A DNA stretch of 53,897 bases, from positions 1 to 53,897 of the forward strand of contig JAGQYM010000030.1 in assembly GCA_020436085.1 (NCBI GenBank), written 5' to 3'. This stretch comes from Cyclobacteriaceae bacterium (GTDB taxonomy: Bacteria; Bacteroidota; Bacteroidia; Cytophagales; Cyclobacteriaceae). Under the pieces are notes generated by a model. The model was given only the letters and a program-made list of their open reading frames with translations, was not told the DNA's origin and did not search any database. Within the stretch, counting starts at the first letter, position 1. Every line of letters starts with the position of its first letter. Shown one piece after another: positions 1 through 53,897 of this stretch. Both the position numbers and the translations under genes were made by a program.

Positions 1-1
1 C

Positions 2-844
2 CATAAAGATTTTGGTAACAACGATTTCTCAACCATAGCCCCAACCCTTACGCTCAAGATTACAAAAGGCAATATGGCCTTGCTTTTTGGCAACCTGGAA
101 AGCAGCTTAAATCACCACTTAATTGAGCCACTTTACGATTTTGAACGGGTAATGAATGACAGGTTGGAAACGGGAGTGCAATTTCAGACAATAAAAGATG
201 GGCTATTTTTTGACCTGTGGCTTGACTGGCAGAACATGATTTATAAGAACGATCCCGAACAGGAGAGATTTGTGTCTGGAGCATCACTCAATAAAAGGGT
301 GATTAACGGGGAAGTAGCGCTTCACCTCATCGGGCAGGCATTGGTAAGTCATCGCGGTGGACAAATCAACCTCAATTCACCACCGCTGGAGACTGTGACA
401 AACTCAGCAATTGGAGTAGAGGCAAGACGAGAGACAAGCGGAATTGTGAAAGCGTGGACAGCAAGCGGATTTTATAGCACCTACAGCAACCTTAGTGACG
501 GCAACGAACGACCATACAAAGATGGTTCAGCCATTTATTTTAATGTAAATGCATCAACGAAGTGGGGCCTTGACGTTATGATGAATTATTGGCAAGGCCA
601 CGAGTTTATTTCAATTCTAGGGAGTAAGGTGTATCCTTCGGTTTCTGAGTTTAACAACACACACCAGCGAGAAGACATGAAGCTAATTATGTGGCGTGCA
701 CTTTATCACAGAGAAATTGCTGAGGGATTGGTTCTTGGATTGCGGTTTGAACCTTACTACGACCTTGGTTTCCAATCCTTCCAATACGCCTATGGTTTTT
801 ATCTTCAGTTCAATGACAGGTTTTATCTGACGAGTCGGAAATGA
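2..844 (+). CDS. Outer-membrane beta-barrel protein, C-terminal part (5' end outside window)
   Basis: The reading frame is open from the first bases of the window, so the start codon lies upstream and the N-terminus is missing. The visible ~280 residues are rich in alternating aromatic and polar residues, have no long hydrophobic helix, and end in an amphipathic strand close to the stop (NDRFYLTSRK), all typical of an outer-membrane barrel. No enzymatic motif is visible. The stop overlaps the start of the next gene in an ATGA arrangement, so the two are probably translationally coupled. The exact family is not recognised; its substrate, if any, is unknown. Confidence 0.75.
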   Translation, partial: HKDFGNNDFSTIAPTLTLKITKGNMALLFGNLESSLNHHLIEPLYDFERVMNDRLETGVQFQTIKDGLFFDLWLDWQNMIYKNDPEQERFVSGASLNKRVINGEVALHLIGQALVSHRGGQINLNSPPLETVTNSAIGVEARRETSGIVKAWTASGFYSTYSNLSDGNERPYKDGSAIYFNVNASTKWGLDVMMNYWQGHEFISILGSKVYPSVSEFNNTHQREDMKLIMWRALYHREIAEGLVLGLRFEPYYDLGFQSFQYAYGFYLQFNDRFYLTSRK

Positions 845-1866
845 AACGAGTAGCGTGGGGACTTTTGTTGGTGGTTGTCGTTGCTCTTCTTTGGAACTGG
901 TCGCTGGTTATCTATGGATTGAATCAGGGAATCGGGCAGATGAAAATAGTATGGGGTGCGCGGCCCATTGCTGAGGTAATGGCGGATCCCTCTTTTCCAG
1001 ATTCATTGAAAGCTAAACTTCGAATCATCGATGAAATAAAAGAGTTTGCTATTGATTCTCTTGGACTGAAGGACTCGAAGAATTATCAGACTGTTTTCGA
1101 TCAAAAAGGAGAGGAGCTAATGTGGGTGGTGACCGCCAGTGAACCGTTTCAATTGAAGCCAAAGACCTGGCATTTTCCTGTGGTGGGCACGGTTCCATAC
1201 AAAGGTTATTTTGATAAAGACAACGCTGTGGCTGAGATGAGACGCCTTCAAACGGAGGGATGGGATGTAGGAGTGCGCAATCCGGGAGGTTGGTCAACGC
1301 TGGGTTGGTTTACCGATCCAATTCTTAGCGGTATGCTTGAACGAAATGAGGGCGACCTTGCTAGCCTGATCATTCATGAAATGGTGCACGCCAGCATCTT
1401 CATCAAGGATAGTGTTGAGTTCAATGAGAACTTCGCTTCATTCATCGCTGACTCAGCAGCCTATGATTTTCTTGCCTGGAAGTATGGAAGAGATTCTCAA
1501 GAATATGAAACCTACCTCTACGAAGTGATCGATCACCAGAGATACAGCAACCATGTGATGAGAGGTGCAAACGCGCTCGACTCAATGTATCAATCGTGGA
1601 ATGATTCGATGGGGATGGAAGAAAAAAAATCATTGAAGGAATCAATGATTAAAAGGATTGTTGAAACTATGGATACGATAACGCTCTTTAAATACAAGAT
1701 TCCTCGCGAGCGATTTCGAGAACGTCTCCCCAACAACGACTACTTTCTGGCCTACCGTAGATATCAGTCGAAGCTGTCGGTTTTGAAGGACGAATTAGAT
1801 CAAAAATATGGTGGCGATCTCCGTGCGATGATCGAGGCGTATGAGAGCCGCTATCCATTTCTTTGA
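841..1866 (+). CDS. Putative zinc aminopeptidase, COG4324 / PF10023 type
   Basis: The protein is 341 residues long with an N-terminal membrane anchor at about residues 4-24. It carries HEMVH at residues 179-183 (the HExxH zinc motif), followed by FNENFASF, which supplies the downstream Glu expected as third ligand. This HExxH...(F)NExFA arrangement and the length fit the predicted aminopeptidase family COG4324. The role is probably peptide trimming on the periplasmic side of the membrane; the substrate is unknown. It overlaps the preceding barrel gene by 4 bases, suggesting one transcript. Confidence 0.75.
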   Translation: MKRVAWGLLLVVVVALLWNWSLVIYGLNQGIGQMKIVWGARPIAEVMADPSFPDSLKAKLRIIDEIKEFAIDSLGLKDSKNYQTVFDQKGEELMWVVTASEPFQLKPKTWHFPVVGTVPYKGYFDKDNAVAEMRRLQTEGWDVGVRNPGGWSTLGWFTDPILSGMLERNEGDLASLIIHEMVHASIFIKDSVEFNENFASFIADSAAYDFLAWKYGRDSQEYETYLYEVIDHQRYSNHVMRGANALDSMYQSWNDSMGMEEKKSLKESMIKRIVETMDTITLFKYKIPRERFRERLPNNDYFLAYRRYQSKLSVLKDELDQKYGGDLRAMIEAYESRYPFL

Positions 1867-1910
1867 TTGTGATCCACCGATTAAGGAATTGTTAAGATGG
1901 TAACATCAGC

Positions 1911-1941
1911 TTTTAATTAGCTTAATTTCATGCTACTTTTG
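1911..1941 (+). promoter_or_regulatory. Candidate Bacteroidota promoter for the two-component pair
   Basis: The -7 element TACTTTTG lies at 1934-1941, matching TAnnTTTG, and a T-rich TTTT -33 element lies 19 bases upstream. The response regulator ATG is 23 bases downstream, a plausible short leader. Confidence 0.55.
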
Positions 1942-1964
1942 AAGTGTAAAAAATCGAGCTTTCT

Positions 1965-2654
1965 ATGGCTAATAAGCCATCGCACAAGGTGCTTGTCGTT
2001 GATGACGAAGAGCCTATTTTAGAGTTATTAAAATACAACCTCGAGAAAGGGGGATACGAAGTTCGCACCGCCAGCGATGGCCAATCAGGTGTTGACTTAG
2101 CCAAGCGTTTTTTGCCCGACTTGGTTCTGCTCGATATCATGATGCCGAAGATGGATGGGGTGGAGACTTGCAGATTACTGCGCGCCATTCCTGAATTGCA
2201 GAACACTTACATCGTTTTTCTTACAGCACGCTCAGAAGAGTATTCGGAAGTGGCAGCATTTGACGTTGGGGCGGATGACTACATCACTAAGCCGATCAAG
2301 CCGCGAGCGTTGATGAGCCGTATCGCAGCCCTTTTCAGACGAGAATCAAAAAAGAAAGGATCGTCATCGCAAATCAAAATGGGCGATCTACTCATAGACA
2401 GAACGAGCTATACTATAAAAGTGAAAGACAAAGAGATCAGTCTTCCGAAGAAAGAGTTTGAGCTACTCTTCTTCCTTGCTCAAAATCCAAACAAAGTCTT
2501 CAGTCGTGACGATCTATTGCAGAACATCTGGGGAACCGATGTTTATGTTTTGGCCAGAACGGTTGACGTGCACATCCGAAAAGTGCGTGAAAAGATAGGA
2601 GATGACTATATTACCACCGTAAAAGGAGTGGGATACAAGTTTCATCTAAACTAA
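1965..2654 (+). CDS. OmpR/PhoB-type response regulator
   Basis: An N-terminal receiver domain (about residues 8-120) shows the acidic pocket DDEE at 13-16, the phospho-acceptor Asp57 in LLDIMMP, and the conserved Lys in ITKPI. A C-terminal winged helix (about 130-228) ends in the usual KVREKIG...VKGVGYKF pattern. At 229 residues it has the standard length. It acts in the cytoplasm as a DNA-binding transcription factor, presumably phosphorylated by the kinase encoded 9 bases downstream. The target genes cannot be read from the sequence. The pair resembles PhoP/PhoR or RprXY-like systems, but the orthology is not certain. Confidence 0.93.
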   Translation: MANKPSHKVLVVDDEEPILELLKYNLEKGGYEVRTASDGQSGVDLAKRFLPDLVLLDIMMPKMDGVETCRLLRAIPELQNTYIVFLTARSEEYSEVAAFDVGADDYITKPIKPRALMSRIAALFRRESKKKGSSSQIKMGDLLIDRTSYTIKVKDKEISLPKKEFELLFFLAQNPNKVFSRDDLLQNIWGTDVYVLARTVDVHIRKVREKIGDDYITTVKGVGYKFHLN

Positions 2655-2663
2655 ACTGTCATC

Positions 2664-3725
2664 GTGTATAGCGCCAGAGTCTTGGCATTGCTTCTAGCGG
2701 CATCCATTTGCCTCGTTACCTCTCTTTTTCTCTCTCTCGTCAATGATGCTACTGCTCAAGTCTTGATTGTTGCGGGAATCATAAGTTTTTCTGTTTCCTA
2801 CATTCTTGTTTTTATAATTCTTGAATACCTGGTCTTTCAGGAAATCAACCGGATTTATAAAATGCTTGACAAGCTTCGGAAGTCTGAATTGGTGGATCTT
2901 GAAAAAGCCAAAGCCAGCCAGCTGAATCCGTTGAAGAAGATAAACGAAGAGATCCACTCTTTTGCAGCGCTCAAACAGAAGGAAATTGATGAACTAAGGA
3001 AGCTGGAGACTTTCCGAAAGGAGTTTGTGGCTGACGTTTCTCATGAACTAAAAACACCGATTTTCGCTGCACAGGGATTTGTGCACACGCTCCTTGATGG
3101 TGCGGTGAATGACAAAAACGTTCGCACAAAGTTTTTGCGCAAAGCAGCCAAAAGCCTTGATGGGTTGGATGCTCTGGTTCAGGACCTTCTAACTCTTTCA
3201 CAAATTGAGACTGGAGATATTAAGATGAAGTTTGAGAACATCGACCTCTATGAGCTATGTGTGGAGGTAATGGATCAATTTGAACAGCGTGGAAAGAATA
3301 AAGATGTGGGCGTAAAACTGGTAAAGCCGGATGAAATGATCATCGTTTATGCCGACTGGCTTCGCATTTCGCAGGTGATGACCAATCTGATTTCAAATGC
3401 AATAAAGTACAATCGTGAAAATGGCAACGTGACCATTCACTTTGAAATTGGGAAAAAGTATGTGACGACCTTTGTGACCGATACCGGGGATGGGATTCCG
3501 GAGAATCACCTCAATAGAATTTTTGAGCGATTCTATCGAGTGGAAAAAAGCCGGAGCCGTGAAAAGGGAGGAACGGGCCTGGGCCTGGCTATTGTAAAAC
3601 ATATACTTGAAGGGCACGGCACGAAAGCGGAAGCGACAAGTCAAGTTGGGAAGGGGTCAACCTTTAGTTTCAAGCTCCCGTTGGTGAAGGCCGCGCCCAA
3701 ACAATCTGCTGAATCAAAAGCTTAG
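2664..3725 (+). CDS. Sensor histidine kinase (PhoR-like), partner of the upstream regulator
   Basis: The gene starts with GTG nine bases after the response regulator stop. Two N-terminal transmembrane helices (about residues 5-25 and 33-57) have almost no loop between them, so there is little or no periplasmic sensor domain. A coiled linker leads to the HisKA domain with the phospho-acceptor in SHELKTP (His about 127), then a HATPase domain with N box NLISNAIKYN, G1 box DTGDGIPE and G2 box GGTGLGLAIV. The missing periplasmic domain suggests it senses the membrane or a partner protein rather than a soluble ligand. Confidence 0.92.
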   Translation: MYSARVLALLLAASICLVTSLFLSLVNDATAQVLIVAGIISFSVSYILVFIILEYLVFQEINRIYKMLDKLRKSELVDLEKAKASQLNPLKKINEEIHSFAALKQKEIDELRKLETFRKEFVADVSHELKTPIFAAQGFVHTLLDGAVNDKNVRTKFLRKAAKSLDGLDALVQDLLTLSQIETGDIKMKFENIDLYELCVEVMDQFEQRGKNKDVGVKLVKPDEMIIVYADWLRISQVMTNLISNAIKYNRENGNVTIHFEIGKKYVTTFVTDTGDGIPENHLNRIFERFYRVEKSRSREKGGTGLGLAIVKHILEGHGTKAEATSQVGKGSTFSFKLPLVKAAPKQSAESKA

Positions 3726-3726
3726 C

Positions 3727-3734
3727 TACCTTTG
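3727..3734 (+). promoter_or_regulatory. Candidate -7 element directly before the RluA-family gene
   Basis: TACCTTTG matches the -7 consensus exactly, but it ends only four bases before the TTG start at 3739. If used, the transcript would be leaderless or translation would start at a later TTG or CTG codon. Confidence 0.4.
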
Positions 3735-3738
3735 CGGC

Positions 3739-4458
3739 TTGAAAACTCCAAAGTTCAATCTGGCGAAAGCCATCTTGTTTCAAAATGATGATTATTTGGT
3801 GGTCAATAAGCCACCTTTCCTCTCCACGCTTGAGGACAGAAACGAACCGATTAACCTGCTGCAAAGTGTACGGGAAGTGGAACCTGATGCTCAGGTTTGT
3901 CACCGATTGGATAAGGAGACTTCGGGTGTGCTGGCTATCGCCCGGCACCCGGAAGCCTACCGGTCGCTAAGCGTGCAATTTGAGGAACGCACGGTAGAGA
4001 AGGTATATCATGCAGTGGTTGAAGGCATTCACAAATTCGAAAACGAGTTGGTTGACCTTCCCATATTAAAACAGCGGGACGGAACCGTAAAGATTGATCG
4101 CCTTGGCAAAAAGGCCCAAACCTATTTTACCACACTACAGCCTTTCAAAAACCACACGCTGGTGGAGTGTAGACCTATCACCGGGAGGATGCATCAGATC
4201 AGGCTGCATTTGGCCAGTCTGCAGGCCCCCATCTGTTCTGATACCACTTACGGAGGAAAAGTATTTTATCTGTCGTCCGTTAAGCGGGGATACAATTTAA
4301 AGAAACACACGGAGGAGGAACCGTTCATTAGGCGGTTTGCCTTACACGCTCGAAGACTGTCTTTTTTAGGCTTAGATGACGAAAAAATTGAGGTTTTGGC
4401 ACCCTATCCCAAGGATTTGGCGGCCCTTCTAAATCAATTGTCTGCCAATCTCAGGTAA
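3739..4458 (+). CDS. RluA-family RNA pseudouridine synthase
   Basis: The 239-residue protein isomerises specific uridines of rRNA or tRNA to pseudouridine in the cytoplasm. The catalytic motif HRLDKETSGVL contains the essential Asp; further family blocks are VEKVYHAVVEG and RPITGRMHQIRLHL. There is no N-terminal S4 domain, so it resembles the short RluA/TruC class. The target nucleotide cannot be deduced. The start is a TTG with a promoter-like element immediately before it; in-frame CTG and TTG codons at 3760 and 3775 are alternatives. It follows the kinase gene by 13 bases. Confidence 0.88.
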   Translation: MKTPKFNLAKAILFQNDDYLVVNKPPFLSTLEDRNEPINLLQSVREVEPDAQVCHRLDKETSGVLAIARHPEAYRSLSVQFEERTVEKVYHAVVEGIHKFENELVDLPILKQRDGTVKIDRLGKKAQTYFTTLQPFKNHTLVECRPITGRMHQIRLHLASLQAPICSDTTYGGKVFYLSSVKRGYNLKKHTEEEPFIRRFALHARRLSFLGLDDEKIEVLAPYPKDLAALLNQLSANLR

Positions 4459-4472
4459 AAAGAAATCGCAGC

Positions 4473-4503
4473 TTGGAAAATAGCCTTTTTGGGTCTACTT
4501 TTG
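4473..4503 (+). promoter_or_regulatory. Promoter of the rplM-rpsI-rpsB operon
   Basis: TTG at 4473-4475, a 20-base spacer, and TACTTTTG at 4496-4503 give the best -33/-7 match in the window. A leader of about 50 bases precedes the GTG start of rplM. Confidence 0.65.
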
Positions 4504-4558
4504 TGTCCCTTTTTGGAGGGGTGTATAGTCAAAAACAAGATTTTTAAAGGGATCAAAA

Positions 4559-5002
4559 GTGGATCATAACAGTTATAAAACAACCAACACCAGCAAGTTA
4601 ACAGCCGAGAAAGGCTGGGTATTGGTGGATGCGAAAAACCAGGTATTGGGTCGCGTAGCGAGCCAAGTGGCAAAAATCCTTAGAGGAAAGAACAAACCTA
4701 CTTTCACACCGAATGCGGATACAGGTGACCATGTTATCGTGATCAACGCTGAGAAAGTGAGAATGACAGGAAAGAAGTGGAACAATCGCATTTTGCTTTC
4801 GCACTCTGGTTACCCAGGAGGTCAAACAGAGCGTACGCCTGCGATGATCCGTTCGAAGCATCCTGAGAGATTGATTGAGCATGCAGTAAGAGGTATGCTT
4901 CCAAAAAATAGAATAGGTAGCGAGGTGTACAGAAGCTTGCACGTTTACGTGGGCGATCAGCATCCTCACGAGGCACAACAACCAAAAGCAATAAAGTTCT
5001 GA
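4559..5002 (+). CDS. rplM: 50S ribosomal protein L13
   Basis: This 147-residue protein has the family hallmarks: VDAKNQVLGRVASQVAKIL near the N-terminus, FTPNADTGDHVIVINA, and RGMLPKNRIG followed by LHVYVGDQHPHEAQQP. It is an early assembly protein of the large subunit. Translation starts at GTG. Order and spacing (rplM, 3 bases, rpsI, 7 bases, rpsB) show a single operon. Length is normal and no feature is unusual. Confidence 0.98.
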   Translation: MDHNSYKTTNTSKLTAEKGWVLVDAKNQVLGRVASQVAKILRGKNKPTFTPNADTGDHVIVINAEKVRMTGKKWNNRILLSHSGYPGGQTERTPAMIRSKHPERLIEHAVRGMLPKNRIGSEVYRSLHVYVGDQHPHEAQQPKAIKF

Positions 5003-5005
5003 TAG

Positions 5006-5392
5006 ATGGAAATCACCAATAAGACAGGAAGAAGAAAGACCGCGATCGCCAGGGTATACGTACAGCCCGGAAAAGGAACCATCACGGTAAATGAGAGAGA
5101 ACTCACAGACTACTTCAAATCTGAAATCCACCAGACTACCGTTATGCAGGCTTTGGATCTGTTGAAAGTAGCTGACCAATACGATGTAAATGTGAACGTT
5201 GAAGGCGGTGGTATCAAAGGTCAGGCAGAAGCGATCAGATTGGGTATTACCCGTGCATTGGTTGATATCAATGGTGAAAACAAACCTGCTTTGAAAAAAG
5301 AAGGACTTACCACACGTGACTCACGCATGGTAGAAAGAAAGAAGTACGGAAAGAGAAAAGCAAGAAAGAGATTCCAATTCAGCAAACGCTAA
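5006..5392 (+). CDS. rpsI: 30S ribosomal protein S9
   Basis: At 128 residues it carries the S9 blocks GRRKTAIARVYVQPGKG, GGGIKGQAEAIRLGITRAL, and the basic C-terminal tail KYGKRKARKRFQFSKR, whose terminal Lys-Arg reaches the ribosomal P site. It sits in the usual L13-S9 pair, three bases after rplM. The sequence is intact and of standard length. Confidence 0.98.
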   Translation: MEITNKTGRRKTAIARVYVQPGKGTITVNERELTDYFKSEIHQTTVMQALDLLKVADQYDVNVNVEGGGIKGQAEAIRLGITRALVDINGENKPALKKEGLTTRDSRMVERKKYGKRKARKRFQFSKR

Positions 5393-5399
5393 TAGTAGA

Positions 5400-6170
5400 A
5401 TGGCTAATAAATTGACAACTCAAGAATTGATGGAAGCTGGCGTTCACTTCGGGCACCTTACCCGCAAGTGGAACCCAAAGATGGCTGAGTATATTTTCAT
5501 GGAGAACAACGGTATCCACCTGATCGACTTGAACAAGACGATCAAATGCCTGGATGAGGCCGTTTTCTCACTAAAGAATATTGTGCGCTCCGGACGTAAG
5601 ATCATGTTCGTAGCCACGAAGAAGCAAGCTAAAGACATCGTGAAGACGCAAGCAGTAAGGTTGAATATGCCTTATGTGACTGAACGTTGGCTTGGTGGAA
5701 TGCTTACCAATTTCGCTACAATCAGAAAGTCGCTTAAGAAATTGGCGCAGATTGATAAGATGATGAAGGATGAGAACTTTGAAAGTATTGCGAAACGTGA
5801 GCGTCTGATGATCGGCCGCGAGAAGGCAAAGCTTGAGAAGTTGTTGGGTGGAATTGCGGATTTGAACCGCCTTCCTTCTGCTCTGTTTGTGGTGGACGTA
5901 AAGCGTGAGCACATTGCAGTAGCAGAAGCGCAAAAGTTGAATATCCCCGTGTTTGCGATGGTAGATACCAACTCAGATCCAACGGATATTGATTTTCCGA
6001 TTCCTGCAAACGATGATGCTTTCAAGTCTATTTCAATTATCGTAGACCATGTAGGTAAAGCCATCGAAGAGGGGCTGATGGAGCGTAAGAAAGACAAGGA
6101 CGATGCTGCGATGAAGAAGGAAGAGGAAGAGAAAAGAAAAGTAGACGAGGCCGTAGAAGAGACGAAATAA
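5400..6170 (+). CDS. rpsB: 30S ribosomal protein S2
   Basis: This 256-residue protein begins with the S2 signature LMEAGVHFGHLTRKWNPKM and contains RWLGGMLTNF and DTNSDPTDIDFPIPANDDA. The C-terminal ~30 residues form a highly charged Lys/Glu tail (KKDKDDAAMKKEEEEKRK), common in Bacteroidota S2. It is the last gene before the terminator hairpin at 6210 and is separated from tsf by 121 bases. Confidence 0.98.
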   Translation: MANKLTTQELMEAGVHFGHLTRKWNPKMAEYIFMENNGIHLIDLNKTIKCLDEAVFSLKNIVRSGRKIMFVATKKQAKDIVKTQAVRLNMPYVTERWLGGMLTNFATIRKSLKKLAQIDKMMKDENFESIAKRERLMIGREKAKLEKLLGGIADLNRLPSALFVVDVKREHIAVAEAQKLNIPVFAMVDTNSDPTDIDFPIPANDDAFKSISIIVDHVGKAIEEGLMERKKDKDDAAMKKEEEEKRKVDEAVEETK

Positions 6171-6209
6171 TTCAAGGTTTCCGGGAGTCCGGGCCTTATA
6201 ATTAAAACG

Positions 6210-6244
6210 CTAAACATCGGCCCAAAGCCGGTGTTTAGTTTTTT
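6210..6244 (+). terminator. Intrinsic terminator between rpsB and tsf
   Basis: A 12-bp stem (CTAAACATCGGC / GCCGGTGTTTAG, one wobble pair) has a 5-base loop and is followed by six T residues. It lies 39 bases after the rpsB stop. No convincing TAnnTTTG element is visible between it and tsf, so tsf may depend on partial read-through. Confidence 0.85.
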
Positions 6245-6291
6245 AAGACCAATTCAATTTTAGAAACAGTAACTATTAAATAACACATACA

Positions 6292-7122
6292 ATGGCGATT
6301 ACAGCTCAAGACGTAAACAAGCTGCGCACCATGACCGGTGCAGGAATGATGGATTGTAAAAAAGCGCTTACCGAGGCAAATGGTGACTTCGAAAAGGCAA
6401 TAGAGATATTGAGAAAGAAGGGACAGAAAGTATCTGCATCTCGCTCCGACAAGGAAGCGAAAGAGGGATCAGTATTTGTAAAAACCAGTGACAACAATAA
6501 AGAGGCTGCTTTGATCGCTTTGAATTGCGAGACTGACTTTGTGGCTAAGAATGAAGAGTTTCAAGGATTAGGTGAAGCCATTGTAAACGTTGCATTTGCC
6601 AAGAAGCCAGCAAGTACGGAAGCTTTGCTTGGTGAGAAATTAGGTGACCTAACCGTTCAGGAGAAAATCACTGAGTTGGTGGGTAAGATCGGTGAGAAGA
6701 TCGAGATCAGCGAGTACGTACAGATGGCTGGCGAAGCAGTTGTTCCGTATATCCACGCGGGCAGCAAGCTCGGTGTTTTGGTTTCTCTTAAAGGTGTGAA
6801 TGGAAAGGATGTCACCGAAGCAGGTAAAGACGTAGGCATGCAGATCGCAGCTATGAACCCTGTAGCGGTTGATGAAACGTCCGTTGATAAGAATGTAATT
6901 GAGAAGGAACTTGAGATTGCCAAAGCACAGATCATCGCTGAAGGCAAACCACAAAACATGGTTGAGAAGATTGCCGAAGGTAAGCTGAAGAAATTTTACA
7001 AAGAGAACACGCTTGTACACCAGCCATTTGTAAAAGATAACAGCAAAACTGTCGCTCAATACCTCGATGGATACAGCAAGGGGTTGGCAGTCGCTGACTT
7101 CAAAAGAGTAGCCATCGGCTAA
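6292..7122 (+). CDS. tsf: Translation elongation factor Ts
   Basis: EF-Ts is the nucleotide exchange factor of EF-Tu. The protein has 276 residues, with the N-terminal UBA-like helix bundle (VNKLRTMTGAGMMDCKKAL), the TDFVA motif in NCETDFVAKNEEF that contacts EF-Tu, and a C-terminal dimerisation region including PFVKDNSKTVAQYL. The order rpsB-tsf is almost universal in bacteria. Here tsf lies beyond a terminator hairpin and is followed by its own strong terminator. Confidence 0.97.
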   Translation: MAITAQDVNKLRTMTGAGMMDCKKALTEANGDFEKAIEILRKKGQKVSASRSDKEAKEGSVFVKTSDNNKEAALIALNCETDFVAKNEEFQGLGEAIVNVAFAKKPASTEALLGEKLGDLTVQEKITELVGKIGEKIEISEYVQMAGEAVVPYIHAGSKLGVLVSLKGVNGKDVTEAGKDVGMQIAAMNPVAVDETSVDKNVIEKELEIAKAQIIAEGKPQNMVEKIAEGKLKKFYKENTLVHQPFVKDNSKTVAQYLDGYSKGLAVADFKRVAIG

Positions 7123-7143
7123 TTCGAATCATAGAGCATATGT

Positions 7144-7170
7144 AAAAAGGAGCCCTTAGGCTCCTTTTTT
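7144..7170 (+). terminator. Intrinsic terminator of tsf
   Basis: An 11-bp stem AAAAAGGAGCC / GGCTCCTTTTT has a 4-base loop and continues into a T run. It lies 21 bases after the tsf stop. Confidence 0.9.
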
Positions 7171-7231
7171 ATTGTCTGCTTACCTCGATTGCCTTATTAT
7201 TGACATTGGGTAAAATGCATCCAGCCGAAAA

Positions 7232-8008
7232 ATGTCAAAGTTTGACTCGTTGTTGAAAGTCTATGAGGCGCATCGCTCTTATCTGGGAAAGAAATCCCTT
7301 CCACCACAGAAAAGAGATTTTGACAACTTCGCGGCCACCTTTTTTTGCCCAGGTCCTTTCTATTATTATGTTATTGACTCGCCCACACTTACGCTTGATT
7401 ACGTTAGTCCCTCAGTGGAGGAATTGTTCGGGATAAAACCGGAAGATTTTTCGTTTCAGAAGTTTATGGATTTGGTTCACCCTGATGAACTCGACTACTT
7501 TTTGAAATGCGAAGACCGGGTAGCCGACTTCCTGATGAATAAAATAGAGCCACGACAGGTGGTAAACTATAAGATCACATACTGTCTTCGACAGAGGACC
7601 ATTAGTCAGGGCTATCGGCTGTTTTTGCTACAAACGGTAACGCTGCAGACAACGGCTGAGGGCTCTCTACTCAAAGTATTTGGTTTACAAACCGACATTA
7701 CCCATATCACCAAGCATAATAGTAAACGTCTTTCTTTTGTCGGACTCCAAGGCCAGCCCAGTTACCTTGAAATCGATGTATTTTCAGATGATGAATCGTC
7801 CAAGAGTCACCCAGAGGTTAAATTCACCAAACGTGAGTTGGAAGTTATCCGACTCTTAGGGGAAGGGCTGACTACCAGTGAAATTGCAGCTCGTCTTTTT
7901 GTATCCGATGAAACGATCATCTCTCATCGAAAAAATACGCTGTCGAAAACTGGCTTTAAAAACACTTCTCAAGTCCTAGCATACTGTATTCGCAAAGGGC
8001 TTGTATAA
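7232..8008 (+). CDS. PAS domain-LuxR-type transcriptional regulator
   Basis: The 258-residue protein carries a PAS domain (about residues 45-160; VSPSVEELFGIKPEDF and VHPDELDYF are typical PAS-3 blocks) and a C-terminal LuxR/NarL helix-turn-helix (about 195-258; FTKRELEVIRLLGEGLTTSEIA, then SDETIISHRKN). There is no receiver domain, so a small ligand, redox state or partner probably acts through the PAS fold. The gene stands alone between the tsf terminator and a divergent-looking palindrome at its own 3' end. The signal and targets are unknown. Confidence 0.85.
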   Translation: MSKFDSLLKVYEAHRSYLGKKSLPPQKRDFDNFAATFFCPGPFYYYVIDSPTLTLDYVSPSVEELFGIKPEDFSFQKFMDLVHPDELDYFLKCEDRVADFLMNKIEPRQVVNYKITYCLRQRTISQGYRLFLLQTVTLQTTAEGSLLKVFGLQTDITHITKHNSKRLSFVGLQGQPSYLEIDVFSDDESSKSHPEVKFTKRELEVIRLLGEGLTTSEIAARLFVSDETIISHRKNTLSKTGFKNTSQVLAYCIRKGLV

Positions 8009-8030
8009 AAATCCCCATCTATGGGGATTT
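8009..8030. repeat. Perfect 10-bp-arm palindrome after the LuxR gene
   Basis: The arms AAATCCCCAT and ATGGGGATTT are separated by CT and start directly after the stop codon at 8008. A -7-like element TACATTTG overlaps its right end. It could be a terminator with a short T tract, an operator for the downstream lipoprotein gene, or both. Confidence 0.7.
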
Positions 8031-8037
8031 ACATTTG
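8030..8037 (+). promoter_or_regulatory. Candidate -7 element of the lipoprotein gene
   Basis: TACATTTG fits TAnnTTTG. The palindrome directly upstream occupies the region between -33 and -7, a typical repressor or activator position. Confidence 0.45.
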
Positions 8038-8082
8038 CATGTTCATGGATGATGTTTGAATTTGATTCTAAACTCATTTCCA

Positions 8083-8610
8083 ATGAACTCAGCGTTTTCG
8101 CCAGCTCTCATCAAGATCAATTTACGTTTGGTTTCTGTTTCGATGTTGATTGCCCTATCATTTCTGAATTTTTCGTGTGAAGAAGAAGGTTCATGTGAGA
8201 TAAGGATAGATGTGGGTGGCAGCTACTACATCTACAGCTGCAGGGAAGGTAGTACGGAGGATACTTGTGATTCGAGCGAGGGAGTGGACCGTGTTTTTCA
8301 CGAAGGCCTTTCGTGTGCTAATCTAGGTTACCCGTACAAGGATAATTCAGGTGGCTTTTCCGCCAACCCGGACGACTTCCGTTCGCCTGGTGACAATGGC
8401 TATTTTGCTAATCTTCCCGGTGGTCCGGTGGGTGGATGCTCTGGCTCATATGATGGACCTACTTTCGATATCCAGATTGACAGTCAATGCCAAACGGCTT
8501 ACGCCTACAGTTGTTCGGGGGTTCAACAGGGGGTAGATGCAGCTTGTGCGATTTACAAGGCCTACCAGAAAGACAATCCCAAAATCCCAGACTGTCCTTA
8601 TTGCAAGTAA
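8083..8610 (+). CDS. Cysteine-rich lipoprotein of unknown function
   Basis: From the ATG at 8083 the protein has 175 residues: a signal sequence with hydrophobic core (VSVSMLIALSFLNFS) and a lipobox-like FSC at residue 32, then an acidic stretch EEEGSCE. The mature part contains about a dozen Cys residues and is Gly/Ser/Asp-rich, suggesting disulfide-stabilised surface or periplasmic folding. A TTG at 8056 would add nine residues but is less likely because the signal peptide is complete without them. No known domain is recognised, and it has no obvious operon partner. Confidence 0.65.
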   Translation: MNSAFSPALIKINLRLVSVSMLIALSFLNFSCEEEGSCEIRIDVGGSYYIYSCREGSTEDTCDSSEGVDRVFHEGLSCANLGYPYKDNSGGFSANPDDFRSPGDNGYFANLPGGPVGGCSGSYDGPTFDIQIDSQCQTAYAYSCSGVQQGVDAACAIYKAYQKDNPKIPDCPYCK

Positions 8611-8684
8611 GCTTTCGCGTTCTTCTGTGTCACTATTACCCCTTTGTTAACACAACTGTTTTCTCTGTGGAAAGGGAGTGACCC

Positions 8685-8709
8685 ATTTCACACACGCTTG
8701 TGAAATTTT
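8685..8709 (+). terminator. Possible terminator of the lipoprotein gene
   Basis: Arms ATTTCACA and TGTGAAAT enclose a 6-base loop and are followed by TTT. The stem is AT-rich and weak. The rest of 8611-8881 contains no credible gene. Confidence 0.4.
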
Positions 8710-8881
8710 GAGTGTTCCAAATTCGGTCATTTACCCGTTTGTATGTAAGATTTTTGGATTAAAACTCATTAATCACTTCAGAATGCAATTAATTTTTTTG
8801 AGTTCATGTAAGTAAATCTTTGAATCAGCATGTTCCTCACTTTGGCCATTAGCTATCTTTCAAAAAGAAAAAGCCTATTCA

Positions 8882-8925
8882 ATGGTTTAAAGATCATCCC
8901 CCGAAGTGGGGTATTATTAAACCAT
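8882..8925. repeat. Long imperfect hairpin in a gene-poor stretch
   Basis: Outer arms ATGGTTTAA / TTAAACCAT (9 bp, perfect) surround an inner CCCC / GGGG stem with loop around CGAAGT. It lacks a T tract, so it is not a simple terminator. It could be a REP-like element or the 3' stem-loop of the DUF3592 transcript on the minus strand. Confidence 0.5.
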
Positions 8926-8929
8926 GAGG

Positions 8930-9089
8930 TAATGATAAGATAACTTCCGTCATTTCGCCTGGCCTGTTGGCAGCGTGATGCAAGCGGCTTAGATTTTGGC
9001 TCAAAAAAAATCGTACCGCTGTTGGTGCCTTTTTACGGTTGAGGAACCAACGTGCTGAAACTGCTTTCGGGCGGGCAATGGCGAAGTTG
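8930..9089. other. Non-coding stretch, possible dispersed intergenic repeat
   Basis: This stretch downstream of the minus-strand DUF3592 gene is more GC-rich than the rest of the gap. A minus-strand reading frame spans it, but its translation (containing RPKAVSARWFLNRKKAPTAV) is the sort of sequence I associate with spurious frames in repeated intergenic elements of Bacteroidota. It has no start context or protein character. A search for further copies would decide. Confidence 0.3.
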
Positions 9090-9710
9090 TTAGGTTCCGA
9101 GAAATCGATAAACCAAGTACCCCATTCCTGAGAACATGGTTCCAAGAAATCCGAGGACTAAAACCAATAACCAACGTTCCCAGAAGTCATTTATCAATAT
9201 GGAGTTTGGATCATCAGGGTCAACGAGAATTTCCACCTTGTCTCCAATACTATAGTCCTGAGCGGAGCTGCTCGTAGTGCTCTTATACTTGTACTCCCTT
9301 CCATTAAAAGAGTAAGCATATGTTGGTGTAAACATAGTTGTAGTACCACCATCGTCATTGGAGCTTTCATAGCTGTCGTAGTTCACGACCTCACCCATCA
9401 CAGGAATGGCTCGTTTGACAAATTGATTATTTGAGTATATGATATACAGCACAATCAACAGCATGATTGATCCGAGCGTCATGAACAATCCTCCGACAAG
9501 TCGCGGCATCTTTGTGTCTTTGGCAGATCCACGAGTGTTGTTTAGTTCTGCTTCAAACTCCGCATTGATCTCTTCTTCTAGTTTCTCTGTCAGGCTGAGC
9601 GCTTGATCCGCCCCCACATTGAGTTGATTTTGAAGGTATCGGACTGCTTCAAGTTTTTGACCTGAATTAATGAGGCTCTTGGCATGTTGTTTCTGATTTG
9701 GTGACAGCAT
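9090..9710 (-). CDS. DUF3592-type membrane protein
   Basis: The protein has 206 residues. The N-terminal ~60 residues are helical and charged (QKQHAKSLINSGQKLEAVRYLQ), a pattern suggestive of a short repeat or coiled region. A transmembrane helix follows (about 72-92), then a beta-rich domain with TYAYSFNGREYKY and GDKVEILVDPDDPNSILIN, and a second membrane helix near the C-terminus. The central block, including PVMGEVVNY and the YxxGDxVxVxYxPxDP-like motif, is characteristic of DUF3592. Both helices place the middle domain on one side of the inner membrane. The function is unknown. Confidence 0.75.
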   Translation of the reverse strand: MLSPNQKQHAKSLINSGQKLEAVRYLQNQLNVGADQALSLTEKLEEEINAEFEAELNNTRGSAKDTKMPRLVGGLFMTLGSIMLLIVLYIIYSNNQFVKRAIPVMGEVVNYDSYESSNDDGGTTTMFTPTYAYSFNGREYKYKSTTSSSAQDYSIGDKVEILVDPDDPNSILINDFWERWLLVLVLGFLGTMFSGMGYLVYRFLGT

Positions 9711-9769
9711 AGTTATTTGAGCCGGTCGGAGATATAGAATGGCTGATATTAAGTTACACAGTTTTCTTG

Positions 9770-10060
9770 TTACCCTTTCAGCAACTCCTTTAGTTCGGGG
9801 TGATATTGTGAAGTAAGAAACTGCGTGATAGTAAACTCTGCCAATTTATGTGAATAAAAAGGATCTTCCTTCAGGATGTTTTCAATATCCTCTTTAGAGT
9901 CGGCTAAGGCGAGAATGATGCCCCCGGTTCTGGGCACCTTCCTACCCGAGGCCACAAACACATTTAGTTTGTAGTATTTTCTCAGAAACTTAACATGGTC
10001 AGCCATATAGGCGTCAAGGCGCTCTAACGGTACTATATAATTTAGATCTATTATAAACAT
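9770..10060 (-). CDS. YciI-family small protein
   Basis: This 96-residue protein has the ferredoxin-like YciI fold: an N-terminal strand FIIDLNYIVPLERLDAYMADHVKFLRKYY with the conserved His, a middle GGIILALADS block, and a C-terminal DPFYSHKLAEFTITQF segment. YciI proteins are small cytoplasmic enzymes or binding proteins; the His-Asp pair of the family suggests catalysis, but no reaction is established here. It lies 59 bases upstream of the DUF3592 gene on the same strand and may be co-transcribed. Confidence 0.8.
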   Translation of the reverse strand: MFIIDLNYIVPLERLDAYMADHVKFLRKYYKLNVFVASGRKVPRTGGIILALADSKEDIENILKEDPFYSHKLAEFTITQFLTSQYHPELKELLKG

Positions 10061-10157
10061 ATTACGGTTTTGGTTTTAAGTTGCTTAGTTACTAACTCAC
10101 TACGATTTTCACTAGGTAAATTAGTACTTTAGCCGCAGGTAATCCAACGACCTAATT

Positions 10158-11195
10158 GTGCCTATGCCAAACAATCACGCGGGTAGCCCTCTCGAAATTC
10201 ACACACTCTCCAATTTACAAAACGTAAAAGTATCCATCACCAATTTTGGTGGTAAAGTGGTTTCCATTTTGGCCCCAGATCGATACGGTAACTTCAAAGA
10301 TATTGTGCTTGGTTATGATACGGCTGAAGAATATGTAAAGGGTAATCCATATTTTGGAGCACTTATCGGCAGGTATGGTAACCGCATTGCTAAAGGACAG
10401 TTCTCACTAAACGGAGACACCTATCAGTTGTCAATCAACAGTCGCATAGATACATTACATGGAGGTCCTGCAGGCTTTCATAACAGGATATGGAAAATTG
10501 AAAATAAATCCGCTTCTGAAATAGAGTTATCATTGGTAAGTGCGGATGGAGAAGAGGGCTATCCAGGTGAACTTTCTGTTAATGTGAGATACTCACTCAA
10601 TGATGCTAATGAACTAGCAATCGATTATTTCGCAGAGACAGATAAGACTACTATTGTAAACTTGACCAACCATCCGTTCTTCAATTTGAAAGGAGAGGGT
10701 AATGGCGATATACTTCAACATGATATAAAGATATTAGCGGATCGATTTACACCTGTTGATGAACGACTGATACCCACAGGAGAGATTTGGAGTGTAGAGG
10801 GGACTGCGTTGGACTTTCGAAGTTTTGCCACTATTGGTACGCGAATAAATGCCAATGAGGAGCAGATCACTTTCGGTCGAGGGTATGATCACAACTGGGT
10901 ACTAGACAAGAACGACCGCGAACTTTCATTGGCTGCTTGTGTAAGGGAAACTTCAAGTGGGCGTGAGTTGGAAGTATGGACAACAGAACCGGGCCTTCAA
11001 TTTTACAGCGGAAATTTTTTGGACGGCACCGATGTGGGGAAGGGGGGAAAACCATATGGCTTTCGCTCTGCGTTTTGTCTCGAGGCACAGCATTTTCCGG
11101 ATTCACCTAATCATCCCAACTTTCCTTCGACCATTCTCAAGCCAGGGGAGAAATACTTGCAAAAGACGGTTTACAAGTTTGGTATTTTTAGCTAA
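10158..11195 (+). CDS. galM: Aldose 1-epimerase (mutarotase)
   Basis: Galactose mutarotase interconverts alpha and beta anomers of aldoses. The 345-residue protein shows the substrate-binding block GRYGNRIAKGQF, the conserved NSRIDTLHGGPAGFHNRIW, the second His in NLTNHPFFNLKGEG, and the catalytic Glu in SAFCLEAQHFPDSPNHPNF. There is no signal peptide, so it is cytoplasmic. Translation starts at GTG 10158 or ATG 10164. A -7-like TACTTTAG lies at 10125. No other galactose genes are adjacent, so the physiological sugar is not fixed by context. Its 3' end overlaps the convergent oxidoreductase gene by 8 bases. Confidence 0.92.
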   Translation: MPMPNNHAGSPLEIHTLSNLQNVKVSITNFGGKVVSILAPDRYGNFKDIVLGYDTAEEYVKGNPYFGALIGRYGNRIAKGQFSLNGDTYQLSINSRIDTLHGGPAGFHNRIWKIENKSASEIELSLVSADGEEGYPGELSVNVRYSLNDANELAIDYFAETDKTTIVNLTNHPFFNLKGEGNGDILQHDIKILADRFTPVDERLIPTGEIWSVEGTALDFRSFATIGTRINANEEQITFGRGYDHNWVLDKNDRELSLAACVRETSSGRELEVWTTEPGLQFYSGNFLDGTDVGKGGKPYGFRSAFCLEAQHFPDSPNHPNFPSTILKPGEKYLQKTVYKFGIFS

Positions 11196-12345
11196 AGGAG
11201 TTTGCGACCAGTTCACCGAGTGCTGGACCGTGTTTAAAACCATGACCTGATCCGCCACCAAGGAACCAAACATTTGCTGCTTCAGGGTGAGATTGAAATA
11301 TAAAATTTCCATCGGGTGAGTTTTCATACGGACAAACCCTGTTTTCAACAAGGGGTGCACCTCTCAATCCGGGGAATCGATGTTCAATAAACTTTTTTGC
11401 ATTAGATAAGACATTCGGATTTGCTATTCGATCACCATCAGTAGGATCGAAAATCTCACCTCGTTTGTCAACACCGATTTTGAACCCGCGTTGTTGATTG
11501 CCAGGTATTCCATAATAGAAATCTTTTCCATCCACGTCTATCCATGCTGGCAGCTTGTCATAAAGTTCGGACTCATGTTTTGGTGTGCCGAAATAATAAA
11601 CTTCCTGCTTTGTGCAAGTGATTACGTCTCCTAGTACCTCTGGAAATAATTTACCAAGCCATGAGCCACAGGCAAATAGAAACAGATCGCTCTTGATCTG
11701 TTCACCATTTGACAATTCGATGAACGACATGCGATCGCTTTCTGTCGAGCCAGGTCTGACGTAGGCTTGAATGTAATTGCCACCTTCGCTCAGGAAAGCA
11801 TTATGTACTTGTTGCATGCTTTCACGAGCTTTCAGATATCCGCCAAACGGATCAAGATAGGCGTGATGGAGATCACCAGTATGTACAGCCGGGAATCGTT
11901 TGCTCAGTTCATCAGGTGAAAGATATTCGTACTCTTGTTTGTGTTTTTTAGTGAAGGGAATGGAATCGTCTAACTGCGGTGTATCTCTTTCATAACAAAA
12001 CCAGAGCACACCCACATTAAAGAAAAGTTGTTTGTTCCAGCGCTCTTGATTCTCCTTCCAAAGACTCAATGCACGGACATTCAAATCAAAATAGAACTCA
12101 TTACCGCCATAAGTTGATCTGATCACCCTGGTTTCATCGCCAGAACTGGACCTTGAATTACCTGCTCCCCATGCATCAACCAATGTCACATCGAATCCTT
12201 TTCTCAATAAGTATAGTGATGACCATCCGCCAAACGCACCAGCGCCAATAACTGTGACTTTATTTCCTTTGGATAGCTTGAAGCCATTTATACCTAGAAG
12301 ATTCCTGGATTCGGGTGCAAAAGTGTTGGGATTCGTTGTGTTCAT
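11188..12345 (-). CDS. FAD-dependent oxidoreductase, monomeric sarcosine oxidase / MTOX-like
   Basis: The 385-residue protein belongs to the DAO fold. The dinucleotide-binding motif VIGAGAFGGWSSLYLLRKG lies near residue 31, followed by the acidic ribose ligand in VTLVDAWGAGNSRSSSGDETRVIR, a stretch typical of sarcosine and N-methyltryptophan oxidases. The C-terminal FAD-binding block reads NVWFLGGGSGHGFKHGPALGE. It probably oxidises an N-methyl amino acid, releasing formaldehyde and hydrogen peroxide. About 28 residues precede the FAD motif without signal-peptide character. Substrate specificity cannot be assigned. Confidence 0.82.
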   Translation of the reverse strand: MNTTNPNTFAPESRNLLGINGFKLSKGNKVTVIGAGAFGGWSSLYLLRKGFDVTLVDAWGAGNSRSSSGDETRVIRSTYGGNEFYFDLNVRALSLWKENQERWNKQLFFNVGVLWFCYERDTPQLDDSIPFTKKHKQEYEYLSPDELSKRFPAVHTGDLHHAYLDPFGGYLKARESMQQVHNAFLSEGGNYIQAYVRPGSTESDRMSFIELSNGEQIKSDLFLFACGSWLGKLFPEVLGDVITCTKQEVYYFGTPKHESELYDKLPAWIDVDGKDFYYGIPGNQQRGFKIGVDKRGEIFDPTDGDRIANPNVLSNAKKFIEHRFPGLRGAPLVENRVCPYENSPDGNFIFQSHPEAANVWFLGGGSGHGFKHGPALGELVANSFS

Positions 12346-12416
12346 TCAGGGTAAAATTACTTTATTTTCTCGTACTAATATCCGCAAGATTTGAACGCAA
12401 TGTTTTATAAACTGGT

Positions 12417-13166
12417 ATGCATGGTTATTTTCGTTGCTCTAAAGATACTGTGATGGATTGGATGACAATTGTGCATAAAATACCGATACTGACTACCATT
12501 TTGTCGGGCGTGTTTTTCACAATCCTCTACCGTCATTGGAATACCAAAGGGAGGCCATCTTATCTGATGTGGTGGACGCTAGGTGTTCTTTGTTACGGTT
12601 TGGGAACACTTACAGAGAGTATCGTTGGGATTTGGGGATGGAGTGCACCCGTGTTTCGCTGGTGGTACGTACTTGGAGCTTTGTTGGGTGGATTTCCTCT
12701 TGCTCAAGGTTCTGTTTATTTAATGTTTAGCAAACGCACGGCCGACATTATGTGTGGGGCAGTGGTGCTTATAATAGTTGTTGCATCGGTTTTAGTTTTC
12801 TTGTCGCCAATTAACTATGATTTGGTTGAACATGGACGCCTTACTGGGCGAGTGTTAGGTTGGAGTAAATTGCGATTGGTTACACCGATAGTAAACATCT
12901 ATGCGTTTGTTTTTTTGGTAGGAGGAGCCTTTTACTCTGCATACAAATACAGTCGCGACAAAATTTATCGCAACCGTTTTTTGGGCAATCTGTTTATCGC
13001 CTTTGGTGGACTATTGCCGGGAATAGGCGGATCTTTTACCAAGTTCGGCTACACAGAGGTGCTCTATGTAACCGAACTACTTGGGATATCTCTTATTTAC
13101 CTGGGATACGTGACGATCAGAAAGGATAGAACCCTCTCGATTTATTCAGTTCAGAATAAGGATTAG
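12417..13166 (+). CDS. Polytopic membrane protein of unknown function
   Basis: About seven hydrophobic helices span the 249 residues, with a short charged C-terminal tail. No enzymatic or transport motif is recognised; the topology loosely recalls 7TM sensor domains but no signalling output domain is attached. An ATG at 12453 (MDWMTIV) starts just before the first helix and is a good alternative start. The stop codon TAG overlaps the stop of the convergent next gene by two bases. Confidence 0.65.
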   Translation: MHGYFRCSKDTVMDWMTIVHKIPILTTILSGVFFTILYRHWNTKGRPSYLMWWTLGVLCYGLGTLTESIVGIWGWSAPVFRWWYVLGALLGGFPLAQGSVYLMFSKRTADIMCGAVVLIIVVASVLVFLSPINYDLVEHGRLTGRVLGWSKLRLVTPIVNIYAFVFLVGGAFYSAYKYSRDKIYRNRFLGNLFIAFGGLLPGIGGSFTKFGYTEVLYVTELLGISLIYLGYVTIRKDRTLSIYSVQNKD

Positions 13167-13489
13167 CTGGCCTTTCTCATTTCGGCAATCAACTCAAGGT
13201 CTTTTTCAGTGAAGGCATCGTTAGTTCTGCCTTTGTCCTGAGAGGATATAAAGGCCTCCAAACTTGGGTAGAATTCGATCCGGTATTTCCAGATCAGTTT
13301 TGCCCCTATTGCCAGCTTGAATTGCCTCAATTCCACAGACTTGTCCAGCCAATACATATCGTGGTCATCTGCCCCAGCAGTTGACCCGATGTATCCAGGC
13401 ATAAAACTCAGGTCGGAGCTTTCCAGCTTTCTGGCGACCTCTTTTTTATACCCTGGTTGACCAGTTATATATATGTTATTCCATTCCAT
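13163..13489 (-). CDS. Conserved-looking hypothetical protein
   Basis: From the internal ATG at 13489 the product is 108 residues beginning MEWNNIYITGQPGYKKEV. The frame is open upstream to 13552, but the extra 21 residues (rich in Arg/Glu) look like leader translation. The protein is soluble, mixed alpha/beta, with Trp, Tyr and Met residues typical of a folded domain (SFMPGYIGSTAGADDHDMYW). No known family is recognised. It stands alone between two convergent or distant neighbours. Confidence 0.6.
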   Translation of the reverse strand: MEWNNIYITGQPGYKKEVARKLESSDLSFMPGYIGSTAGADDHDMYWLDKSVELRQFKLAIGAKLIWKYRIEFYPSLEAFISSQDKGRTNDAFTEKDLELIAEMRKAS

Positions 13490-13706
13490 TTTTACTTCCT
13501 CCATTCTTTCTTCTGCTCTTTCTCTAAAAACACTCACTTTATTTGGTGGCATATGGTCGAAGCGTAATTTGCTATTTGTAGCTTTTTTCTTCTTCGTCCA
13601 ACACCACCATTAATACGTTTAGACGAGCCTAAAGATTCAAAGCGATGAATCTTTTCCGGCCAGAAAAGGTAAACAAGAGGTGAACAGTTAATTCCGGTAG
13701 GTGAAT

Positions 13707-16232
13707 CTACTTCCTGCTTTCGAATTCTTTCTTCGCTTCGAGGATGTGGCTCAGCGTTAGTTCCCTTCCGGTCTGAGTAAAGTAGGTTTGGCGGCTTGCC
13801 GACTCATAGATCTTATCAATCCACCTGATAAAGAAATCTGCATCGCTGCTCGATCGGATGGGTTTGCTGTCTTGTATGATATATACAGGGTTAGTAGTGG
13901 CATACGGGTAAAAATCCTGAATTAGCTCATGGTCGGTGTCGTTCCAGGCGCGAAGAAGGAGCCAGCCACTTTGGTCAAGCGTTAATGTTCCTTCCAGGTC
14001 GGCAGTCGTCTTATCTCCGGTTAGTTTTATTGCTTTTACAACTTTTCCATTTTGGATAATCTCAAGATGGTCCATTGGAATTATCGAACGCATGAAACCT
14101 TTGTAAGTGAGTTTCGCTTTCTTTCCCTTCACTTGTACTTCGCTTCCTGGCTGTTGCCCATTTACTTCGAAGTGGAGAATCGCGCTATTGGTGGCGAGCG
14201 CGTTACCTGACTTTAATCCATTCAACCATGCATCTCTTTTTTTTGATGGATCAGAAATTGCACCATCTATCTGTACATAAGTTCGATCCATTCCAACAGG
14301 GCCTCTCAAGGAGGCATAGTTCGACATAGCATCGGTGCCACCTGCAGCAGTAATCTTGAAACCACAATTGAGCAACCTGTGCCACACTTCGGCACTTGGC
14401 AAATGATAACTGAATCCTACGGTTTCGTAATAGTCAATTTTCCCTGTGGCAACGTCAACTGGTAGTGCGTTGTGTATATCGTCTTTAGAAGGATCGGGTA
14501 TTTCGTAAAATGGATGAACATAGCCGACAAGAGCACCTTGCTGGTGAGCGAGATCTGCCACAACTGAGTTAGAAGGATGAGGACTCGAAATTGCCGTGTT
14601 TGGATAACTCGTGTAGCCAGGCATGATGTAGTGATCTTTCAGTCCAAGTAATCCCATATGACCCCAATAGCTTGTGTGATGTTCTTGTGAATGAACAAGC
14701 AATGCATCATTGGTCGATGCTGGATCGGGGTCTGCTGAGAAATAGTCAATGTCTGGTATACGAACTTCTTTGTTAACTACTGTATTGAAAACAATGTCAA
14801 GATCTTCCGCTCGCGCTTGTCTCAACATTTTCTCCGGTGCGTTTCGATAGAGCCCGCCATAATTCATGTGAACATGAACATCGGCACTCAGTCGATTATT
14901 CCAGGCAGGAGGGAAGGGCAAGCGCGTCATTGTAATTGTTACTGAAGCTTGCTCTCCCGTTACCTGAACACTTTGCTTTTTGACGGAGTATTCCAAACCT
15001 CTCCAAACAGTTACTGAAACATTTCCTTGCGGCACAGTGACAGTTGATTCGCCATCGGTGTGAAAGTAATAGGTCTCATATTTTTGTTTTGATCTGTTGA
15101 ATGCATCATCCCCATGCATCCATGTATTGCCGGGAGCATAACTTTTTCCATTTGCTGCTTTGATCGAAATACGTGCTGGTAGTAACTGACCATTTTCATC
15201 AACGATTTTAATGGAAATATTCCCCGAAGGATTCATATATCTCCTTTGGCTAATCTCAATTTTTTTCTTTTTTCCGCTGAGAACTTCGAAAGTCCAAAGT
15301 TCTGTATTGCCACTTTCGTTGGAGATGTAGGCGATGCGTTTTCCGTCAGGCGACCATCGGGGATTTGTTGCATCAAACTTTCCGAAAGTGAGCGCAAATG
15401 GATCACCTCCACCTTTGGATGTTGTGGCCCATAGTTGGTGCCATTGTCTGCCAACGAAGGAACCATAGACGATTCGGTGTCCATCGGGTGACCATTCGGG
15501 ATGTGTGCGCCATGCGGTCTCTTCTTTTTGAATCAAAATCAACTTGCTGGTCTCGTCAACATCTACTTTATATATTGAACCGGTTCCGTAAATCTGATCC
15601 GGATTGCTGACCATTGCCAATTCAGTTCCGTCAGGCGACCATGCTGGGCTTAGTTGATGATCATATTCACTGTAGTAATAGCGAGGATTTGATTTTCTTT
15701 CGGGTGATAGCGGCTTAGCATTTAATATGCCGTTTTGAATGTTGCCTGTCCAAATTCTGAAATGACCGGTATTTTGTGTTGTAACATAGGCGATCATTTT
15801 GCCATCCGGTGCAAACCGTGGATCGAGGTTAACCTGGCCATTGCTCGTAAGTGCTTTTACTTTTCCCGTTGCAAGATCGAGAAGATGCAGTTCCAACGCA
15901 TCTCCGGTATATCTTGTGAAAATCACTTCGTTACCATTCGGTGACCAGTCCGGTTGATAGTCGTAGCCATCGCCATCGGTGAGTTGTGTGGCAACTGTTT
16001 CTCCAATCTTTTGACGCCAAAGCGACCCAGCCATGCTGTAGATTACTTCATCACCATTTGGAGACCAGGTGGCGCTACTCGGTCCGGTAGTTAGCTGCGG
16101 CAAGTACATTTCACGAAAGTAATAGTCGTGTGGTACATCGATTTGCTTAAGCACTGCCTCACGTTGCGCTAGCACGAGATGTGAAGTCAGGCAAAAAAGA
16201 AAGCTGAATAGATAAAGGAATGACAGTTTCAT
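13707..16232 (-). CDS. Secreted TolB-like beta-propeller fused to a CehA/McbA-type PHP metallohydrolase
   Basis: The 841-residue protein has a signal peptide (SFLYLFSFLFCLTSHLVLA). Residues ~50-330 hold at least six WSPDGxxI / FAPDGKMIAY repeats, the TolB/PD40 beta-propeller. After an Ig-like linker (~340-440) comes a PHP-type hydrolase domain starting SADVHVHMNYGG, with the metal-binding pair His453-x-His455, later TYVQIDG and a GGTDAM block. CehA/McbA proteins hydrolyse carbamates or esters. The exported location and propeller suggest degradation or modification of an extracellular compound. It is 81 bases downstream of the M20 gene and likely forms an operon with it. Confidence 0.85.
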   Translation of the reverse strand: MKLSFLYLFSFLFCLTSHLVLAQREAVLKQIDVPHDYYFREMYLPQLTTGPSSATWSPNGDEVIYSMAGSLWRQKIGETVATQLTDGDGYDYQPDWSPNGNEVIFTRYTGDALELHLLDLATGKVKALTSNGQVNLDPRFAPDGKMIAYVTTQNTGHFRIWTGNIQNGILNAKPLSPERKSNPRYYYSEYDHQLSPAWSPDGTELAMVSNPDQIYGTGSIYKVDVDETSKLILIQKEETAWRTHPEWSPDGHRIVYGSFVGRQWHQLWATTSKGGGDPFALTFGKFDATNPRWSPDGKRIAYISNESGNTELWTFEVLSGKKKKIEISQRRYMNPSGNISIKIVDENGQLLPARISIKAANGKSYAPGNTWMHGDDAFNRSKQKYETYYFHTDGESTVTVPQGNVSVTVWRGLEYSVKKQSVQVTGEQASVTITMTRLPFPPAWNNRLSADVHVHMNYGGLYRNAPEKMLRQARAEDLDIVFNTVVNKEVRIPDIDYFSADPDPASTNDALLVHSQEHHTSYWGHMGLLGLKDHYIMPGYTSYPNTAISSPHPSNSVVADLAHQQGALVGYVHPFYEIPDPSKDDIHNALPVDVATGKIDYYETVGFSYHLPSAEVWHRLLNCGFKITAAGGTDAMSNYASLRGPVGMDRTYVQIDGAISDPSKKRDAWLNGLKSGNALATNSAILHFEVNGQQPGSEVQVKGKKAKLTYKGFMRSIIPMDHLEIIQNGKVVKAIKLTGDKTTADLEGTLTLDQSGWLLLRAWNDTDHELIQDFYPYATTNPVYIIQDSKPIRSSSDADFFIRWIDKIYESASRQTYFTQTGRELTLSHILEAKKEFESRK

Positions 16233-16313
16233 AAATGGAGGTGTCTTACCTAAAAGGTAGAAAAAGAAACGTCAATTTGCCAGCTTGCTCTTGCAGTTGG
16301 TGTATCGCAGCGA

Positions 16314-17828
16314 TTATAGCTTTTCTGTTAGCGTGGCCACCATGGTAGCAATACCATCAACAAAGTTACCGAGCCGTATATTTTCATTGGGGCTGTGGAT
16401 ACTGTTATCAGGATTTGGAATGCGAACTGAAACAGCTGGGATAGATAGCGTTTGAATGAAAGGAGCGATTGGCTGTGAGCCACCCGTGGTCCGTACTTTT
16501 ACAAATTGATCACCAAAAGCCCTTTGGTGCGAACGTGTTAACCAATGACCCAACTCGGTGTCAATATCTGTACGAAATGGATCCGATCCCAGGTTGGAAG
16601 TGAAAGAAGCTAGCTTAGTGTATTGACTGCGTTCTGCCTCAGTAGGTTCACCATTTACTAAATGAAAGCCCTGTGACTCTACATAATCCTTGAGAAGATC
16701 GACCAATTTTTCTCCTGACGATTCAGGTACCAGTCGCATGTCTATTTCAGCAACAGCATCCTGTGGAATTATGGTTCGTACTTCTTTGCCAACCCATGCA
16801 GCACGCAAGCCACGTACATTCAAACTTGGATATTGCATTGCTTCCTGATAAGTGTCTCCGACCGATTCAGCTTTTGCAATACCTAGCGTGCGGTTAATTT
16901 CATTTTCATCCTCCGGAATTTTTTTTAGCTCTGCCCTGTCCGAATCGCTAAGAGATATGCCATCATAGAAGCCGGGAATGATGACGCGTCCCTGTTCATC
17001 TTTCATTCCCGCGAGAAGTCTCGAGAGGGCAAATACTGGATTCGGAGCGTAGTTGCCATACTGTCCGCTATGAAGTGCATTTCTTGGTCCGTATACTTTG
17101 AGCGTGACGGTAGCGATGCCACGCGCACCAAAGCAAAGGGTCGGCAGATTGGATACATGTCGAGTACCGTCCATTATTAAAACCATATCAGCCGCCAGGA
17201 GTCCTTTGTTGTTCTTCACTACCCACTCTAATTGAGGTGAACTCATCTCCTCCTGAAAGTCCATGATCACCTTGATATTGAAGTTGGGTTTGACTTTGTA
17301 CTTATCCAGAATAGACAAAGCGGAGAGGAAACACATGGCCGGACCTTTGGAGTCTGACGCGGAACGTGCATAGATGCGCCAGTCGGGGTTGATGTTCGTA
17401 TCTAATTTTGTCCACTCCAGAGTAGTCCACTTGCCATTTACATTTTCTTTGAGCGTTGCTTGAAACGGACTTGACTGATCCCAAGCGGAGCTGTCAACTG
17501 GCTGACCATCGATTTGAAGATAGAATAGTACAGTCTTTCCTTTCTTTGTAAACTTCCTTTCTGCGAATACGTGAGGCGCGCCTGGTGTTTTTAAAACTTG
17601 AGTGGTAAATCCACGCTTCGTAAAAGCGTTAATTGCCCACTGCATATTCGCCTGAATTTGCTCTGGATAATGCCCATCGTTGGGGATTGCAAGACACTCC
17701 TTGAACTCCTGAAGAGCCGGTCTTATTTGGCTTGCCACAGCCTTATCGATTTCAGCTTTTGTTTGTAGTTGAGCTTGAGCAAAAAGATTTGAAGTAAAAC
17801 AAAGGAGTAGAACAAAATATTTTGACAT
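16314..17828 (-). CDS. Exported M20-family metallopeptidase-like hydrolase with altered metal site
   Basis: A signal peptide (FVLLLCFTSNLFAQAQ) is followed by an M20 catalytic domain split by a dimerisation domain; 504 residues in all. Retained residues are Asp107, the bridging Asp159 in SASDSKGP, the catalytic Glu pair 193-194 in DFQEEMSSP, Asp220 in LIMDGTR, and the last His in SIHSPNE. The first metal ligand, normally His in GHxDVxP, is Gln105 (FYLQIDGQPVD). This may alter metal occupancy or mark a subfamily. Likely role: hydrolysis of peptides or amidated metabolites in the periplasm, with the CehA-like product of the next gene. Confidence 0.87.
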   Translation of the reverse strand: MSKYFVLLLCFTSNLFAQAQLQTKAEIDKAVASQIRPALQEFKECLAIPNDGHYPEQIQANMQWAINAFTKRGFTTQVLKTPGAPHVFAERKFTKKGKTVLFYLQIDGQPVDSSAWDQSSPFQATLKENVNGKWTTLEWTKLDTNINPDWRIYARSASDSKGPAMCFLSALSILDKYKVKPNFNIKVIMDFQEEMSSPQLEWVVKNNKGLLAADMVLIMDGTRHVSNLPTLCFGARGIATVTLKVYGPRNALHSGQYGNYAPNPVFALSRLLAGMKDEQGRVIIPGFYDGISLSDSDRAELKKIPEDENEINRTLGIAKAESVGDTYQEAMQYPSLNVRGLRAAWVGKEVRTIIPQDAVAEIDMRLVPESSGEKLVDLLKDYVESQGFHLVNGEPTEAERSQYTKLASFTSNLGSDPFRTDIDTELGHWLTRSHQRAFGDQFVKVRTTGGSQPIAPFIQTLSIPAVSVRIPNPDNSIHSPNENIRLGNFVDGIATMVATLTEKL

Positions 17829-17957
17829 GGTGATGATTTTTCAATCCTGTTTATAAGGTAATCATAGGATAGAATTGAAACAATGAAATACTTCCGAAGA
17901 CTGACTCTCTGAAATTCCGCGGTAGCCAGAACTGATCAGTACGCCCAGTGTTGGCAA

Positions 17958-18677
17958 TTAGTTTGCCTTTCCGCTATAACTATCTTTTGTGCCCTTGATG
18001 AGCAGGTAAAGAGCTAGCTCCACCTCTCCCAATGCCGCTGAAAGCCCCACAACCCAGGCAAGCCATTCCTCATTTCCAGGAAAGAGAAAGTCACCAAAGG
18101 TTTCCATCAGGTATCCGCCAGCTGCAACCATCATCATGAAACCAAAAAAACCGGGAATCATTTTTGACCTAATCAACAACAGTCCAAGGAAAAAGCAATG
18201 AACGCCAAAAAGTCCACCAGCAATCAAATAACCATATCGATGTGCATCCATAAATAGCAGGCTTAATGACTCAAGTTGTGCTGAATCGAAAACGGTTAAA
18301 AAATCAGCGCCACTTAAAACATGATAAGCCATATAATGGTTGAGTAAGTTCAATGCACCGATGGCTGGATGGGCGAGCAGTCGCAGACCCGAAGAGATCA
18401 TTGCCAGAGTTTTTCCAAAAGGTTTTAACATCTGATACAAGAGCACCGAAATAATCGCATCCAAAATGAATGCGATCAAGTCAGCAGCCAAGCCAAACCG
18501 AAACAGCTCGATGTTGGAGAGAATGTTAGTTGCAGTAGTTAATGCATCACCAGGCACTACAAGGTTTGCCCTAACATATCCCTGACTGAAGCCAGCAAAT
18601 ACAATTACGGCCATATAAAGTAAGCCGATAAGCCTCACTTTACTTCTTTGCATCAAAGCCGACTCTGAGTTCATCAT
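17958..18677 (-). CDS. DUF4386 family membrane protein
   Basis: The protein has 239 residues and about six transmembrane helices. The N-terminal KVRLIGLLYMAVIVFAGFSQGYVR block and the repeated helices with few charges match DUF4386. The function is unknown; the family is found sporadically in many bacteria. It stands alone; its promoter is not evident. Confidence 0.8.
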   Translation of the reverse strand: MMNSESALMQRSKVRLIGLLYMAVIVFAGFSQGYVRANLVVPGDALTTATNILSNIELFRFGLAADLIAFILDAIISVLLYQMLKPFGKTLAMISSGLRLLAHPAIGALNLLNHYMAYHVLSGADFLTVFDSAQLESLSLLFMDAHRYGYLIAGGLFGVHCFFLGLLLIRSKMIPGFFGFMMMVAAGGYLMETFGDFLFPGNEEWLAWVVGLSAALGEVELALYLLIKGTKDSYSGKAN

Positions 18678-18807
18678 GATCAGGGTAGTTTATTTTAAAG
18701 ACGTAGTGATTAATGTCTGATAGCTACTCATAATAGCCAATTCAGAGGTTAATTCAAATTGGAATTTTGGGGTAAGGTAGCTGCAACCTTAAAAGCCACC
18801 AAATCTC

Positions 18808-19779
18808 TCAGAGTGGGAGCGCAGAATAGGTGGACCCTTCTCTCAAACCATTCCGTTGATCCAATGTACCTTGGGCGTTACTAAAATTTACTGGTAAACT
18901 TTGAGCCCTAAGCGCTGGAAAACCTCCAAAGTTTCGCGATCTAAAGACATCGAAGTGCAGGTGGGGACTTGTAGTGGCACCTGTTAGCCCATTAAGTCCA
19001 ATAGGTTGACCCTGCGTTACGCGTTGACCCACATCTACCAGCACACCGTTTTTTGTCATGTGTACATATCGTGCAGCGGTTTTGTCATCGTGCTCCACTA
19101 TTACAAAATTTTCTTGCCCTGGCACCTTGTTGCCATCGACAAACGACTCTTGCACGAACATTACCACACCGGAGCGCGCAGCCCGAAGTGTGTCGAACAT
19201 GTTCAAGGCAAAATCGTACGCAAAGTAACCTATATGCCCACCAGTGCCACTTCGACAATAGCCCTGTATAATTCTGGAACTGGTACCTACGTCAAAAGGG
19301 AGAGCATAAGGCGACTTTGAGGGTTCACCGAAGTTCACATCACAGGTGAATTCCGCGCGTACAACTTCAAGGCTAAAATTTTGAGTTATTATATTTTCGC
19401 CATCAGTAGCTGTGATACTGATTTTATAGTCCCTATTTGAATGCTGATATAAAGGTGTTCCTTTGATCTTTAGAGATGCCTCATCGTGAATCATCCAGTC
19501 CGGTAGCTCTACCTGATAAGTCACAGGCTTACCTGAGGAACTCACTGCTGTATATTCGTATTCAAATTCTTGGTTGTAATCCACAAATAGTACTGGACTA
19601 AACCGAAAGAACAACGGTCCAGGATCATCCTTGGCACACTTTAAATTTGTTAGTAAAAAGAAAAGGGTGATCGATGAGAAAATTAACGTTTGCCTTATCA
19701 CTTGGCTCGGGCTATTGGTGTCCTTCAATGTATAAGCTTGTGATCCGTTTGACAATGAAGCGGCCGTAATAGGCAACAA
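18808..19779 (-). CDS. M23-family (LytM) peptidase with N-terminal Ig-like domain
   Basis: Up to 323 residues. A hydrophobic segment TLIFSSITLFFLLTNLKC ends in Cys, so it could be a lipoprotein; the 25 residues before it suggest the real start may be the GTG at 19701. An Ig/cadherin-like domain (about 60-145) precedes a LytM domain with zinc ligands: His in GHIGYFAYD plus the Asp of that motif, YVHM, and HLHFD. M23 enzymes cut peptidoglycan cross-bridges or other glycine-containing peptides, here at the cell surface or in the periplasm. All catalytic motifs are present, so it should be active. Confidence 0.85.
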   Translation of the reverse strand: MLPITAASLSNGSQAYTLKDTNSPSQVIRQTLIFSSITLFFLLTNLKCAKDDPGPLFFRFSPVLFVDYNQEFEYEYTAVSSSGKPVTYQVELPDWMIHDEASLKIKGTPLYQHSNRDYKISITATDGENIITQNFSLEVVRAEFTCDVNFGEPSKSPYALPFDVGTSSRIIQGYCRSGTGGHIGYFAYDFALNMFDTLRAARSGVVMFVQESFVDGNKVPGQENFVIVEHDDKTAARYVHMTKNGVLVDVGQRVTQGQPIGLNGLTGATTSPHLHFDVFRSRNFGGFPALRAQSLPVNFSNAQGTLDQRNGLREGSTYSALPL

Positions 19780-19849
19780 CTGCTAAAAATCAGTACCTTA
19801 TATCGGGGTAAGTCTCCTGAGAATAACGCGATCGTAAATAGATTTAAGA

Positions 19850-20197
19850 ATGCATTCCGACATCCGATTTCAGACCATTGACTGGTCAAAAATTGAAAAA
19901 GTTGAATACAAGGGTGAGACAGGCACAGCGATATGGCAGACCATTCAGTTTCCTGGGTTGAGAATAAGGGTAGTTGAGTACTCAGCTGGATATCTTGCAG
20001 ACCATTGGTGTCAGAAGGGACACATTGTTCATTGTCTGGAGGGAGAATTCGTCAGCGAACTTGAAAATGGAGAATTGTTTCATTTGACAAAAGGGATGAC
20101 TTATGTAGTCTCCGATGCGTTGAGCTCGCATCGTTCGACAACGGAAAATGGAGTTAAGGTCTTGATTGTCGATGGTGATTTCTTGCGTCAGGTTTAG
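19850..20197 (+). CDS. DHCW-motif cupin protein
   Basis: The 115-residue single-domain cupin contains ADHWCQKGHIVHCLEGE, the motif region that gives this group its name and provides His/Cys metal ligands, then a second cupin block LTKGMTYVVSDALSSHRS. It is probably a small cytoplasmic metal-binding protein or isomerase-like enzyme; no reaction is known to me. It is transcribed divergently from the M23 gene. Confidence 0.8.
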   Translation: MHSDIRFQTIDWSKIEKVEYKGETGTAIWQTIQFPGLRIRVVEYSAGYLADHWCQKGHIVHCLEGEFVSELENGELFHLTKGMTYVVSDALSSHRSTTENGVKVLIVDGDFLRQV

Positions 20198-20297
20198 CCG
20201 TCAAAACACAGATTCTTCTGCTGTGACCGTTCAAACCTATCGTTACTTCTGTCAAACTCATTTCTTCCTCCAGAAAATCACTTTAAAATAAATACTC

Positions 20298-20305
20298 TAC
20301 TTTTG
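20298..20305 (+). promoter_or_regulatory. Candidate -7 element of the DEAD-box helicase gene
   Basis: TACTTTTG fits the -7 consensus and would give a leader of about 95 bases that holds the two hairpins at 20338-20390. Confidence 0.55.
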
Positions 20306-20337
20306 CATCGGTTTAAGGATAGATGAATGCCCTCAAG

Positions 20338-20390
20338 CGCTGCACGACCGCAGCGTAAAAAATGTAAGGTGAATCGTCTGACCTTACATT
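20338..20390 (+). promoter_or_regulatory. Two hairpins in the helicase 5' leader
   Basis: Hairpin 1: CGCTGC / GCAGCG with a 6-base loop (20338-20355). Hairpin 2: AATGTAAGGT / ACCTTACATT with a 10-base loop (20361-20390), perfect, ending 16 bases before the ATG. The second stem is close enough to hinder ribosome entry. This suggests RNA-structure control, possibly feedback by the helicase itself. Confidence 0.55.
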
Positions 20391-20406
20391 AACATAAATA
20401 GCAAAA

Positions 20407-22086
20407 ATGAAATCATTTGAAACCCTCGGGCTATCCGGGGAGTTGGTGGAGTCTATCCGCCAGATGGGTTTTGAAACGCCCACACCAATCCAGGAACAAG
20501 CGATTCCTGTTCTTCTTAGTGGTAAGTCTGACCTCGTGGGTCTGGCACAAACGGGAACCGGGAAGACGGCAGCATTTGGACTGCCCTTAGTAGAACTCGT
20601 GGACGGACGAAACAACAACACACAAGCGTTGATTGTGGCGCCAACACGCGAGCTTAGCGTTCAGATCACCAACGATCTGGAAAATTTTTCCAGATCGTTT
20701 AAGTCGCTCAATATCGTAACCGTGTATGGAGGTGCAAGTATCTCCGAGCAAATCAGAAAAGTAAAACGTGGTGCGCAGATCATAGTAGCGACACCAGGTC
20801 GGTTGATCGACTTGTTGGGGCGCAGGGTAGTTGATCTCACATCCGTTCGCTTTGTCGTGCTGGATGAAGCCGATGAAATGCTGAACATGGGTTTCAAGGA
20901 AGATATTGATGAAATCCTGTCGACAACACCAGAGTCGAAAAAGGTGTGGTTGTTCTCAGCCACCATGCCAAAAGAGGTACGCGCAATCGCCAACAACTAC
21001 ATGAATAAGCCAGTGGAGCTCACTATGAGTGCGCAGCAGCAGGGCAATGAAAATATTGATCATCAATTTGCGGTTGTAGCGGAGCGAGATAAGTATCTGG
21101 CCTTAAAAAGATTTGTTGATTACAACCCTGGCATCTTCGGGGTTGTGTTCTGCCGCACAAAAATGGATACTCAAAAAGTAGCAGAGCATCTGATAAAAGA
21201 CGGCTACAATGCTGATGCACTTCATGGCGATCTGTCTCAGCAGCAGCGTGATCGCGTAATGCGGAGCTTTAAAAACAAAGCCCTTCAATTGTTAGTTGCT
21301 ACCGATGTGGCAGCTCGCGGTATTGATGTAAGCAACATCACTCACGTGGTGCACATGAATATGCCTGACGAAATGGAGTTTTATACTCACCGCAGTGGCC
21401 GTACGGCCAGGGCTGGGAAAAAAGGAATTTCTTTGGCTATTGTTTCCAAGCGTGAGGTCGTTAGGATCCAACAAATTGAGCGAGCGATTAAAAGGCGATT
21501 CACAAGAGTAACCGTGCCTACCGGAGATGAGGTTTGTCAGAAACAATTGCTTGATCTTACCCACCGCATACGCGAAGTGGAAGTGAACGAAGAAGAAATT
21601 GATTTCTTTTTGCCCGAGGTATTTCATGAGCTGCAATCATTGAGCAAAGAGGACATTATCAAAAGATTTGCTTCAATCGAGTTCAATCGATTCCTGGCTT
21701 ACTATCGTGATGCACCGAATTTGAACGAGACCCACAGCGAACGCAACAATGGTGATAGCCAAGCATACACTACCGGAGACCGCGTCTTCATCAACGTAGG
21801 TAAGATGGATGGACTTGATAAGGGCAGTCTGTTAGGGTTGATTTGCGATTTTGGAGAAATCAAGAAAGGGCAGATTGGTAAGATCGATTTGAAGGGGGCA
21901 TATTCTTTCTTCGAGCTTGAAAAAGGCTTGGTCGAAAAGGTATTCAAGGGTTTCGAGGATGTAGAAGTGAGAGGAAGGGCTGTCAGGCTTGAGTTGACGA
22001 CTAAGAAGAAAGAAAAGTACTCAGAAAAAAAGAAGGAGCGCTTTTACGGATCGAAAAATAAGGGAAGGAAAAGGGCTACTCGGTAA
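20407..22086 (+). CDS. DEAD-box ATP-dependent RNA helicase with DbpA-type RNA-binding domain
   Basis: The 559-residue helicase has the complete motif set: Q motif PTPIQEQAIP, I AQTGTGKTAAF, Ia PTRELSVQI, Ib TPGRLIDL, II DEADEM, III SAT, IV-VI including VATDVAARGIDV and HRSGRTARAGKKG. A C-terminal DbpA/CsdA-type RNA-binding domain (about 462-540) reads GDRVFINVGKMDGLDKGSLLG, followed by a Lys/Arg-rich tail. It probably remodels rRNA during large-subunit assembly or assists cold adaptation, like DeaD or DbpA. The leader carries two hairpins. The 3' end overlaps the convergent lipoprotein gene by 11 bases. Confidence 0.93.
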   Translation: MKSFETLGLSGELVESIRQMGFETPTPIQEQAIPVLLSGKSDLVGLAQTGTGKTAAFGLPLVELVDGRNNNTQALIVAPTRELSVQITNDLENFSRSFKSLNIVTVYGGASISEQIRKVKRGAQIIVATPGRLIDLLGRRVVDLTSVRFVVLDEADEMLNMGFKEDIDEILSTTPESKKVWLFSATMPKEVRAIANNYMNKPVELTMSAQQQGNENIDHQFAVVAERDKYLALKRFVDYNPGIFGVVFCRTKMDTQKVAEHLIKDGYNADALHGDLSQQQRDRVMRSFKNKALQLLVATDVAARGIDVSNITHVVHMNMPDEMEFYTHRSGRTARAGKKGISLAIVSKREVVRIQQIERAIKRRFTRVTVPTGDEVCQKQLLDLTHRIREVEVNEEEIDFFLPEVFHELQSLSKEDIIKRFASIEFNRFLAYYRDAPNLNETHSERNNGDSQAYTTGDRVFINVGKMDGLDKGSLLGLICDFGEIKKGQIGKIDLKGAYSFFELEKGLVEKVFKGFEDVEVRGRAVRLELTTKKKEKYSEKKKERFYGSKNKGRKRATR

Positions 22087-22675
22087 TTGAAGAGAACAGG
22101 GCTTTCTTTTCTCCAGAATAGTCTTGATCTATCTCTTTCAAATACCGCGTGTTTTTTTCCAGAAACTCGTTGAAGCGTATGGCAATACGGTCGTAGCCTG
22201 ATCGGAGTTCAGGAACCCGCTGGTCGGCTATAATTACCTTGTCTACATACTTCTGAACTTTCTCCTGTGCGATGAAGCTGGGATCGCTCTCCGCCATGCT
22301 TACAATTTCTGACACCAGTGAGTTTGATGCGAAGTCATATTCTTCGATAACGAAGGTATTAGCCAGCGATTTCTGGGTATACCTTATTCTGTCCAACTGT
22401 TCCAGACGCTGCTCAAGGGTGGCCAATTGATCTTCATCGAAGCCTTCTTCGTTATGCATGAGATGAATGAGGTTGTGCAGAGATTTGATCTTTTCTTTCT
22501 CGTCCCAAGCCATCATATTCCACGCATGAAGCAGACTGTCCTGAAGTAGTAGGTAAGTTTCAGTTAGCGAGTCCACTTTGGTAAATGAAGTCTTTTCTGC
22601 CTTGTTGCCACCTTGCCTGCAAGACCATAATCCCGCAATAGTGACCAAAACGATATAAAAAGCCTTTGTCCTCAT
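22076..22675 (-). CDS. Lipoprotein of unknown function
   Basis: Signal sequence FYIVLVTIAGLWSC with lipidation Cys19, then a 180-residue mature part that is almost wholly helical and strongly charged, with heptad-like patterns (LEQRLEQLDRIRYTQKSL). Likely a periplasmic or outer-membrane-anchored helical bundle. No family is recognised. Its end overlaps the helicase gene on the other strand. Confidence 0.65.
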   Translation of the reverse strand: MRTKAFYIVLVTIAGLWSCRQGGNKAEKTSFTKVDSLTETYLLLQDSLLHAWNMMAWDEKEKIKSLHNLIHLMHNEEGFDEDQLATLEQRLEQLDRIRYTQKSLANTFVIEEYDFASNSLVSEIVSMAESDPSFIAQEKVQKYVDKVIIADQRVPELRSGYDRIAIRFNEFLEKNTRYLKEIDQDYSGEKKALFSSITE

Positions 22676-22738
22676 TTTTAGCGATGTCCCACTACATACG
22701 GAACTCAGTCATAATTGTTTGGCAGAGATTACCAGAGT

Positions 22739-23221
22739 TTATAGCGGTTTAAATTGTTCGAATGCCTCCTTGCAAGTATGGCAATAAAATATGGCCCGGC
22801 ATAGTGTAGGTCCAAAGGGGTTTTTGAGCTCCGTATTAGCGCCATTGCACCTTGGGCACGTGGCATTTTCAAGAATTTCCAGGTCTTTAAAAATTTTGGT
22901 GTGGGGTGGAGGGGCTAGCCCAAATTGCTTCAGCGCCTTTTTTCCCTTTTCGCTGATCAAATCCGAGCTCCACGACTTTTTAAAATTCACCTCTACCTCA
23001 GCTTTCAATCCTCTCTTCTCCAACGTTTCAATGATGTCCTGCTTCATGTAGTCAATCGCGGGGCATCCCACGAAAGTGGGAGTCATCTCAATCTTGACAG
23101 TGTCACCCAACTGTATGTTTGTAATCACTCCCATATCGGTGAGTGACAGCACGGGAATCTCGGGATCTTTAACGTCCTCCAGCCATTCTTTCACCTGCGC
23201 TATCGTGACAACTTTGTTCAA
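22739..23221 (-). CDS. paaD: Phenylacetyl-CoA epoxidase accessory protein PaaD
   Basis: The 160-residue protein has an N-terminal MIP18/DUF59-type Fe-S assembly domain (DVKDPEIPVLSLTDMGVI, then PTFVGCPAID) and a C-terminal zinc-ribbon-like tail with CPRCN...C...CHTC. PaaD helps mature the Fe-S/di-iron epoxidase of the phenylacetate pathway. It is the last gene of the paa cluster here and overlaps the upstream DinB gene by 4 bases. Confidence 0.92.
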   Translation of the reverse strand: MNKVVTIAQVKEWLEDVKDPEIPVLSLTDMGVITNIQLGDTVKIEMTPTFVGCPAIDYMKQDIIETLEKRGLKAEVEVNFKKSWSSDLISEKGKKALKQFGLAPPPHTKIFKDLEILENATCPRCNGANTELKNPFGPTLCRAIFYCHTCKEAFEQFKPL

Positions 23222-23688
23222 GGATATACGATATCAAATGATTTTGCGATGATCTGATTGATATGGTGCTTGAGGTGTTTTACATAATCCTCTGCGAGCC
23301 ATTCTAGGGAATGGACAGATGGCTGCATCTTACCTGAATCACATGTCTTGCTATAGTTGTCAGGATTCATGTTATTCAGAACCTGACAAATTTGAAGGTT
23401 TACCAATCTCCACAATTCGATTACGTCTTTTGACTTCATCGACTGATAGTTGTTGGCAGACACCCAAAAGTCTTGCTCGTAAACAATCTTTGGCGGAGTC
23501 GACTCATACTGTCCAACAATGAACCTTCTCAGGTTGTTCTGGCCAGAATCGGTGAGGTGACCAATTACTTCCTTTTTACTCCATTTTTTTGGGTCTGACT
23601 TAGCAGTCATTTCCTCCTCTGAGAACTGAGCAAACTTTTTTGCGTACTCTTCGACTATCGTACTTAGTTCTTTGGTGGTTGCTCTCAT
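23218..23688 (-). CDS. DinB-family protein inside the paa operon
   Basis: A 156-residue four-helix DinB/DfsB-like protein. The block KKWSKKEVIGHLTDSGQNNLRRF contains the usual first metal His (GHLTDS), and the C-terminal VKHLKHHINQI supplies the other two. Such proteins are metal-dependent, often thiol-related enzymes. It starts 4 bases after paaC and overlaps paaD, so it is co-translated with them; a role in protecting against the reactive epoxide or its thiol adducts is conceivable but is my inference. Confidence 0.82.
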   Translation of the reverse strand: MRATTKELSTIVEEYAKKFAQFSEEEMTAKSDPKKWSKKEVIGHLTDSGQNNLRRFIVGQYESTPPKIVYEQDFWVSANNYQSMKSKDVIELWRLVNLQICQVLNNMNPDNYSKTCDSGKMQPSVHSLEWLAEDYVKHLKHHINQIIAKSFDIVYP

Positions 23689-23692
23689 ATGA

Positions 23693-24448
23693 TTACCATT
23701 CGGCTGTTGGATCTATTTTAAATACCTCACTCATCTCATCGAGAAGAGGCTGAAGATGTTCAGTATGCTTCCCTTCTCTTCCGCCAACTACAGGAGTTAA
23801 CGATTCCCATGACGGCAGTCGAAGTTGAGTCTGGCCAATTAGTTCCTCCACCTTAGCTTTCCATTTCTTTTCCAGCGCGGCCTCGCCTTCAAAGATTCGA
23901 TCAGCGATTAGTTTATCCTCAAACGGGGAGCGTTCAAAAATACCGAGTGAAAAGGGGAGGGCGTATTCTAACGATTTCTGTAATCGTGAAATACTTTCTT
24001 CTGTGGCGGACCCCAGTTGCTTGATCCAGGTTTGAGCGTGCATGGTATGGTAGCGTAGCTCCCCGCGAATTTTGGCTGCTACTTGTGCAAGCGGTTCATA
24101 GCTTGATTGAGTGAGCATTTCAAAACGAATTGCCTCAGCCGTATCAAAGAGAAAGTGCCTTATGAGACTGAAATCATATTCTCCATTAGGGAGTTCAGTC
24201 AACTGACAGTTATGAAATTGGTTGGCATTGCGTGTAAAGGCAACCGTATCAGGATCTTGCTCACCAAGTTCTTGAAGCATGTTGTACATGGCAAGGCTAT
24301 GCCCGATCTTGTCCTGAGCCATTGATGAGAATGCGATATCCTCTTCGAGTAGCGGACCAAATCCAGTCCACTCCGAATTGCGATGACCCATGATGAGTTG
24401 ATCATCCGCCATTTTGTAAAGAAGTTCTTTTAGCGCTTGCTGATCCAT
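23693..24448 (-). CDS. paaC: 1,2-phenylacetyl-CoA epoxidase subunit PaaC
   Basis: PaaC is the non-catalytic ferritin-like subunit that pairs with PaaA. The 251-residue protein shows MADDQLIMGHRNSEWTGFGPLLEEDIAFSSMAQDKIGHS and the RGELRYHTMHAQTWIKQLG block of the family. It sits 6 bases after paaB in the order paaA-B-C. Standard length. Confidence 0.95.
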   Translation of the reverse strand: MDQQALKELLYKMADDQLIMGHRNSEWTGFGPLLEEDIAFSSMAQDKIGHSLAMYNMLQELGEQDPDTVAFTRNANQFHNCQLTELPNGEYDFSLIRHFLFDTAEAIRFEMLTQSSYEPLAQVAAKIRGELRYHTMHAQTWIKQLGSATEESISRLQKSLEYALPFSLGIFERSPFEDKLIADRIFEGEAALEKKWKAKVEELIGQTQLRLPSWESLTPVVGGREGKHTEHLQPLLDEMSEVFKIDPTAEW

Positions 24449-24454
24449 ATCTTT

Positions 24455-25078
24455 TTACTTGTTCACGCTTTCTAAAAATGCTTTGAGTTTATCTCCACCT
24501 TTGTAGTCCGAAGCATCCCTGAATTTTTTCTCAGGTAACGTCAGCCAAAGGTCTTTGTCTTCGGTCGTAGTAAATCTGATGTCATCTGTGCGAATTGCCC
24601 AGATATTGAAAACTTGTTTTTCTCCAGCCAATGACGCCTTCGCACGCCACATCGCCTCATCGGGGGATCCGGCTGTGACCGACCCTACATGAATATGCTG
24701 CTTGCCGCGCTTCAGTAAATGATAGATTTCATAAGATGTTTTTGGCTCGCTAGCCCCAGAGTCATTGATGTTTTCATAAGCGTTGTTTGTGCCCTCAGTC
24801 ATAGCTGAGACATGAACACTTCGTGTGTCTGTTACATAAATGGAGATGCAGGTGAATCTTCTTGTAAACGTTTCCTTCGCCAATACATATGCCATCTCAA
24901 TGTTAGGCGCGTGTACGATACCTTCATGTTGAAAGGGTTTTCCTTCCTTAGCTTGAACAAATACTTCGAATGTGCCAAACTGATCCAAGGCAGCCTTGGG
25001 AGAAGAATTGGCAACCTTATCAATTGGAAGTCTGTTTACACGCGGGTCCAGAGAATTCATAGAAGTAAATAGTGTCAT
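24455..25078 (-). CDS. paaB: Phenylacetyl-CoA epoxidase subunit PaaB, duplicated two-domain form
   Basis: PaaB normally has about 95 residues and bridges PaaAC dimers. Here the protein has 207 residues with two PaaB-like units: residues ~37-90 (FEVFVQAKEGKPFQHEGIV ... ARRFTC-like region with SIYVTDTRSVHV) and ~116-169 (YEIYHLLKRGKQHIHVGSV ... FNIWAIRTDDIRF). They share the pattern of a strand, H-x-G-x-V, an Ala/Glu-rich helix and a closing strand. A single chain may replace the PaaB dimer. ATG 25060 is an alternative start. It follows paaA by 46 bases. Confidence 0.92.
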   Translation of the reverse strand: MTLFTSMNSLDPRVNRLPIDKVANSSPKAALDQFGTFEVFVQAKEGKPFQHEGIVHAPNIEMAYVLAKETFTRRFTCISIYVTDTRSVHVSAMTEGTNNAYENINDSGASEPKTSYEIYHLLKRGKQHIHVGSVTAGSPDEAMWRAKASLAGEKQVFNIWAIRTDDIRFTTTEDKDLWLTLPEKKFRDASDYKGGDKLKAFLESVNK

Positions 25079-25124
25079 TCCTTTCCTTTTAGGAATGATG
25101 AAGATCAGATTTTAAATTTTTTAC

Positions 25125-26111
25125 TTAGGCAAGTGGGGTTACGTACTGGGCCTTTGGCGCTCGCAATGCTTCGCGAACCCATTTGCCTCTTTCCTCGGCA
25201 ATTCTGCGAACCTCAAGCCTTTCTTTGTTGCAAGGGCCGTCCCCGTTGATTACCCTTTTGAATTCTTCCCAATCCGGCTCAGTGTACTCCCAACGCCCGG
25301 TGTCAGTATTTTTCTTCAGCTTAGGATCCGGGATGGTGAATCCAAGTTCCTTAATTTTTGGAACATACATATCCAAAAACTGATTCCTCATATCATCGTT
25401 CGATCCCATTTTCACTTTCCATTTCATCAGCACTTCAGTGTGAACGGAGATTTTATCTGAGGGGCCGAAGAAGTGCATCATCGGTGGCCACCAGCGATTG
25501 AGTGCCTCCTGGAACATTTGTCTTTGCTTTAGAGTGCCCGCTGCCAGGTAGATCACACAATGGTGTCCATACTTAAGATGAAATGATTCTTCAGCGCAAA
25601 TTCTGTCCAGCGCTCTGCAGTATGGCCCGTAGCTACCCTTTGCGTTGGCCAATTGATTTACGATCGCACCTGCATCTACCAGCCATGAGATGAAGCAACA
25701 GTCGGCCCAAGTAAAAGTGGGGTAGTTGAAGATGTTGGAATATTTTGATTTGCCGTTAATCAGGTCATCGATCATCTGCTCTCTTGATTTGCCAAGAGTT
25801 TCAGCGGCACTGTAGAGAAGTTGTGCGTGGCCCACTTCATCCTGCACCTTTGCCATCAACGACATTTTCCTCTTGAAGCCCGGAGCGCGTGTGATCCAGG
25901 TGCCTTCGGGCAAAGCTCCAATGATCTCGCTGTGTCCATGTTGCTCGATCATGCGAATGAGTTGCTTGCGGTAAAGTTGCGGCATCCAGTCGGTGGGCTC
26001 TATCTTTTCGCCTCTATCAATTTTCGCCTCAAACTCGGCAAGTTTTATGGGGTCCTCGCCCGCTAATGCATCTGGTTTAATGCCTTCGAATGTGTTTCCT
26101 CCTCCGTACAT
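25125..26111 (-). CDS. paaA: 1,2-phenylacetyl-CoA epoxidase catalytic subunit PaaA
   Basis: PaaA is the di-iron monooxygenase subunit that epoxidises the aromatic ring of phenylacetyl-CoA. The 328-residue protein contains the iron-binding helix motifs: Glu in [15 protein letters not shown]-x2-H in [12 protein letters not shown], and a second E-x2-H in [13 protein letters not shown]. Length matches the family (about 310-330). It is the first gene of the paa cluster, with a candidate TetR operator over its promoter. Confidence 0.96.
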
Positions 26112-26130
26112 AAGCTGAAGTAATTTGTAC

Positions 26131-26184
26131 TAAATGTAAATCAATATCGTAACCGATATCAGCGTTAAAACTAACATCTGTTAG
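26131..26184 (-). promoter_or_regulatory. Candidate paaA promoter with TetR-type palindromes
   Basis: On the minus strand TACATTTA (26131-26138) resembles the -7 element. Between it and the expected -33 lies ATATCG-TAAC-CGATAT (26144-26159), and further upstream CTAACA-TC-TGTTAG (26171-26184). Both are perfect dyads placed where the neighbouring TetR repressor could block RNA polymerase. Confidence 0.5.
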
Positions 26185-26210
26185 GCATATTTAATAGTAC
26201 AACAGGAATA

Positions 26211-26804
26211 TTATGGCTTTTGTTTCTTCAAGCCGTTGACAAGCATGTCGGATAATTGCTGGCCGATGTTGAGCGAGTCGATTTTCCCCTCCGGGTCGTA
26301 CCACTGAGGCATCCAGTTGAGGGATGAGAACAGGGTCATCACTGAAAGTTTCGTGTCGATATTCTCTTTGAATTCGCCCAGGCGAATCCCTTCTTCAATG
26401 ATGGCTTTAAATCGGTTGATATAATTGATGCGAAGCAACAGGAAGTCGCGAAGGTAGGGTTGACTTAAGTGTCGGTGTTCGTTCATAAAAACAGCAGAAG
26501 CCGTCAGGTCTTTGGCCATTACCTGTATGTGTCCTATTATACCTAGCTTCAGTTTTTCACTGGCCGACACGTTACGAGATTCAACTTCATCAAGGGATTT
26601 TCTAAATTCTGCGGCCATGTCGAAGCACAGGTTGCGCAAAATCTCTTCTTTGGACTTGATGTGTGAGTATAAACTGGCGGCTTCGATGCCTAACTTTTGC
26701 GCCAAATCGCGCATAGAGGACGCTGCATATCCTTTTTCTCTAAAGAGTTCAGCAGCTTTGCGAATGACCTGCTCCCTACGCGATAAATTCATTACAGCTT
26801 CCAT
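26211..26804 (-). CDS. TetR/AcrR-family regulator, probably PaaR-like
   Basis: The 197-residue protein starts with a TetR DNA-binding domain (about residues 8-55: RREQVIRKAAELFREKGYAASSMRDLAQKLGIEAASLYSHIKSKEEIL) and has a C-terminal ligand domain resembling the TetR_C group found in PaaR-type regulators. It lies immediately upstream of paaA on the same strand. By analogy it represses the paa genes until a phenylacetyl-CoA-type inducer binds; that function is inferred from location and family. Confidence 0.83.
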   Translation of the reverse strand: MEAVMNLSRREQVIRKAAELFREKGYAASSMRDLAQKLGIEAASLYSHIKSKEEILRNLCFDMAAEFRKSLDEVESRNVSASEKLKLGIIGHIQVMAKDLTASAVFMNEHRHLSQPYLRDFLLLRINYINRFKAIIEEGIRLGEFKENIDTKLSVMTLFSSLNWMPQWYDPEGKIDSLNIGQQLSDMLVNGLKKQKP

Positions 26805-26830
26805 GTCAAACTACACCCTAAGATAATTAT

Positions 26831-26838
26831 TAAATTTG
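26831..26838 (+). promoter_or_regulatory. Candidate -7 element of the small membrane protein gene
   Basis: TAAATTTG fits TAnnTTTG and lies 20 bases before the ATG at 26859, between the divergent tetR gene and this gene. Confidence 0.45.
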
Positions 26839-26858
26839 ATAAAAAGTTTTATTTCCCA

Positions 26859-27353
26859 ATGGAATTCAATTCAATCAAGGAGTACTTCTATAAACTGTAT
26901 AACGTTTGCTATGCAATTACCCTTGTACCTCTTGGATTGTTTATCTATCTCTATTTGAAGATGCAAGTAGGAGAAATTAACTCCTTGATTCAAGCCGATG
27001 ATCAGATATTGATAGTACAGATTGCACTGTTTGTGTTTGCTTTACTGCTCCTAACGATCGTTCACTTGGTGATCAGGAATAAGCTGCAATCGGTTTCGAA
27101 AGAACCAAGTTTGGGAAACAGAATGGATAGCTACTTCGGCTTGTCCGTAGGAAGAATGGTGAGCGGTGTTGTCGTTTCAGCACTAGCGGCTGCCGGTCTT
27201 TATCTTACCGGGAGTGAGATTTTCAGTATCTACTTTTTGCTGGTGTTGTTGTGGATGGCTTACCAGTGGCCATCTCCAAAAAAAATGTGTGCCGAGTTGA
27301 AGCTGAAGGGAGACGAAAGGGAACTGATTCTATATAAAAGAGAGTCGCTCTGA
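26859..27353 (+). CDS. Four-helix membrane protein of unknown function
   Basis: The 164-residue protein has four predicted transmembrane helices arranged in two hairpins, with a short basic loop (HLVIRNKLQSVSKEPS) between them and a charged C-terminus. No family is recognised. It is divergent from tetR and convergent with the ECF-operon barrel gene; nothing in the context suggests a function. Confidence 0.65.
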   Translation: MEFNSIKEYFYKLYNVCYAITLVPLGLFIYLYLKMQVGEINSLIQADDQILIVQIALFVFALLLLTIVHLVIRNKLQSVSKEPSLGNRMDSYFGLSVGRMVSGVVVSALAAAGLYLTGSEIFSIYFLLVLLWMAYQWPSPKKMCAELKLKGDERELILYKRESL

Positions 27354-27378
27354 TTGTCCAGAACGACCCTCAAGAATT

Positions 27379-28461
27379 TTAGATGATCAAACCGAAGCTG
27401 AAGGCATTGAGCTTGGGCCCTTTTCCATCCGAGAACAATTCATTCATATCGTAGTTGAAGAACAGATCAAAGTCCTGAAAGCCGATCTGTAACCTTGTGC
27501 CATAACGGATATTGTTCAGGTAGAAATTGTCATGGTTTCTGTCCTTCTTCTTGTCGTTATTCTCGTTGTAAATATTTTTCGTGTAGCTGTCAATTCGATA
27601 TCCTACGTAAGGACCGATACCTACTCTGAAAGAATTGGAATGATAGCTGTCGAGGATCATGGGCTTTCTTCTGTTACCTCCAAAGTCAATCACAGGAACA
27701 AACGATGCGTTGATATAAGAGGCAGTCAATTTGCTCTTTTTGAAATCCAGGTCTCTGGTATCCATCCCAATAGTCACTCCAGTCGGATCTTTGGAAATGA
27801 ATGTTCTATCGTCTTGAAATTTGAAGTTGTACCAACTCACGCCTACACCCCATTCCAAAAAGAATTTGTTTGCCAGTCGCGTTCTTTGGATTGAGTTAAT
27901 GCCGACATACCACGAACCAAAAGGCTTTACTGTGTATTGATCGTTGTTGCTGTCCGGAAACTTGCCATCGCTGAGAAAGTTATTTGTTCCGATATCGAAG
28001 CTTATAGAGTGAAAAGTTCTTCTTCCTCGGTGTCTCTCATTGCGGATCTTGTTTCTGTATTCCCTACCATCCCGATCACTGCCTTCGTAGGTTACCCACT
28101 CACCTTCATCCCGATAGCGATCACTGCCGTAGTCGCGATCATCTTCCTCGTCTTTCGGCCACTCATAAGTTGGCTTCGATTCTTCAGCTACAACTACATC
28201 CGCATCTTCGTCTTTCAGGTATTCTGATGGGGGTGTGTTCACCGCTGTTGCGTCCTGCTTTTCCAGCTTCACGATCATGTCGTCCATCAACGCCTGGAAG
28301 TCATAATACTTTAGTGTCTGGATATCATCTTTGTGGATGGCAAAAATGACTTTGCTTGACTCACCCACCTTGATTACTACTGTGTCAGCAGGATTTTGTT
28401 GGGCGAGGGTTTGAACCCATCCCAATACTCCGCATAACATCACAAAAATTCTCGGTCTCAT
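27379..28461 (-). CDS. Outer-membrane beta-barrel protein of the ECF sigma operon
   Basis: The 360-residue protein has a signal peptide (FVMLCGVLGWVQTLAQ), a ~110-residue acidic and Arg-rich low-complexity linker (EDDRDYGSDRYRDEGE), and a C-terminal barrel of about 200 residues with alternating strands such as FRVGIGPYVGYRID and ending in LNAFSFGLII. It lies two bases after the anti-sigma gene, so it belongs to the same transcript. It may be the envelope client whose state the sigma/anti-sigma pair monitors; that is inference. Confidence 0.8.
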   Translation of the reverse strand: MRPRIFVMLCGVLGWVQTLAQQNPADTVVIKVGESSKVIFAIHKDDIQTLKYYDFQALMDDMIVKLEKQDATAVNTPPSEYLKDEDADVVVAEESKPTYEWPKDEEDDRDYGSDRYRDEGEWVTYEGSDRDGREYRNKIRNERHRGRRTFHSISFDIGTNNFLSDGKFPDSNNDQYTVKPFGSWYVGINSIQRTRLANKFFLEWGVGVSWYNFKFQDDRTFISKDPTGVTIGMDTRDLDFKKSKLTASYINASFVPVIDFGGNRRKPMILDSYHSNSFRVGIGPYVGYRIDSYTKNIYNENNDKKKDRNHDNFYLNNIRYGTRLQIGFQDFDLFFNYDMNELFSDGKGPKLNAFSFGLII

Positions 28462-28463
28462 AT

Positions 28464-29174
28464 TTACCTACTGTTATTTTTTTTGTCGTCCTTTTTAAAA
28501 TTCAGCGCCAGGATTTCTTCCTTCGCTTGCCTGAGGCCTACGATGGGGCTGTCGCCATTGCGTACGTCACTGGCTATCTCCCACACTTTCTTAAGGCCGT
28601 TCTTCCTTTCCGGAAGTTCTTCAAAATCGATATCGGGTTTTCTTTTCGCGATATCTTTCAACTCGTATACAATCACTATTGGCTCTCGCTTCTCATCCAC
28701 TACAACATCAGCTATTTCAGTTTTTTCAATAACTAGGTTATCAGCGAGGGTCACGTTGAGTTCCTCAGTCAAATCCAAGGGCGGTAATTCATTCTGTTCT
28801 TCTGGCCTTGCCTTTGGTGTTGTGGCCTTTTGTTTGTCTGCTCTGGCTACTCTCTGATTCTTAATTATGTCATCCGTTACCACGGGCAACTGGTTTGGAA
28901 CTTGCTCTTCTTCTTTGGGTTGAGCAGTCTCATTTGTTTTTACCTCTGGTTTCGTTTCTGCCACTGCTTGATTGCTTTCAGTGGTTGCGTTGATGTTATA
29001 AAACAGCCATGTCCCCATTGCAATCAACGCGAGTGCGGCCGCGGCTCTGAACCAGACTACTGCCTTATTTTTTTTTGACAGACTGCCCTCAATTCGCGAC
29101 CATGCATTTGCATCTGGCGCCACTGAATGCTCTCCTAGCTTCTCCCTAAAAAAACTGTCTATTGAATTATTCAT
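28464..29174 (-). CDS. Transmembrane anti-sigma factor-like protein
   Basis: From ATG 29174 the protein has 236 residues: a cytoplasmic N-terminal segment with NSIDSFFREKLGEHS and ANAWSRIEGSL, a single membrane helix (VVWFRAAAALALIAMGTWLFY), and a charged periplasmic part. This is the usual layout of Bacteroidota anti-sigma factors. It overlaps the sigma gene by 8 bases, a common coupling that fixes stoichiometry. A longer frame starts at 29195. Confidence 0.78.
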   Translation of the reverse strand: MNNSIDSFFREKLGEHSVAPDANAWSRIEGSLSKKNKAVVWFRAAAALALIAMGTWLFYNINATTESNQAVAETKPEVKTNETAQPKEEEQVPNQLPVVTDDIIKNQRVARADKQKATTPKARPEEQNELPPLDLTEELNVTLADNLVIEKTEIADVVVDEKREPIVIVYELKDIAKRKPDIDFEELPERKNGLKKVWEIASDVRNGDSPIVGLRQAKEEILALNFKKDDKKNNSR

Positions 29175-29748
29175 GACCGTTTGATTTTTTAACATTCACA
29201 TCCTTCTCCATCTCTATCAATTTCTTTTGCAATAAGGCTCGTGCCCTGCTGAGTTGTGACTTTGATGTGTTTTCACTTATTCCTAGCTGATCTGCAATCT
29301 CCTTGTGAGAGTATCCATCGATAGCGTATAAGTTGAACACCATCCTGTAACCTGTCGGCAGATCGCCAACCAACCTCATTAGGTCGGCAGCTTCGAGGTG
29401 GGTGTCCAGTTGCGCATAATCCGGAGTTCTATCTACCACCTCTATCTCTGTTTCCAGGTACATGTTTTTGTTTCGTCTCAGGTAGGTGAGAGATTCGTTC
29501 ACCACAATCCTTCTTATCCACCCCTCGAAACTGCCTTCACCCTTGTATTGATCAATTCGTTCGAACAACTTGGTGAAGGCCGTTACCAACACATCCTCAG
29601 CTTCCATTTTTGATGGGATATATCGACAACACAGGGCGTACATCTTGCCGGAAAAATGCTCATACAGGCTGCGCTGCGCACGGGCATCCTGCCTTTTGCA
29701 TCCTTCAATCCATTCCGATTCTTTAGCCCGGTAAATCTGAAATCCCAT
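29167..29748 (-). CDS. ECF-type RNA polymerase sigma factor
   Basis: The 193-residue sigma-70 family protein has region 2 (residues ~25-90; YEHFSGKMYALCCRYIPSKMEAEDVL, then GSFEGWIRRIVVNESLTYLR) and region 4 (~125-180; LPTGYRMVFNLYAIDGYSHKEIA and SENTSKSQLSRARALLQ). There is no region 1 or 3, as expected for ECF. It directs a small regulon probably including its own operon: a candidate autologous promoter lies just upstream. Confidence 0.93.
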   Translation of the reverse strand: MGFQIYRAKESEWIEGCKRQDARAQRSLYEHFSGKMYALCCRYIPSKMEAEDVLVTAFTKLFERIDQYKGEGSFEGWIRRIVVNESLTYLRRNKNMYLETEIEVVDRTPDYAQLDTHLEAADLMRLVGDLPTGYRMVFNLYAIDGYSHKEIADQLGISENTSKSQLSRARALLQKKLIEMEKDVNVKKSNGHE

Positions 29749-29767
29749 TTAAAATGTTTCAAAACCA

Positions 29768-29794
29768 AGATGCAGGCCCCATCGCGTTGGTTGC
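29768..29794 (-). promoter_or_regulatory. Candidate ECF-sigma-dependent autoregulated promoter
   Basis: On the minus strand GCAACC (29789-29794) is followed after 15 bases by GCATCT (29768-29773), about 20 bases before the sigma start codon. A GCAACC...GCxTCT pair resembles ECF promoters I know from Bacteroidota; not verified here. Confidence 0.4.
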
Positions 29795-29811
29795 ATCCTC
29801 GTTAAATTATT

Positions 29812-30246
29812 TTAGTATGCAGCCTGGTAGTCGACAGTGATTGGCAGCCAGGCATATTGCCTTTCTTTTACGGCAACGGGGTTAATAGCGTTGTTTTTAT
29901 CAAATCGATTGGCAAACAGACCGCCCTTTTCTTTCACAAATACAGAGTAATCCCCGGGAGGTAATTTCAGCTTGAAGGAGCCATCCGAGCTGGTGGCGAT
30001 TGTGGTGATCAGTTTAGTCTGGATGTTTTCAAAAAAGCCATCCGGATTTTGACTCACCTGTGAAAGGGTTGTGAGTTCATAAATGTAAAGCTCTCGTTTC
30101 ACACCAGCATGCGCAGAGCGATTGACACCAGGGCCAGGCAATTGATTACCCGAAATCCAAAGTACCTGCCCTTTTATGCCCTGCCTGTTTTGCGAGGTCG
30201 CACAAGAAGCGATCACTATGTAAAGAAGGATGATTGACCTTCTCAT
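29812..30246 (-). CDS. Lipoprotein with carboxypeptidase-regulatory-like fold, paralogue of the next gene
   Basis: From ATG 30246 the protein has 144 residues with signal RRSIILLYIVIASC (lipidation Cys). The mature domain reads KGQVLWISGNQLPG, LYIYELTTLSQV, and SDGSFKLKLPPGDYSVFV, the last being a typical CarboxypepD_reg-like beta-sandwich closing hairpin. It shares this entire plan with the adjacent gene at 30286. The start at 30261 would add five residues. It is likely a surface or periplasmic protein; function unknown. Confidence 0.7.
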   Translation of the reverse strand: MRRSIILLYIVIASCATSQNRQGIKGQVLWISGNQLPGPGVNRSAHAGVKRELYIYELTTLSQVSQNPDGFFENIQTKLITTIATSSDGSFKLKLPPGDYSVFVKEKGGLFANRFDKNNAINPVAVKERQYAWLPITVDYQAAY

Positions 30247-30285
30247 AATCGAAGGTACCATAAACCAGAGCCTAAAACAATCGTG

Positions 30286-30717
30286 TTAGTGGTATGAGGA
30301 ATAGTCGATCGTAATGGTCACCCACGATTTTTTCTTGTACTCAACAAAGGCTGGACTAAGATTGCCTTTTCTATCCTGCAGGTTTCCGAAGTAATGATTT
30401 TTGTAAAAGACAAAAATGGAGTACTGACCGGGAGGAAGTTTGATTTTAAACGAGCCATTCCATTTTGCAAACTCACGTTTAACCAATGGCGTATAAATTT
30501 TAGAAATCTTGTTGTCATCGAGATCTACTTCTGCCAGAGTGGTCAGTTCATGAACAAAAATCTCAAGAGGAATACCAGAGTAGGGGATAGTCTTATCGAG
30601 ATGATCTGAGTTAGATTCGGGTTGATTCCAATACAACTGTCCAGCAACTCCAGTTTTCTGTGCAAAGGATGGAATGCTGAGGGTGATAATCGAGATGAGA
30701 AAGAGATTGTATTTCAA
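30286..30717 (-). CDS. Secreted carboxypeptidase-regulatory-like protein, paralogue of the previous gene
   Basis: The 143-residue protein has a cleavable signal peptide (FLISIITLSIPSFAQ) instead of a lipobox. Its mature part repeats the paralogue's plan: GVAGQLYWNQPE, IFVHELTTLAEV, and NGSFKIKLPPGQYSIFV, ending in WVTITIDYSSYH (VxxxTxDYxxxY in both). It lies 39 bases upstream of the paralogue and overlaps the nuclease gene by 4 bases. The pair arose by tandem duplication and then diverged in anchoring. Confidence 0.7.
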   Translation of the reverse strand: MKYNLFLISIITLSIPSFAQKTGVAGQLYWNQPESNSDHLDKTIPYSGIPLEIFVHELTTLAEVDLDDNKISKIYTPLVKREFAKWNGSFKIKLPPGQYSIFVFYKNHYFGNLQDRKGNLSPAFVEYKKKSWVTITIDYSSYH

Positions 30718-32117
30718 ATGGAGGAGAATAATTCAAATGACTCTAGGTAATCCGGTACAAAGCAATTCCAACCTTTTGTTGTTTTGATCTTGTCCTGTAA
30801 AACACGCGCGGTTGCTTCCTCTCCGTGTGTAATGAAGGTCATCTTGGGTGATGACTCAAATGCCGAAATCCAATTCATAAGTTCACTTTGGTCCGCATGA
30901 GCGGAGAGACCATTTATCTTCTTTATGGAACACTTGATCGGTACTTCTATTCCAAAAATTCTTACTGACTCTTTTCCTTCCAAAATATCTCGACCACGCG
31001 TGCCTTCTGCCTGATATCCAACGAAGAGAACCGTATCTTTCTTATTTCCAAGCCTATGATAAAGATGATGAAGTATCCTGCCACCCGTACACATGCCGCT
31101 GGCCGAGACAATGATGGCCGGATTTTTCAGATCATTTAACTCTCTTGAACTCTCTGGCGTGTTACAGAATCTAATGTTGGGAGCGTCAAATACGCTGATC
31201 AACTTACTTCCTTCTTTGTGAACCTCGAGTTTGTTTATCTGTCCGTGTTTTTCGTAGAGTGAGGAGACGCTGATCGCCATCGGGCTGTCAATATAGATCG
31301 GGATCGCAGGAATCCGCTTCTCTGCTATCAGCTTGTGGAAGTAATAAATCAGGTTTTGTGTTCGGCCAACCGCAAAAGAAGGGACAATCAACAGCCCTCC
31401 ATTGTCAACCGTGAAGTTAGTAACCTCTTCAAGTTCTTTTTCAACCCTATCCATTGGGTTGTTACGGTCACCATAAGTGGATTCTATCAAGAGGATATCA
31501 GCTTGATTTACTTTTGCGGGAGGGTACATCAATGGATCTTCCTCTCTTCCGAGATCACCCGAGAAAACAATTTTTTTGTTTTGAGAATCACCGCGGAGAT
31601 AAAACTCCACGAGTGCAGCACCCAGGATGTGGCCAGCATTTCTAAACGATATCTCAATGTTATTGGTGAGCGCTATCTTTTTGTCCATGGGATGCGCCTC
31701 AACCATTTCCAAAACCATTTCGGCATCAGCAACGCCAAATAGTGGCTCAGGTTTGCTATGCTTAGAATAGCCATGCTTGAACGCGAACTGAGCTTCCTCT
31801 TCCTGTAACTTTCCTGCGTCCGGAAGCATAATACCCATAAGGTCTTTGGTTGCTTCAGTACAAATTATTTTTCCTCCGTACCCTTCTTTTGCCAGCCGCG
31901 GAAGATAGCCCGTGTGATCGATGTGTGCATGTGTGACAACGATAACATCAATTTGTTTTGGATCGATGGGAAGTTTGCTCCAGTTTCTCAGGCGCAGTTC
32001 TTTTGGTCCCTGGAATAATCCGCAATCTACCAGTATTCGCTTGTCGTCAATTTCGAGGAGATACTTTGACCCTGTAACACTCTTTACTGCTCCGAGAAAT
32101 TTTATTCTTACATCCAT
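30714..32117 (-). CDS. MBL-fold beta-CASP RNA-processing exonuclease-like protein
   Basis: This 467-residue protein shows the metallo-beta-lactamase zinc site THAHIDHTGYLPRL, later Asp/His in AGHILGAA and SGDLG, then ESTYGDR, and the beta-CASP motifs SASGMCTGGRILHHL and NGLSAHAD. Family members (CPSF-73/YSH1-like, TTHA0252-like) cut RNA in the cytoplasm. It overlaps the next gene by 4 bases but their functions are not obviously linked. Confidence 0.88.
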   Translation of the reverse strand: MDVRIKFLGAVKSVTGSKYLLEIDDKRILVDCGLFQGPKELRLRNWSKLPIDPKQIDVIVVTHAHIDHTGYLPRLAKEGYGGKIICTEATKDLMGIMLPDAGKLQEEEAQFAFKHGYSKHSKPEPLFGVADAEMVLEMVEAHPMDKKIALTNNIEISFRNAGHILGAALVEFYLRGDSQNKKIVFSGDLGREEDPLMYPPAKVNQADILLIESTYGDRNNPMDRVEKELEEVTNFTVDNGGLLIVPSFAVGRTQNLIYYFHKLIAEKRIPAIPIYIDSPMAISVSSLYEKHGQINKLEVHKEGSKLISVFDAPNIRFCNTPESSRELNDLKNPAIIVSASGMCTGGRILHHLYHRLGNKKDTVLFVGYQAEGTRGRDILEGKESVRIFGIEVPIKCSIKKINGLSAHADQSELMNWISAFESSPKMTFITHGEEATARVLQDKIKTTKGWNCFVPDYLESFELFSSI

Positions 32118-32166
32118 TTACAAGCTGTGTCTTGTGAGGCGTAAAAGAGAGGAATCTTTTAGAAAT

Positions 32167-32187
32167 AAAAAAGGGGCATGAAGCCCC
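32167..32187 (-). terminator. Intrinsic terminator after the PspC-like gene
   Basis: GGGGC / GCCCC with a 5-base loop; on the minus strand it runs into a T tract. A T run on the other side could also make it work on the plus strand. Confidence 0.75.
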
Positions 32188-32210
32188 GATTTTTTTTCGC
32201 GTGAGCTATG

Positions 32211-34592
32211 TCAGTTTTTCGACACTCTTGCACCACCACGATGTGATATTGAGCTTGCGAAGCTTTTATTAGTCTCCAGTGATTCGGTAACGTAGACTTT
32301 GGCAGACGAGGCGCCATGCGCTTCCACAACGGCTCGGTCAACCTCATAGTCATACGCGCGGAGACCTGAGGCGCCAGCGATACTGGCATCCATAAATGAT
32401 CCACGACCTGCGAGGTCCAGGTAAGAAGCGCCTAATAGATCTACCTCGAGTGATGCGGCATCGATTTTTCCGTCAGCGGCAACAGCTCCGCTTAACTTAA
32501 TTTCAACATCGTTTTCCTGAAAATTTCTGAACCTGATTTTGCCCGCACCCTTTGCATCCAACTCTCGCAGGCTGGGCATGGTAATGTCAATTGAGATTTT
32601 ATCATTTTCAAAGACATCGTTTTGCCAGAAGAAGTTTTCATTCCGGTTATCGTATTCGATGATCAATGTCTCATGATCCGTAAAGATGTTGTAATGTTCT
32701 TTTTGTCGTTTTGAGCCGTGAACCTCAACAGAGAATTCATCCCCTTGATCGATCCTGATGTTGAAAAGGCCAGTGAGTTCGACAGAATTGAAATCCCGCA
32801 GACCATAGGCATTGCCAGATGATGATGTCGCGGGGGACGAATATGATTCGCATGAGATACACTCCAAACCGGAGGTGGTCATTTTCCAGGTGTTTCTAGC
32901 TCTTTCTTCTCCATAAAAATGACGACCGTAGTTATCAATAATTGTCCACAGATATTCCTCGATGACAAATGGATGATTGTATGGAACGTACACGTCCACT
33001 TTCAATCGCTGCGCCCTGAAGTTTGCGTCTTTCTCGAAAGCAATGTTAGAATCGAAGGTGTAGATGCTATCATTTTTTTCGATCGTGTAGGTCACCATCT
33101 GTGCATTGTTAATCGCTGCCTGTCGTGATGGTCCTTGTGCTTCGAATCTTCTCACGATACGCAAGTCATTTCCATCATGTCCGATTATTCTCATCGTTGT
33201 GACGTCATAGTCTTCAAGTCCCACTTCGCGGATGTCAAAGACCAGCGTCTTTCCTTCAATTGGGAACGATTCTTCCACGCGATGCGTGCCTTCCTCTCTA
33301 AAGGAATATATCGTCTGCGGAATTTTGAAGCTTAGAACAGCTATGCCAATGAAAAACATCACAAACAAGGTCCAGCCTAAGATCGGTTTGAATACAATGC
33401 GCTTCACAATTACAGACACGCCAAGGAGCGTCAGGAATAAAGCGGGGATGATTGCAACGACCATTGACGCAATGGATACCCAGATCGGGAATGTGTTTCT
33501 AATGGCCTCCATCGGAAGGCTGAGACCAGATATATGGGCATCCCACCAAAGCAGTCGTGCTGACTCCACTGAAAATATTCCGAGAACGACTCCTCCGATG
33601 AAGAACAGGCAAAGGAGAAAGATGATACCAACCATTGTAATGAGCACCCCAAATCCCACGCGGAGTACATCGACTGACAATGCGAAGAGTGGCCCCAGAA
33701 TTTTTGCAAGTCCATTGATGACTAAAGCAATTAATCTGAAAGGGAAGAGGATAATTTTGGCAAGCGCACTTTCGTCACCACTATCTTTTTCGTTGATACT
33801 TTTTTTTACCGTGCTCTCGATGTTGGATAGCGTAACAGGCTCTCCCTGCATCTGCATTTTTTCAGTAATCGTCTTTGCCTCAGGTAAGGCTATCCATAGA
33901 ATGATATAAGTAAGGAAACCGATACCCCCTACAAAGGTGAACACCACAAACAATACCCTGATCAAAGTAAGGTCAGCGCCAAAGAAGGCAGCGACCCCAG
34001 AAGCTACACCTCCGATAACTTTCTTCTCGCTGTCACGAAACATCTTCTTAACGTCCGACTCTTCAAGTTCGTCAGACGCAGGAAGTACGATCCAAAGAAT
34101 AATGTAGGCGATCAATAATCCCCCATAGCTTCCCAAGACGAGCAGTCCAAGTAACAGACGAGGCCAAACGGGATCGATATTGAAGTAATGCCCTAAGCCT
34201 GCACAGATACCACCCAGTATTTTCCTTTTTTGATCTCTGAAGAGTTTCTTGGATGTGGTCTTCGAGGAAGTTGATTCTTTCTGCTCACTGCTCTTCGTGG
34301 GTTCGATGCTCACACCTTCTTGTTCTTCCGCAGCCTTGAAGTCGCTCACGCTACCCATCGTGCTGATCAATGAGTTCACATCCTCTTTGGTGATTACCTG
34401 CTTTCCTTCGTTGAGCTTGGAAAGGAAGAGTTCCGCGATCCGGCTTTCGATGTCAGACAGGATTTCGCTGTTGTCTTCGTAAGAGGCAAAGTAGGTGTTG
34501 ATCGAATCCAGGTATTTTCTGAGGATATCGTAACCGTCTTCTTCAATGTGGAAGATGATACCACTGATATTGATACTGATATTCTTTTTCAT
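32211..34592 (-). CDS. PspC-domain membrane protein with C-terminal head-GIN (DUF2807) domain
   Basis: The 793-residue protein begins with a Bacteroidota-specific cytoplasmic domain (INISGIIFHIEEDGYDILRKYL). Two PspC domains follow (about 115-180 and 185-240; LFRDQKRKILGGICAGLGHYF and MFRDSEKKVIGGVASGVAAFF), then four or five membrane helices (about 275-420), and a C-terminal beta-helical DUF2807 domain (about 590-780) with repeated GAGKIRF / SGAVAADG / GASYLDL turns. It probably senses envelope or membrane stress. It is co-transcribed with the PadR regulator 4 bases upstream. Confidence 0.88.
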   Translation of the reverse strand: MKKNISINISGIIFHIEEDGYDILRKYLDSINTYFASYEDNSEILSDIESRIAELFLSKLNEGKQVITKEDVNSLISTMGSVSDFKAAEEQEGVSIEPTKSSEQKESTSSKTTSKKLFRDQKRKILGGICAGLGHYFNIDPVWPRLLLGLLVLGSYGGLLIAYIILWIVLPASDELEESDVKKMFRDSEKKVIGGVASGVAAFFGADLTLIRVLFVVFTFVGGIGFLTYIILWIALPEAKTITEKMQMQGEPVTLSNIESTVKKSINEKDSGDESALAKIILFPFRLIALVINGLAKILGPLFALSVDVLRVGFGVLITMVGIIFLLCLFFIGGVVLGIFSVESARLLWWDAHISGLSLPMEAIRNTFPIWVSIASMVVAIIPALFLTLLGVSVIVKRIVFKPILGWTLFVMFFIGIAVLSFKIPQTIYSFREEGTHRVEESFPIEGKTLVFDIREVGLEDYDVTTMRIIGHDGNDLRIVRRFEAQGPSRQAAINNAQMVTYTIEKNDSIYTFDSNIAFEKDANFRAQRLKVDVYVPYNHPFVIEEYLWTIIDNYGRHFYGEERARNTWKMTTSGLECISCESYSSPATSSSGNAYGLRDFNSVELTGLFNIRIDQGDEFSVEVHGSKRQKEHYNIFTDHETLIIEYDNRNENFFWQNDVFENDKISIDITMPSLRELDAKGAGKIRFRNFQENDVEIKLSGAVAADGKIDAASLEVDLLGASYLDLAGRGSFMDASIAGASGLRAYDYEVDRAVVEAHGASSAKVYVTESLETNKSFASSISHRGGARVSKN

Positions 34593-34596
34593 TGTC

Positions 34597-34935
34597 TTAA
34601 GCCTGCTTTGTGTAGTCGGTGATCTTCTGAGTTGAAAGTACTAGGTCTTCCCACGTGTCGGAAAGTCCATCGAGAAATTTTTTACCTTTTGCGGTAAGTG
34701 TATAGTATTTTCGAGGTGGTCCTGATTTGGATTCTACCCATTTATATTCCACCAGACCCGCATTTTTCAGTCTGGTCAGCAGAGGGTACAATGTGCCTTC
34801 TACCACGATCATCTTTGCAGAGGTCAGTTCTTCCAGCATATCCGAGGCATACACCTCGCCACGCGAGATAATGTGAAGGATGCAATACTCCAAAATCCCC
34901 TTCCGCATCTGAACTTGTGTGTTTTCCAGGTTCAT
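34597..34935 (-). CDS. PadR-family transcriptional regulator
   Basis: The 112-residue winged-helix protein contains RKGILEYCILHIISRGEVYASDML, EGTLYPLLTRLKNAGLVEY and SGPPRKYYTLTAKGKKFL, the core of PadR. It has no long C-terminal domain, like the short PadR-s2 class. It lies 4 bases before the PspC-like gene, a pairing common in Bacteroidota, and probably represses its own operon through the AGTACT-rich sites upstream. Confidence 0.9.
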   Translation of the reverse strand: MNLENTQVQMRKGILEYCILHIISRGEVYASDMLEELTSAKMIVVEGTLYPLLTRLKNAGLVEYKWVESKSGPPRKYYTLTAKGKKFLDGLSDTWEDLVLSTQKITDYTKQA

Positions 34936-34963
34936 ACATCCGTTTTTTAAGTGGTTCTATTAC

Positions 34964-35001
34964 TGTATACGGAAAAGTACTATGTATGGCCAAGTACTTG
35001 G
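34964..35001. promoter_or_regulatory. Candidate PadR operator region
   Basis: GTATAC, then AAGTACT at 34975-34981, ATGTATGG, and a perfect 12-bp palindrome CCAAGTACTTGG at 34990-35001 form a dense cluster of related dyads just upstream of padR. The rest of 34936-35178, between the divergent padR and protease genes, shows nothing else. Confidence 0.45.
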
Positions 35002-35178
35002 TGATTATTTTTTATAATTCCGTTTTTAGGCCGGAAAGGGCATTTTTACCCCGAGAAGGACCGATGGGCAAGCTTGGATATGCCCTTAGTTACTTTGGTT
35101 TTTTAAACTGTATTTAACTTAATCGGAGTCCTTATTTTTACGTTTTAAGCCCTTTATATCGTCCGTTGGTGTGCGCAG

Positions 35179-38100
35179 ATGAATAGTTCTCAAGTTTTCA
35201 AGTGCCTTTTGGTGCTGGCGATGATCTCATGCGGGCATTTGGCCCGTGGGCAATATGCCAATAGCTGGATTGATTTTAACAAAGAGTATTACAAAGTCAC
35301 GCTTGCCTCGGATGGCGCGTTTCGACTGACTTACAGCGATCTGCAAAACGCAGGCTTCCCGGTCGGATCAGTTGATCCCAGGCGCATACAACTTTATCAC
35401 AGAGGTGTTGAGCAGGCTATTATAGTACAGGGGCAGGCAGATGCACAGTTTAACCCTGCTGACTATATAGAATTTTACGGTAGAAAAAATGATGGTGTCA
35501 CGGACACCCGATTGTATTCCGCACCAATTCTTCAGCCTCACACTTACTACAATCTCTATAGCGACACCAGTGCATACTTTTTGACATGGAGCCAAGCACT
35601 GGTGCAAGGTAAGCGAATGGCGAACTTTAGCGAGGTCAACGTGTCAGCTATTCCGAAAGATGACTACCACAACAACGAGCGACTTTCAGTATATACAAAT
35701 GAATACTCAACCGGCAATACAGTGAGTGGTGTGCTTCAATATACTCAGTTCGATGAGGGAGAAGGTTGGACTGGGTCGACCATATGCATTGGAAACTCTG
35801 GATGTACCGGACAGTTGGATAATACAATATCGAATCTGACGGGAGGCGTAGTTTCTGGTGGCGATCCTCAGTTGGAGCTGTTGATAGTGGGTCGGGATGA
35901 ATTAAGTCACATGGCAGAGGTTTATGTCGGACCGAACAGTGGCTCGCTTCGTTTGTTGACGACAAAAAACTTTATCAACTATCAAACTTCCAAAGTTGAC
36001 TTGCCAATTCTGTGGAGTGATATCAGTGCAGGGGGGCAGTTGGTCGTACGTGTGAAAGCCTTGGGTGTTGGCGGAGCAAGAGATCGCCTTAGCGTTTCAT
36101 ATGTCAAGGTGACTTTTTCGCAAGACTTTAATATGGTGTCACAGGCGAGTAAAGTTTTTCAACTTATTACGAATCCGTCAAACAAATCGTACATCGAAAT
36201 CACCAACCCAGCCTCGAGTTTAACATTATGGGACATCACCGATCCGGCAAACGTGGTTACAATTGGCACAGCACCCGCTGGTCCGAATAGTAGTGCGGTT
36301 GTTCCAAACACAAATACCAGCCGGAGGTTGTTTGCAAAGAATAACTTTTCAACACCCGTAATTAAAAAAATCAAGTTCCGACAAGTCAATCCATCATTAA
36401 GCAACTATCTAATTATCTCCAATAAGGCTTTGATGAAGCCTGCCCTGGGATATTCGGATCCTGTAAAAGCTTATGGTGGTTTTCGAGCGTCAGCGGAAGG
36501 AGGAGGTTATGACACATTGGTGGTCACAATGGATCAGTTGTACAATCAATTCAACTTCGGAGAGAGTTCGTCCTCAGCCATCTATGAGTTTATGAAGTTC
36601 ATGGTTGAAAACGGTGACCCGAAATATTTATTTCTAATTGGGAAAGGGCTTAATGTGTCTGCTGGTTTTTTCCGGAAAACTGTATTTGGCCCCAATGATT
36701 TGAAAGACCTGGTGCCATCGGCTGGTATGCCAGGGAGCGACATGGCATTTTCAGCAGGATTGGATGGGACGTTGTATGTGCCCGCAGTACCAACGGGAAG
36801 GATCACTGCGAGTACACCAGCACAAGTAGCTGCCTATCTCAATAAGATACTAGAAATAGAAGGCTTGCCTTTTGACGAGCAATGGCGAAAAAGAATTTTG
36901 CATCTGAGCGGAGGGATACAGCCTCTGGAGCTAACCACGTTCAAACAATACTTGGAGACCTTTGCGGAAGTAGCCGAGGGACCTTACTACGGTGGTGATG
37001 TTGCTACTATTAGTAAACAGGAACCCAATCCTGTTGAACTGATCAATGTGTCAGAAGAGGTTAATGAAGGAGTCAACTTCATTACTTTTTTTGGACACTC
37101 CTCACCGAGTACGATAGACATTGATATTGGATTTGCAAGTGATCCTGTATTGGGCTACAACAATCCCGAAAAGTATCCTGGCTTCCTGATTAATGGTTGT
37201 AATGCAGGGGTATTCTTTTCCAATGGAACGGTGTTTGGTGAAGATTGGATCCTGGCGGCTAACAAAGGCGCACGAAATTTCATCGCTCACAGCTCGTTTG
37301 GATTTGTGGGAACGCTCAGAACGTACACTCAACTGTTTTACGAAACGGGTTTCGGTGACTCGACATTTGTAAGAACCGGGATAGGAGATATTCAAAAAGA
37401 AGTGGGGAGAAAATACCTTGAACTTATTTCACCCAGCATCTCGGCTATCACACAGGTTCAACAAATGATGTTGCTTGGCGATCCTGCGGTAAAACTTTTT
37501 GGGGCACTTGCACCGGACTATGAGACAAACGACAATGCGATCTATGTTGAGTCTTTTAATGGCGGTCCGGTTACCGCGCTCTTGGATTCATTTGCGATAA
37601 AGGTTATTGCAAATAATTTCGGTTCGGTCAGCAAAGCATCGATGCCTGTTCGGGTCACACGTACGTTCAGCGACAACTCATCATTTGCTTATGATTCTGT
37701 ATTTACCTCACCGAGTGCTCTGGATACGTTGACTTTTATAATCAGACGTGAAGAGGGGGTGAGCGGTTTTGGTAGCAATGAGTTTTTGGTCGAGCTCGAC
37801 TTTGGAAATAAAATTGATGAACTCAATGAAGATAATAACAATGGAAAACTTAGCCTTTTTATCCCGTTAAGTGGAACACGCAACTTGATCCCATCGCCAT
37901 TTGGAATTGTGAATGAGACTAACGTAATGCTTAGATGGCAGAACACCGACCTGCTCTCAGACGAGCGATCTTATGATGTAGAAGTTGATTCAGTTGACAC
38001 GTTCGATAGCCCGTTCCTACAACAATTCACGTTGACCGGCAAGGTGCTTAATCAAAAGGAAATCTCATTGGCGGCAGATGACTCAACTGCATACTACTGG

Positions 38101-40137
38101 AGAACGAAACTGACCAATCCATTGCCTGGAGAAAATGAAGAATGGAATACTACTTCTTTCACTTACATAGTCAATGGAGACGAAGGGTGGGGGCAGGTTC
38201 ACTTTCCTCAACTAAAGGACAATCCGGCAGTCGGCCTCATAAAAGATCCGATAGCAAGAAAACTAAAATTTGAAGAAACCCAGGCTTCTGTATTTGTTGA
38301 CAATTTTGGATCGAGTCATCCTTCTCCATCTACTACGTCTTTTAAGATCAACAATGTGGAATACAACTTATCCACTCAAGGTCAACCGTGTCGCAACAAC
38401 ACCATCAACTTCGTGGCGTTCGATAAGACTACGCTGGTACCTTATGCTGGCATTCCCTTTATTTTTCAAGACCCACGTACTTGTGGTAGAGAACCGCAGG
38501 TGATCAACTCGTTTCGCCTAACCGAAATGGAAACAGGATTAAATGATGACGTTATTAAAGTGATTGATAATATTAACCTGAGCGATTCAGTAGTAATATT
38601 CTCTATTGGAAATGCCGACTATCCATCATGGACTTCTAATGTGGTCACGAAGATGGCTGAACTTGGGGTAAGTGCAGGTCAACTATCCGGATTGGTAGCG
38701 GGGGAGCCTGTTGTCATTTTTGGTAAAAAAGGTGCGGCACCCGGAACTGCAGTTGTTAAACAAGCCACAGCAACTCCGCATGCAGAGCAGGAATTGCAAG
38801 TGGGTGAGGTGTTGACGGGTAAATACACGTCAGGGAAGATGACTACGCAATTGGTTGGTCCTGCTTCCGAGTGGAGTAAGTTTGTTGCCTACACACGCCT
38901 GGTTTCCGGATCGGATGACTACTCCTTTGACTTGATCGGTTTGAAGCTTAATGGAGACGAACAAACGCTTCTTAGTGGAGTTGCAGGTGACACGGACTTG
39001 TCTTCAATTGATGCTGCGGAATTTCCTTTCATAAGAATTGAACTGAATACTGAAGACGAAATAGAGCAATCTCCCGTTCAGTTGCATCAATGGTTGGTCA
39101 ACTATACACCTGTTGCAGAAGGCGTGTTGCTTTTCGATGGATCACAGGAGTCTGTGGAAGTATCGGAGGGAGAAAATTGGAGCACAGCATATTCGTTTGT
39201 AAATATTTCAGATAAACTGTTTTCTGATTCTTTGCGGGTAGATTTCAACACTTTTAATAAAACATTAAGAACCGCAAGTCCTCAAGTCAAAAGGATTTTT
39301 GCGCCTGTGCCTGGTGACACAACGCATTTTACGTTTACGGTGGAAACACGGGAAAAAGTTGGGTTGAATGATGTAAATGTCCGAGTCAACGATAAAGTAA
39401 TTGCTGAGCAAGTTTATGACAACAACGTATTGGAACTGAACAATTATCTGAACGTTATCAAAGATAGCTTCAGCCCCATTGCAGATGTTACTTTCGATGG
39501 ACGGTACATTTTAGACAATGATTTTGTGTCTGCTAATCCGGTAATCCGTGCCAGGGTTTGGGATGACAATAGATTCGTGTTGAAGACAGACACTGTTGGT
39601 ATGAGAATTTTTCTAAAAAAACCTTGCGCACAGGCATCGTGCAATTTTGAACCGATCTACTTCAGTAGTGATGAAGTGGAATGGACACCTGCAACTGCAA
39701 CTGATGACTTTACGATTGAATTTAACCCGTCACTCGCTGAAGGAGAATACCAACTGAGACTTGAAATACAAGATGGCAGCAGCAACCAACCCCAAACTCC
39801 TTATCAGGCGAAGTTCAGAGTAAGCGAGAATGATGCAGTTGCGTTTGACGAGCCATATCCCAATCCCTCCTCTGACAACGTTTTCTATCGCTTTACCGCA
39901 TTAGGCCAGATTGCTCCCGACTCTTTTGTGTTAAGAGTTTATACTTTGGATGGCCGCCTCGTGAAGGAATTTACACAAGCCAACATGGGACTTCACATTG
40001 GCACTAACGAACTAATGTGGTCTGGAGATGATGAGCAAGGAACTCCACAGCGAGCGGGCATGTACCTCTATCGACTGTCAGTTGCGATGTCGGGAAAGGC
40101 TTACACTCGAAATGGTAAAATAATTTTGCAGCGCTAG
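35179..40137 (+). CDS. Very large C25 (gingipain-type) cysteine peptidase, PorU2-like
   Basis: The 1652-residue protein has a signal peptide (CLLVLAMISCGHLARG), N-terminal beta-domains, a C25 caspase-like domain with catalytic His640 (ITFFGHSSPS) and Cys674 (LINGCNAGVF), then several Ig/fibronectin-like modules (about 770-1560), and a C-terminal FlgD-like domain (FDEPYPNPSSDNVFYRFT ... GMYLYRLSV). It resembles the 'putative type IX sortase PorU2' group; the C-terminus also looks like a type A sorting domain, so it may instead be an exported protease. It acts on the cell surface. It ends 4 bases into the convergent slyD-like gene. Confidence 0.85.
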   Translation: MNSSQVFKCLLVLAMISCGHLARGQYANSWIDFNKEYYKVTLASDGAFRLTYSDLQNAGFPVGSVDPRRIQLYHRGVEQAIIVQGQADAQFNPADYIEFYGRKNDGVTDTRLYSAPILQPHTYYNLYSDTSAYFLTWSQALVQGKRMANFSEVNVSAIPKDDYHNNERLSVYTNEYSTGNTVSGVLQYTQFDEGEGWTGSTICIGNSGCTGQLDNTISNLTGGVVSGGDPQLELLIVGRDELSHMAEVYVGPNSGSLRLLTTKNFINYQTSKVDLPILWSDISAGGQLVVRVKALGVGGARDRLSVSYVKVTFSQDFNMVSQASKVFQLITNPSNKSYIEITNPASSLTLWDITDPANVVTIGTAPAGPNSSAVVPNTNTSRRLFAKNNFSTPVIKKIKFRQVNPSLSNYLIISNKALMKPALGYSDPVKAYGGFRASAEGGGYDTLVVTMDQLYNQFNFGESSSSAIYEFMKFMVENGDPKYLFLIGKGLNVSAGFFRKTVFGPNDLKDLVPSAGMPGSDMAFSAGLDGTLYVPAVPTGRITASTPAQVAAYLNKILEIEGLPFDEQWRKRILHLSGGIQPLELTTFKQYLETFAEVAEGPYYGGDVATISKQEPNPVELINVSEEVNEGVNFITFFGHSSPSTIDIDIGFASDPVLGYNNPEKYPGFLINGCNAGVFFSNGTVFGEDWILAANKGARNFIAHSSFGFVGTLRTYTQLFYETGFGDSTFVRTGIGDIQKEVGRKYLELISPSISAITQVQQMMLLGDPAVKLFGALAPDYETNDNAIYVESFNGGPVTALLDSFAIKVIANNFGSVSKASMPVRVTRTFSDNSSFAYDSVFTSPSALDTLTFIIRREEGVSGFGSNEFLVELDFGNKIDELNEDNNNGKLSLFIPLSGTRNLIPSPFGIVNETNVMLRWQNTDLLSDERSYDVEVDSVDTFDSPFLQQFTLTGKVLNQKEISLAADDSTAYYWRTKLTNPLPGENEEWNTTSFTYIVNGDEGWGQVHFPQLKDNPAVGLIKDPIARKLKFEETQASVFVDNFGSSHPSPSTTSFKINNVEYNLSTQGQPCRNNTINFVAFDKTTLVPYAGIPFIFQDPRTCGREPQVINSFRLTEMETGLNDDVIKVIDNINLSDSVVIFSIGNADYPSWTSNVVTKMAELGVSAGQLSGLVAGEPVVIFGKKGAAPGTAVVKQATATPHAEQELQVGEVLTGKYTSGKMTTQLVGPASEWSKFVAYTRLVSGSDDYSFDLIGLKLNGDEQTLLSGVAGDTDLSSIDAAEFPFIRIELNTEDEIEQSPVQLHQWLVNYTPVAEGVLLFDGSQESVEVSEGENWSTAYSFVNISDKLFSDSLRVDFNTFNKTLRTASPQVKRIFAPVPGDTTHFTFTVETREKVGLNDVNVRVNDKVIAEQVYDNNVLELNNYLNVIKDSFSPIADVTFDGRYILDNDFVSANPVIRARVWDDNRFVLKTDTVGMRIFLKKPCAQASCNFEPIYFSSDEVEWTPATATDDFTIEFNPSLAEGEYQLRLEIQDGSSNQPQTPYQAKFRVSENDAVAFDEPYPNPSSDNVFYRFTALGQIAPDSFVLRVYTLDGRLVKEFTQANMGLHIGTNELMWSGDDEQGTPQRAGMYLYRLSVAMSGKAYTRNGKIILQR

Positions 40138-40604
40138 TGATGATGTCCATTAGGGCCATGCACGTGGCCATGCGATACTTCATCGGGAGTTGCTTCTCTT
40201 ATTTCCATCACCTTCACTTCAAAATTCAACTCCACTCCGGCCAACGGATGATTTCCATCTACAGTCACACTTTCTTTACCCACTTCCGTTACTGTAACTA
40301 CCTGTCCTTTTTGAGTGCTGAATTGCATTCCAGGCACCACTTCTTGCTTACCGAACGCTGTTAACGGAACTTTCTGAACCAGTTGATCATTTTTCTCACC
40401 GTAACCTTTTTCAGGAGAGATTTTCAGATCGAATTCGTCTCCTGTTTTCTTTCCCTCAAGACCTTCTTCCATACCAATGATCAGGTTTCCATGTCCATGC
40501 AGATATTGAAGTGGATCTCTGCCTGAACTGGAATCAAGAACTTTTCCTCCATTGTCGCGAAGTGTGTAATGAATTGATACTACTGCATCCTGACTGATAA
40601 TCAT
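40134..40604 (-). CDS. FKBP-type peptidyl-prolyl isomerase, SlyD-like
   Basis: The 156-residue protein shows the SlyD layout: FKBP strand VSIHYTLRDNGGKVLDSS, the inserted flap domain with ISPEKGYGEKNDQLVQKVP and VTVDGNHPLAG, the returning LNFEVKVMEIREAT, and a short metal-binding His tail (HGHVHGPNGHHH). It is a cytoplasmic folding helper and possibly a nickel or zinc carrier. A -7 element TACCTTTG on the minus strand lies at 40684. Confidence 0.93.
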   Translation of the reverse strand: MIISQDAVVSIHYTLRDNGGKVLDSSSGRDPLQYLHGHGNLIIGMEEGLEGKKTGDEFDLKISPEKGYGEKNDQLVQKVPLTAFGKQEVVPGMQFSTQKGQVVTVTEVGKESVTVDGNHPLAGVELNFEVKVMEIREATPDEVSHGHVHGPNGHHH

Positions 40605-40683
40605 AGCTGTTAGTTTGAAGTGAGTGTTAAATAAATAACAGAGGAAGGAAAGCTGGCTTGTAACTCGCCCACATATTATAGTT

Positions 40684-40691
40684 CAAAGGTA
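40684..40691 (-). promoter_or_regulatory. Candidate -7 element of the SlyD-like gene
   Basis: TACCTTTG on the minus strand, giving a leader of about 75 bases before the start at 40604. Confidence 0.5.
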
Positions 40692-40773
40692 TAGAAATCA
40701 TCGGCAATCGAAAATGATCTTGTGCCTTCGTAGCATGTGATATGGACTTGATGGCGAAAAACTGCTACTTTTA

Positions 40774-42033
40774 GTGGCGATAAAAAACTTGTTCAAGTTG
40801 AGTAACCCTGCGAGAGAAAAAGAATCCAACTACCACCAGTTCGAAGCTGTATTTGACTTCGCCACCATCGGCATGGTGATTGTGAATTCAGATGGTGTGA
40901 TTACCAACTTCAACAAATTTGCTGAACAGCAGTTTGGATACGGCAAGGATGAGGTGATTGGCGGGACCGTTGAGATGCTTTTGCCTGGCCCTATTACCAA
41001 AAGGCATGTAGGTCACCGTGAAGGCTTTGTCAAATCTCCAACCAATCGGCCTATGGGATCGGGCCGTGATTTGTTTGCCAAAAGAAAAGATGGAACTGTA
41101 TTTCCCGTAGAGATCAGCCTCAGCCACTACACACGAAATAATGAGAGCTATGTAATTGCATTCATTATTGACATAACAGTGCGAAAGAACAATGAGATCG
41201 CGCTAAAAGAGTCTACGGATCGAATTCAGCAAATTAATGTGGAACTGGAGCAAAAGGTGGATGGTCGTACCAAGATGCTAAGAGAAACGCTGGCTGAACT
41301 TGAAGGGTCGAAAGAAGAACTGAACGAAGCGCTAAAGAAGGAACGAGAACTCGGTGATTTGAAATCACGTTTCGTTACACTGGCATCTCATGAATTCCGG
41401 ACACCTTTGAGTACTATACTTTCATCGGCATCCTTGATTGACAAATATCTTAAAGAGGAAGAACATCCGAAGAGAAAGAAACATGTTGATCGGATAAAGG
41501 AGGCTGTTGGTAATATGAGAGATATCCTTGAAGACTTTCTTTCACTTGGTAAACTTGAGGAAGGTCAGATCGATGTGAATATGGAGGAATTGACCAACGA
41601 ACAATTGAGAGACGATCTGTCGAGGGTGGTGGCCAGTATGGAGCAATTGACGAAGCCTGGCCAGAAAATTTCTGTCGAATGTTCGGTAACCAGCTCAGTA
41701 AAGTTGGATCGTAAGTTGACTGGGAACATTATTTCGAATCTTCTTTCGAATGCCATCAAGTTCTCTCCGGACCATTCTGAAATTTTTATTCGTTGCAAAT
41801 CTGAGAAAAAACTTTTGTCAATCGAGGTACAAGATTCAGGAATCGGCATCTCAGAAGAAGATCAAAAACATTTGTTTGAACGATTTTTTCGAGCAAAGAA
41901 TGCCGCCAATATTCAGGGTACCGGCCTGGGCCTTAACATTGTGGTAAAATACCTTGAGTTGATGGGTGGGCGCATACTGTGCAATAGCGATATAGATGAA
42001 GGAACTACATTTACTGTTCAAATTCCTCAATAA
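40774..42033 (+). CDS. Soluble PAS-domain sensor histidine kinase
   Basis: The 419-residue protein has a PAS domain (about 20-140; FDFATIGMVIVNSDGVITNFNK and RKDGTVFPVEISL), a coiled coil (about 145-200), HisKA with the phospho-acceptor in LASHEFRTPLSTI, and HATPase with NLLSNAIKFSPDH and GTGLGLNIVVKYLEL. It has no membrane helix, so it senses a cytoplasmic cue. The PAS domain is FixL-like in outline, but the heme-binding His position appears to be Arg. It probably phosphorylates the receiver-CRP protein encoded 70 bases downstream. A TACTTTTA element ends at the base before the GTG start; TTG codons at 40789 and 40798 are alternatives. Confidence 0.88.
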   Translation: MAIKNLFKLSNPAREKESNYHQFEAVFDFATIGMVIVNSDGVITNFNKFAEQQFGYGKDEVIGGTVEMLLPGPITKRHVGHREGFVKSPTNRPMGSGRDLFAKRKDGTVFPVEISLSHYTRNNESYVIAFIIDITVRKNNEIALKESTDRIQQINVELEQKVDGRTKMLRETLAELEGSKEELNEALKKERELGDLKSRFVTLASHEFRTPLSTILSSASLIDKYLKEEEHPKRKKHVDRIKEAVGNMRDILEDFLSLGKLEEGQIDVNMEELTNEQLRDDLSRVVASMEQLTKPGQKISVECSVTSSVKLDRKLTGNIISNLLSNAIKFSPDHSEIFIRCKSEKKLLSIEVQDSGIGISEEDQKHLFERFFRAKNAANIQGTGLGLNIVVKYLELMGGRILCNSDIDEGTTFTVQIPQ

Positions 42034-42103
42034 ATTTTGATCATATTCTTAAACAAATAGAGCCTCTTTAGTAAAATTGTAACCCACTGTTCACTTTCAC
42101 TGC

Positions 42104-43162
42104 ATGAAAAATATTCTGATCATCGAGGACAATCACGAGGTAAGGGAGAATACAGCTGAGATTCTCGAACTGGCTGGCTATAAGGTATTCACCGCTGAGA
42201 ATGGGAAAGTGGGAGTTGAGGTAGCGATAGACGAAAAGCCCGACCTGATTGTTTGCGACATTATGATGCCAGTATTAGACGGCTATGGCGTGCTGCACCT
42301 GCTGAGCAAAAATCCAGAAACTGCTGTGATTCCCTTCATATTCCTCACAGCCAAAGCGGAGAAAAGTGACTATCAAAAAGGGATGGGCATGGGTGCAGAT
42401 GGTTATATTACAAAGCCTTTTGATGACACAGAACTACTGAATGCAATAGAGACCAGGCTGAAGAAGGCGGAGATTCTGAGACAAACCTTCTCGCAAGATC
42501 AGTCTGGAGTCAATGACTTTATAGCCACTGTGAAGTCAAATACGAATATCAGACTTCTGTCGGATGCTTATGAGGTGGTTCAATACAAGAGGAAGCACAT
42601 GCTCTATTCAGAAGGTTCTCATCCAAGACATCTTTTCTTTGTCAAGAGTGGGAAGGTTAAAACTTACAAAATCAACGAGGATGGTAAAGAGCTGATCATT
42701 GAAATTGCCGGGGAGGGAAACTTTCTTGGTTACACACCGATATTAGAGGACGTCAACTACACAGAGACTGCGGAGGTACTGGAGGATGCTGAGCTAATGA
42801 TCATTCCAAGAGAAGACTTTGTGAAATTGATCTCATACGACAGTCAGATTGCAGGCCAGTTTATAAAGCTGCTTGCAAAAAACGTACACGAAAAAGAAGA
42901 ACGACTTCTTAGCCTTGCATACAATTCCGTAAGAAAGCGAGTTGCATCGGGGCTGATAGAAATTTTCGACAAGTTTAAAGCGCAGATGGCCGGTGATACC
43001 CGTTTGAAAATTTCCCGTGATGATCTTGCCCGGATTGTGGGCACCGCTACAGAGTCATTAATTCGAACTTTGAGCGACTTTAAGTCTGAAAAACTAATCG
43101 ATATTGAGTCGGGGAAGATCGTGTTACTAAGAGAAGACAAGCTGAGGAACATGTCAAATTAA
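42104..43162 (+). CDS. Response regulator fused to a CRP/FNR-type transcription factor
   Basis: The 352-residue protein joins a receiver domain (residues 1-120; phospho-acceptor Asp52 in LIVCDIMMP, ITKPF) to a cyclic-nucleotide-binding-like domain (about 155-270; MLYSEGSHPRHLFFVKSGKVKTY, EGNFLGYTPIL) and a CRP-type winged helix (about 275-340). The recognition helix reads GTATESLIRTL, keeping the Glu and Arg that contact the TGA half-site in CRP and FNR. It should be the output of the adjacent PAS kinase and is the best candidate to bind the dyads at 43679-49177. Confidence 0.9.
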   Translation: MKNILIIEDNHEVRENTAEILELAGYKVFTAENGKVGVEVAIDEKPDLIVCDIMMPVLDGYGVLHLLSKNPETAVIPFIFLTAKAEKSDYQKGMGMGADGYITKPFDDTELLNAIETRLKKAEILRQTFSQDQSGVNDFIATVKSNTNIRLLSDAYEVVQYKRKHMLYSEGSHPRHLFFVKSGKVKTYKINEDGKELIIEIAGEGNFLGYTPILEDVNYTETAEVLEDAELMIIPREDFVKLISYDSQIAGQFIKLLAKNVHEKEERLLSLAYNSVRKRVASGLIEIFDKFKAQMAGDTRLKISRDDLARIVGTATESLIRTLSDFKSEKLIDIESGKIVLLREDKLRNMSN

Positions 43163-43163
43163 C

Positions 43164-43505
43164 TTAGTTCATCTGCTCGGCTTCGTGATTTTGTCTGTCC
43201 AAAGACCAGTCATCTGTTAATGAGATTTCGATCCATATGTTTCCCGATTTGCGATAAACCAGGGAAGCAAATCCCAACCTCGAATCTATTATCTCTCTGA
43301 GTTCTTTCACAGATGTCCCACCAGTAATTTCCATGGGTTCAGTGTTGCCCAAAACAGTTCCAGGTTGAACTGGTGTCAACTTAATAGAGTCCTTTTTTGA
43401 TGGAGTCCTTTTGAAGAAGTCAACCTTTAGGAAAGGGAAAGCAAGATTGAATTCCTTTCTAAAGTCGGCTGCTGTTTTTTTACCATCGATCTTTAGCATT
43501 AGCAT
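43164..43505 (-). CDS. Small hypothetical protein next to the receiver-CRP gene
   Basis: From ATG 43505 the product is 113 residues (a TTG at 43523 would add six). It is mixed alpha/beta with LMLKIDGKKTAADFRKEF, EITGGTSVKELREII and IWIEISLTDDWSLDRQN. No family is recognised. It faces the receiver-CRP gene with one base between stop codons. A dyad of the regulon type lies 174 bases upstream. Confidence 0.6.
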   Translation of the reverse strand: MLMLKIDGKKTAADFRKEFNLAFPFLKVDFFKRTPSKKDSIKLTPVQPGTVLGNTEPMEITGGTSVKELREIIDSRLGFASLVYRKSGNIWIEISLTDDWSLDRQNHEAEQMN

Positions 43506-43678
43506 GTCGTAGTGGTCGAGCAAGATGAAAAGTCGGTTTTAACAATATCAAAGATAGATGCCAGTAACGTCCTCTTTTCATGATTGCAATCAAGGTAGGG
43601 GATGATAAAAATCACACCAAAACAGGCAAGGAAAGAGCATTTACAATTTCCTGGTAAGAACATTTTTAACAAAAAAGA

Positions 43679-43690
43679 TGACTTTCATCA
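43679..43690 (-). promoter_or_regulatory. Crp/Fnr-like dyad upstream of the small hypothetical gene
   Basis: On the minus strand this reads ACTGATGAAAGTCAT with flanks, the best match to the local consensus. The matching -7 element is missing: only TACC at 22 bases. It sits one base from the AI-2E gene stop codon. Confidence 0.45.
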
Positions 43691-43691
43691 G

Positions 43692-44747
43692 TTAATCAGA
43701 GGTGCCTAAAAGTGTCGACCAGGTCTTTAGCTCGGGCGAATTGTCGGTGATTAATTTGGCTATGGCCAGGAAGGGTACGAATAGAATCATGCCGGCAACA
43801 CCCCATATCAATCCTCCCAAAATTATAGCCACCAGCGTAGCCAGTGCGTTTATTTTTAGTCTGTTGCTAACAGCAAGGGGGAAGATGAGGTTTGCTTCCA
43901 GGTATTGAACGAATGAAAACAGGGTGATCACACCCACTGGATACCAAATTGAATTGTAAGTGATCCATGCCATGGTGATGGGAAGTAGAGAGCCGACAAT
44001 GATTCCCACATAAGGCACAAACGTTAAAATAGCTGCGATGTAGCCGAACAATATCGCGTGAGGTACACCGATCAGTAGTAGCCCAATGCTATTCAGTGTG
44101 CCGACCACGAAATAAACAATACCCATTCCCTTGATGAAATTGTAATAGGCCGTAATTGTTTGAGCTAGAATTTTTTTGATTCCTATCCGGCTTTCGATCG
44201 GAAAGAGCATGTAAAGGGCTTTGACTAGTCGCGTGCGATAAAATAAAATCAACACGGAGTAGATGGGTACAAGAATGACCAGAACGAGCGAGAGACTGTA
44301 GACCGAGATCAGCTGCCGGATAATTGAAATAATATCCCCACCTGATTGATTGACGAGTTCCTTCAACAGTTGATTTTGTTGTTCCCGGTTGATGCGAAAG
44401 GTGTTGAATAAGTAGGTACTCGAGTCTTCAATAGCGGCAATTAGTTTTTCTTTGATGATGGACCACTCACTAAGGAAAGAAATGAACTGCTGAATTAATA
44501 AAAAAACAATACCGAGGACAAAGACCATCAAAATTGACATGCTGAAAAGGATCGCGGTCATTCGACTCAAGCTTTTTCCTTCCAGCCAAGCACATATCGG
44601 ATACAAAATAAAACTAATGAGCATCGCGAAACTCAGAGGAATTAATAGCGGTCTTCCGAAGAATAGGACAATACCTCCATATACCATCACCTGCATTATC
44701 ATTAAGGCAGAGTTTCTTCCAGTTTGCCCAAATCTTTGTTTGATCAT
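43692..44747 (-). CDS. AI-2E-family (PerM/TqsA-like) transporter
   Basis: The 351-residue membrane protein has the family layout: two N-terminal helix pairs, a long amphipathic segment, and C-terminal helices with GVPHAILFGYIAAILTFVPYVGIIVGSLLP and the conserved NRLKINALATLVAIILGGLIWGVAGMILFVP. Members export small molecules or sodium; the real substrate is uncertain. A Crp/Fnr-like dyad and TACCTTTG element lie directly upstream, placing the gene in the local regulon. Confidence 0.93.
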   Translation of the reverse strand: MIKQRFGQTGRNSALMIMQVMVYGGIVLFFGRPLLIPLSFAMLISFILYPICAWLEGKSLSRMTAILFSMSILMVFVLGIVFLLIQQFISFLSEWSIIKEKLIAAIEDSSTYLFNTFRINREQQNQLLKELVNQSGGDIISIIRQLISVYSLSLVLVILVPIYSVLILFYRTRLVKALYMLFPIESRIGIKKILAQTITAYYNFIKGMGIVYFVVGTLNSIGLLLIGVPHAILFGYIAAILTFVPYVGIIVGSLLPITMAWITYNSIWYPVGVITLFSFVQYLEANLIFPLAVSNRLKINALATLVAIILGGLIWGVAGMILFVPFLAIAKLITDNSPELKTWSTLLGTSD

Positions 44748-44781
44748 AATCCTGTGCTTATCCTGACTTCGATAAGGCGTT

Positions 44782-44824
44782 CAAAGGTAGAATGGGTTGT
44801 AACAAACAAATATGACTCACATCA
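44782..44824 (-). promoter_or_regulatory. Class II-type regulated promoter of the AI-2E-family gene
   Basis: Minus strand: dyad TGATGTGAGTCA (44813-44824), exactly 23 bases, then TACCTTTG (44782-44789). The dyad centre lies about 41 bases before the expected transcription start. Confidence 0.65.
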
Positions 44825-44927
44825 GTTGGCGATATCCATTGAGGTGATCATCTGTGAGACCAGCAATGCGGGCTAAAATATTTTTTGTGGCCTTTCTTAA
44901 GCAAAGGCCAGTCAAGAAAAAGTTCTG

Positions 44928-44970
44928 TAACATAAGTCACAAAATGATAATAATCAGCTAGTTACAATTG
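44928..44970 (+). promoter_or_regulatory. Class II-type regulated promoter of the DUF6799 gene
   Basis: Dyad TAACATAAGTCA (44928-44939; left half degenerate), 23 bases, then TACAATTG (44963-44970), a near-match to the -7 element. A leader of about 85 bases follows. The remaining 44825-44927 shows no gene. Confidence 0.5.
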
Positions 44971-45062
44971 TTTTGTCATATCGTTGGACTGCTTTTAATC
45001 GGATATTGTCAAAGAAACTAAATGAGGGAAGGCTAAAGATTTTTCACTTAAAATTTAATCCG

Positions 45063-45452
45063 ATGAGAAAGTTATTAGTTGTGTTAATGGCCATGTTACT
45101 GACAACTGTCACCTATGCTCAAGAGCAGCAGCGAGATAGGGATCGCCTTAGAGATCATGTTATGTTAAGGGACGGAAAAGTAATTCATTTCCAGAATGGG
45201 GAAGAGCTACAGCTTCAGGAGCAGCTTCAATTGAGAAACGGGATGTTTGTAAATCCGGATGGAAGCTATAGGCTGAGGAACGAGAAGATGCTGCGAATGA
45301 GGGACGGTGAATGCATAGACATGGACGGCAAAAGATACCGTGACCGTGAGCAATTCGAGAAACGAATGAACATGCTCGAAAAACGTCAGATTCAACGCGA
45401 GAATCAAAAGCGTGAGAAACCCAATAATGGAAAACGGAAAGGTAATAGCTAG
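45063..45452 (+). CDS. Exported DUF6799-domain protein
   Basis: From ATG 45063 the protein has 129 residues; the signal peptide LLVVLMAMLLTTVTYAQ fixes this start rather than upstream in-frame codons. The mature part holds two DUF6799-type repeats (MLRDGKVIHFQNGEEL and LRMRDGECIDMDGKRY with NGMFVNPDGSYRL between), rich in Arg, Asp and Gln. The tail is strongly basic. Function unknown; probably periplasmic. It lies 29 bases before the next barrel gene. Confidence 0.8.
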   Translation: MRKLLVVLMAMLLTTVTYAQEQQRDRDRLRDHVMLRDGKVIHFQNGEELQLQEQLQLRNGMFVNPDGSYRLRNEKMLRMRDGECIDMDGKRYRDREQFEKRMNMLEKRQIQRENQKREKPNNGKRKGNS

Positions 45453-45481
45453 GTGATTAATAGTATACGAGAGCGGTAGCC

Positions 45482-46399
45482 ATGGTGGAGCCACTGAATA
45501 GAATAGGTAGAATGCTTCTGGTTTGGGTGGTCTCTTCTATGGCTCTTTCATTCCCACTTCTCGGTCAAAAACAGCACCAATACGAAACTGGTGGTACGCA
45601 ATCATTCGGGCGAATTGGTTTTAAATACAGGAACGACAATGTATTCTTGGGACGGTCGGATTCAATCCCAGCGCCTTATTTCACGTCACAACTCGGGTAC
45701 TATCATAAAAATGGATTGTTCCTGGACGTTGCTACTTCATATCTAGCAAGATCCGAGGAGAATAGAATCGATGTATTTACGGCTTCAGGAGGTTACGACT
45801 ATCTCGGAAACTCTCTTAGTGCAGGTGGGTCCGTCAGTGCTTATTTTTTTAATGAGAATAGCTACGCTGTTCAATCGACACTCAGCGGTTTCTTAAATTC
45901 CTACGTGGGATATGACTTCCGTGCATTTGAACTGATTGCTGATGGGTCAATCGCACTAAGTGAGAAATTGGACGTACTAACGGGGTTCGAACTACGGAGG
46001 ACGTTTTATTTTCTTTCGGATAGATTGATGGTTACCCCTTCTTTCCTGTTAAACGCTGGCACTCAATACTACTATGAAGAATATTACTTAACCAGGAACT
46101 CCCAGGTCACCAAGGGAAACGCTTTCGGTAAAAAGCAAGGTCAAGGCAGTGCTGGCTCATCTTTCGAATTTGTGGCCATGGATGATTCAAGAAAATTTAA
46201 AGTTTTGGATTATGAGCTGAGTGTTTATACGGTGTTCAAGGCCGGTAGCTTTCGGTTGACGGCAGTTCCTACATTCGCTTTTCCTGTTAATCCGAGTACA
46301 ATGAGGATTGATCAGGCTATGACATTCGAAGAGGACTTGAAAAACATATTTTTCTGGTCTGCGGGCATTGCTTATGTGTTTTATTTTGATAAGCCCTGA
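45482..46399 (+). CDS. Outer-membrane protein of unknown family
   Basis: The 305-residue protein has a signal peptide (MLLVWVVSSMALSFPLLG) and a strand-rich mature part with alternating aromatic residues (YFTSQLGYYHKNGLFLDVA, FSAGIAYVFYF-like end) consistent with a beta-barrel, ending in FYFDKP. No family is recognised. It follows the DUF6799 gene by 29 bases and is probably co-transcribed. Confidence 0.75.
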   Translation: MVEPLNRIGRMLLVWVVSSMALSFPLLGQKQHQYETGGTQSFGRIGFKYRNDNVFLGRSDSIPAPYFTSQLGYYHKNGLFLDVATSYLARSEENRIDVFTASGGYDYLGNSLSAGGSVSAYFFNENSYAVQSTLSGFLNSYVGYDFRAFELIADGSIALSEKLDVLTGFELRRTFYFLSDRLMVTPSFLLNAGTQYYYEEYYLTRNSQVTKGNAFGKKQGQGSAGSSFEFVAMDDSRKFKVLDYELSVYTVFKAGSFRLTAVPTFAFPVNPSTMRIDQAMTFEEDLKNIFFWSAGIAYVFYFDKP

Positions 46400-46429
46400 G
46401 GTATTGGCCGGCCGCGAACGTAACCGTCA

Positions 46430-46472
46430 TGATAACGGTCATTGTCGCTGTGTATTTCGGTTTCTATTTTTA
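46430..46472 (+). promoter_or_regulatory. Class II-type regulated promoter of the HPF-UspA operon
   Basis: Dyad TGATAACGGTCA (46430-46441), exactly 23 bases, then TATTTTTA (46465-46472), one base off the -7 consensus. HPF starts 23 bases further on. Confidence 0.6.
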
Positions 46473-46495
46473 TTTATCTAAAGCAAAGATTGAAA

Positions 46496-46783
46496 ATGCA
46501 AGTCATAATTAAGTCTGTACACTTCACCGCAGGTTCTGATCTTGAAAAATACGCCACGGAGAAAATTGAACGATTAAAAAAGTTTAATGATCAGATTATC
46601 CGGGCTCATGTTACTTTATCATTGGAGTCAGGTTCCAGCCCAGAGAAGCGTTCATGCGAGGTGCTGTTATCTATCCCGGGAGAAGACCCCTACTTAAAAA
46701 AAACAGCTTCTTCTTTCGAGGAAGCAATTAACCAGGCTGCAGATGCATTGGAGAAAGTTCTAAGACGAATGAAACCGAGATAA
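46496..46783 (+). CDS. hpf: Short-form ribosome hibernation promoting factor (HPF/RaiA family)
   Basis: From ATG 46496 the protein has 95 residues: MQVIIKSVHFTAGSDLEKYATEKI, RAHVTLSLESGSS, then KKTASSFEEAINQAADALEKVLRRMK, the beta-alpha-beta-beta-beta-alpha fold of HPF. It binds the 30S decoding centre and inactivates ribosomes in stationary phase or starvation. An upstream start at 46442 would add 18 hydrophobic residues and place the start before the promoter element, so it is rejected. UspA follows after 10 bases. Confidence 0.92.
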   Translation: MQVIIKSVHFTAGSDLEKYATEKIERLKKFNDQIIRAHVTLSLESGSSPEKRSCEVLLSIPGEDPYLKKTASSFEEAINQAADALEKVLRRMKPR

Positions 46784-46793
46784 TCCGATCGCG

Positions 46794-47609
46794 ATGAAAA
46801 GAATTCTGGTGCCAACCGATTTTTCTGAATGCGCAACGGTCGCGAGTGACATGGCGTTGTTGGTCGCCAGACGTCTTGGTGCTGAACTACTCTTTTTGCA
46901 TCTGGGTATCGATAAATCAGGTTACACACATGTACCCGGAAAATCCATCACTCATGTAGATGCGGAATCCGGTCAGGCGCGTTATCAATTGGCTCTGTTG
47001 GTGCAGAAAGCAGAAGCTGCGGGAGTAAAGGCCAGGGCGGAATTAGTGCTAGGTAGTGGGCGCGAAAAAATTGAAGACTATATCGCGCCTTATCAAATTG
47101 ACGGATTGGTCATGGGCTCACATGGGGCTACCGGCTTTCGCGAGACTATTATTGGATCAAATACCCAAAGGGTGATTCGCAACGCCACCGTCCCAGCACT
47201 GGTTGTGAAAACACCTTTTGTTAAGGCTGAAATTGAAAATATAGTTTTTGCTTCAAGATTTAAGGAGGATGTGAAAACATCAATACGACTAACAGTTGAT
47301 TTTGCCAGCAACTGGAATGCAAAAATTCACCTGCTTTTTATCAATCTGGTTAGCCACTTGATTGATGACCGAATTGCAAGACTCATGATGTCAAAAGAAG
47401 TGGAGCCGTATCCAGAGACTCAATTCACAATGAGCATCACCGAAACAAATGATAAAGAATTTGGGATTACTGATTTTGCCTCGAAATCAGGAGCAGACCT
47501 TGTAGCTGTTGCCTTGGTGCCACAGTCGACCGTAGGTAGGCTCATTAACCCAAATCTGGCGGAGCAGCTCATTAATCATGCACCGTTTCCGGTGTTGATT
47601 ATACCATAG
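46794..47609 (+). CDS. Tandem-domain universal stress protein (UspA family)
   Basis: The 271-residue protein has two Usp domains. The first is complete: KRILVPTDFSECATVASDMALLVARR and the ATP-binding motif GSHGATGFRETIIGSNTQ followed by NATVPALVVK. The second (about 148-271) has lost most of the glycine motif but keeps the C-terminal NHAPFPVLIIP strand. It is a cytoplasmic stress protein that may bind ATP. It is expressed with HPF from the promoter at 46430. Confidence 0.92.
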   Translation: MKRILVPTDFSECATVASDMALLVARRLGAELLFLHLGIDKSGYTHVPGKSITHVDAESGQARYQLALLVQKAEAAGVKARAELVLGSGREKIEDYIAPYQIDGLVMGSHGATGFRETIIGSNTQRVIRNATVPALVVKTPFVKAEIENIVFASRFKEDVKTSIRLTVDFASNWNAKIHLLFINLVSHLIDDRIARLMMSKEVEPYPETQFTMSITETNDKEFGITDFASKSGADLVAVALVPQSTVGRLINPNLAEQLINHAPFPVLIIP

Positions 47610-47613
47610 GATG

Positions 47614-47793
47614 CTACCCTCTAGAAATCAAATGTTGAAGTTCTTCAACCAGTTCTTGTTTTTTGGTGAGTTCTTTTCTGTAAGGAGTTAATGCCTGGCC
47701 TTTCAGGTTGTCCAGTTCCAGCGAAAGCTTAAACATGTACTCTTCCAATGCCTCCAGCATGACAGATTTGAATTTTGAATCGAGGGTAAACAT
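47614..47793 (-). CDS. Small charged helical protein, regulon member
   Basis: From ATG 47793 the product is 59 residues (MFTLDSKFKSVMLEALEEYMFK ... LTPYRKELTKKQELVEELQHLISRG), almost entirely helical and amphipathic, likely a coiled-coil dimer. An in-frame start at 47814 is too close to the promoter element. It is convergent with the UspA gene, with 4 bases between stops. The presence of a regulon-type promoter argues that this small gene is real. Confidence 0.6.
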   Translation of the reverse strand: MFTLDSKFKSVMLEALEEYMFKLSLELDNLKGQALTPYRKELTKKQELVEELQHLISRG

Positions 47794-47810
47794 GGTGAAT
47801 TTATTTGTGG

Positions 47811-47853
47811 GCAACTTACAGTCTTCACAAGCTACAGTACATGATCTTCATCA
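47811..47853 (-). promoter_or_regulatory. Class II-type regulated promoter of the small helical protein
   Basis: Minus strand: dyad TGATGAAGATCA (47842-47853), exactly 23 bases, then TAAGTTGC (47811-47818), a weaker -7 match. The start codon follows 18 bases later. Confidence 0.5.
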
Positions 47854-48015
47854 GTAATTCTCCTAACCTACTCATCGGTATTACCCGCTCCCCCTGGTAG
47901 CGTGAATTGTTATTTGACACCGGAAATTGATGACTGCGAAATAGTTGTTTGAAAGACAATAAGCTACATTAGATAGGCGTTCATTAACAAGAACATCCAC
48001 TAAACCTAAACGACT

Positions 48016-48102
48016 ATGACACTTAAGATAAGAATGACATTGATCAAGAAATTAATTGTACTTGGTTCGCTTATTATGATCACCGTACTTTGGCTTGCTT
48101 GA
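48016..48102 (+). CDS. Possible 28-residue membrane miniprotein
   Basis: A 28-codon frame (MTLKIRMTLIKKLIVLGS then LIMITVLWLA) has a basic N-terminus and one hydrophobic segment long enough to cross a membrane. It lies in the gap between the small helical protein and the hydrolase gene, five bases before the latter's end on the other strand. Possible roles are a small membrane peptide or a toxin-like peptide. No ribosome-binding signal is clear. Confidence 0.4.
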   Translation: MTLKIRMTLIKKLIVLGSLIMITVLWLA

Positions 48103-48107
48103 CCAGC

Positions 48108-49148
48108 TCAAGTACCCCATATCCTTTCCGCGAAAGAAAAGATTGATTCCGTTGTCCAACGGGAAAAGCGCCCCCTTTGAATGAGCAGTTCATTGTCATT
48201 TGGGTGCTGCAAAAAATAGTAAAATACAAATGGTGCTGCCGGATCTTCCCATCCCAGCATTTGACCAAATCGAAGATCGTTGAATACCCATCGATTTTCA
48301 TATTGACTCACCACATAGTACCCCTGCGAGAATCGAATCAGATGCTGAACATCTTCATGATCTGCAACGGGTTCAAGTAGATCATCGTTTCTTTCAAAAT
48401 ATTGAAATGAGATTGATTCGTTGCTGTCGAAGACGCTGCGATAACCGATATGATAACCACTATCGCTTTCGGCAACGATGTACCATAGCCACACATTTCC
48501 AGGGGTAGGCGTGGTGAAGTATCGATGATATTTTAGGTCTTGAGCTTCCAACGAAGTTTCGACTTCTTTATCAACGATTTTTTTATTGATCAAACTGTAG
48601 ATCAGGTAAAAAGAACAGATGATAACTGCGATGGCGGACCATCTTACTCGCGATTTGTGACCTTCTGGAAACAGAAAAAGTGCAACCATCACAGTAATGG
48701 GAATTATAGAAAATAGTGGATCAGCGACAAAAAGCGAATTGAAGCTGATGCGGGTATGACTGAATGGCTCAAACCAAGCCGTGCCATAGGCATTGAACGC
48801 ATCCAAAAAAAGATGAGTACACAATTCAATCGTGATCAACCACGCCCAGCCAGATATATTCAACCCTGATGACCATCGCCATCGAGATAGTATAAGAGCC
48901 AATGGATAAGCAGTGAGCGCAACGAAAAGAATTGAATGCGTGAATCCCCTGTGTGCTAACAGATCGTTAGCGGGATTGAGCCAGAAAGATGCAATGAAGT
49001 CAAAGTCCGGTATGGTTTGAGCGACTGCACCAGCAGCCAAAGCCTTTTTGCCCAGAGAACGACCTGCGTAAATTTCTCCAATACAAGCGCCAAGCGCGAT
49101 ATGGGTAATTGAATCCAATACGAGTTGACTCAGTTCGCGTAATTGCAT
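48108..49148 (-). CDS. YdjM/DUF457-type membrane-bound metal-dependent hydrolase
   Basis: From ATG 49148 the protein has 346 residues. The N-terminal half has four or five membrane helices and the family's His/Asp motifs: THIALGACIGE, QTIPDFDF, LAHRGFTHSILF, and LCTHLFLDAFNAYG. A ~120-residue soluble C-terminal domain follows. The family is predicted to hydrolyse membrane lipids or similar substrates. The upstream ATG at 49178 lies inside the dyad at 49166, so 49148 is preferred. Confidence 0.85.
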   Translation of the reverse strand: MQLRELSQLVLDSITHIALGACIGEIYAGRSLGKKALAAGAVAQTIPDFDFIASFWLNPANDLLAHRGFTHSILFVALTAYPLALILSRWRWSSGLNISGWAWLITIELCTHLFLDAFNAYGTAWFEPFSHTRISFNSLFVADPLFSIIPITVMVALFLFPEGHKSRVRWSAIAVIICSFYLIYSLINKKIVDKEVETSLEAQDLKYHRYFTTPTPGNVWLWYIVAESDSGYHIGYRSVFDSNESISFQYFERNDDLLEPVADHEDVQHLIRFSQGYYVVSQYENRWVFNDLRFGQMLGWEDPAAPFVFYYFLQHPNDNELLIQRGRFSRWTTESIFSFAERIWGT

Positions 49149-49165
49149 ACAAGATAGCGAGTAGC

Positions 49166-49208
49166 TGACATGTGTCATACCTGATAATTATTATTATCGG
49201 GAGATTTG
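49166..49208 (+). promoter_or_regulatory. Class II-type regulated promoter of the Na/Pi-PLD operon
   Basis: Perfect dyad TGACATGTGTCA (49166-49177), exactly 23 bases, then GAGATTTG (49201-49208), one base off the -7 consensus. The ATG at 49228 is 20 bases further on. Confidence 0.6.
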
Positions 49209-49227
49209 TAAGAGCAACTAGTTCGTC

Positions 49228-50889
49228 ATGGAGTTTGATATTTCAACCACGATCGCTGGCGTAGGTCTTTTTCTCTTGGGAATGATGTTTCTCGAAGAGT
49301 CACTTCGAAAGCTGGCGGGTCGCACGTTTAAAATATTCTTGCGCAAACAGACCGATAACAAATTCAAGGCTGTTGCAGGGGGTGCAATTGTAACGGGCGT
49401 TTTACAAAGTAGTTCCGTAGTGAACCTGATGGTGCTGGCGTTTGTAGGTGCGGGGATACTTACCATGCAAAACGCACTGGCTGTAATATTGGGAGCCAAC
49501 ATCGGCACGACATTAACCAGTTGGATCGTTGCTACCATCGGATTTAAAATCAACATCGAAGCATTTGCATTTCCGATTGTCGGTGTCTTTGGCATCACGA
49601 TGGCATTGGCGAAAAAGGATTCTGTTGTTTTTCAATGGAGTAAATTTCTTTTTGGTTTCGGTGCGCTATTCGTAGGGTTGAGTTTTATGAAGAGTGGCTT
49701 CGAGCATCTGGTGGGTCAAATGGATTTCTCAAACTTTGGTGATCAGCCCTTGGCTGTTTTTATTTTGATAGGATTCGGCATCACTACAGTAATACAATCC
49801 AGTTCGGCAACGGTGGCAATTACGTTGACGGCATTACATAGCGGTGCGATTGGACTTTTTGGTGCAATGGCAATGGTTTTAGGATCGGAAGTAGGCACAA
49901 CCATCAAGTTGCTGTTAGCTTCCCTGGGAGGAGTTGCTGCCAAAAAGCGCGTGGCCTTTGGAAACTTCATTTACAATGGCGTCATGATTGTTCTGATCAT
50001 GATTGCACTCACCCCCTTACGAAACTTCATTGTGGACGGAATGAATGTCAAAGATGATCTTATCGCGCTTGTAGTCTTTCAAAGTGGTATTAACATTCTG
50101 GGCGTGGTCATCTTCTTTCCCTTCTTAAACATTTTTGGTAAATTCTTGAGTAACCGATTCGCAAATCATGATCAAGGGTCAAAGTTTATTAAGGCTATCC
50201 CACCCACGGTTGGTGGCGATCTCGGATTGGATGCTGTGGCAAAGGAAACAAAGGGACTGCTAATCCTGGTGGTAGATTTTGTGCTGAACAGTTTTGGAAC
50301 CTACGATAGCACCATCAGAAACCAAATTGATCACGAGGTTCGCAACAAGTCAACGCATGAGAAATATGACTTGTTAAAGTTGATTCATGGTGAGGTGCAT
50401 AACTATGTGATCAACTTCAATAAGGGAACGCTTGACAGCGCTGAAGCTGAGTACCTGGATCGACTGGCATCAGCTGTGCGAAATGGTATGTTTGCCGCAA
50501 AAAGTATCAAAGATTCAATGAATGACATCGATCAATTTAAGAATTCATCGAACAATTCGAAGTTTCAGTATTATCACAGCAGTCGTGAATCCGTCAGAGA
50601 GTTTTATCGGAAAATATCAGACTTCCTGACGCATCCAGCTACTCCCAATGTTTTTGAAGACATGGTTAACCTATACAATGAAGTGCATAAAGGCTACAAT
50701 GACAGACTCAATGAGCTATACAAGTCTGGTATGGATACTGACCTCAGTGAAATGGAGGTGTCAACGCTGATCAATTACAACCGTGAGCTGTACAGTTCCC
50801 ACAAAGCAATAGTTTGGGCAACTAAGGACTTCTTGCTGAATCACGAACAGGGTAAATATTTTTCTGAGCTGCCAGGCTTCATTCGTTGA
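49228..50889 (+). CDS. Na/Pi cotransporter family protein with PhoU-like tail
   Basis: The 553-residue protein has the duplicated QSSS motif of NptA/YjbB-type transporters (LQSSSVVNLMVLAFVGAG and IQSSSATVAITLTALHSG), about eight membrane helices (residues 5-310), and a helical PhoU-like C-terminal domain (about 340-545). It moves phosphate or another anion with sodium across the inner membrane, either way. A regulon-type promoter precedes it, and a PLD-family gene follows after 56 bases. Confidence 0.9.
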   Translation: MEFDISTTIAGVGLFLLGMMFLEESLRKLAGRTFKIFLRKQTDNKFKAVAGGAIVTGVLQSSSVVNLMVLAFVGAGILTMQNALAVILGANIGTTLTSWIVATIGFKINIEAFAFPIVGVFGITMALAKKDSVVFQWSKFLFGFGALFVGLSFMKSGFEHLVGQMDFSNFGDQPLAVFILIGFGITTVIQSSSATVAITLTALHSGAIGLFGAMAMVLGSEVGTTIKLLLASLGGVAAKKRVAFGNFIYNGVMIVLIMIALTPLRNFIVDGMNVKDDLIALVVFQSGINILGVVIFFPFLNIFGKFLSNRFANHDQGSKFIKAIPPTVGGDLGLDAVAKETKGLLILVVDFVLNSFGTYDSTIRNQIDHEVRNKSTHEKYDLLKLIHGEVHNYVINFNKGTLDSAEAEYLDRLASAVRNGMFAAKSIKDSMNDIDQFKNSSNNSKFQYYHSSRESVREFYRKISDFLTHPATPNVFEDMVNLYNEVHKGYNDRLNELYKSGMDTDLSEMEVSTLINYNRELYSSHKAIVWATKDFLLNHEQGKYFSELPGFIR

Positions 50890-50945
50890 TTGTACGTTGT
50901 TGATCAAGCTCACTATTTCTAACTTGGTGACTTGTCGTTTTTCTG

Positions 50946-52055
50946 ATGGTTTCAGCCGGTCAATATTCAGACAACAATTGTGTTACCTTCATTACTGGCG
51001 GAAAACATTATTTCGATCACCTGCTCCATCTGATTGGTTCAGCGAAGGAGACACTTCACCTTCAGACTTACATTTTTGAAGAAGATGAGACGGGGCAAAT
51101 GGTGACAAACGCCTTGGTTGCTGCCGTGCACAGAGGAGTTAAGGTCTTTTTGCTTGTGGATGGATATGCCTCTCAGGGCTTAAGCAGGAAGTTTATTTTC
51201 AAGCTTAAAGATGAGGGAATTAACTTCAAGTTTTTCGAACCTCTTTTTAAAAGCCGAAAGTTTTATCTTGGTCGAAGGCTTCATCACAAAGTATGTGTAA
51301 GTGATCTTCGATACGCGATGGTTGGAGGGATCAACGTGGCGAACCACTATAACGATTTGCCCGACAACCCGGCCTGGCTCGACTTTGCTATGGGGGTGGA
51401 GGGTGACATCGTGAGCGAATTGTTTGTGCTGTGTCAAAAAACCTGGAACGGCTTTCAGCCCTTGAGGAAAATTCCGCCACTGAGGAATCGTCCTGTTTTC
51501 GCTATTCGTAAAGGAGATAAAAGTGCAGTTCGGATGAGACGAAATGATTGGGTGAGGAGAAAACAGGAAATATCACGGAGCTACCTGGAAATGTTCAATA
51601 ACGCAAGTTCACATATTACTTTGCTGTCCAGCTACTTTTTACCGGGGCGAGTCTTCAGACGAGCATTAAAGAGAGCCAGAGACCGTGGTGTCGAAGTGAC
51701 GGTGATCGTTGCAGGTAAATCGGATGTGAAAATTTCAAAGTATGCCGAACGTTTTATGTATGAATGGATGCTGGTACGCGGCATCAAAATCATTGAATAC
51801 AATAAGACTGTTCTTCATGGCAAATTGGCGATTTGTGATGATGAGTGGATTACGCTTGGGTCTTTCAATGTAAATGATATCAGTACGTATGCCAGCGTAG
51901 AACTGAATCTTGATGTGAAGGATACAACATTAGTGCGCGAAATCAGGAGCGAAGTAGAGTCAATACTAACCGGGCATACCCAAGCAGTTGATGAAAATTA
52001 TGTTGCAAGTCATACGTCTTTGCTGACGAGGTTTTGCAATGGAGTGCTTTTATGA
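50946..52055 (+). CDS. Phospholipase D-family protein, cardiolipin synthase-like
   Basis: The 369-residue protein has two HxKxxxxD active-site motifs: HHKVCVSD with GGINVANHYND, and HGKLAICD with GSFNVNDIS. It lacks the N-terminal membrane helices of ClsA and resembles ClsB-type enzymes, which join phospholipids to form cardiolipin. It follows the Na/Pi gene by 56 bases and likely shares its promoter, giving a membrane-related stress operon. Confidence 0.9.
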   Translation: MVSAGQYSDNNCVTFITGGKHYFDHLLHLIGSAKETLHLQTYIFEEDETGQMVTNALVAAVHRGVKVFLLVDGYASQGLSRKFIFKLKDEGINFKFFEPLFKSRKFYLGRRLHHKVCVSDLRYAMVGGINVANHYNDLPDNPAWLDFAMGVEGDIVSELFVLCQKTWNGFQPLRKIPPLRNRPVFAIRKGDKSAVRMRRNDWVRRKQEISRSYLEMFNNASSHITLLSSYFLPGRVFRRALKRARDRGVEVTVIVAGKSDVKISKYAERFMYEWMLVRGIKIIEYNKTVLHGKLAICDDEWITLGSFNVNDISTYASVELNLDVKDTTLVREIRSEVESILTGHTQAVDENYVASHTSLLTRFCNGVLL

Positions 52056-52073
52056 GTATTAGAATACTTTTTT
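52055..52073 (+). terminator. Weak intrinsic terminator of the PLD-family gene
   Basis: AGTAT / ATACT with a 4-base loop is followed by six T residues, starting at the last base of the stop codon. Confidence 0.5.
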
Positions 52074-52125
52074 ACTTCTTCACCTTTTACTTTAAACAAG
52101 TCGAAAAGACCGAATGATTTTTCTG

Positions 52126-53469
52126 CTATTTTATAAACAGGTCCAGAACTAAAACACCAAAAAGACCCAGTACTGACATGACTGATTCCATCACGGTCCA
52201 TGACAAGAATGTTTCTTTAAGGGAGAGACCAATGTATTCCTTGAACATCCAGAACCCGGTGTCATTGATGTGCGAACCAAAAATGCTACCCGCTCCAATA
52301 GAGAGCACCATCAACTCGGGAGATGCTTGTGTGGCTACTACAAGAGGTGCAACAATCCCTACTGCAGTCAGTCCTGCGATGGTGGCAGATCCGAGTGTAA
52401 CACGCAAAAGCGCTGTCACCAGCCAACCAAATAAGAGCGGGTTGATGTTCCAGTTTTTACTCACATCAATGATGTAGTCTCCAGTGCCGCTATCGATCAA
52501 TACCTGCTTCAATACTCCACCGGATGTTATAATCAAAAGTATCATCGCTATTCCCGATATTCCTTCGGCTGCCCAACTCATTACTTGAGAAGTGGCGTAA
52601 CCTAACTTAACCCCGAGAAAATAGATAGCAAGAAGAGAAGATGAGAGTAACGCAATGGTAGGATCGCCAAGGAAGAGCATAATGTCAACGAGCCACCCAG
52701 ATTCAAAATACATTTTGATAAAAACAGCCAAAGTCATGAGCACGATGGGAAGTAATGCGATGATAAAACTAGTGCCGCGTGATGGAATTGACTCGTTAGT
52801 TGCTTCAGTTTTTGTACCTGTAGAGTTTTCATTGAAATGACCTTTCCTGAAAAACCAGGCCAGGGCAGGACCAGATATAATCGAGAGTGGCAGCACCAGG
52901 ATGAGTCCGTAGAGTAAAGTGAGGCCCAGATCTGCATCAAGACTATCTACTAAGACAACGGGTCCCGGATGAGGAGGTAAAAAACAATGCGTGGCCGAAA
53001 GAGCGGCAGCCATTGGAATCGCAACAAAAACCAGTGGAACGTTGGCGGTTCGGGCAACCGAAAAAACCAGAGGGATAAGGATGACAAATCCGGCATTGTA
53101 GTAAAGTGGCAGGCCAACCAGAAATCCTGTGATGAGTACAGCCCATTGTACGTGCTGTTTACCGAGCCCTTTTATGAGGGCGTTTGATATTTCTTGTATC
53201 GCTCCACTTTTCTCCAAAATCTTTCCCAGGACTGCACCAAGACATAGTATGAGAGCCAGGCCACCCAACGTACTTCCTACTCCCTTTTCAATCGATGAAA
53301 CCAGAGAGGCAGTATCCATACCAAGCGTCAGTCCGATGAGGATGGCGACTATTAGCAGGGAGAGGAACGGAGTGATTTTTTTTGAGGTGAGCCAAACCTG
53401 GAGAAGAATTCCGATGGCGATGATTAATAAAGGCATCAGCGAATGTTCTATTTCGCCAGAAGATAACAA
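52126..53469 (-). CDS. GntP-family gluconate:H+ symporter-like permease
   Basis: The 447-residue protein has about 12 membrane helices, starting with LLIIAIGILLQVWLTSK and including the family blocks GGLALILCLGAVLGKILEKSGA, FLPPHPGPVVLV and SIFGSHINDTGFWMFKEYIGL. These are conserved across gluconate, idonate and related sugar-acid permeases. No catabolic gene is beside it, so the exact sugar acid is open. It lies downstream of tRNA-Leu on the same strand, with a terminator between. Confidence 0.92.
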   Translation of the reverse strand: MLSSGEIEHSLMPLLIIAIGILLQVWLTSKKITPFLSLLIVAILIGLTLGMDTASLVSSIEKGVGSTLGGLALILCLGAVLGKILEKSGAIQEISNALIKGLGKQHVQWAVLITGFLVGLPLYYNAGFVILIPLVFSVARTANVPLVFVAIPMAAALSATHCFLPPHPGPVVLVDSLDADLGLTLLYGLILVLPLSIISGPALAWFFRKGHFNENSTGTKTEATNESIPSRGTSFIIALLPIVLMTLAVFIKMYFESGWLVDIMLFLGDPTIALLSSSLLAIYFLGVKLGYATSQVMSWAAEGISGIAMILLIITSGGVLKQVLIDSGTGDYIIDVSKNWNINPLLFGWLVTALLRVTLGSATIAGLTAVGIVAPLVVATQASPELMVLSIGAGSIFGSHINDTGFWMFKEYIGLSLKETFLSWTVMESVMSVLGLFGVLVLDLFIK

Positions 53470-53471
53470 CT

Positions 53472-53502
53472 AAAAATAAAAAAGCCCTCGTAAAGAGGGC
53501 TT
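53472..53502 (-). terminator. Intrinsic terminator after tRNA-Leu
   Basis: AAGCCCTC / GAGGGCTT with a 5-base loop; on the minus strand the stem runs into TTTTTTATTTTT. It separates the tRNA from the permease gene. Confidence 0.85.
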
Positions 53503-53511
53503 AGGCTTTCG

Positions 53512-53593
53512 TACCTGAGGCCGGAATCGAACCGGCACGTCTTGCGACACACGATTTTGAGTCGTGCGCGTCTACCAATTCCGCCACTCAGGC
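53512..53593 (-). tRNA. tRNA-Leu (anticodon CAA)
   Basis: The 82-base gene folds as a class II tRNA: acceptor GCCTGAG / CTCAGGT (one G-T pair), D arm with AATTGGTAGAC, anticodon stem CACGA / TCGTG around the loop CTCAAAA (anticodon CAA, decoding UUG), a long variable arm, and T arm GGTTCGATTCC. The 3' CCA is not encoded. Confidence 0.95.
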
Positions 53594-53669
53594 AGCCAAT
53601 GGGGTTGCTTTGGTGCCAGTGCCAGGCAACCGGGCTGCAAATATGCTCAAACTTTGAGTTTTCGGCAAT

Positions 53670-53897
53670 TTACAGCTCGATATATTTCTCCAGGGAGTAG
53701 GCCTGGGTGCGCTTGGAAAACAAGGTTTTGACGCGCCCCCATACGCTTCCAAACAGGGCCGACTTCCTGTAGTTTTCAAGGCTTCCGGGGCCGTCCCAGT
53801 GGCTCAGGGTAGTGTAGCTGTTCGGGTCGTCACGGTCTTTGAGCAGTTGCAGGTGCGTGCATCCTGGAAAGCTCCTGATGGCCTCTTTGTTCTTATT
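53670..53897 (-). CDS. ABM-domain (antibiotic biosynthesis monooxygenase-like) protein, 5' end outside window
   Basis: The visible 75 C-terminal residues include FPGCTHLQLLKD, YTTLSHWDGPGSLENYRKS and KRTQAYSLEKYIEL, fitting the ABM ferredoxin-like fold of small quinol or heme monooxygenases. The start codon lies beyond the window. Third codon positions are strongly G/C (CTG, GCC, AGC, AAC), clearly more than in neighbouring genes, which may mean high expression or transfer. Confidence 0.75.
   Translation of the reverse strand, partial: NKNKEAIRSFPGCTHLQLLKDRDDPNSYTTLSHWDGPGSLENYRKSALFGSVWGRVKTLFSKRTQAYSLEKYIEL

What the first reader, a model, noticed from the sequence alone, without database searches (positions are those of the whole stretch)
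43679..49208. A Crp/Fnr-like regulon with fixed 23-bp promoter geometry around a receiver-CRP gene
Five promoters carry a TGA-N6-TCA-like dyad, at 44813, 44928, 46430, 47842 and 49166. In each, exactly 23 bp separate the dyad from a -7-like element (TACCTTTG, TACAATTG, TATTTTTA, TAAGTTGC, GAGATTTG). The dyad is asymmetric in the same way each time: TGAT-like distal, GTCA proximal to the promoter. The implied centre near -41 is the class II activator position of CRP and FNR. The sites precede AI-2E-family, DUF6799/barrel, HPF-UspA, small helical protein, and Na/Pi-PLD units, and a receiver-CRP fusion gene lies beside them. TGA-N6-TCA alone should occur about 13 times by chance in a window this long, so the fixed spacing is the real evidence. 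The output looks like ribosome hibernation plus membrane and stress functions. Assignment to the receiver-CRP protein is inference.
Basis: partly seen in the sequence, partly recalled or inferred. Interest (0 to 1): 0.8.

Follow-up and report, generated by a model that had tools for sequence, protein, structure and literature searches.

The report
Low-oxygen gene switch, probably FixL-type
The evenly spaced DNA signals are real and recur in this genome and in its relatives; they look like landing sites for a low-oxygen activator, probably a switch made of an oxygen-sensing kinase and a receiver fused to an FNR-like DNA-binding protein.

Summary
The five dyads and their 23-bp spacing are in the sequence, and the spacing is far above chance: TGAY-N4-RTCA-N23-TAnnTTTG (at most 1 mismatch) occurs 44 times in this genome, against 5 for the backward pattern and 7 at 26 bp. 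In 101 stretches around receiver-CRP genes, exact matches number 36 at 23 bp and 0.25 per spacing outside 22-24. Commonest families among 121 genes behind such sites are cytochrome c, hemerythrin/ScdA, Rrf2, cbb3-oxidase parts and Usp: an FNR/FixK-like low-oxygen set. The kinase beside the receiver-CRP has a FixL-type haem-PAS domain with the haem histidine in place. Related standalone Crp proteins carry FNR-like cysteines, share the recognition helix, and lie beside the same promoter geometry in genomes mostly without the receiver-CRP. Best reading: a FixL-type kinase and a receiver-CRP fusion do the work of FixL-FixJ-FixK, on promoters that an FNR reads in sister species. Against it: the dyad's fixed asymmetry does not hold, two window sites are weak alone, the AI-2E site is not conserved in near relatives, and no binding, haem or start-site data exist. 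The regulator is inferred.

The parts
40774..42033 (+). PAS histidine kinase, 419 aa, FixL-type haem-PAS (haem-ligand His equivalent = H78), HisKA + HATPase_c
42104..43162 (+). Receiver-CRP fusion (REC + cNMP_binding fold + HTH_Crp_2), 352 aa, phospho-acceptor D52; proposed reader of the sites
   Evidence: Pfam; D52 in 97 of 98, recognition-helix Glu and Arg in 98 of 98 relatives
44782..44824 (-). Exact site TGATGTGAGTCA-N23-TACCTTTG before AI-2E family gene 43692-44747(-)
   Evidence: not conserved before AI-2E orthologues in 3 of 3 near relatives
44928..44970 (+). Weak site TAACATAAGTCA-N23-TACAATTG (2 mismatches) before DUF6799 gene 45063-45452(+) and 45482-46399(+)
46430..46472 (+). Site TGATAACGGTCA-N23-TATTTTTA (1 mismatch) before HPF 46496-46783(+) and Usp 46794-47609(+)
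   Evidence: 2-mismatch counterparts in L082 and L083, none in L081 and L084
47811..47853 (-). Weak site TGATGAAGATCA-N23-TAAGTTGC (2 mismatches) before small helical protein 47614-47814(-)
49166..49208 (+). Site TGACATGTGTCA-N23-GAGATTTG (1 mismatch) before Na/Pi cotransporter 49228-50889(+) and PLD-domain gene 50946-52055(+)
43581..43690 (.). Three further TGAY-N4-RTCA dyads (43581, 43603, 43679) beyond the 3' end of the receiver-CRP and upstream of 43164-43523(-); none has a good -7 element at 23 bp
46496..46783 (+). HPF/YfiA-family hibernation factor
   Evidence: Pfam Ribosomal_S30AE; NCBIfam TIGR00741 over its cut-off
46794..47609 (+). Two-domain universal stress protein
   Evidence: Pfam Usp

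Best explanation
A class II Crp/Fnr-type regulon for low oxygen. Proposed chain: the FixL-type haem-PAS kinase (40774-42033) loses O2 from its haem and autophosphorylates; the phosphate goes to D52 of the receiver-CRP (42104-43162); the activated dimer binds TGAY-N4-RTCA; the dyad ends 23 bp before the Bacteroidota -7 element TAnnTTTG, which puts its centre near -41.5, so RNA polymerase is contacted as by CRP or FNR at class II promoters. Targets in relatives are cbb3 oxidase, cytochromes c, ScdA/hemerythrin, Rrf2, copper-type ATPase, Usp and nos genes; in this genome CcmE-CcmF, a Crp-cytochrome c-NosZ unit, HPF and several Usp genes. Shown by computation: the promoter code, its gene set, the FixL-like PAS with haem His, the REC-CRP architecture, the pairing of the two genes. 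Inferred: O2 as the signal, phosphotransfer, REC-CRP as the binder, activation rather than repression.
For: Code: own genome 44 against 5 backward; 101 stretches, exact 36 at 23, 9 at 24, 2 at 22, 0.25 per other spacing, control dyads 0-1 at 23; 39 genomes 105 against 6 backward (summed). Site density near receiver-CRP genes is about 28 times the average of the 39 genomes, though the genome sets differ. Genes behind 121 sites: Cytochrom_C 18, hemerythrin 13, ScdA_N 12, Rrf2 10, CBB3 10, Usp 8, COX1 5, FixO 5, FixS 3, E1-E2 ATPase 4, nos propeller 2. Pairing: a kinase homologue directly upstream of the receiver-CRP in 75 of 97 loci where it was called, of 100 examined. Haem His 76 of 76, FixL distal Arg equivalent 51 of 76, D52 97 of 98. 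A dyad within 200 bp upstream of the kinase start in 21 of 74, against 0-2 of 74 for seven control patterns. Genomes with the receiver-CRP but no FNR-like protein keep the code at 0.55 exact sites per Mb, against 0.15 where neither was found (from hand-made classes).
Against: No expression, binding, haem or start-site data. FNR-like-only genomes have the code at 0.81 per Mb, so the code is not specific to the receiver-CRP. Other Crp proteins exist in this genome; the one in the nos unit also has Glu and Arg in the recognition helix. Site turnover is high: AI-2E site absent in 3 of 3 near relatives. The window's own kinase gene has no good site upstream (best 4 mismatches). The distal Arg is missing in 25 of 76 kinases, and a pairwise check gave His in 74 of 76 alignments. 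About 11 of the 44 own-genome sites lie inside open frames. 22 of 97 loci lack a called adjacent kinase.
Confidence: 0.68

Rival explanations
1. The code is real but another Crp/Fnr protein reads it here, for instance the Crp of the nos unit (G000 C55), and the receiver-CRP controls few or other genes.
For: The C55 Crp has E..IR in its recognition helix and two tandem sites upstream or at its start. FNR-like-only genomes carry the code without a receiver-CRP.
Against: No 4-Cys FNR-like relative was found in this genome: the best match of the FNR-like query is the receiver-CRP itself, and the four other Crp proteins compared are 19-23% identical to it. Sites cluster around receiver-CRP genes, and receiver-CRP and FNR-like proteins have nearly the same helix.
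Confidence: 0.2
2. The kinase senses something other than O2, such as NO, CO or redox state, through the haem or without it.
For: The Arg that FixL uses at the distal side is replaced in 25 of 76 kinases. NO- and N2O-related genes (ScdA, nos) are among the targets.
Against: FixL entries are the first seven of 17 PDB matches of the PAS; the window kinase keeps His and Arg; cbb3 oxidase genes are typical O2 targets.
Confidence: 0.17
3. Some or all of the five window sites are coincidences in AT-rich intergenic DNA, even though the genome-wide code is real.
For: Sites 44928 and 47842 have 2 mismatches, a class with 6 hits at 23 bp and 6 at 24 in the window. AI-2E site not conserved.
Against: 3 sites with at most 1 mismatch in 53.9 kb against 0.51 expected from the rest of the genome, P 0.015; 11 of 13 TGAY-N4-RTCA dyads of the window fall in 7 kb.
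Confidence: 0.3

Closest known systems
FixL-FixJ-FixK cascade of Alphaproteobacteria
   Same: Haem-PAS kinase with the proximal His (His194 SmFixL / His200 BjFixL, passages of PMC10765370); regulon with cco/cbb3, hemN, nos, cytochrome genes (passages of PMC4999443); Crp-type output lacking Fe-S cysteines.
   Different: Receiver and Crp output are one protein, so there is no FixJ LuxR-type output and no separate FixK; promoter is of the Bacteroidota type (TAnnTTTG); gene set also holds HPF and Usp.
FNR / FnrN
   Same: TGA-N6-TCA core, class II spacing, anaerobic gene set; close relatives L050-L060 carry CxxC and a further Cys at the position I take for FNR C122 (position recalled) and share the recognition helix.
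   Different: The receiver-CRP has no N-terminal Cys pair and carries a receiver with a phospho-acceptor instead.
Crp-family class II activators in general (E. coli CRP)
   Same: Fold and the inferred -41.5 position (recalled).
   Different: Input is a receiver; cAMP binding was not examined.
DosS/DosT-DosR type hypoxia systems
   Same: Two-component O2 sensing with Usp and dormancy genes (recalled).
   Different: DosR has a LuxR-type output and the kinases use GAF haem domains (recalled, not tested).

Membership tests
FixL | PAS domain of the FixL haem type | tested here: met
FixL | Proximal haem histidine | tested here: met
   H78 of the window; 76 of 76 by multiple alignment, 74 of 76 by pairwise alignment; H78 lies in helix 72-87 of the model
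FixL | Distal O2-contacting Arg (R214 Sm / R220 Bj, numbers recalled) | tested here: met
   Present in the window kinase; 51 of 76 overall
FixL | Curated family score (NCBIfam NF041777) | tested here: not met
   111.7 bits against a cut-off of 850: FixL-like, not filed as the rhizobial equivalog
FixL | Binds haem, kinase switched by O2 | not testable with these tools
   needs protein
FixJ | Receiver plus LuxR-type output | tested here: not met
   Output is cNMP_binding + HTH_Crp_2
FixK / FNR (Crp-Fnr superfamily) | Crp fold with HTH_Crp | tested here: met
   Pfam over cut-offs
FixK / FNR (Crp-Fnr superfamily) | Curated Fnr or FixK family score | tested here: not met
   FixK model 70.5 bits against 300, Fnr model 66.5 against 228
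FNR | Fe-S cysteines | tested here: not met
   Second Cys column is a gap in 98 of 98 receiver-CRPs; C112 column mostly M, V, A, L, I. The standalone relatives have them: 10 of 10 for C10, C13 and C112
Class II activator promoters | Dyad centre near -41.5 | tested here: inconclusive
   Fixed 23 bp to the -7 element fits, but no start site is mapped

The most novel reading that the evidence does not exclude
In this branch of Bacteroidota the oxygen regulator has been exchanged while the promoters stayed: a 4-Cys FNR-like activator in some species and a FixL-type kinase with its own receiver fused to the FNR-type DNA reader in others use one cis-code (TGAY-N4-RTCA-N23-TAnnTTTG). That would be an independent parallel to the replacement of FnrN by FixLJ-FixK in Caulobacteriales, but with the cascade shortened to two proteins.
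Probability: 0.5. Interest if true: 0.75.

Novelty: new variant of a known kind. Interest (0 to 1): 0.62.

Why it matters
It gives a testable promoter code for low-oxygen control in a group of Bacteroidota, ties ribosome hibernation and Usp proteins to it, and suggests a two-protein version of the FixL-FixJ-FixK cascade. If the exchange of regulators on conserved promoters holds, it is a clean case for studying how a regulon survives the replacement of its sensor.

Tried and rejected
Fixed asymmetry of the dyad: rejected. A missing or present -33 element as a mark of these promoters: 0 of 121 sites have TTTG at the tested spacing, but only 4 of 138 other TAnnTTTG sites do, so it does not discriminate. 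Strict mutual exclusion of receiver-CRP and FNR-like proteins: holds in the 25 own-genus genomes (14 receiver-CRP, one of them a partial copy; 10 FNR-like; 0 both; 1 neither), but a later draw from the same genus, G088, has both, and over 148 genomes of the order it is only a tendency: both 18, receiver-CRP only 48, FNR-like only 43, neither 39; Fisher P 0.0025, without correction for kinship (classes and site counts were copied by hand). The 148-genome pattern search gave 381 exact sites against 20 backward by my count. Footprinting of the window promoters in the four nearest loci L081-L084: a downstream Usp-like gene has a site with 1-2 mismatches in 4 of 4, HPF with 2 in 2 of 4, AI-2E none in 3 of 3, 43164-43523 homologue an exact one in 1 of 4. 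A control set of non-partner PAS kinases for the haem His was too small to use. Foldseek with the whole kinase is dominated by the kinase core. No solved chain among the 60 of 254 shown has a best-matching stretch that spans both receiver and Crp parts. Literature: ten searches listed no paper that I recognised as describing a Bacteroidota haem-PAS kinase with a receiver-CRP; two searches returned nothing. Only passages of PMC4999443 and PMC10765370 were read; the rest were seen as listings. Response regulators with Crp-type output may be in censuses that I did not find.
Full report
What was checked. Three fit TGAY-N4-RTCA-N23-TAnnTTTG with 0 or 1 mismatch (44813, 46430, 49166) and two with 2 mismatches (44928, 47842). 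In the window alone the spacing would not convince. TGA-N6-TCA is itself over-represented there, 46 against 24.1 +/- 4.7 in shuffles, and 11 of the 13 TGAY-N4-RTCA dyads lie between 43581 and 50534, next to the receiver-CRP gene. In 100 stretches around receiver-CRP genes the 4-bp gap stands out: 450 dyads against 98-207 for gaps of 0-10 bp.

Genome-wide tests. In the window's genome (4.42 Mb, 191 contigs) there are 44 matches with at most 1 mismatch at 23 bp against 5 for the backward pattern, and 7 against 2 at 26 bp. About 11 of the 44 lie inside long open frames, so roughly thirty may be promoters. In 39 genomes 17 of 76 matches of a wide-spacing pattern fall on 23 bp, 1.8 expected, and the exact pattern gives 105 against 6 backward. 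In 101 stretches (1.88 Mb: the window, 20 stretches from 39-genome relatives, and 80 loci of named genomes) exact matches number 36 at 23 bp, 9 at 24, 2 at 22, and 0.25 at each other spacing, while control dyads give 0-1 at 23 with the full octamer. With up to 1 mismatch and a gene behind, 122 at 23 bp against about 4.6 per spacing outside 22-24. Some loci are from the same species or share orthologous promoters, so these are not all independent.

What the sites control. The 121 genes behind them in the stretches were scanned together: Cytochrom_C 18, hemerythrin 13, ScdA_N 12, Rrf2 10, cbb3-type cytochrome 10, Usp 8, radical SAM 7, COX1 5, FixO 5, E1-E2 ATPase 4, YgaP-like 4, FixS 3, nos propeller 2, with 78 families in all and 25 shown. 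In the own genome the genes behind sites include CcmE followed by CcmF (an exact site), Usp in three places besides the one behind HPF, a Crp-cytochrome c-NosZ unit with two tandem sites, metallo-beta-lactamase/rhodanese, YgaP-like, thioredoxin, PPK2 and TauE, and also unrelated-looking ones such as phosphoglucomutase, AICARFT and enoyl-CoA hydratase that may be chance. This is the content of an FNR or FixK regulon (PMC4999443, passages).

An FNR-like counterpart. The nearest standalone relatives of the Crp part (L050-L060, 35-42% identical) have an N-terminal CxxC in 11 of 11 and Cys at the position that I take for FNR C122 (recalled). In a tree with four other Crp proteins of the window's genome as outgroup, 98 receiver-CRPs form one clade (support 0.81), 10 FNR-like proteins another (0.98), and the two join (0.96). 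Recognition-helix Glu and Arg are the same in 98 of 98 and 10 of 10. In 15 stretches around FNR-like genes the 23-bp site occurs 12 times against 1.8 per spacing outside 22-24; 9 of the 12 genes behind were scanned and 7 are Usp. In the 10 own-genus genomes with it, a site lies beside the FNR-like gene in 9. So one cis-code appears to serve two kinds of sensor.

Distribution. Of 25 own-genus genomes, 14 have the receiver-CRP (one partial), 10 the FNR-like protein, none both, one neither; G088, drawn later, has both. Over 148 genomes of the order the separation is only a tendency (18 both, 48 and 43 one, 39 neither), and exact sites per Mb are 0.55 with receiver-CRP only, 0.81 with FNR-like only, 0.66 with both and 0.15 with neither.

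Reading. The likeliest account is a class II low-oxygen regulon run by a FixL-type kinase and a receiver fused to an FNR-type reader. The promoter code and the gene set are shown by computation. The signal (O2), the phosphotransfer and the identity of the binder are inferred. It works like FixL-FixJ-FixK; it is not filed as FixJ or FNR, because the LuxR-type output and the Fe-S cysteines were tested and not met, and curated FixL, FixK and Fnr cut-offs were not reached. CRP, FNR and Bacteroidota promoter numbers (-41.5, -7 element) are recalled.

Noticed in passing
L213:7878-11196 (G000 contig C55): A Crp-cytochrome c-NosZ unit with two tandem 23-bp sites; the Crp has the same Glu/Ile/Arg pattern in its recognition helix and is the main rival reader.
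   Followed up: partly
L217:2153-3015 (G000 contig C120): A 258-aa gene without a Pfam match has two sites (2153, 2285) at its start.
   Followed up: no
L219-L227: In 9 of 10 own-genus genomes with the FNR-like Crp, a 23-bp site lies beside it; the gene behind is Usp in all 7 of these that were scanned (L223 and L224 were not).
   Followed up: yes
window 47614-47814: Small protein of at most 66 aa with no Pfam match, behind a weak site; its -7-like octamer would leave a very short leader.
   Followed up: no
window 43581-43690: Three TGAY-N4-RTCA dyads in about 110 bp without a good -7 element at 23 bp; possibly repression or another regulator.
   Followed up: no
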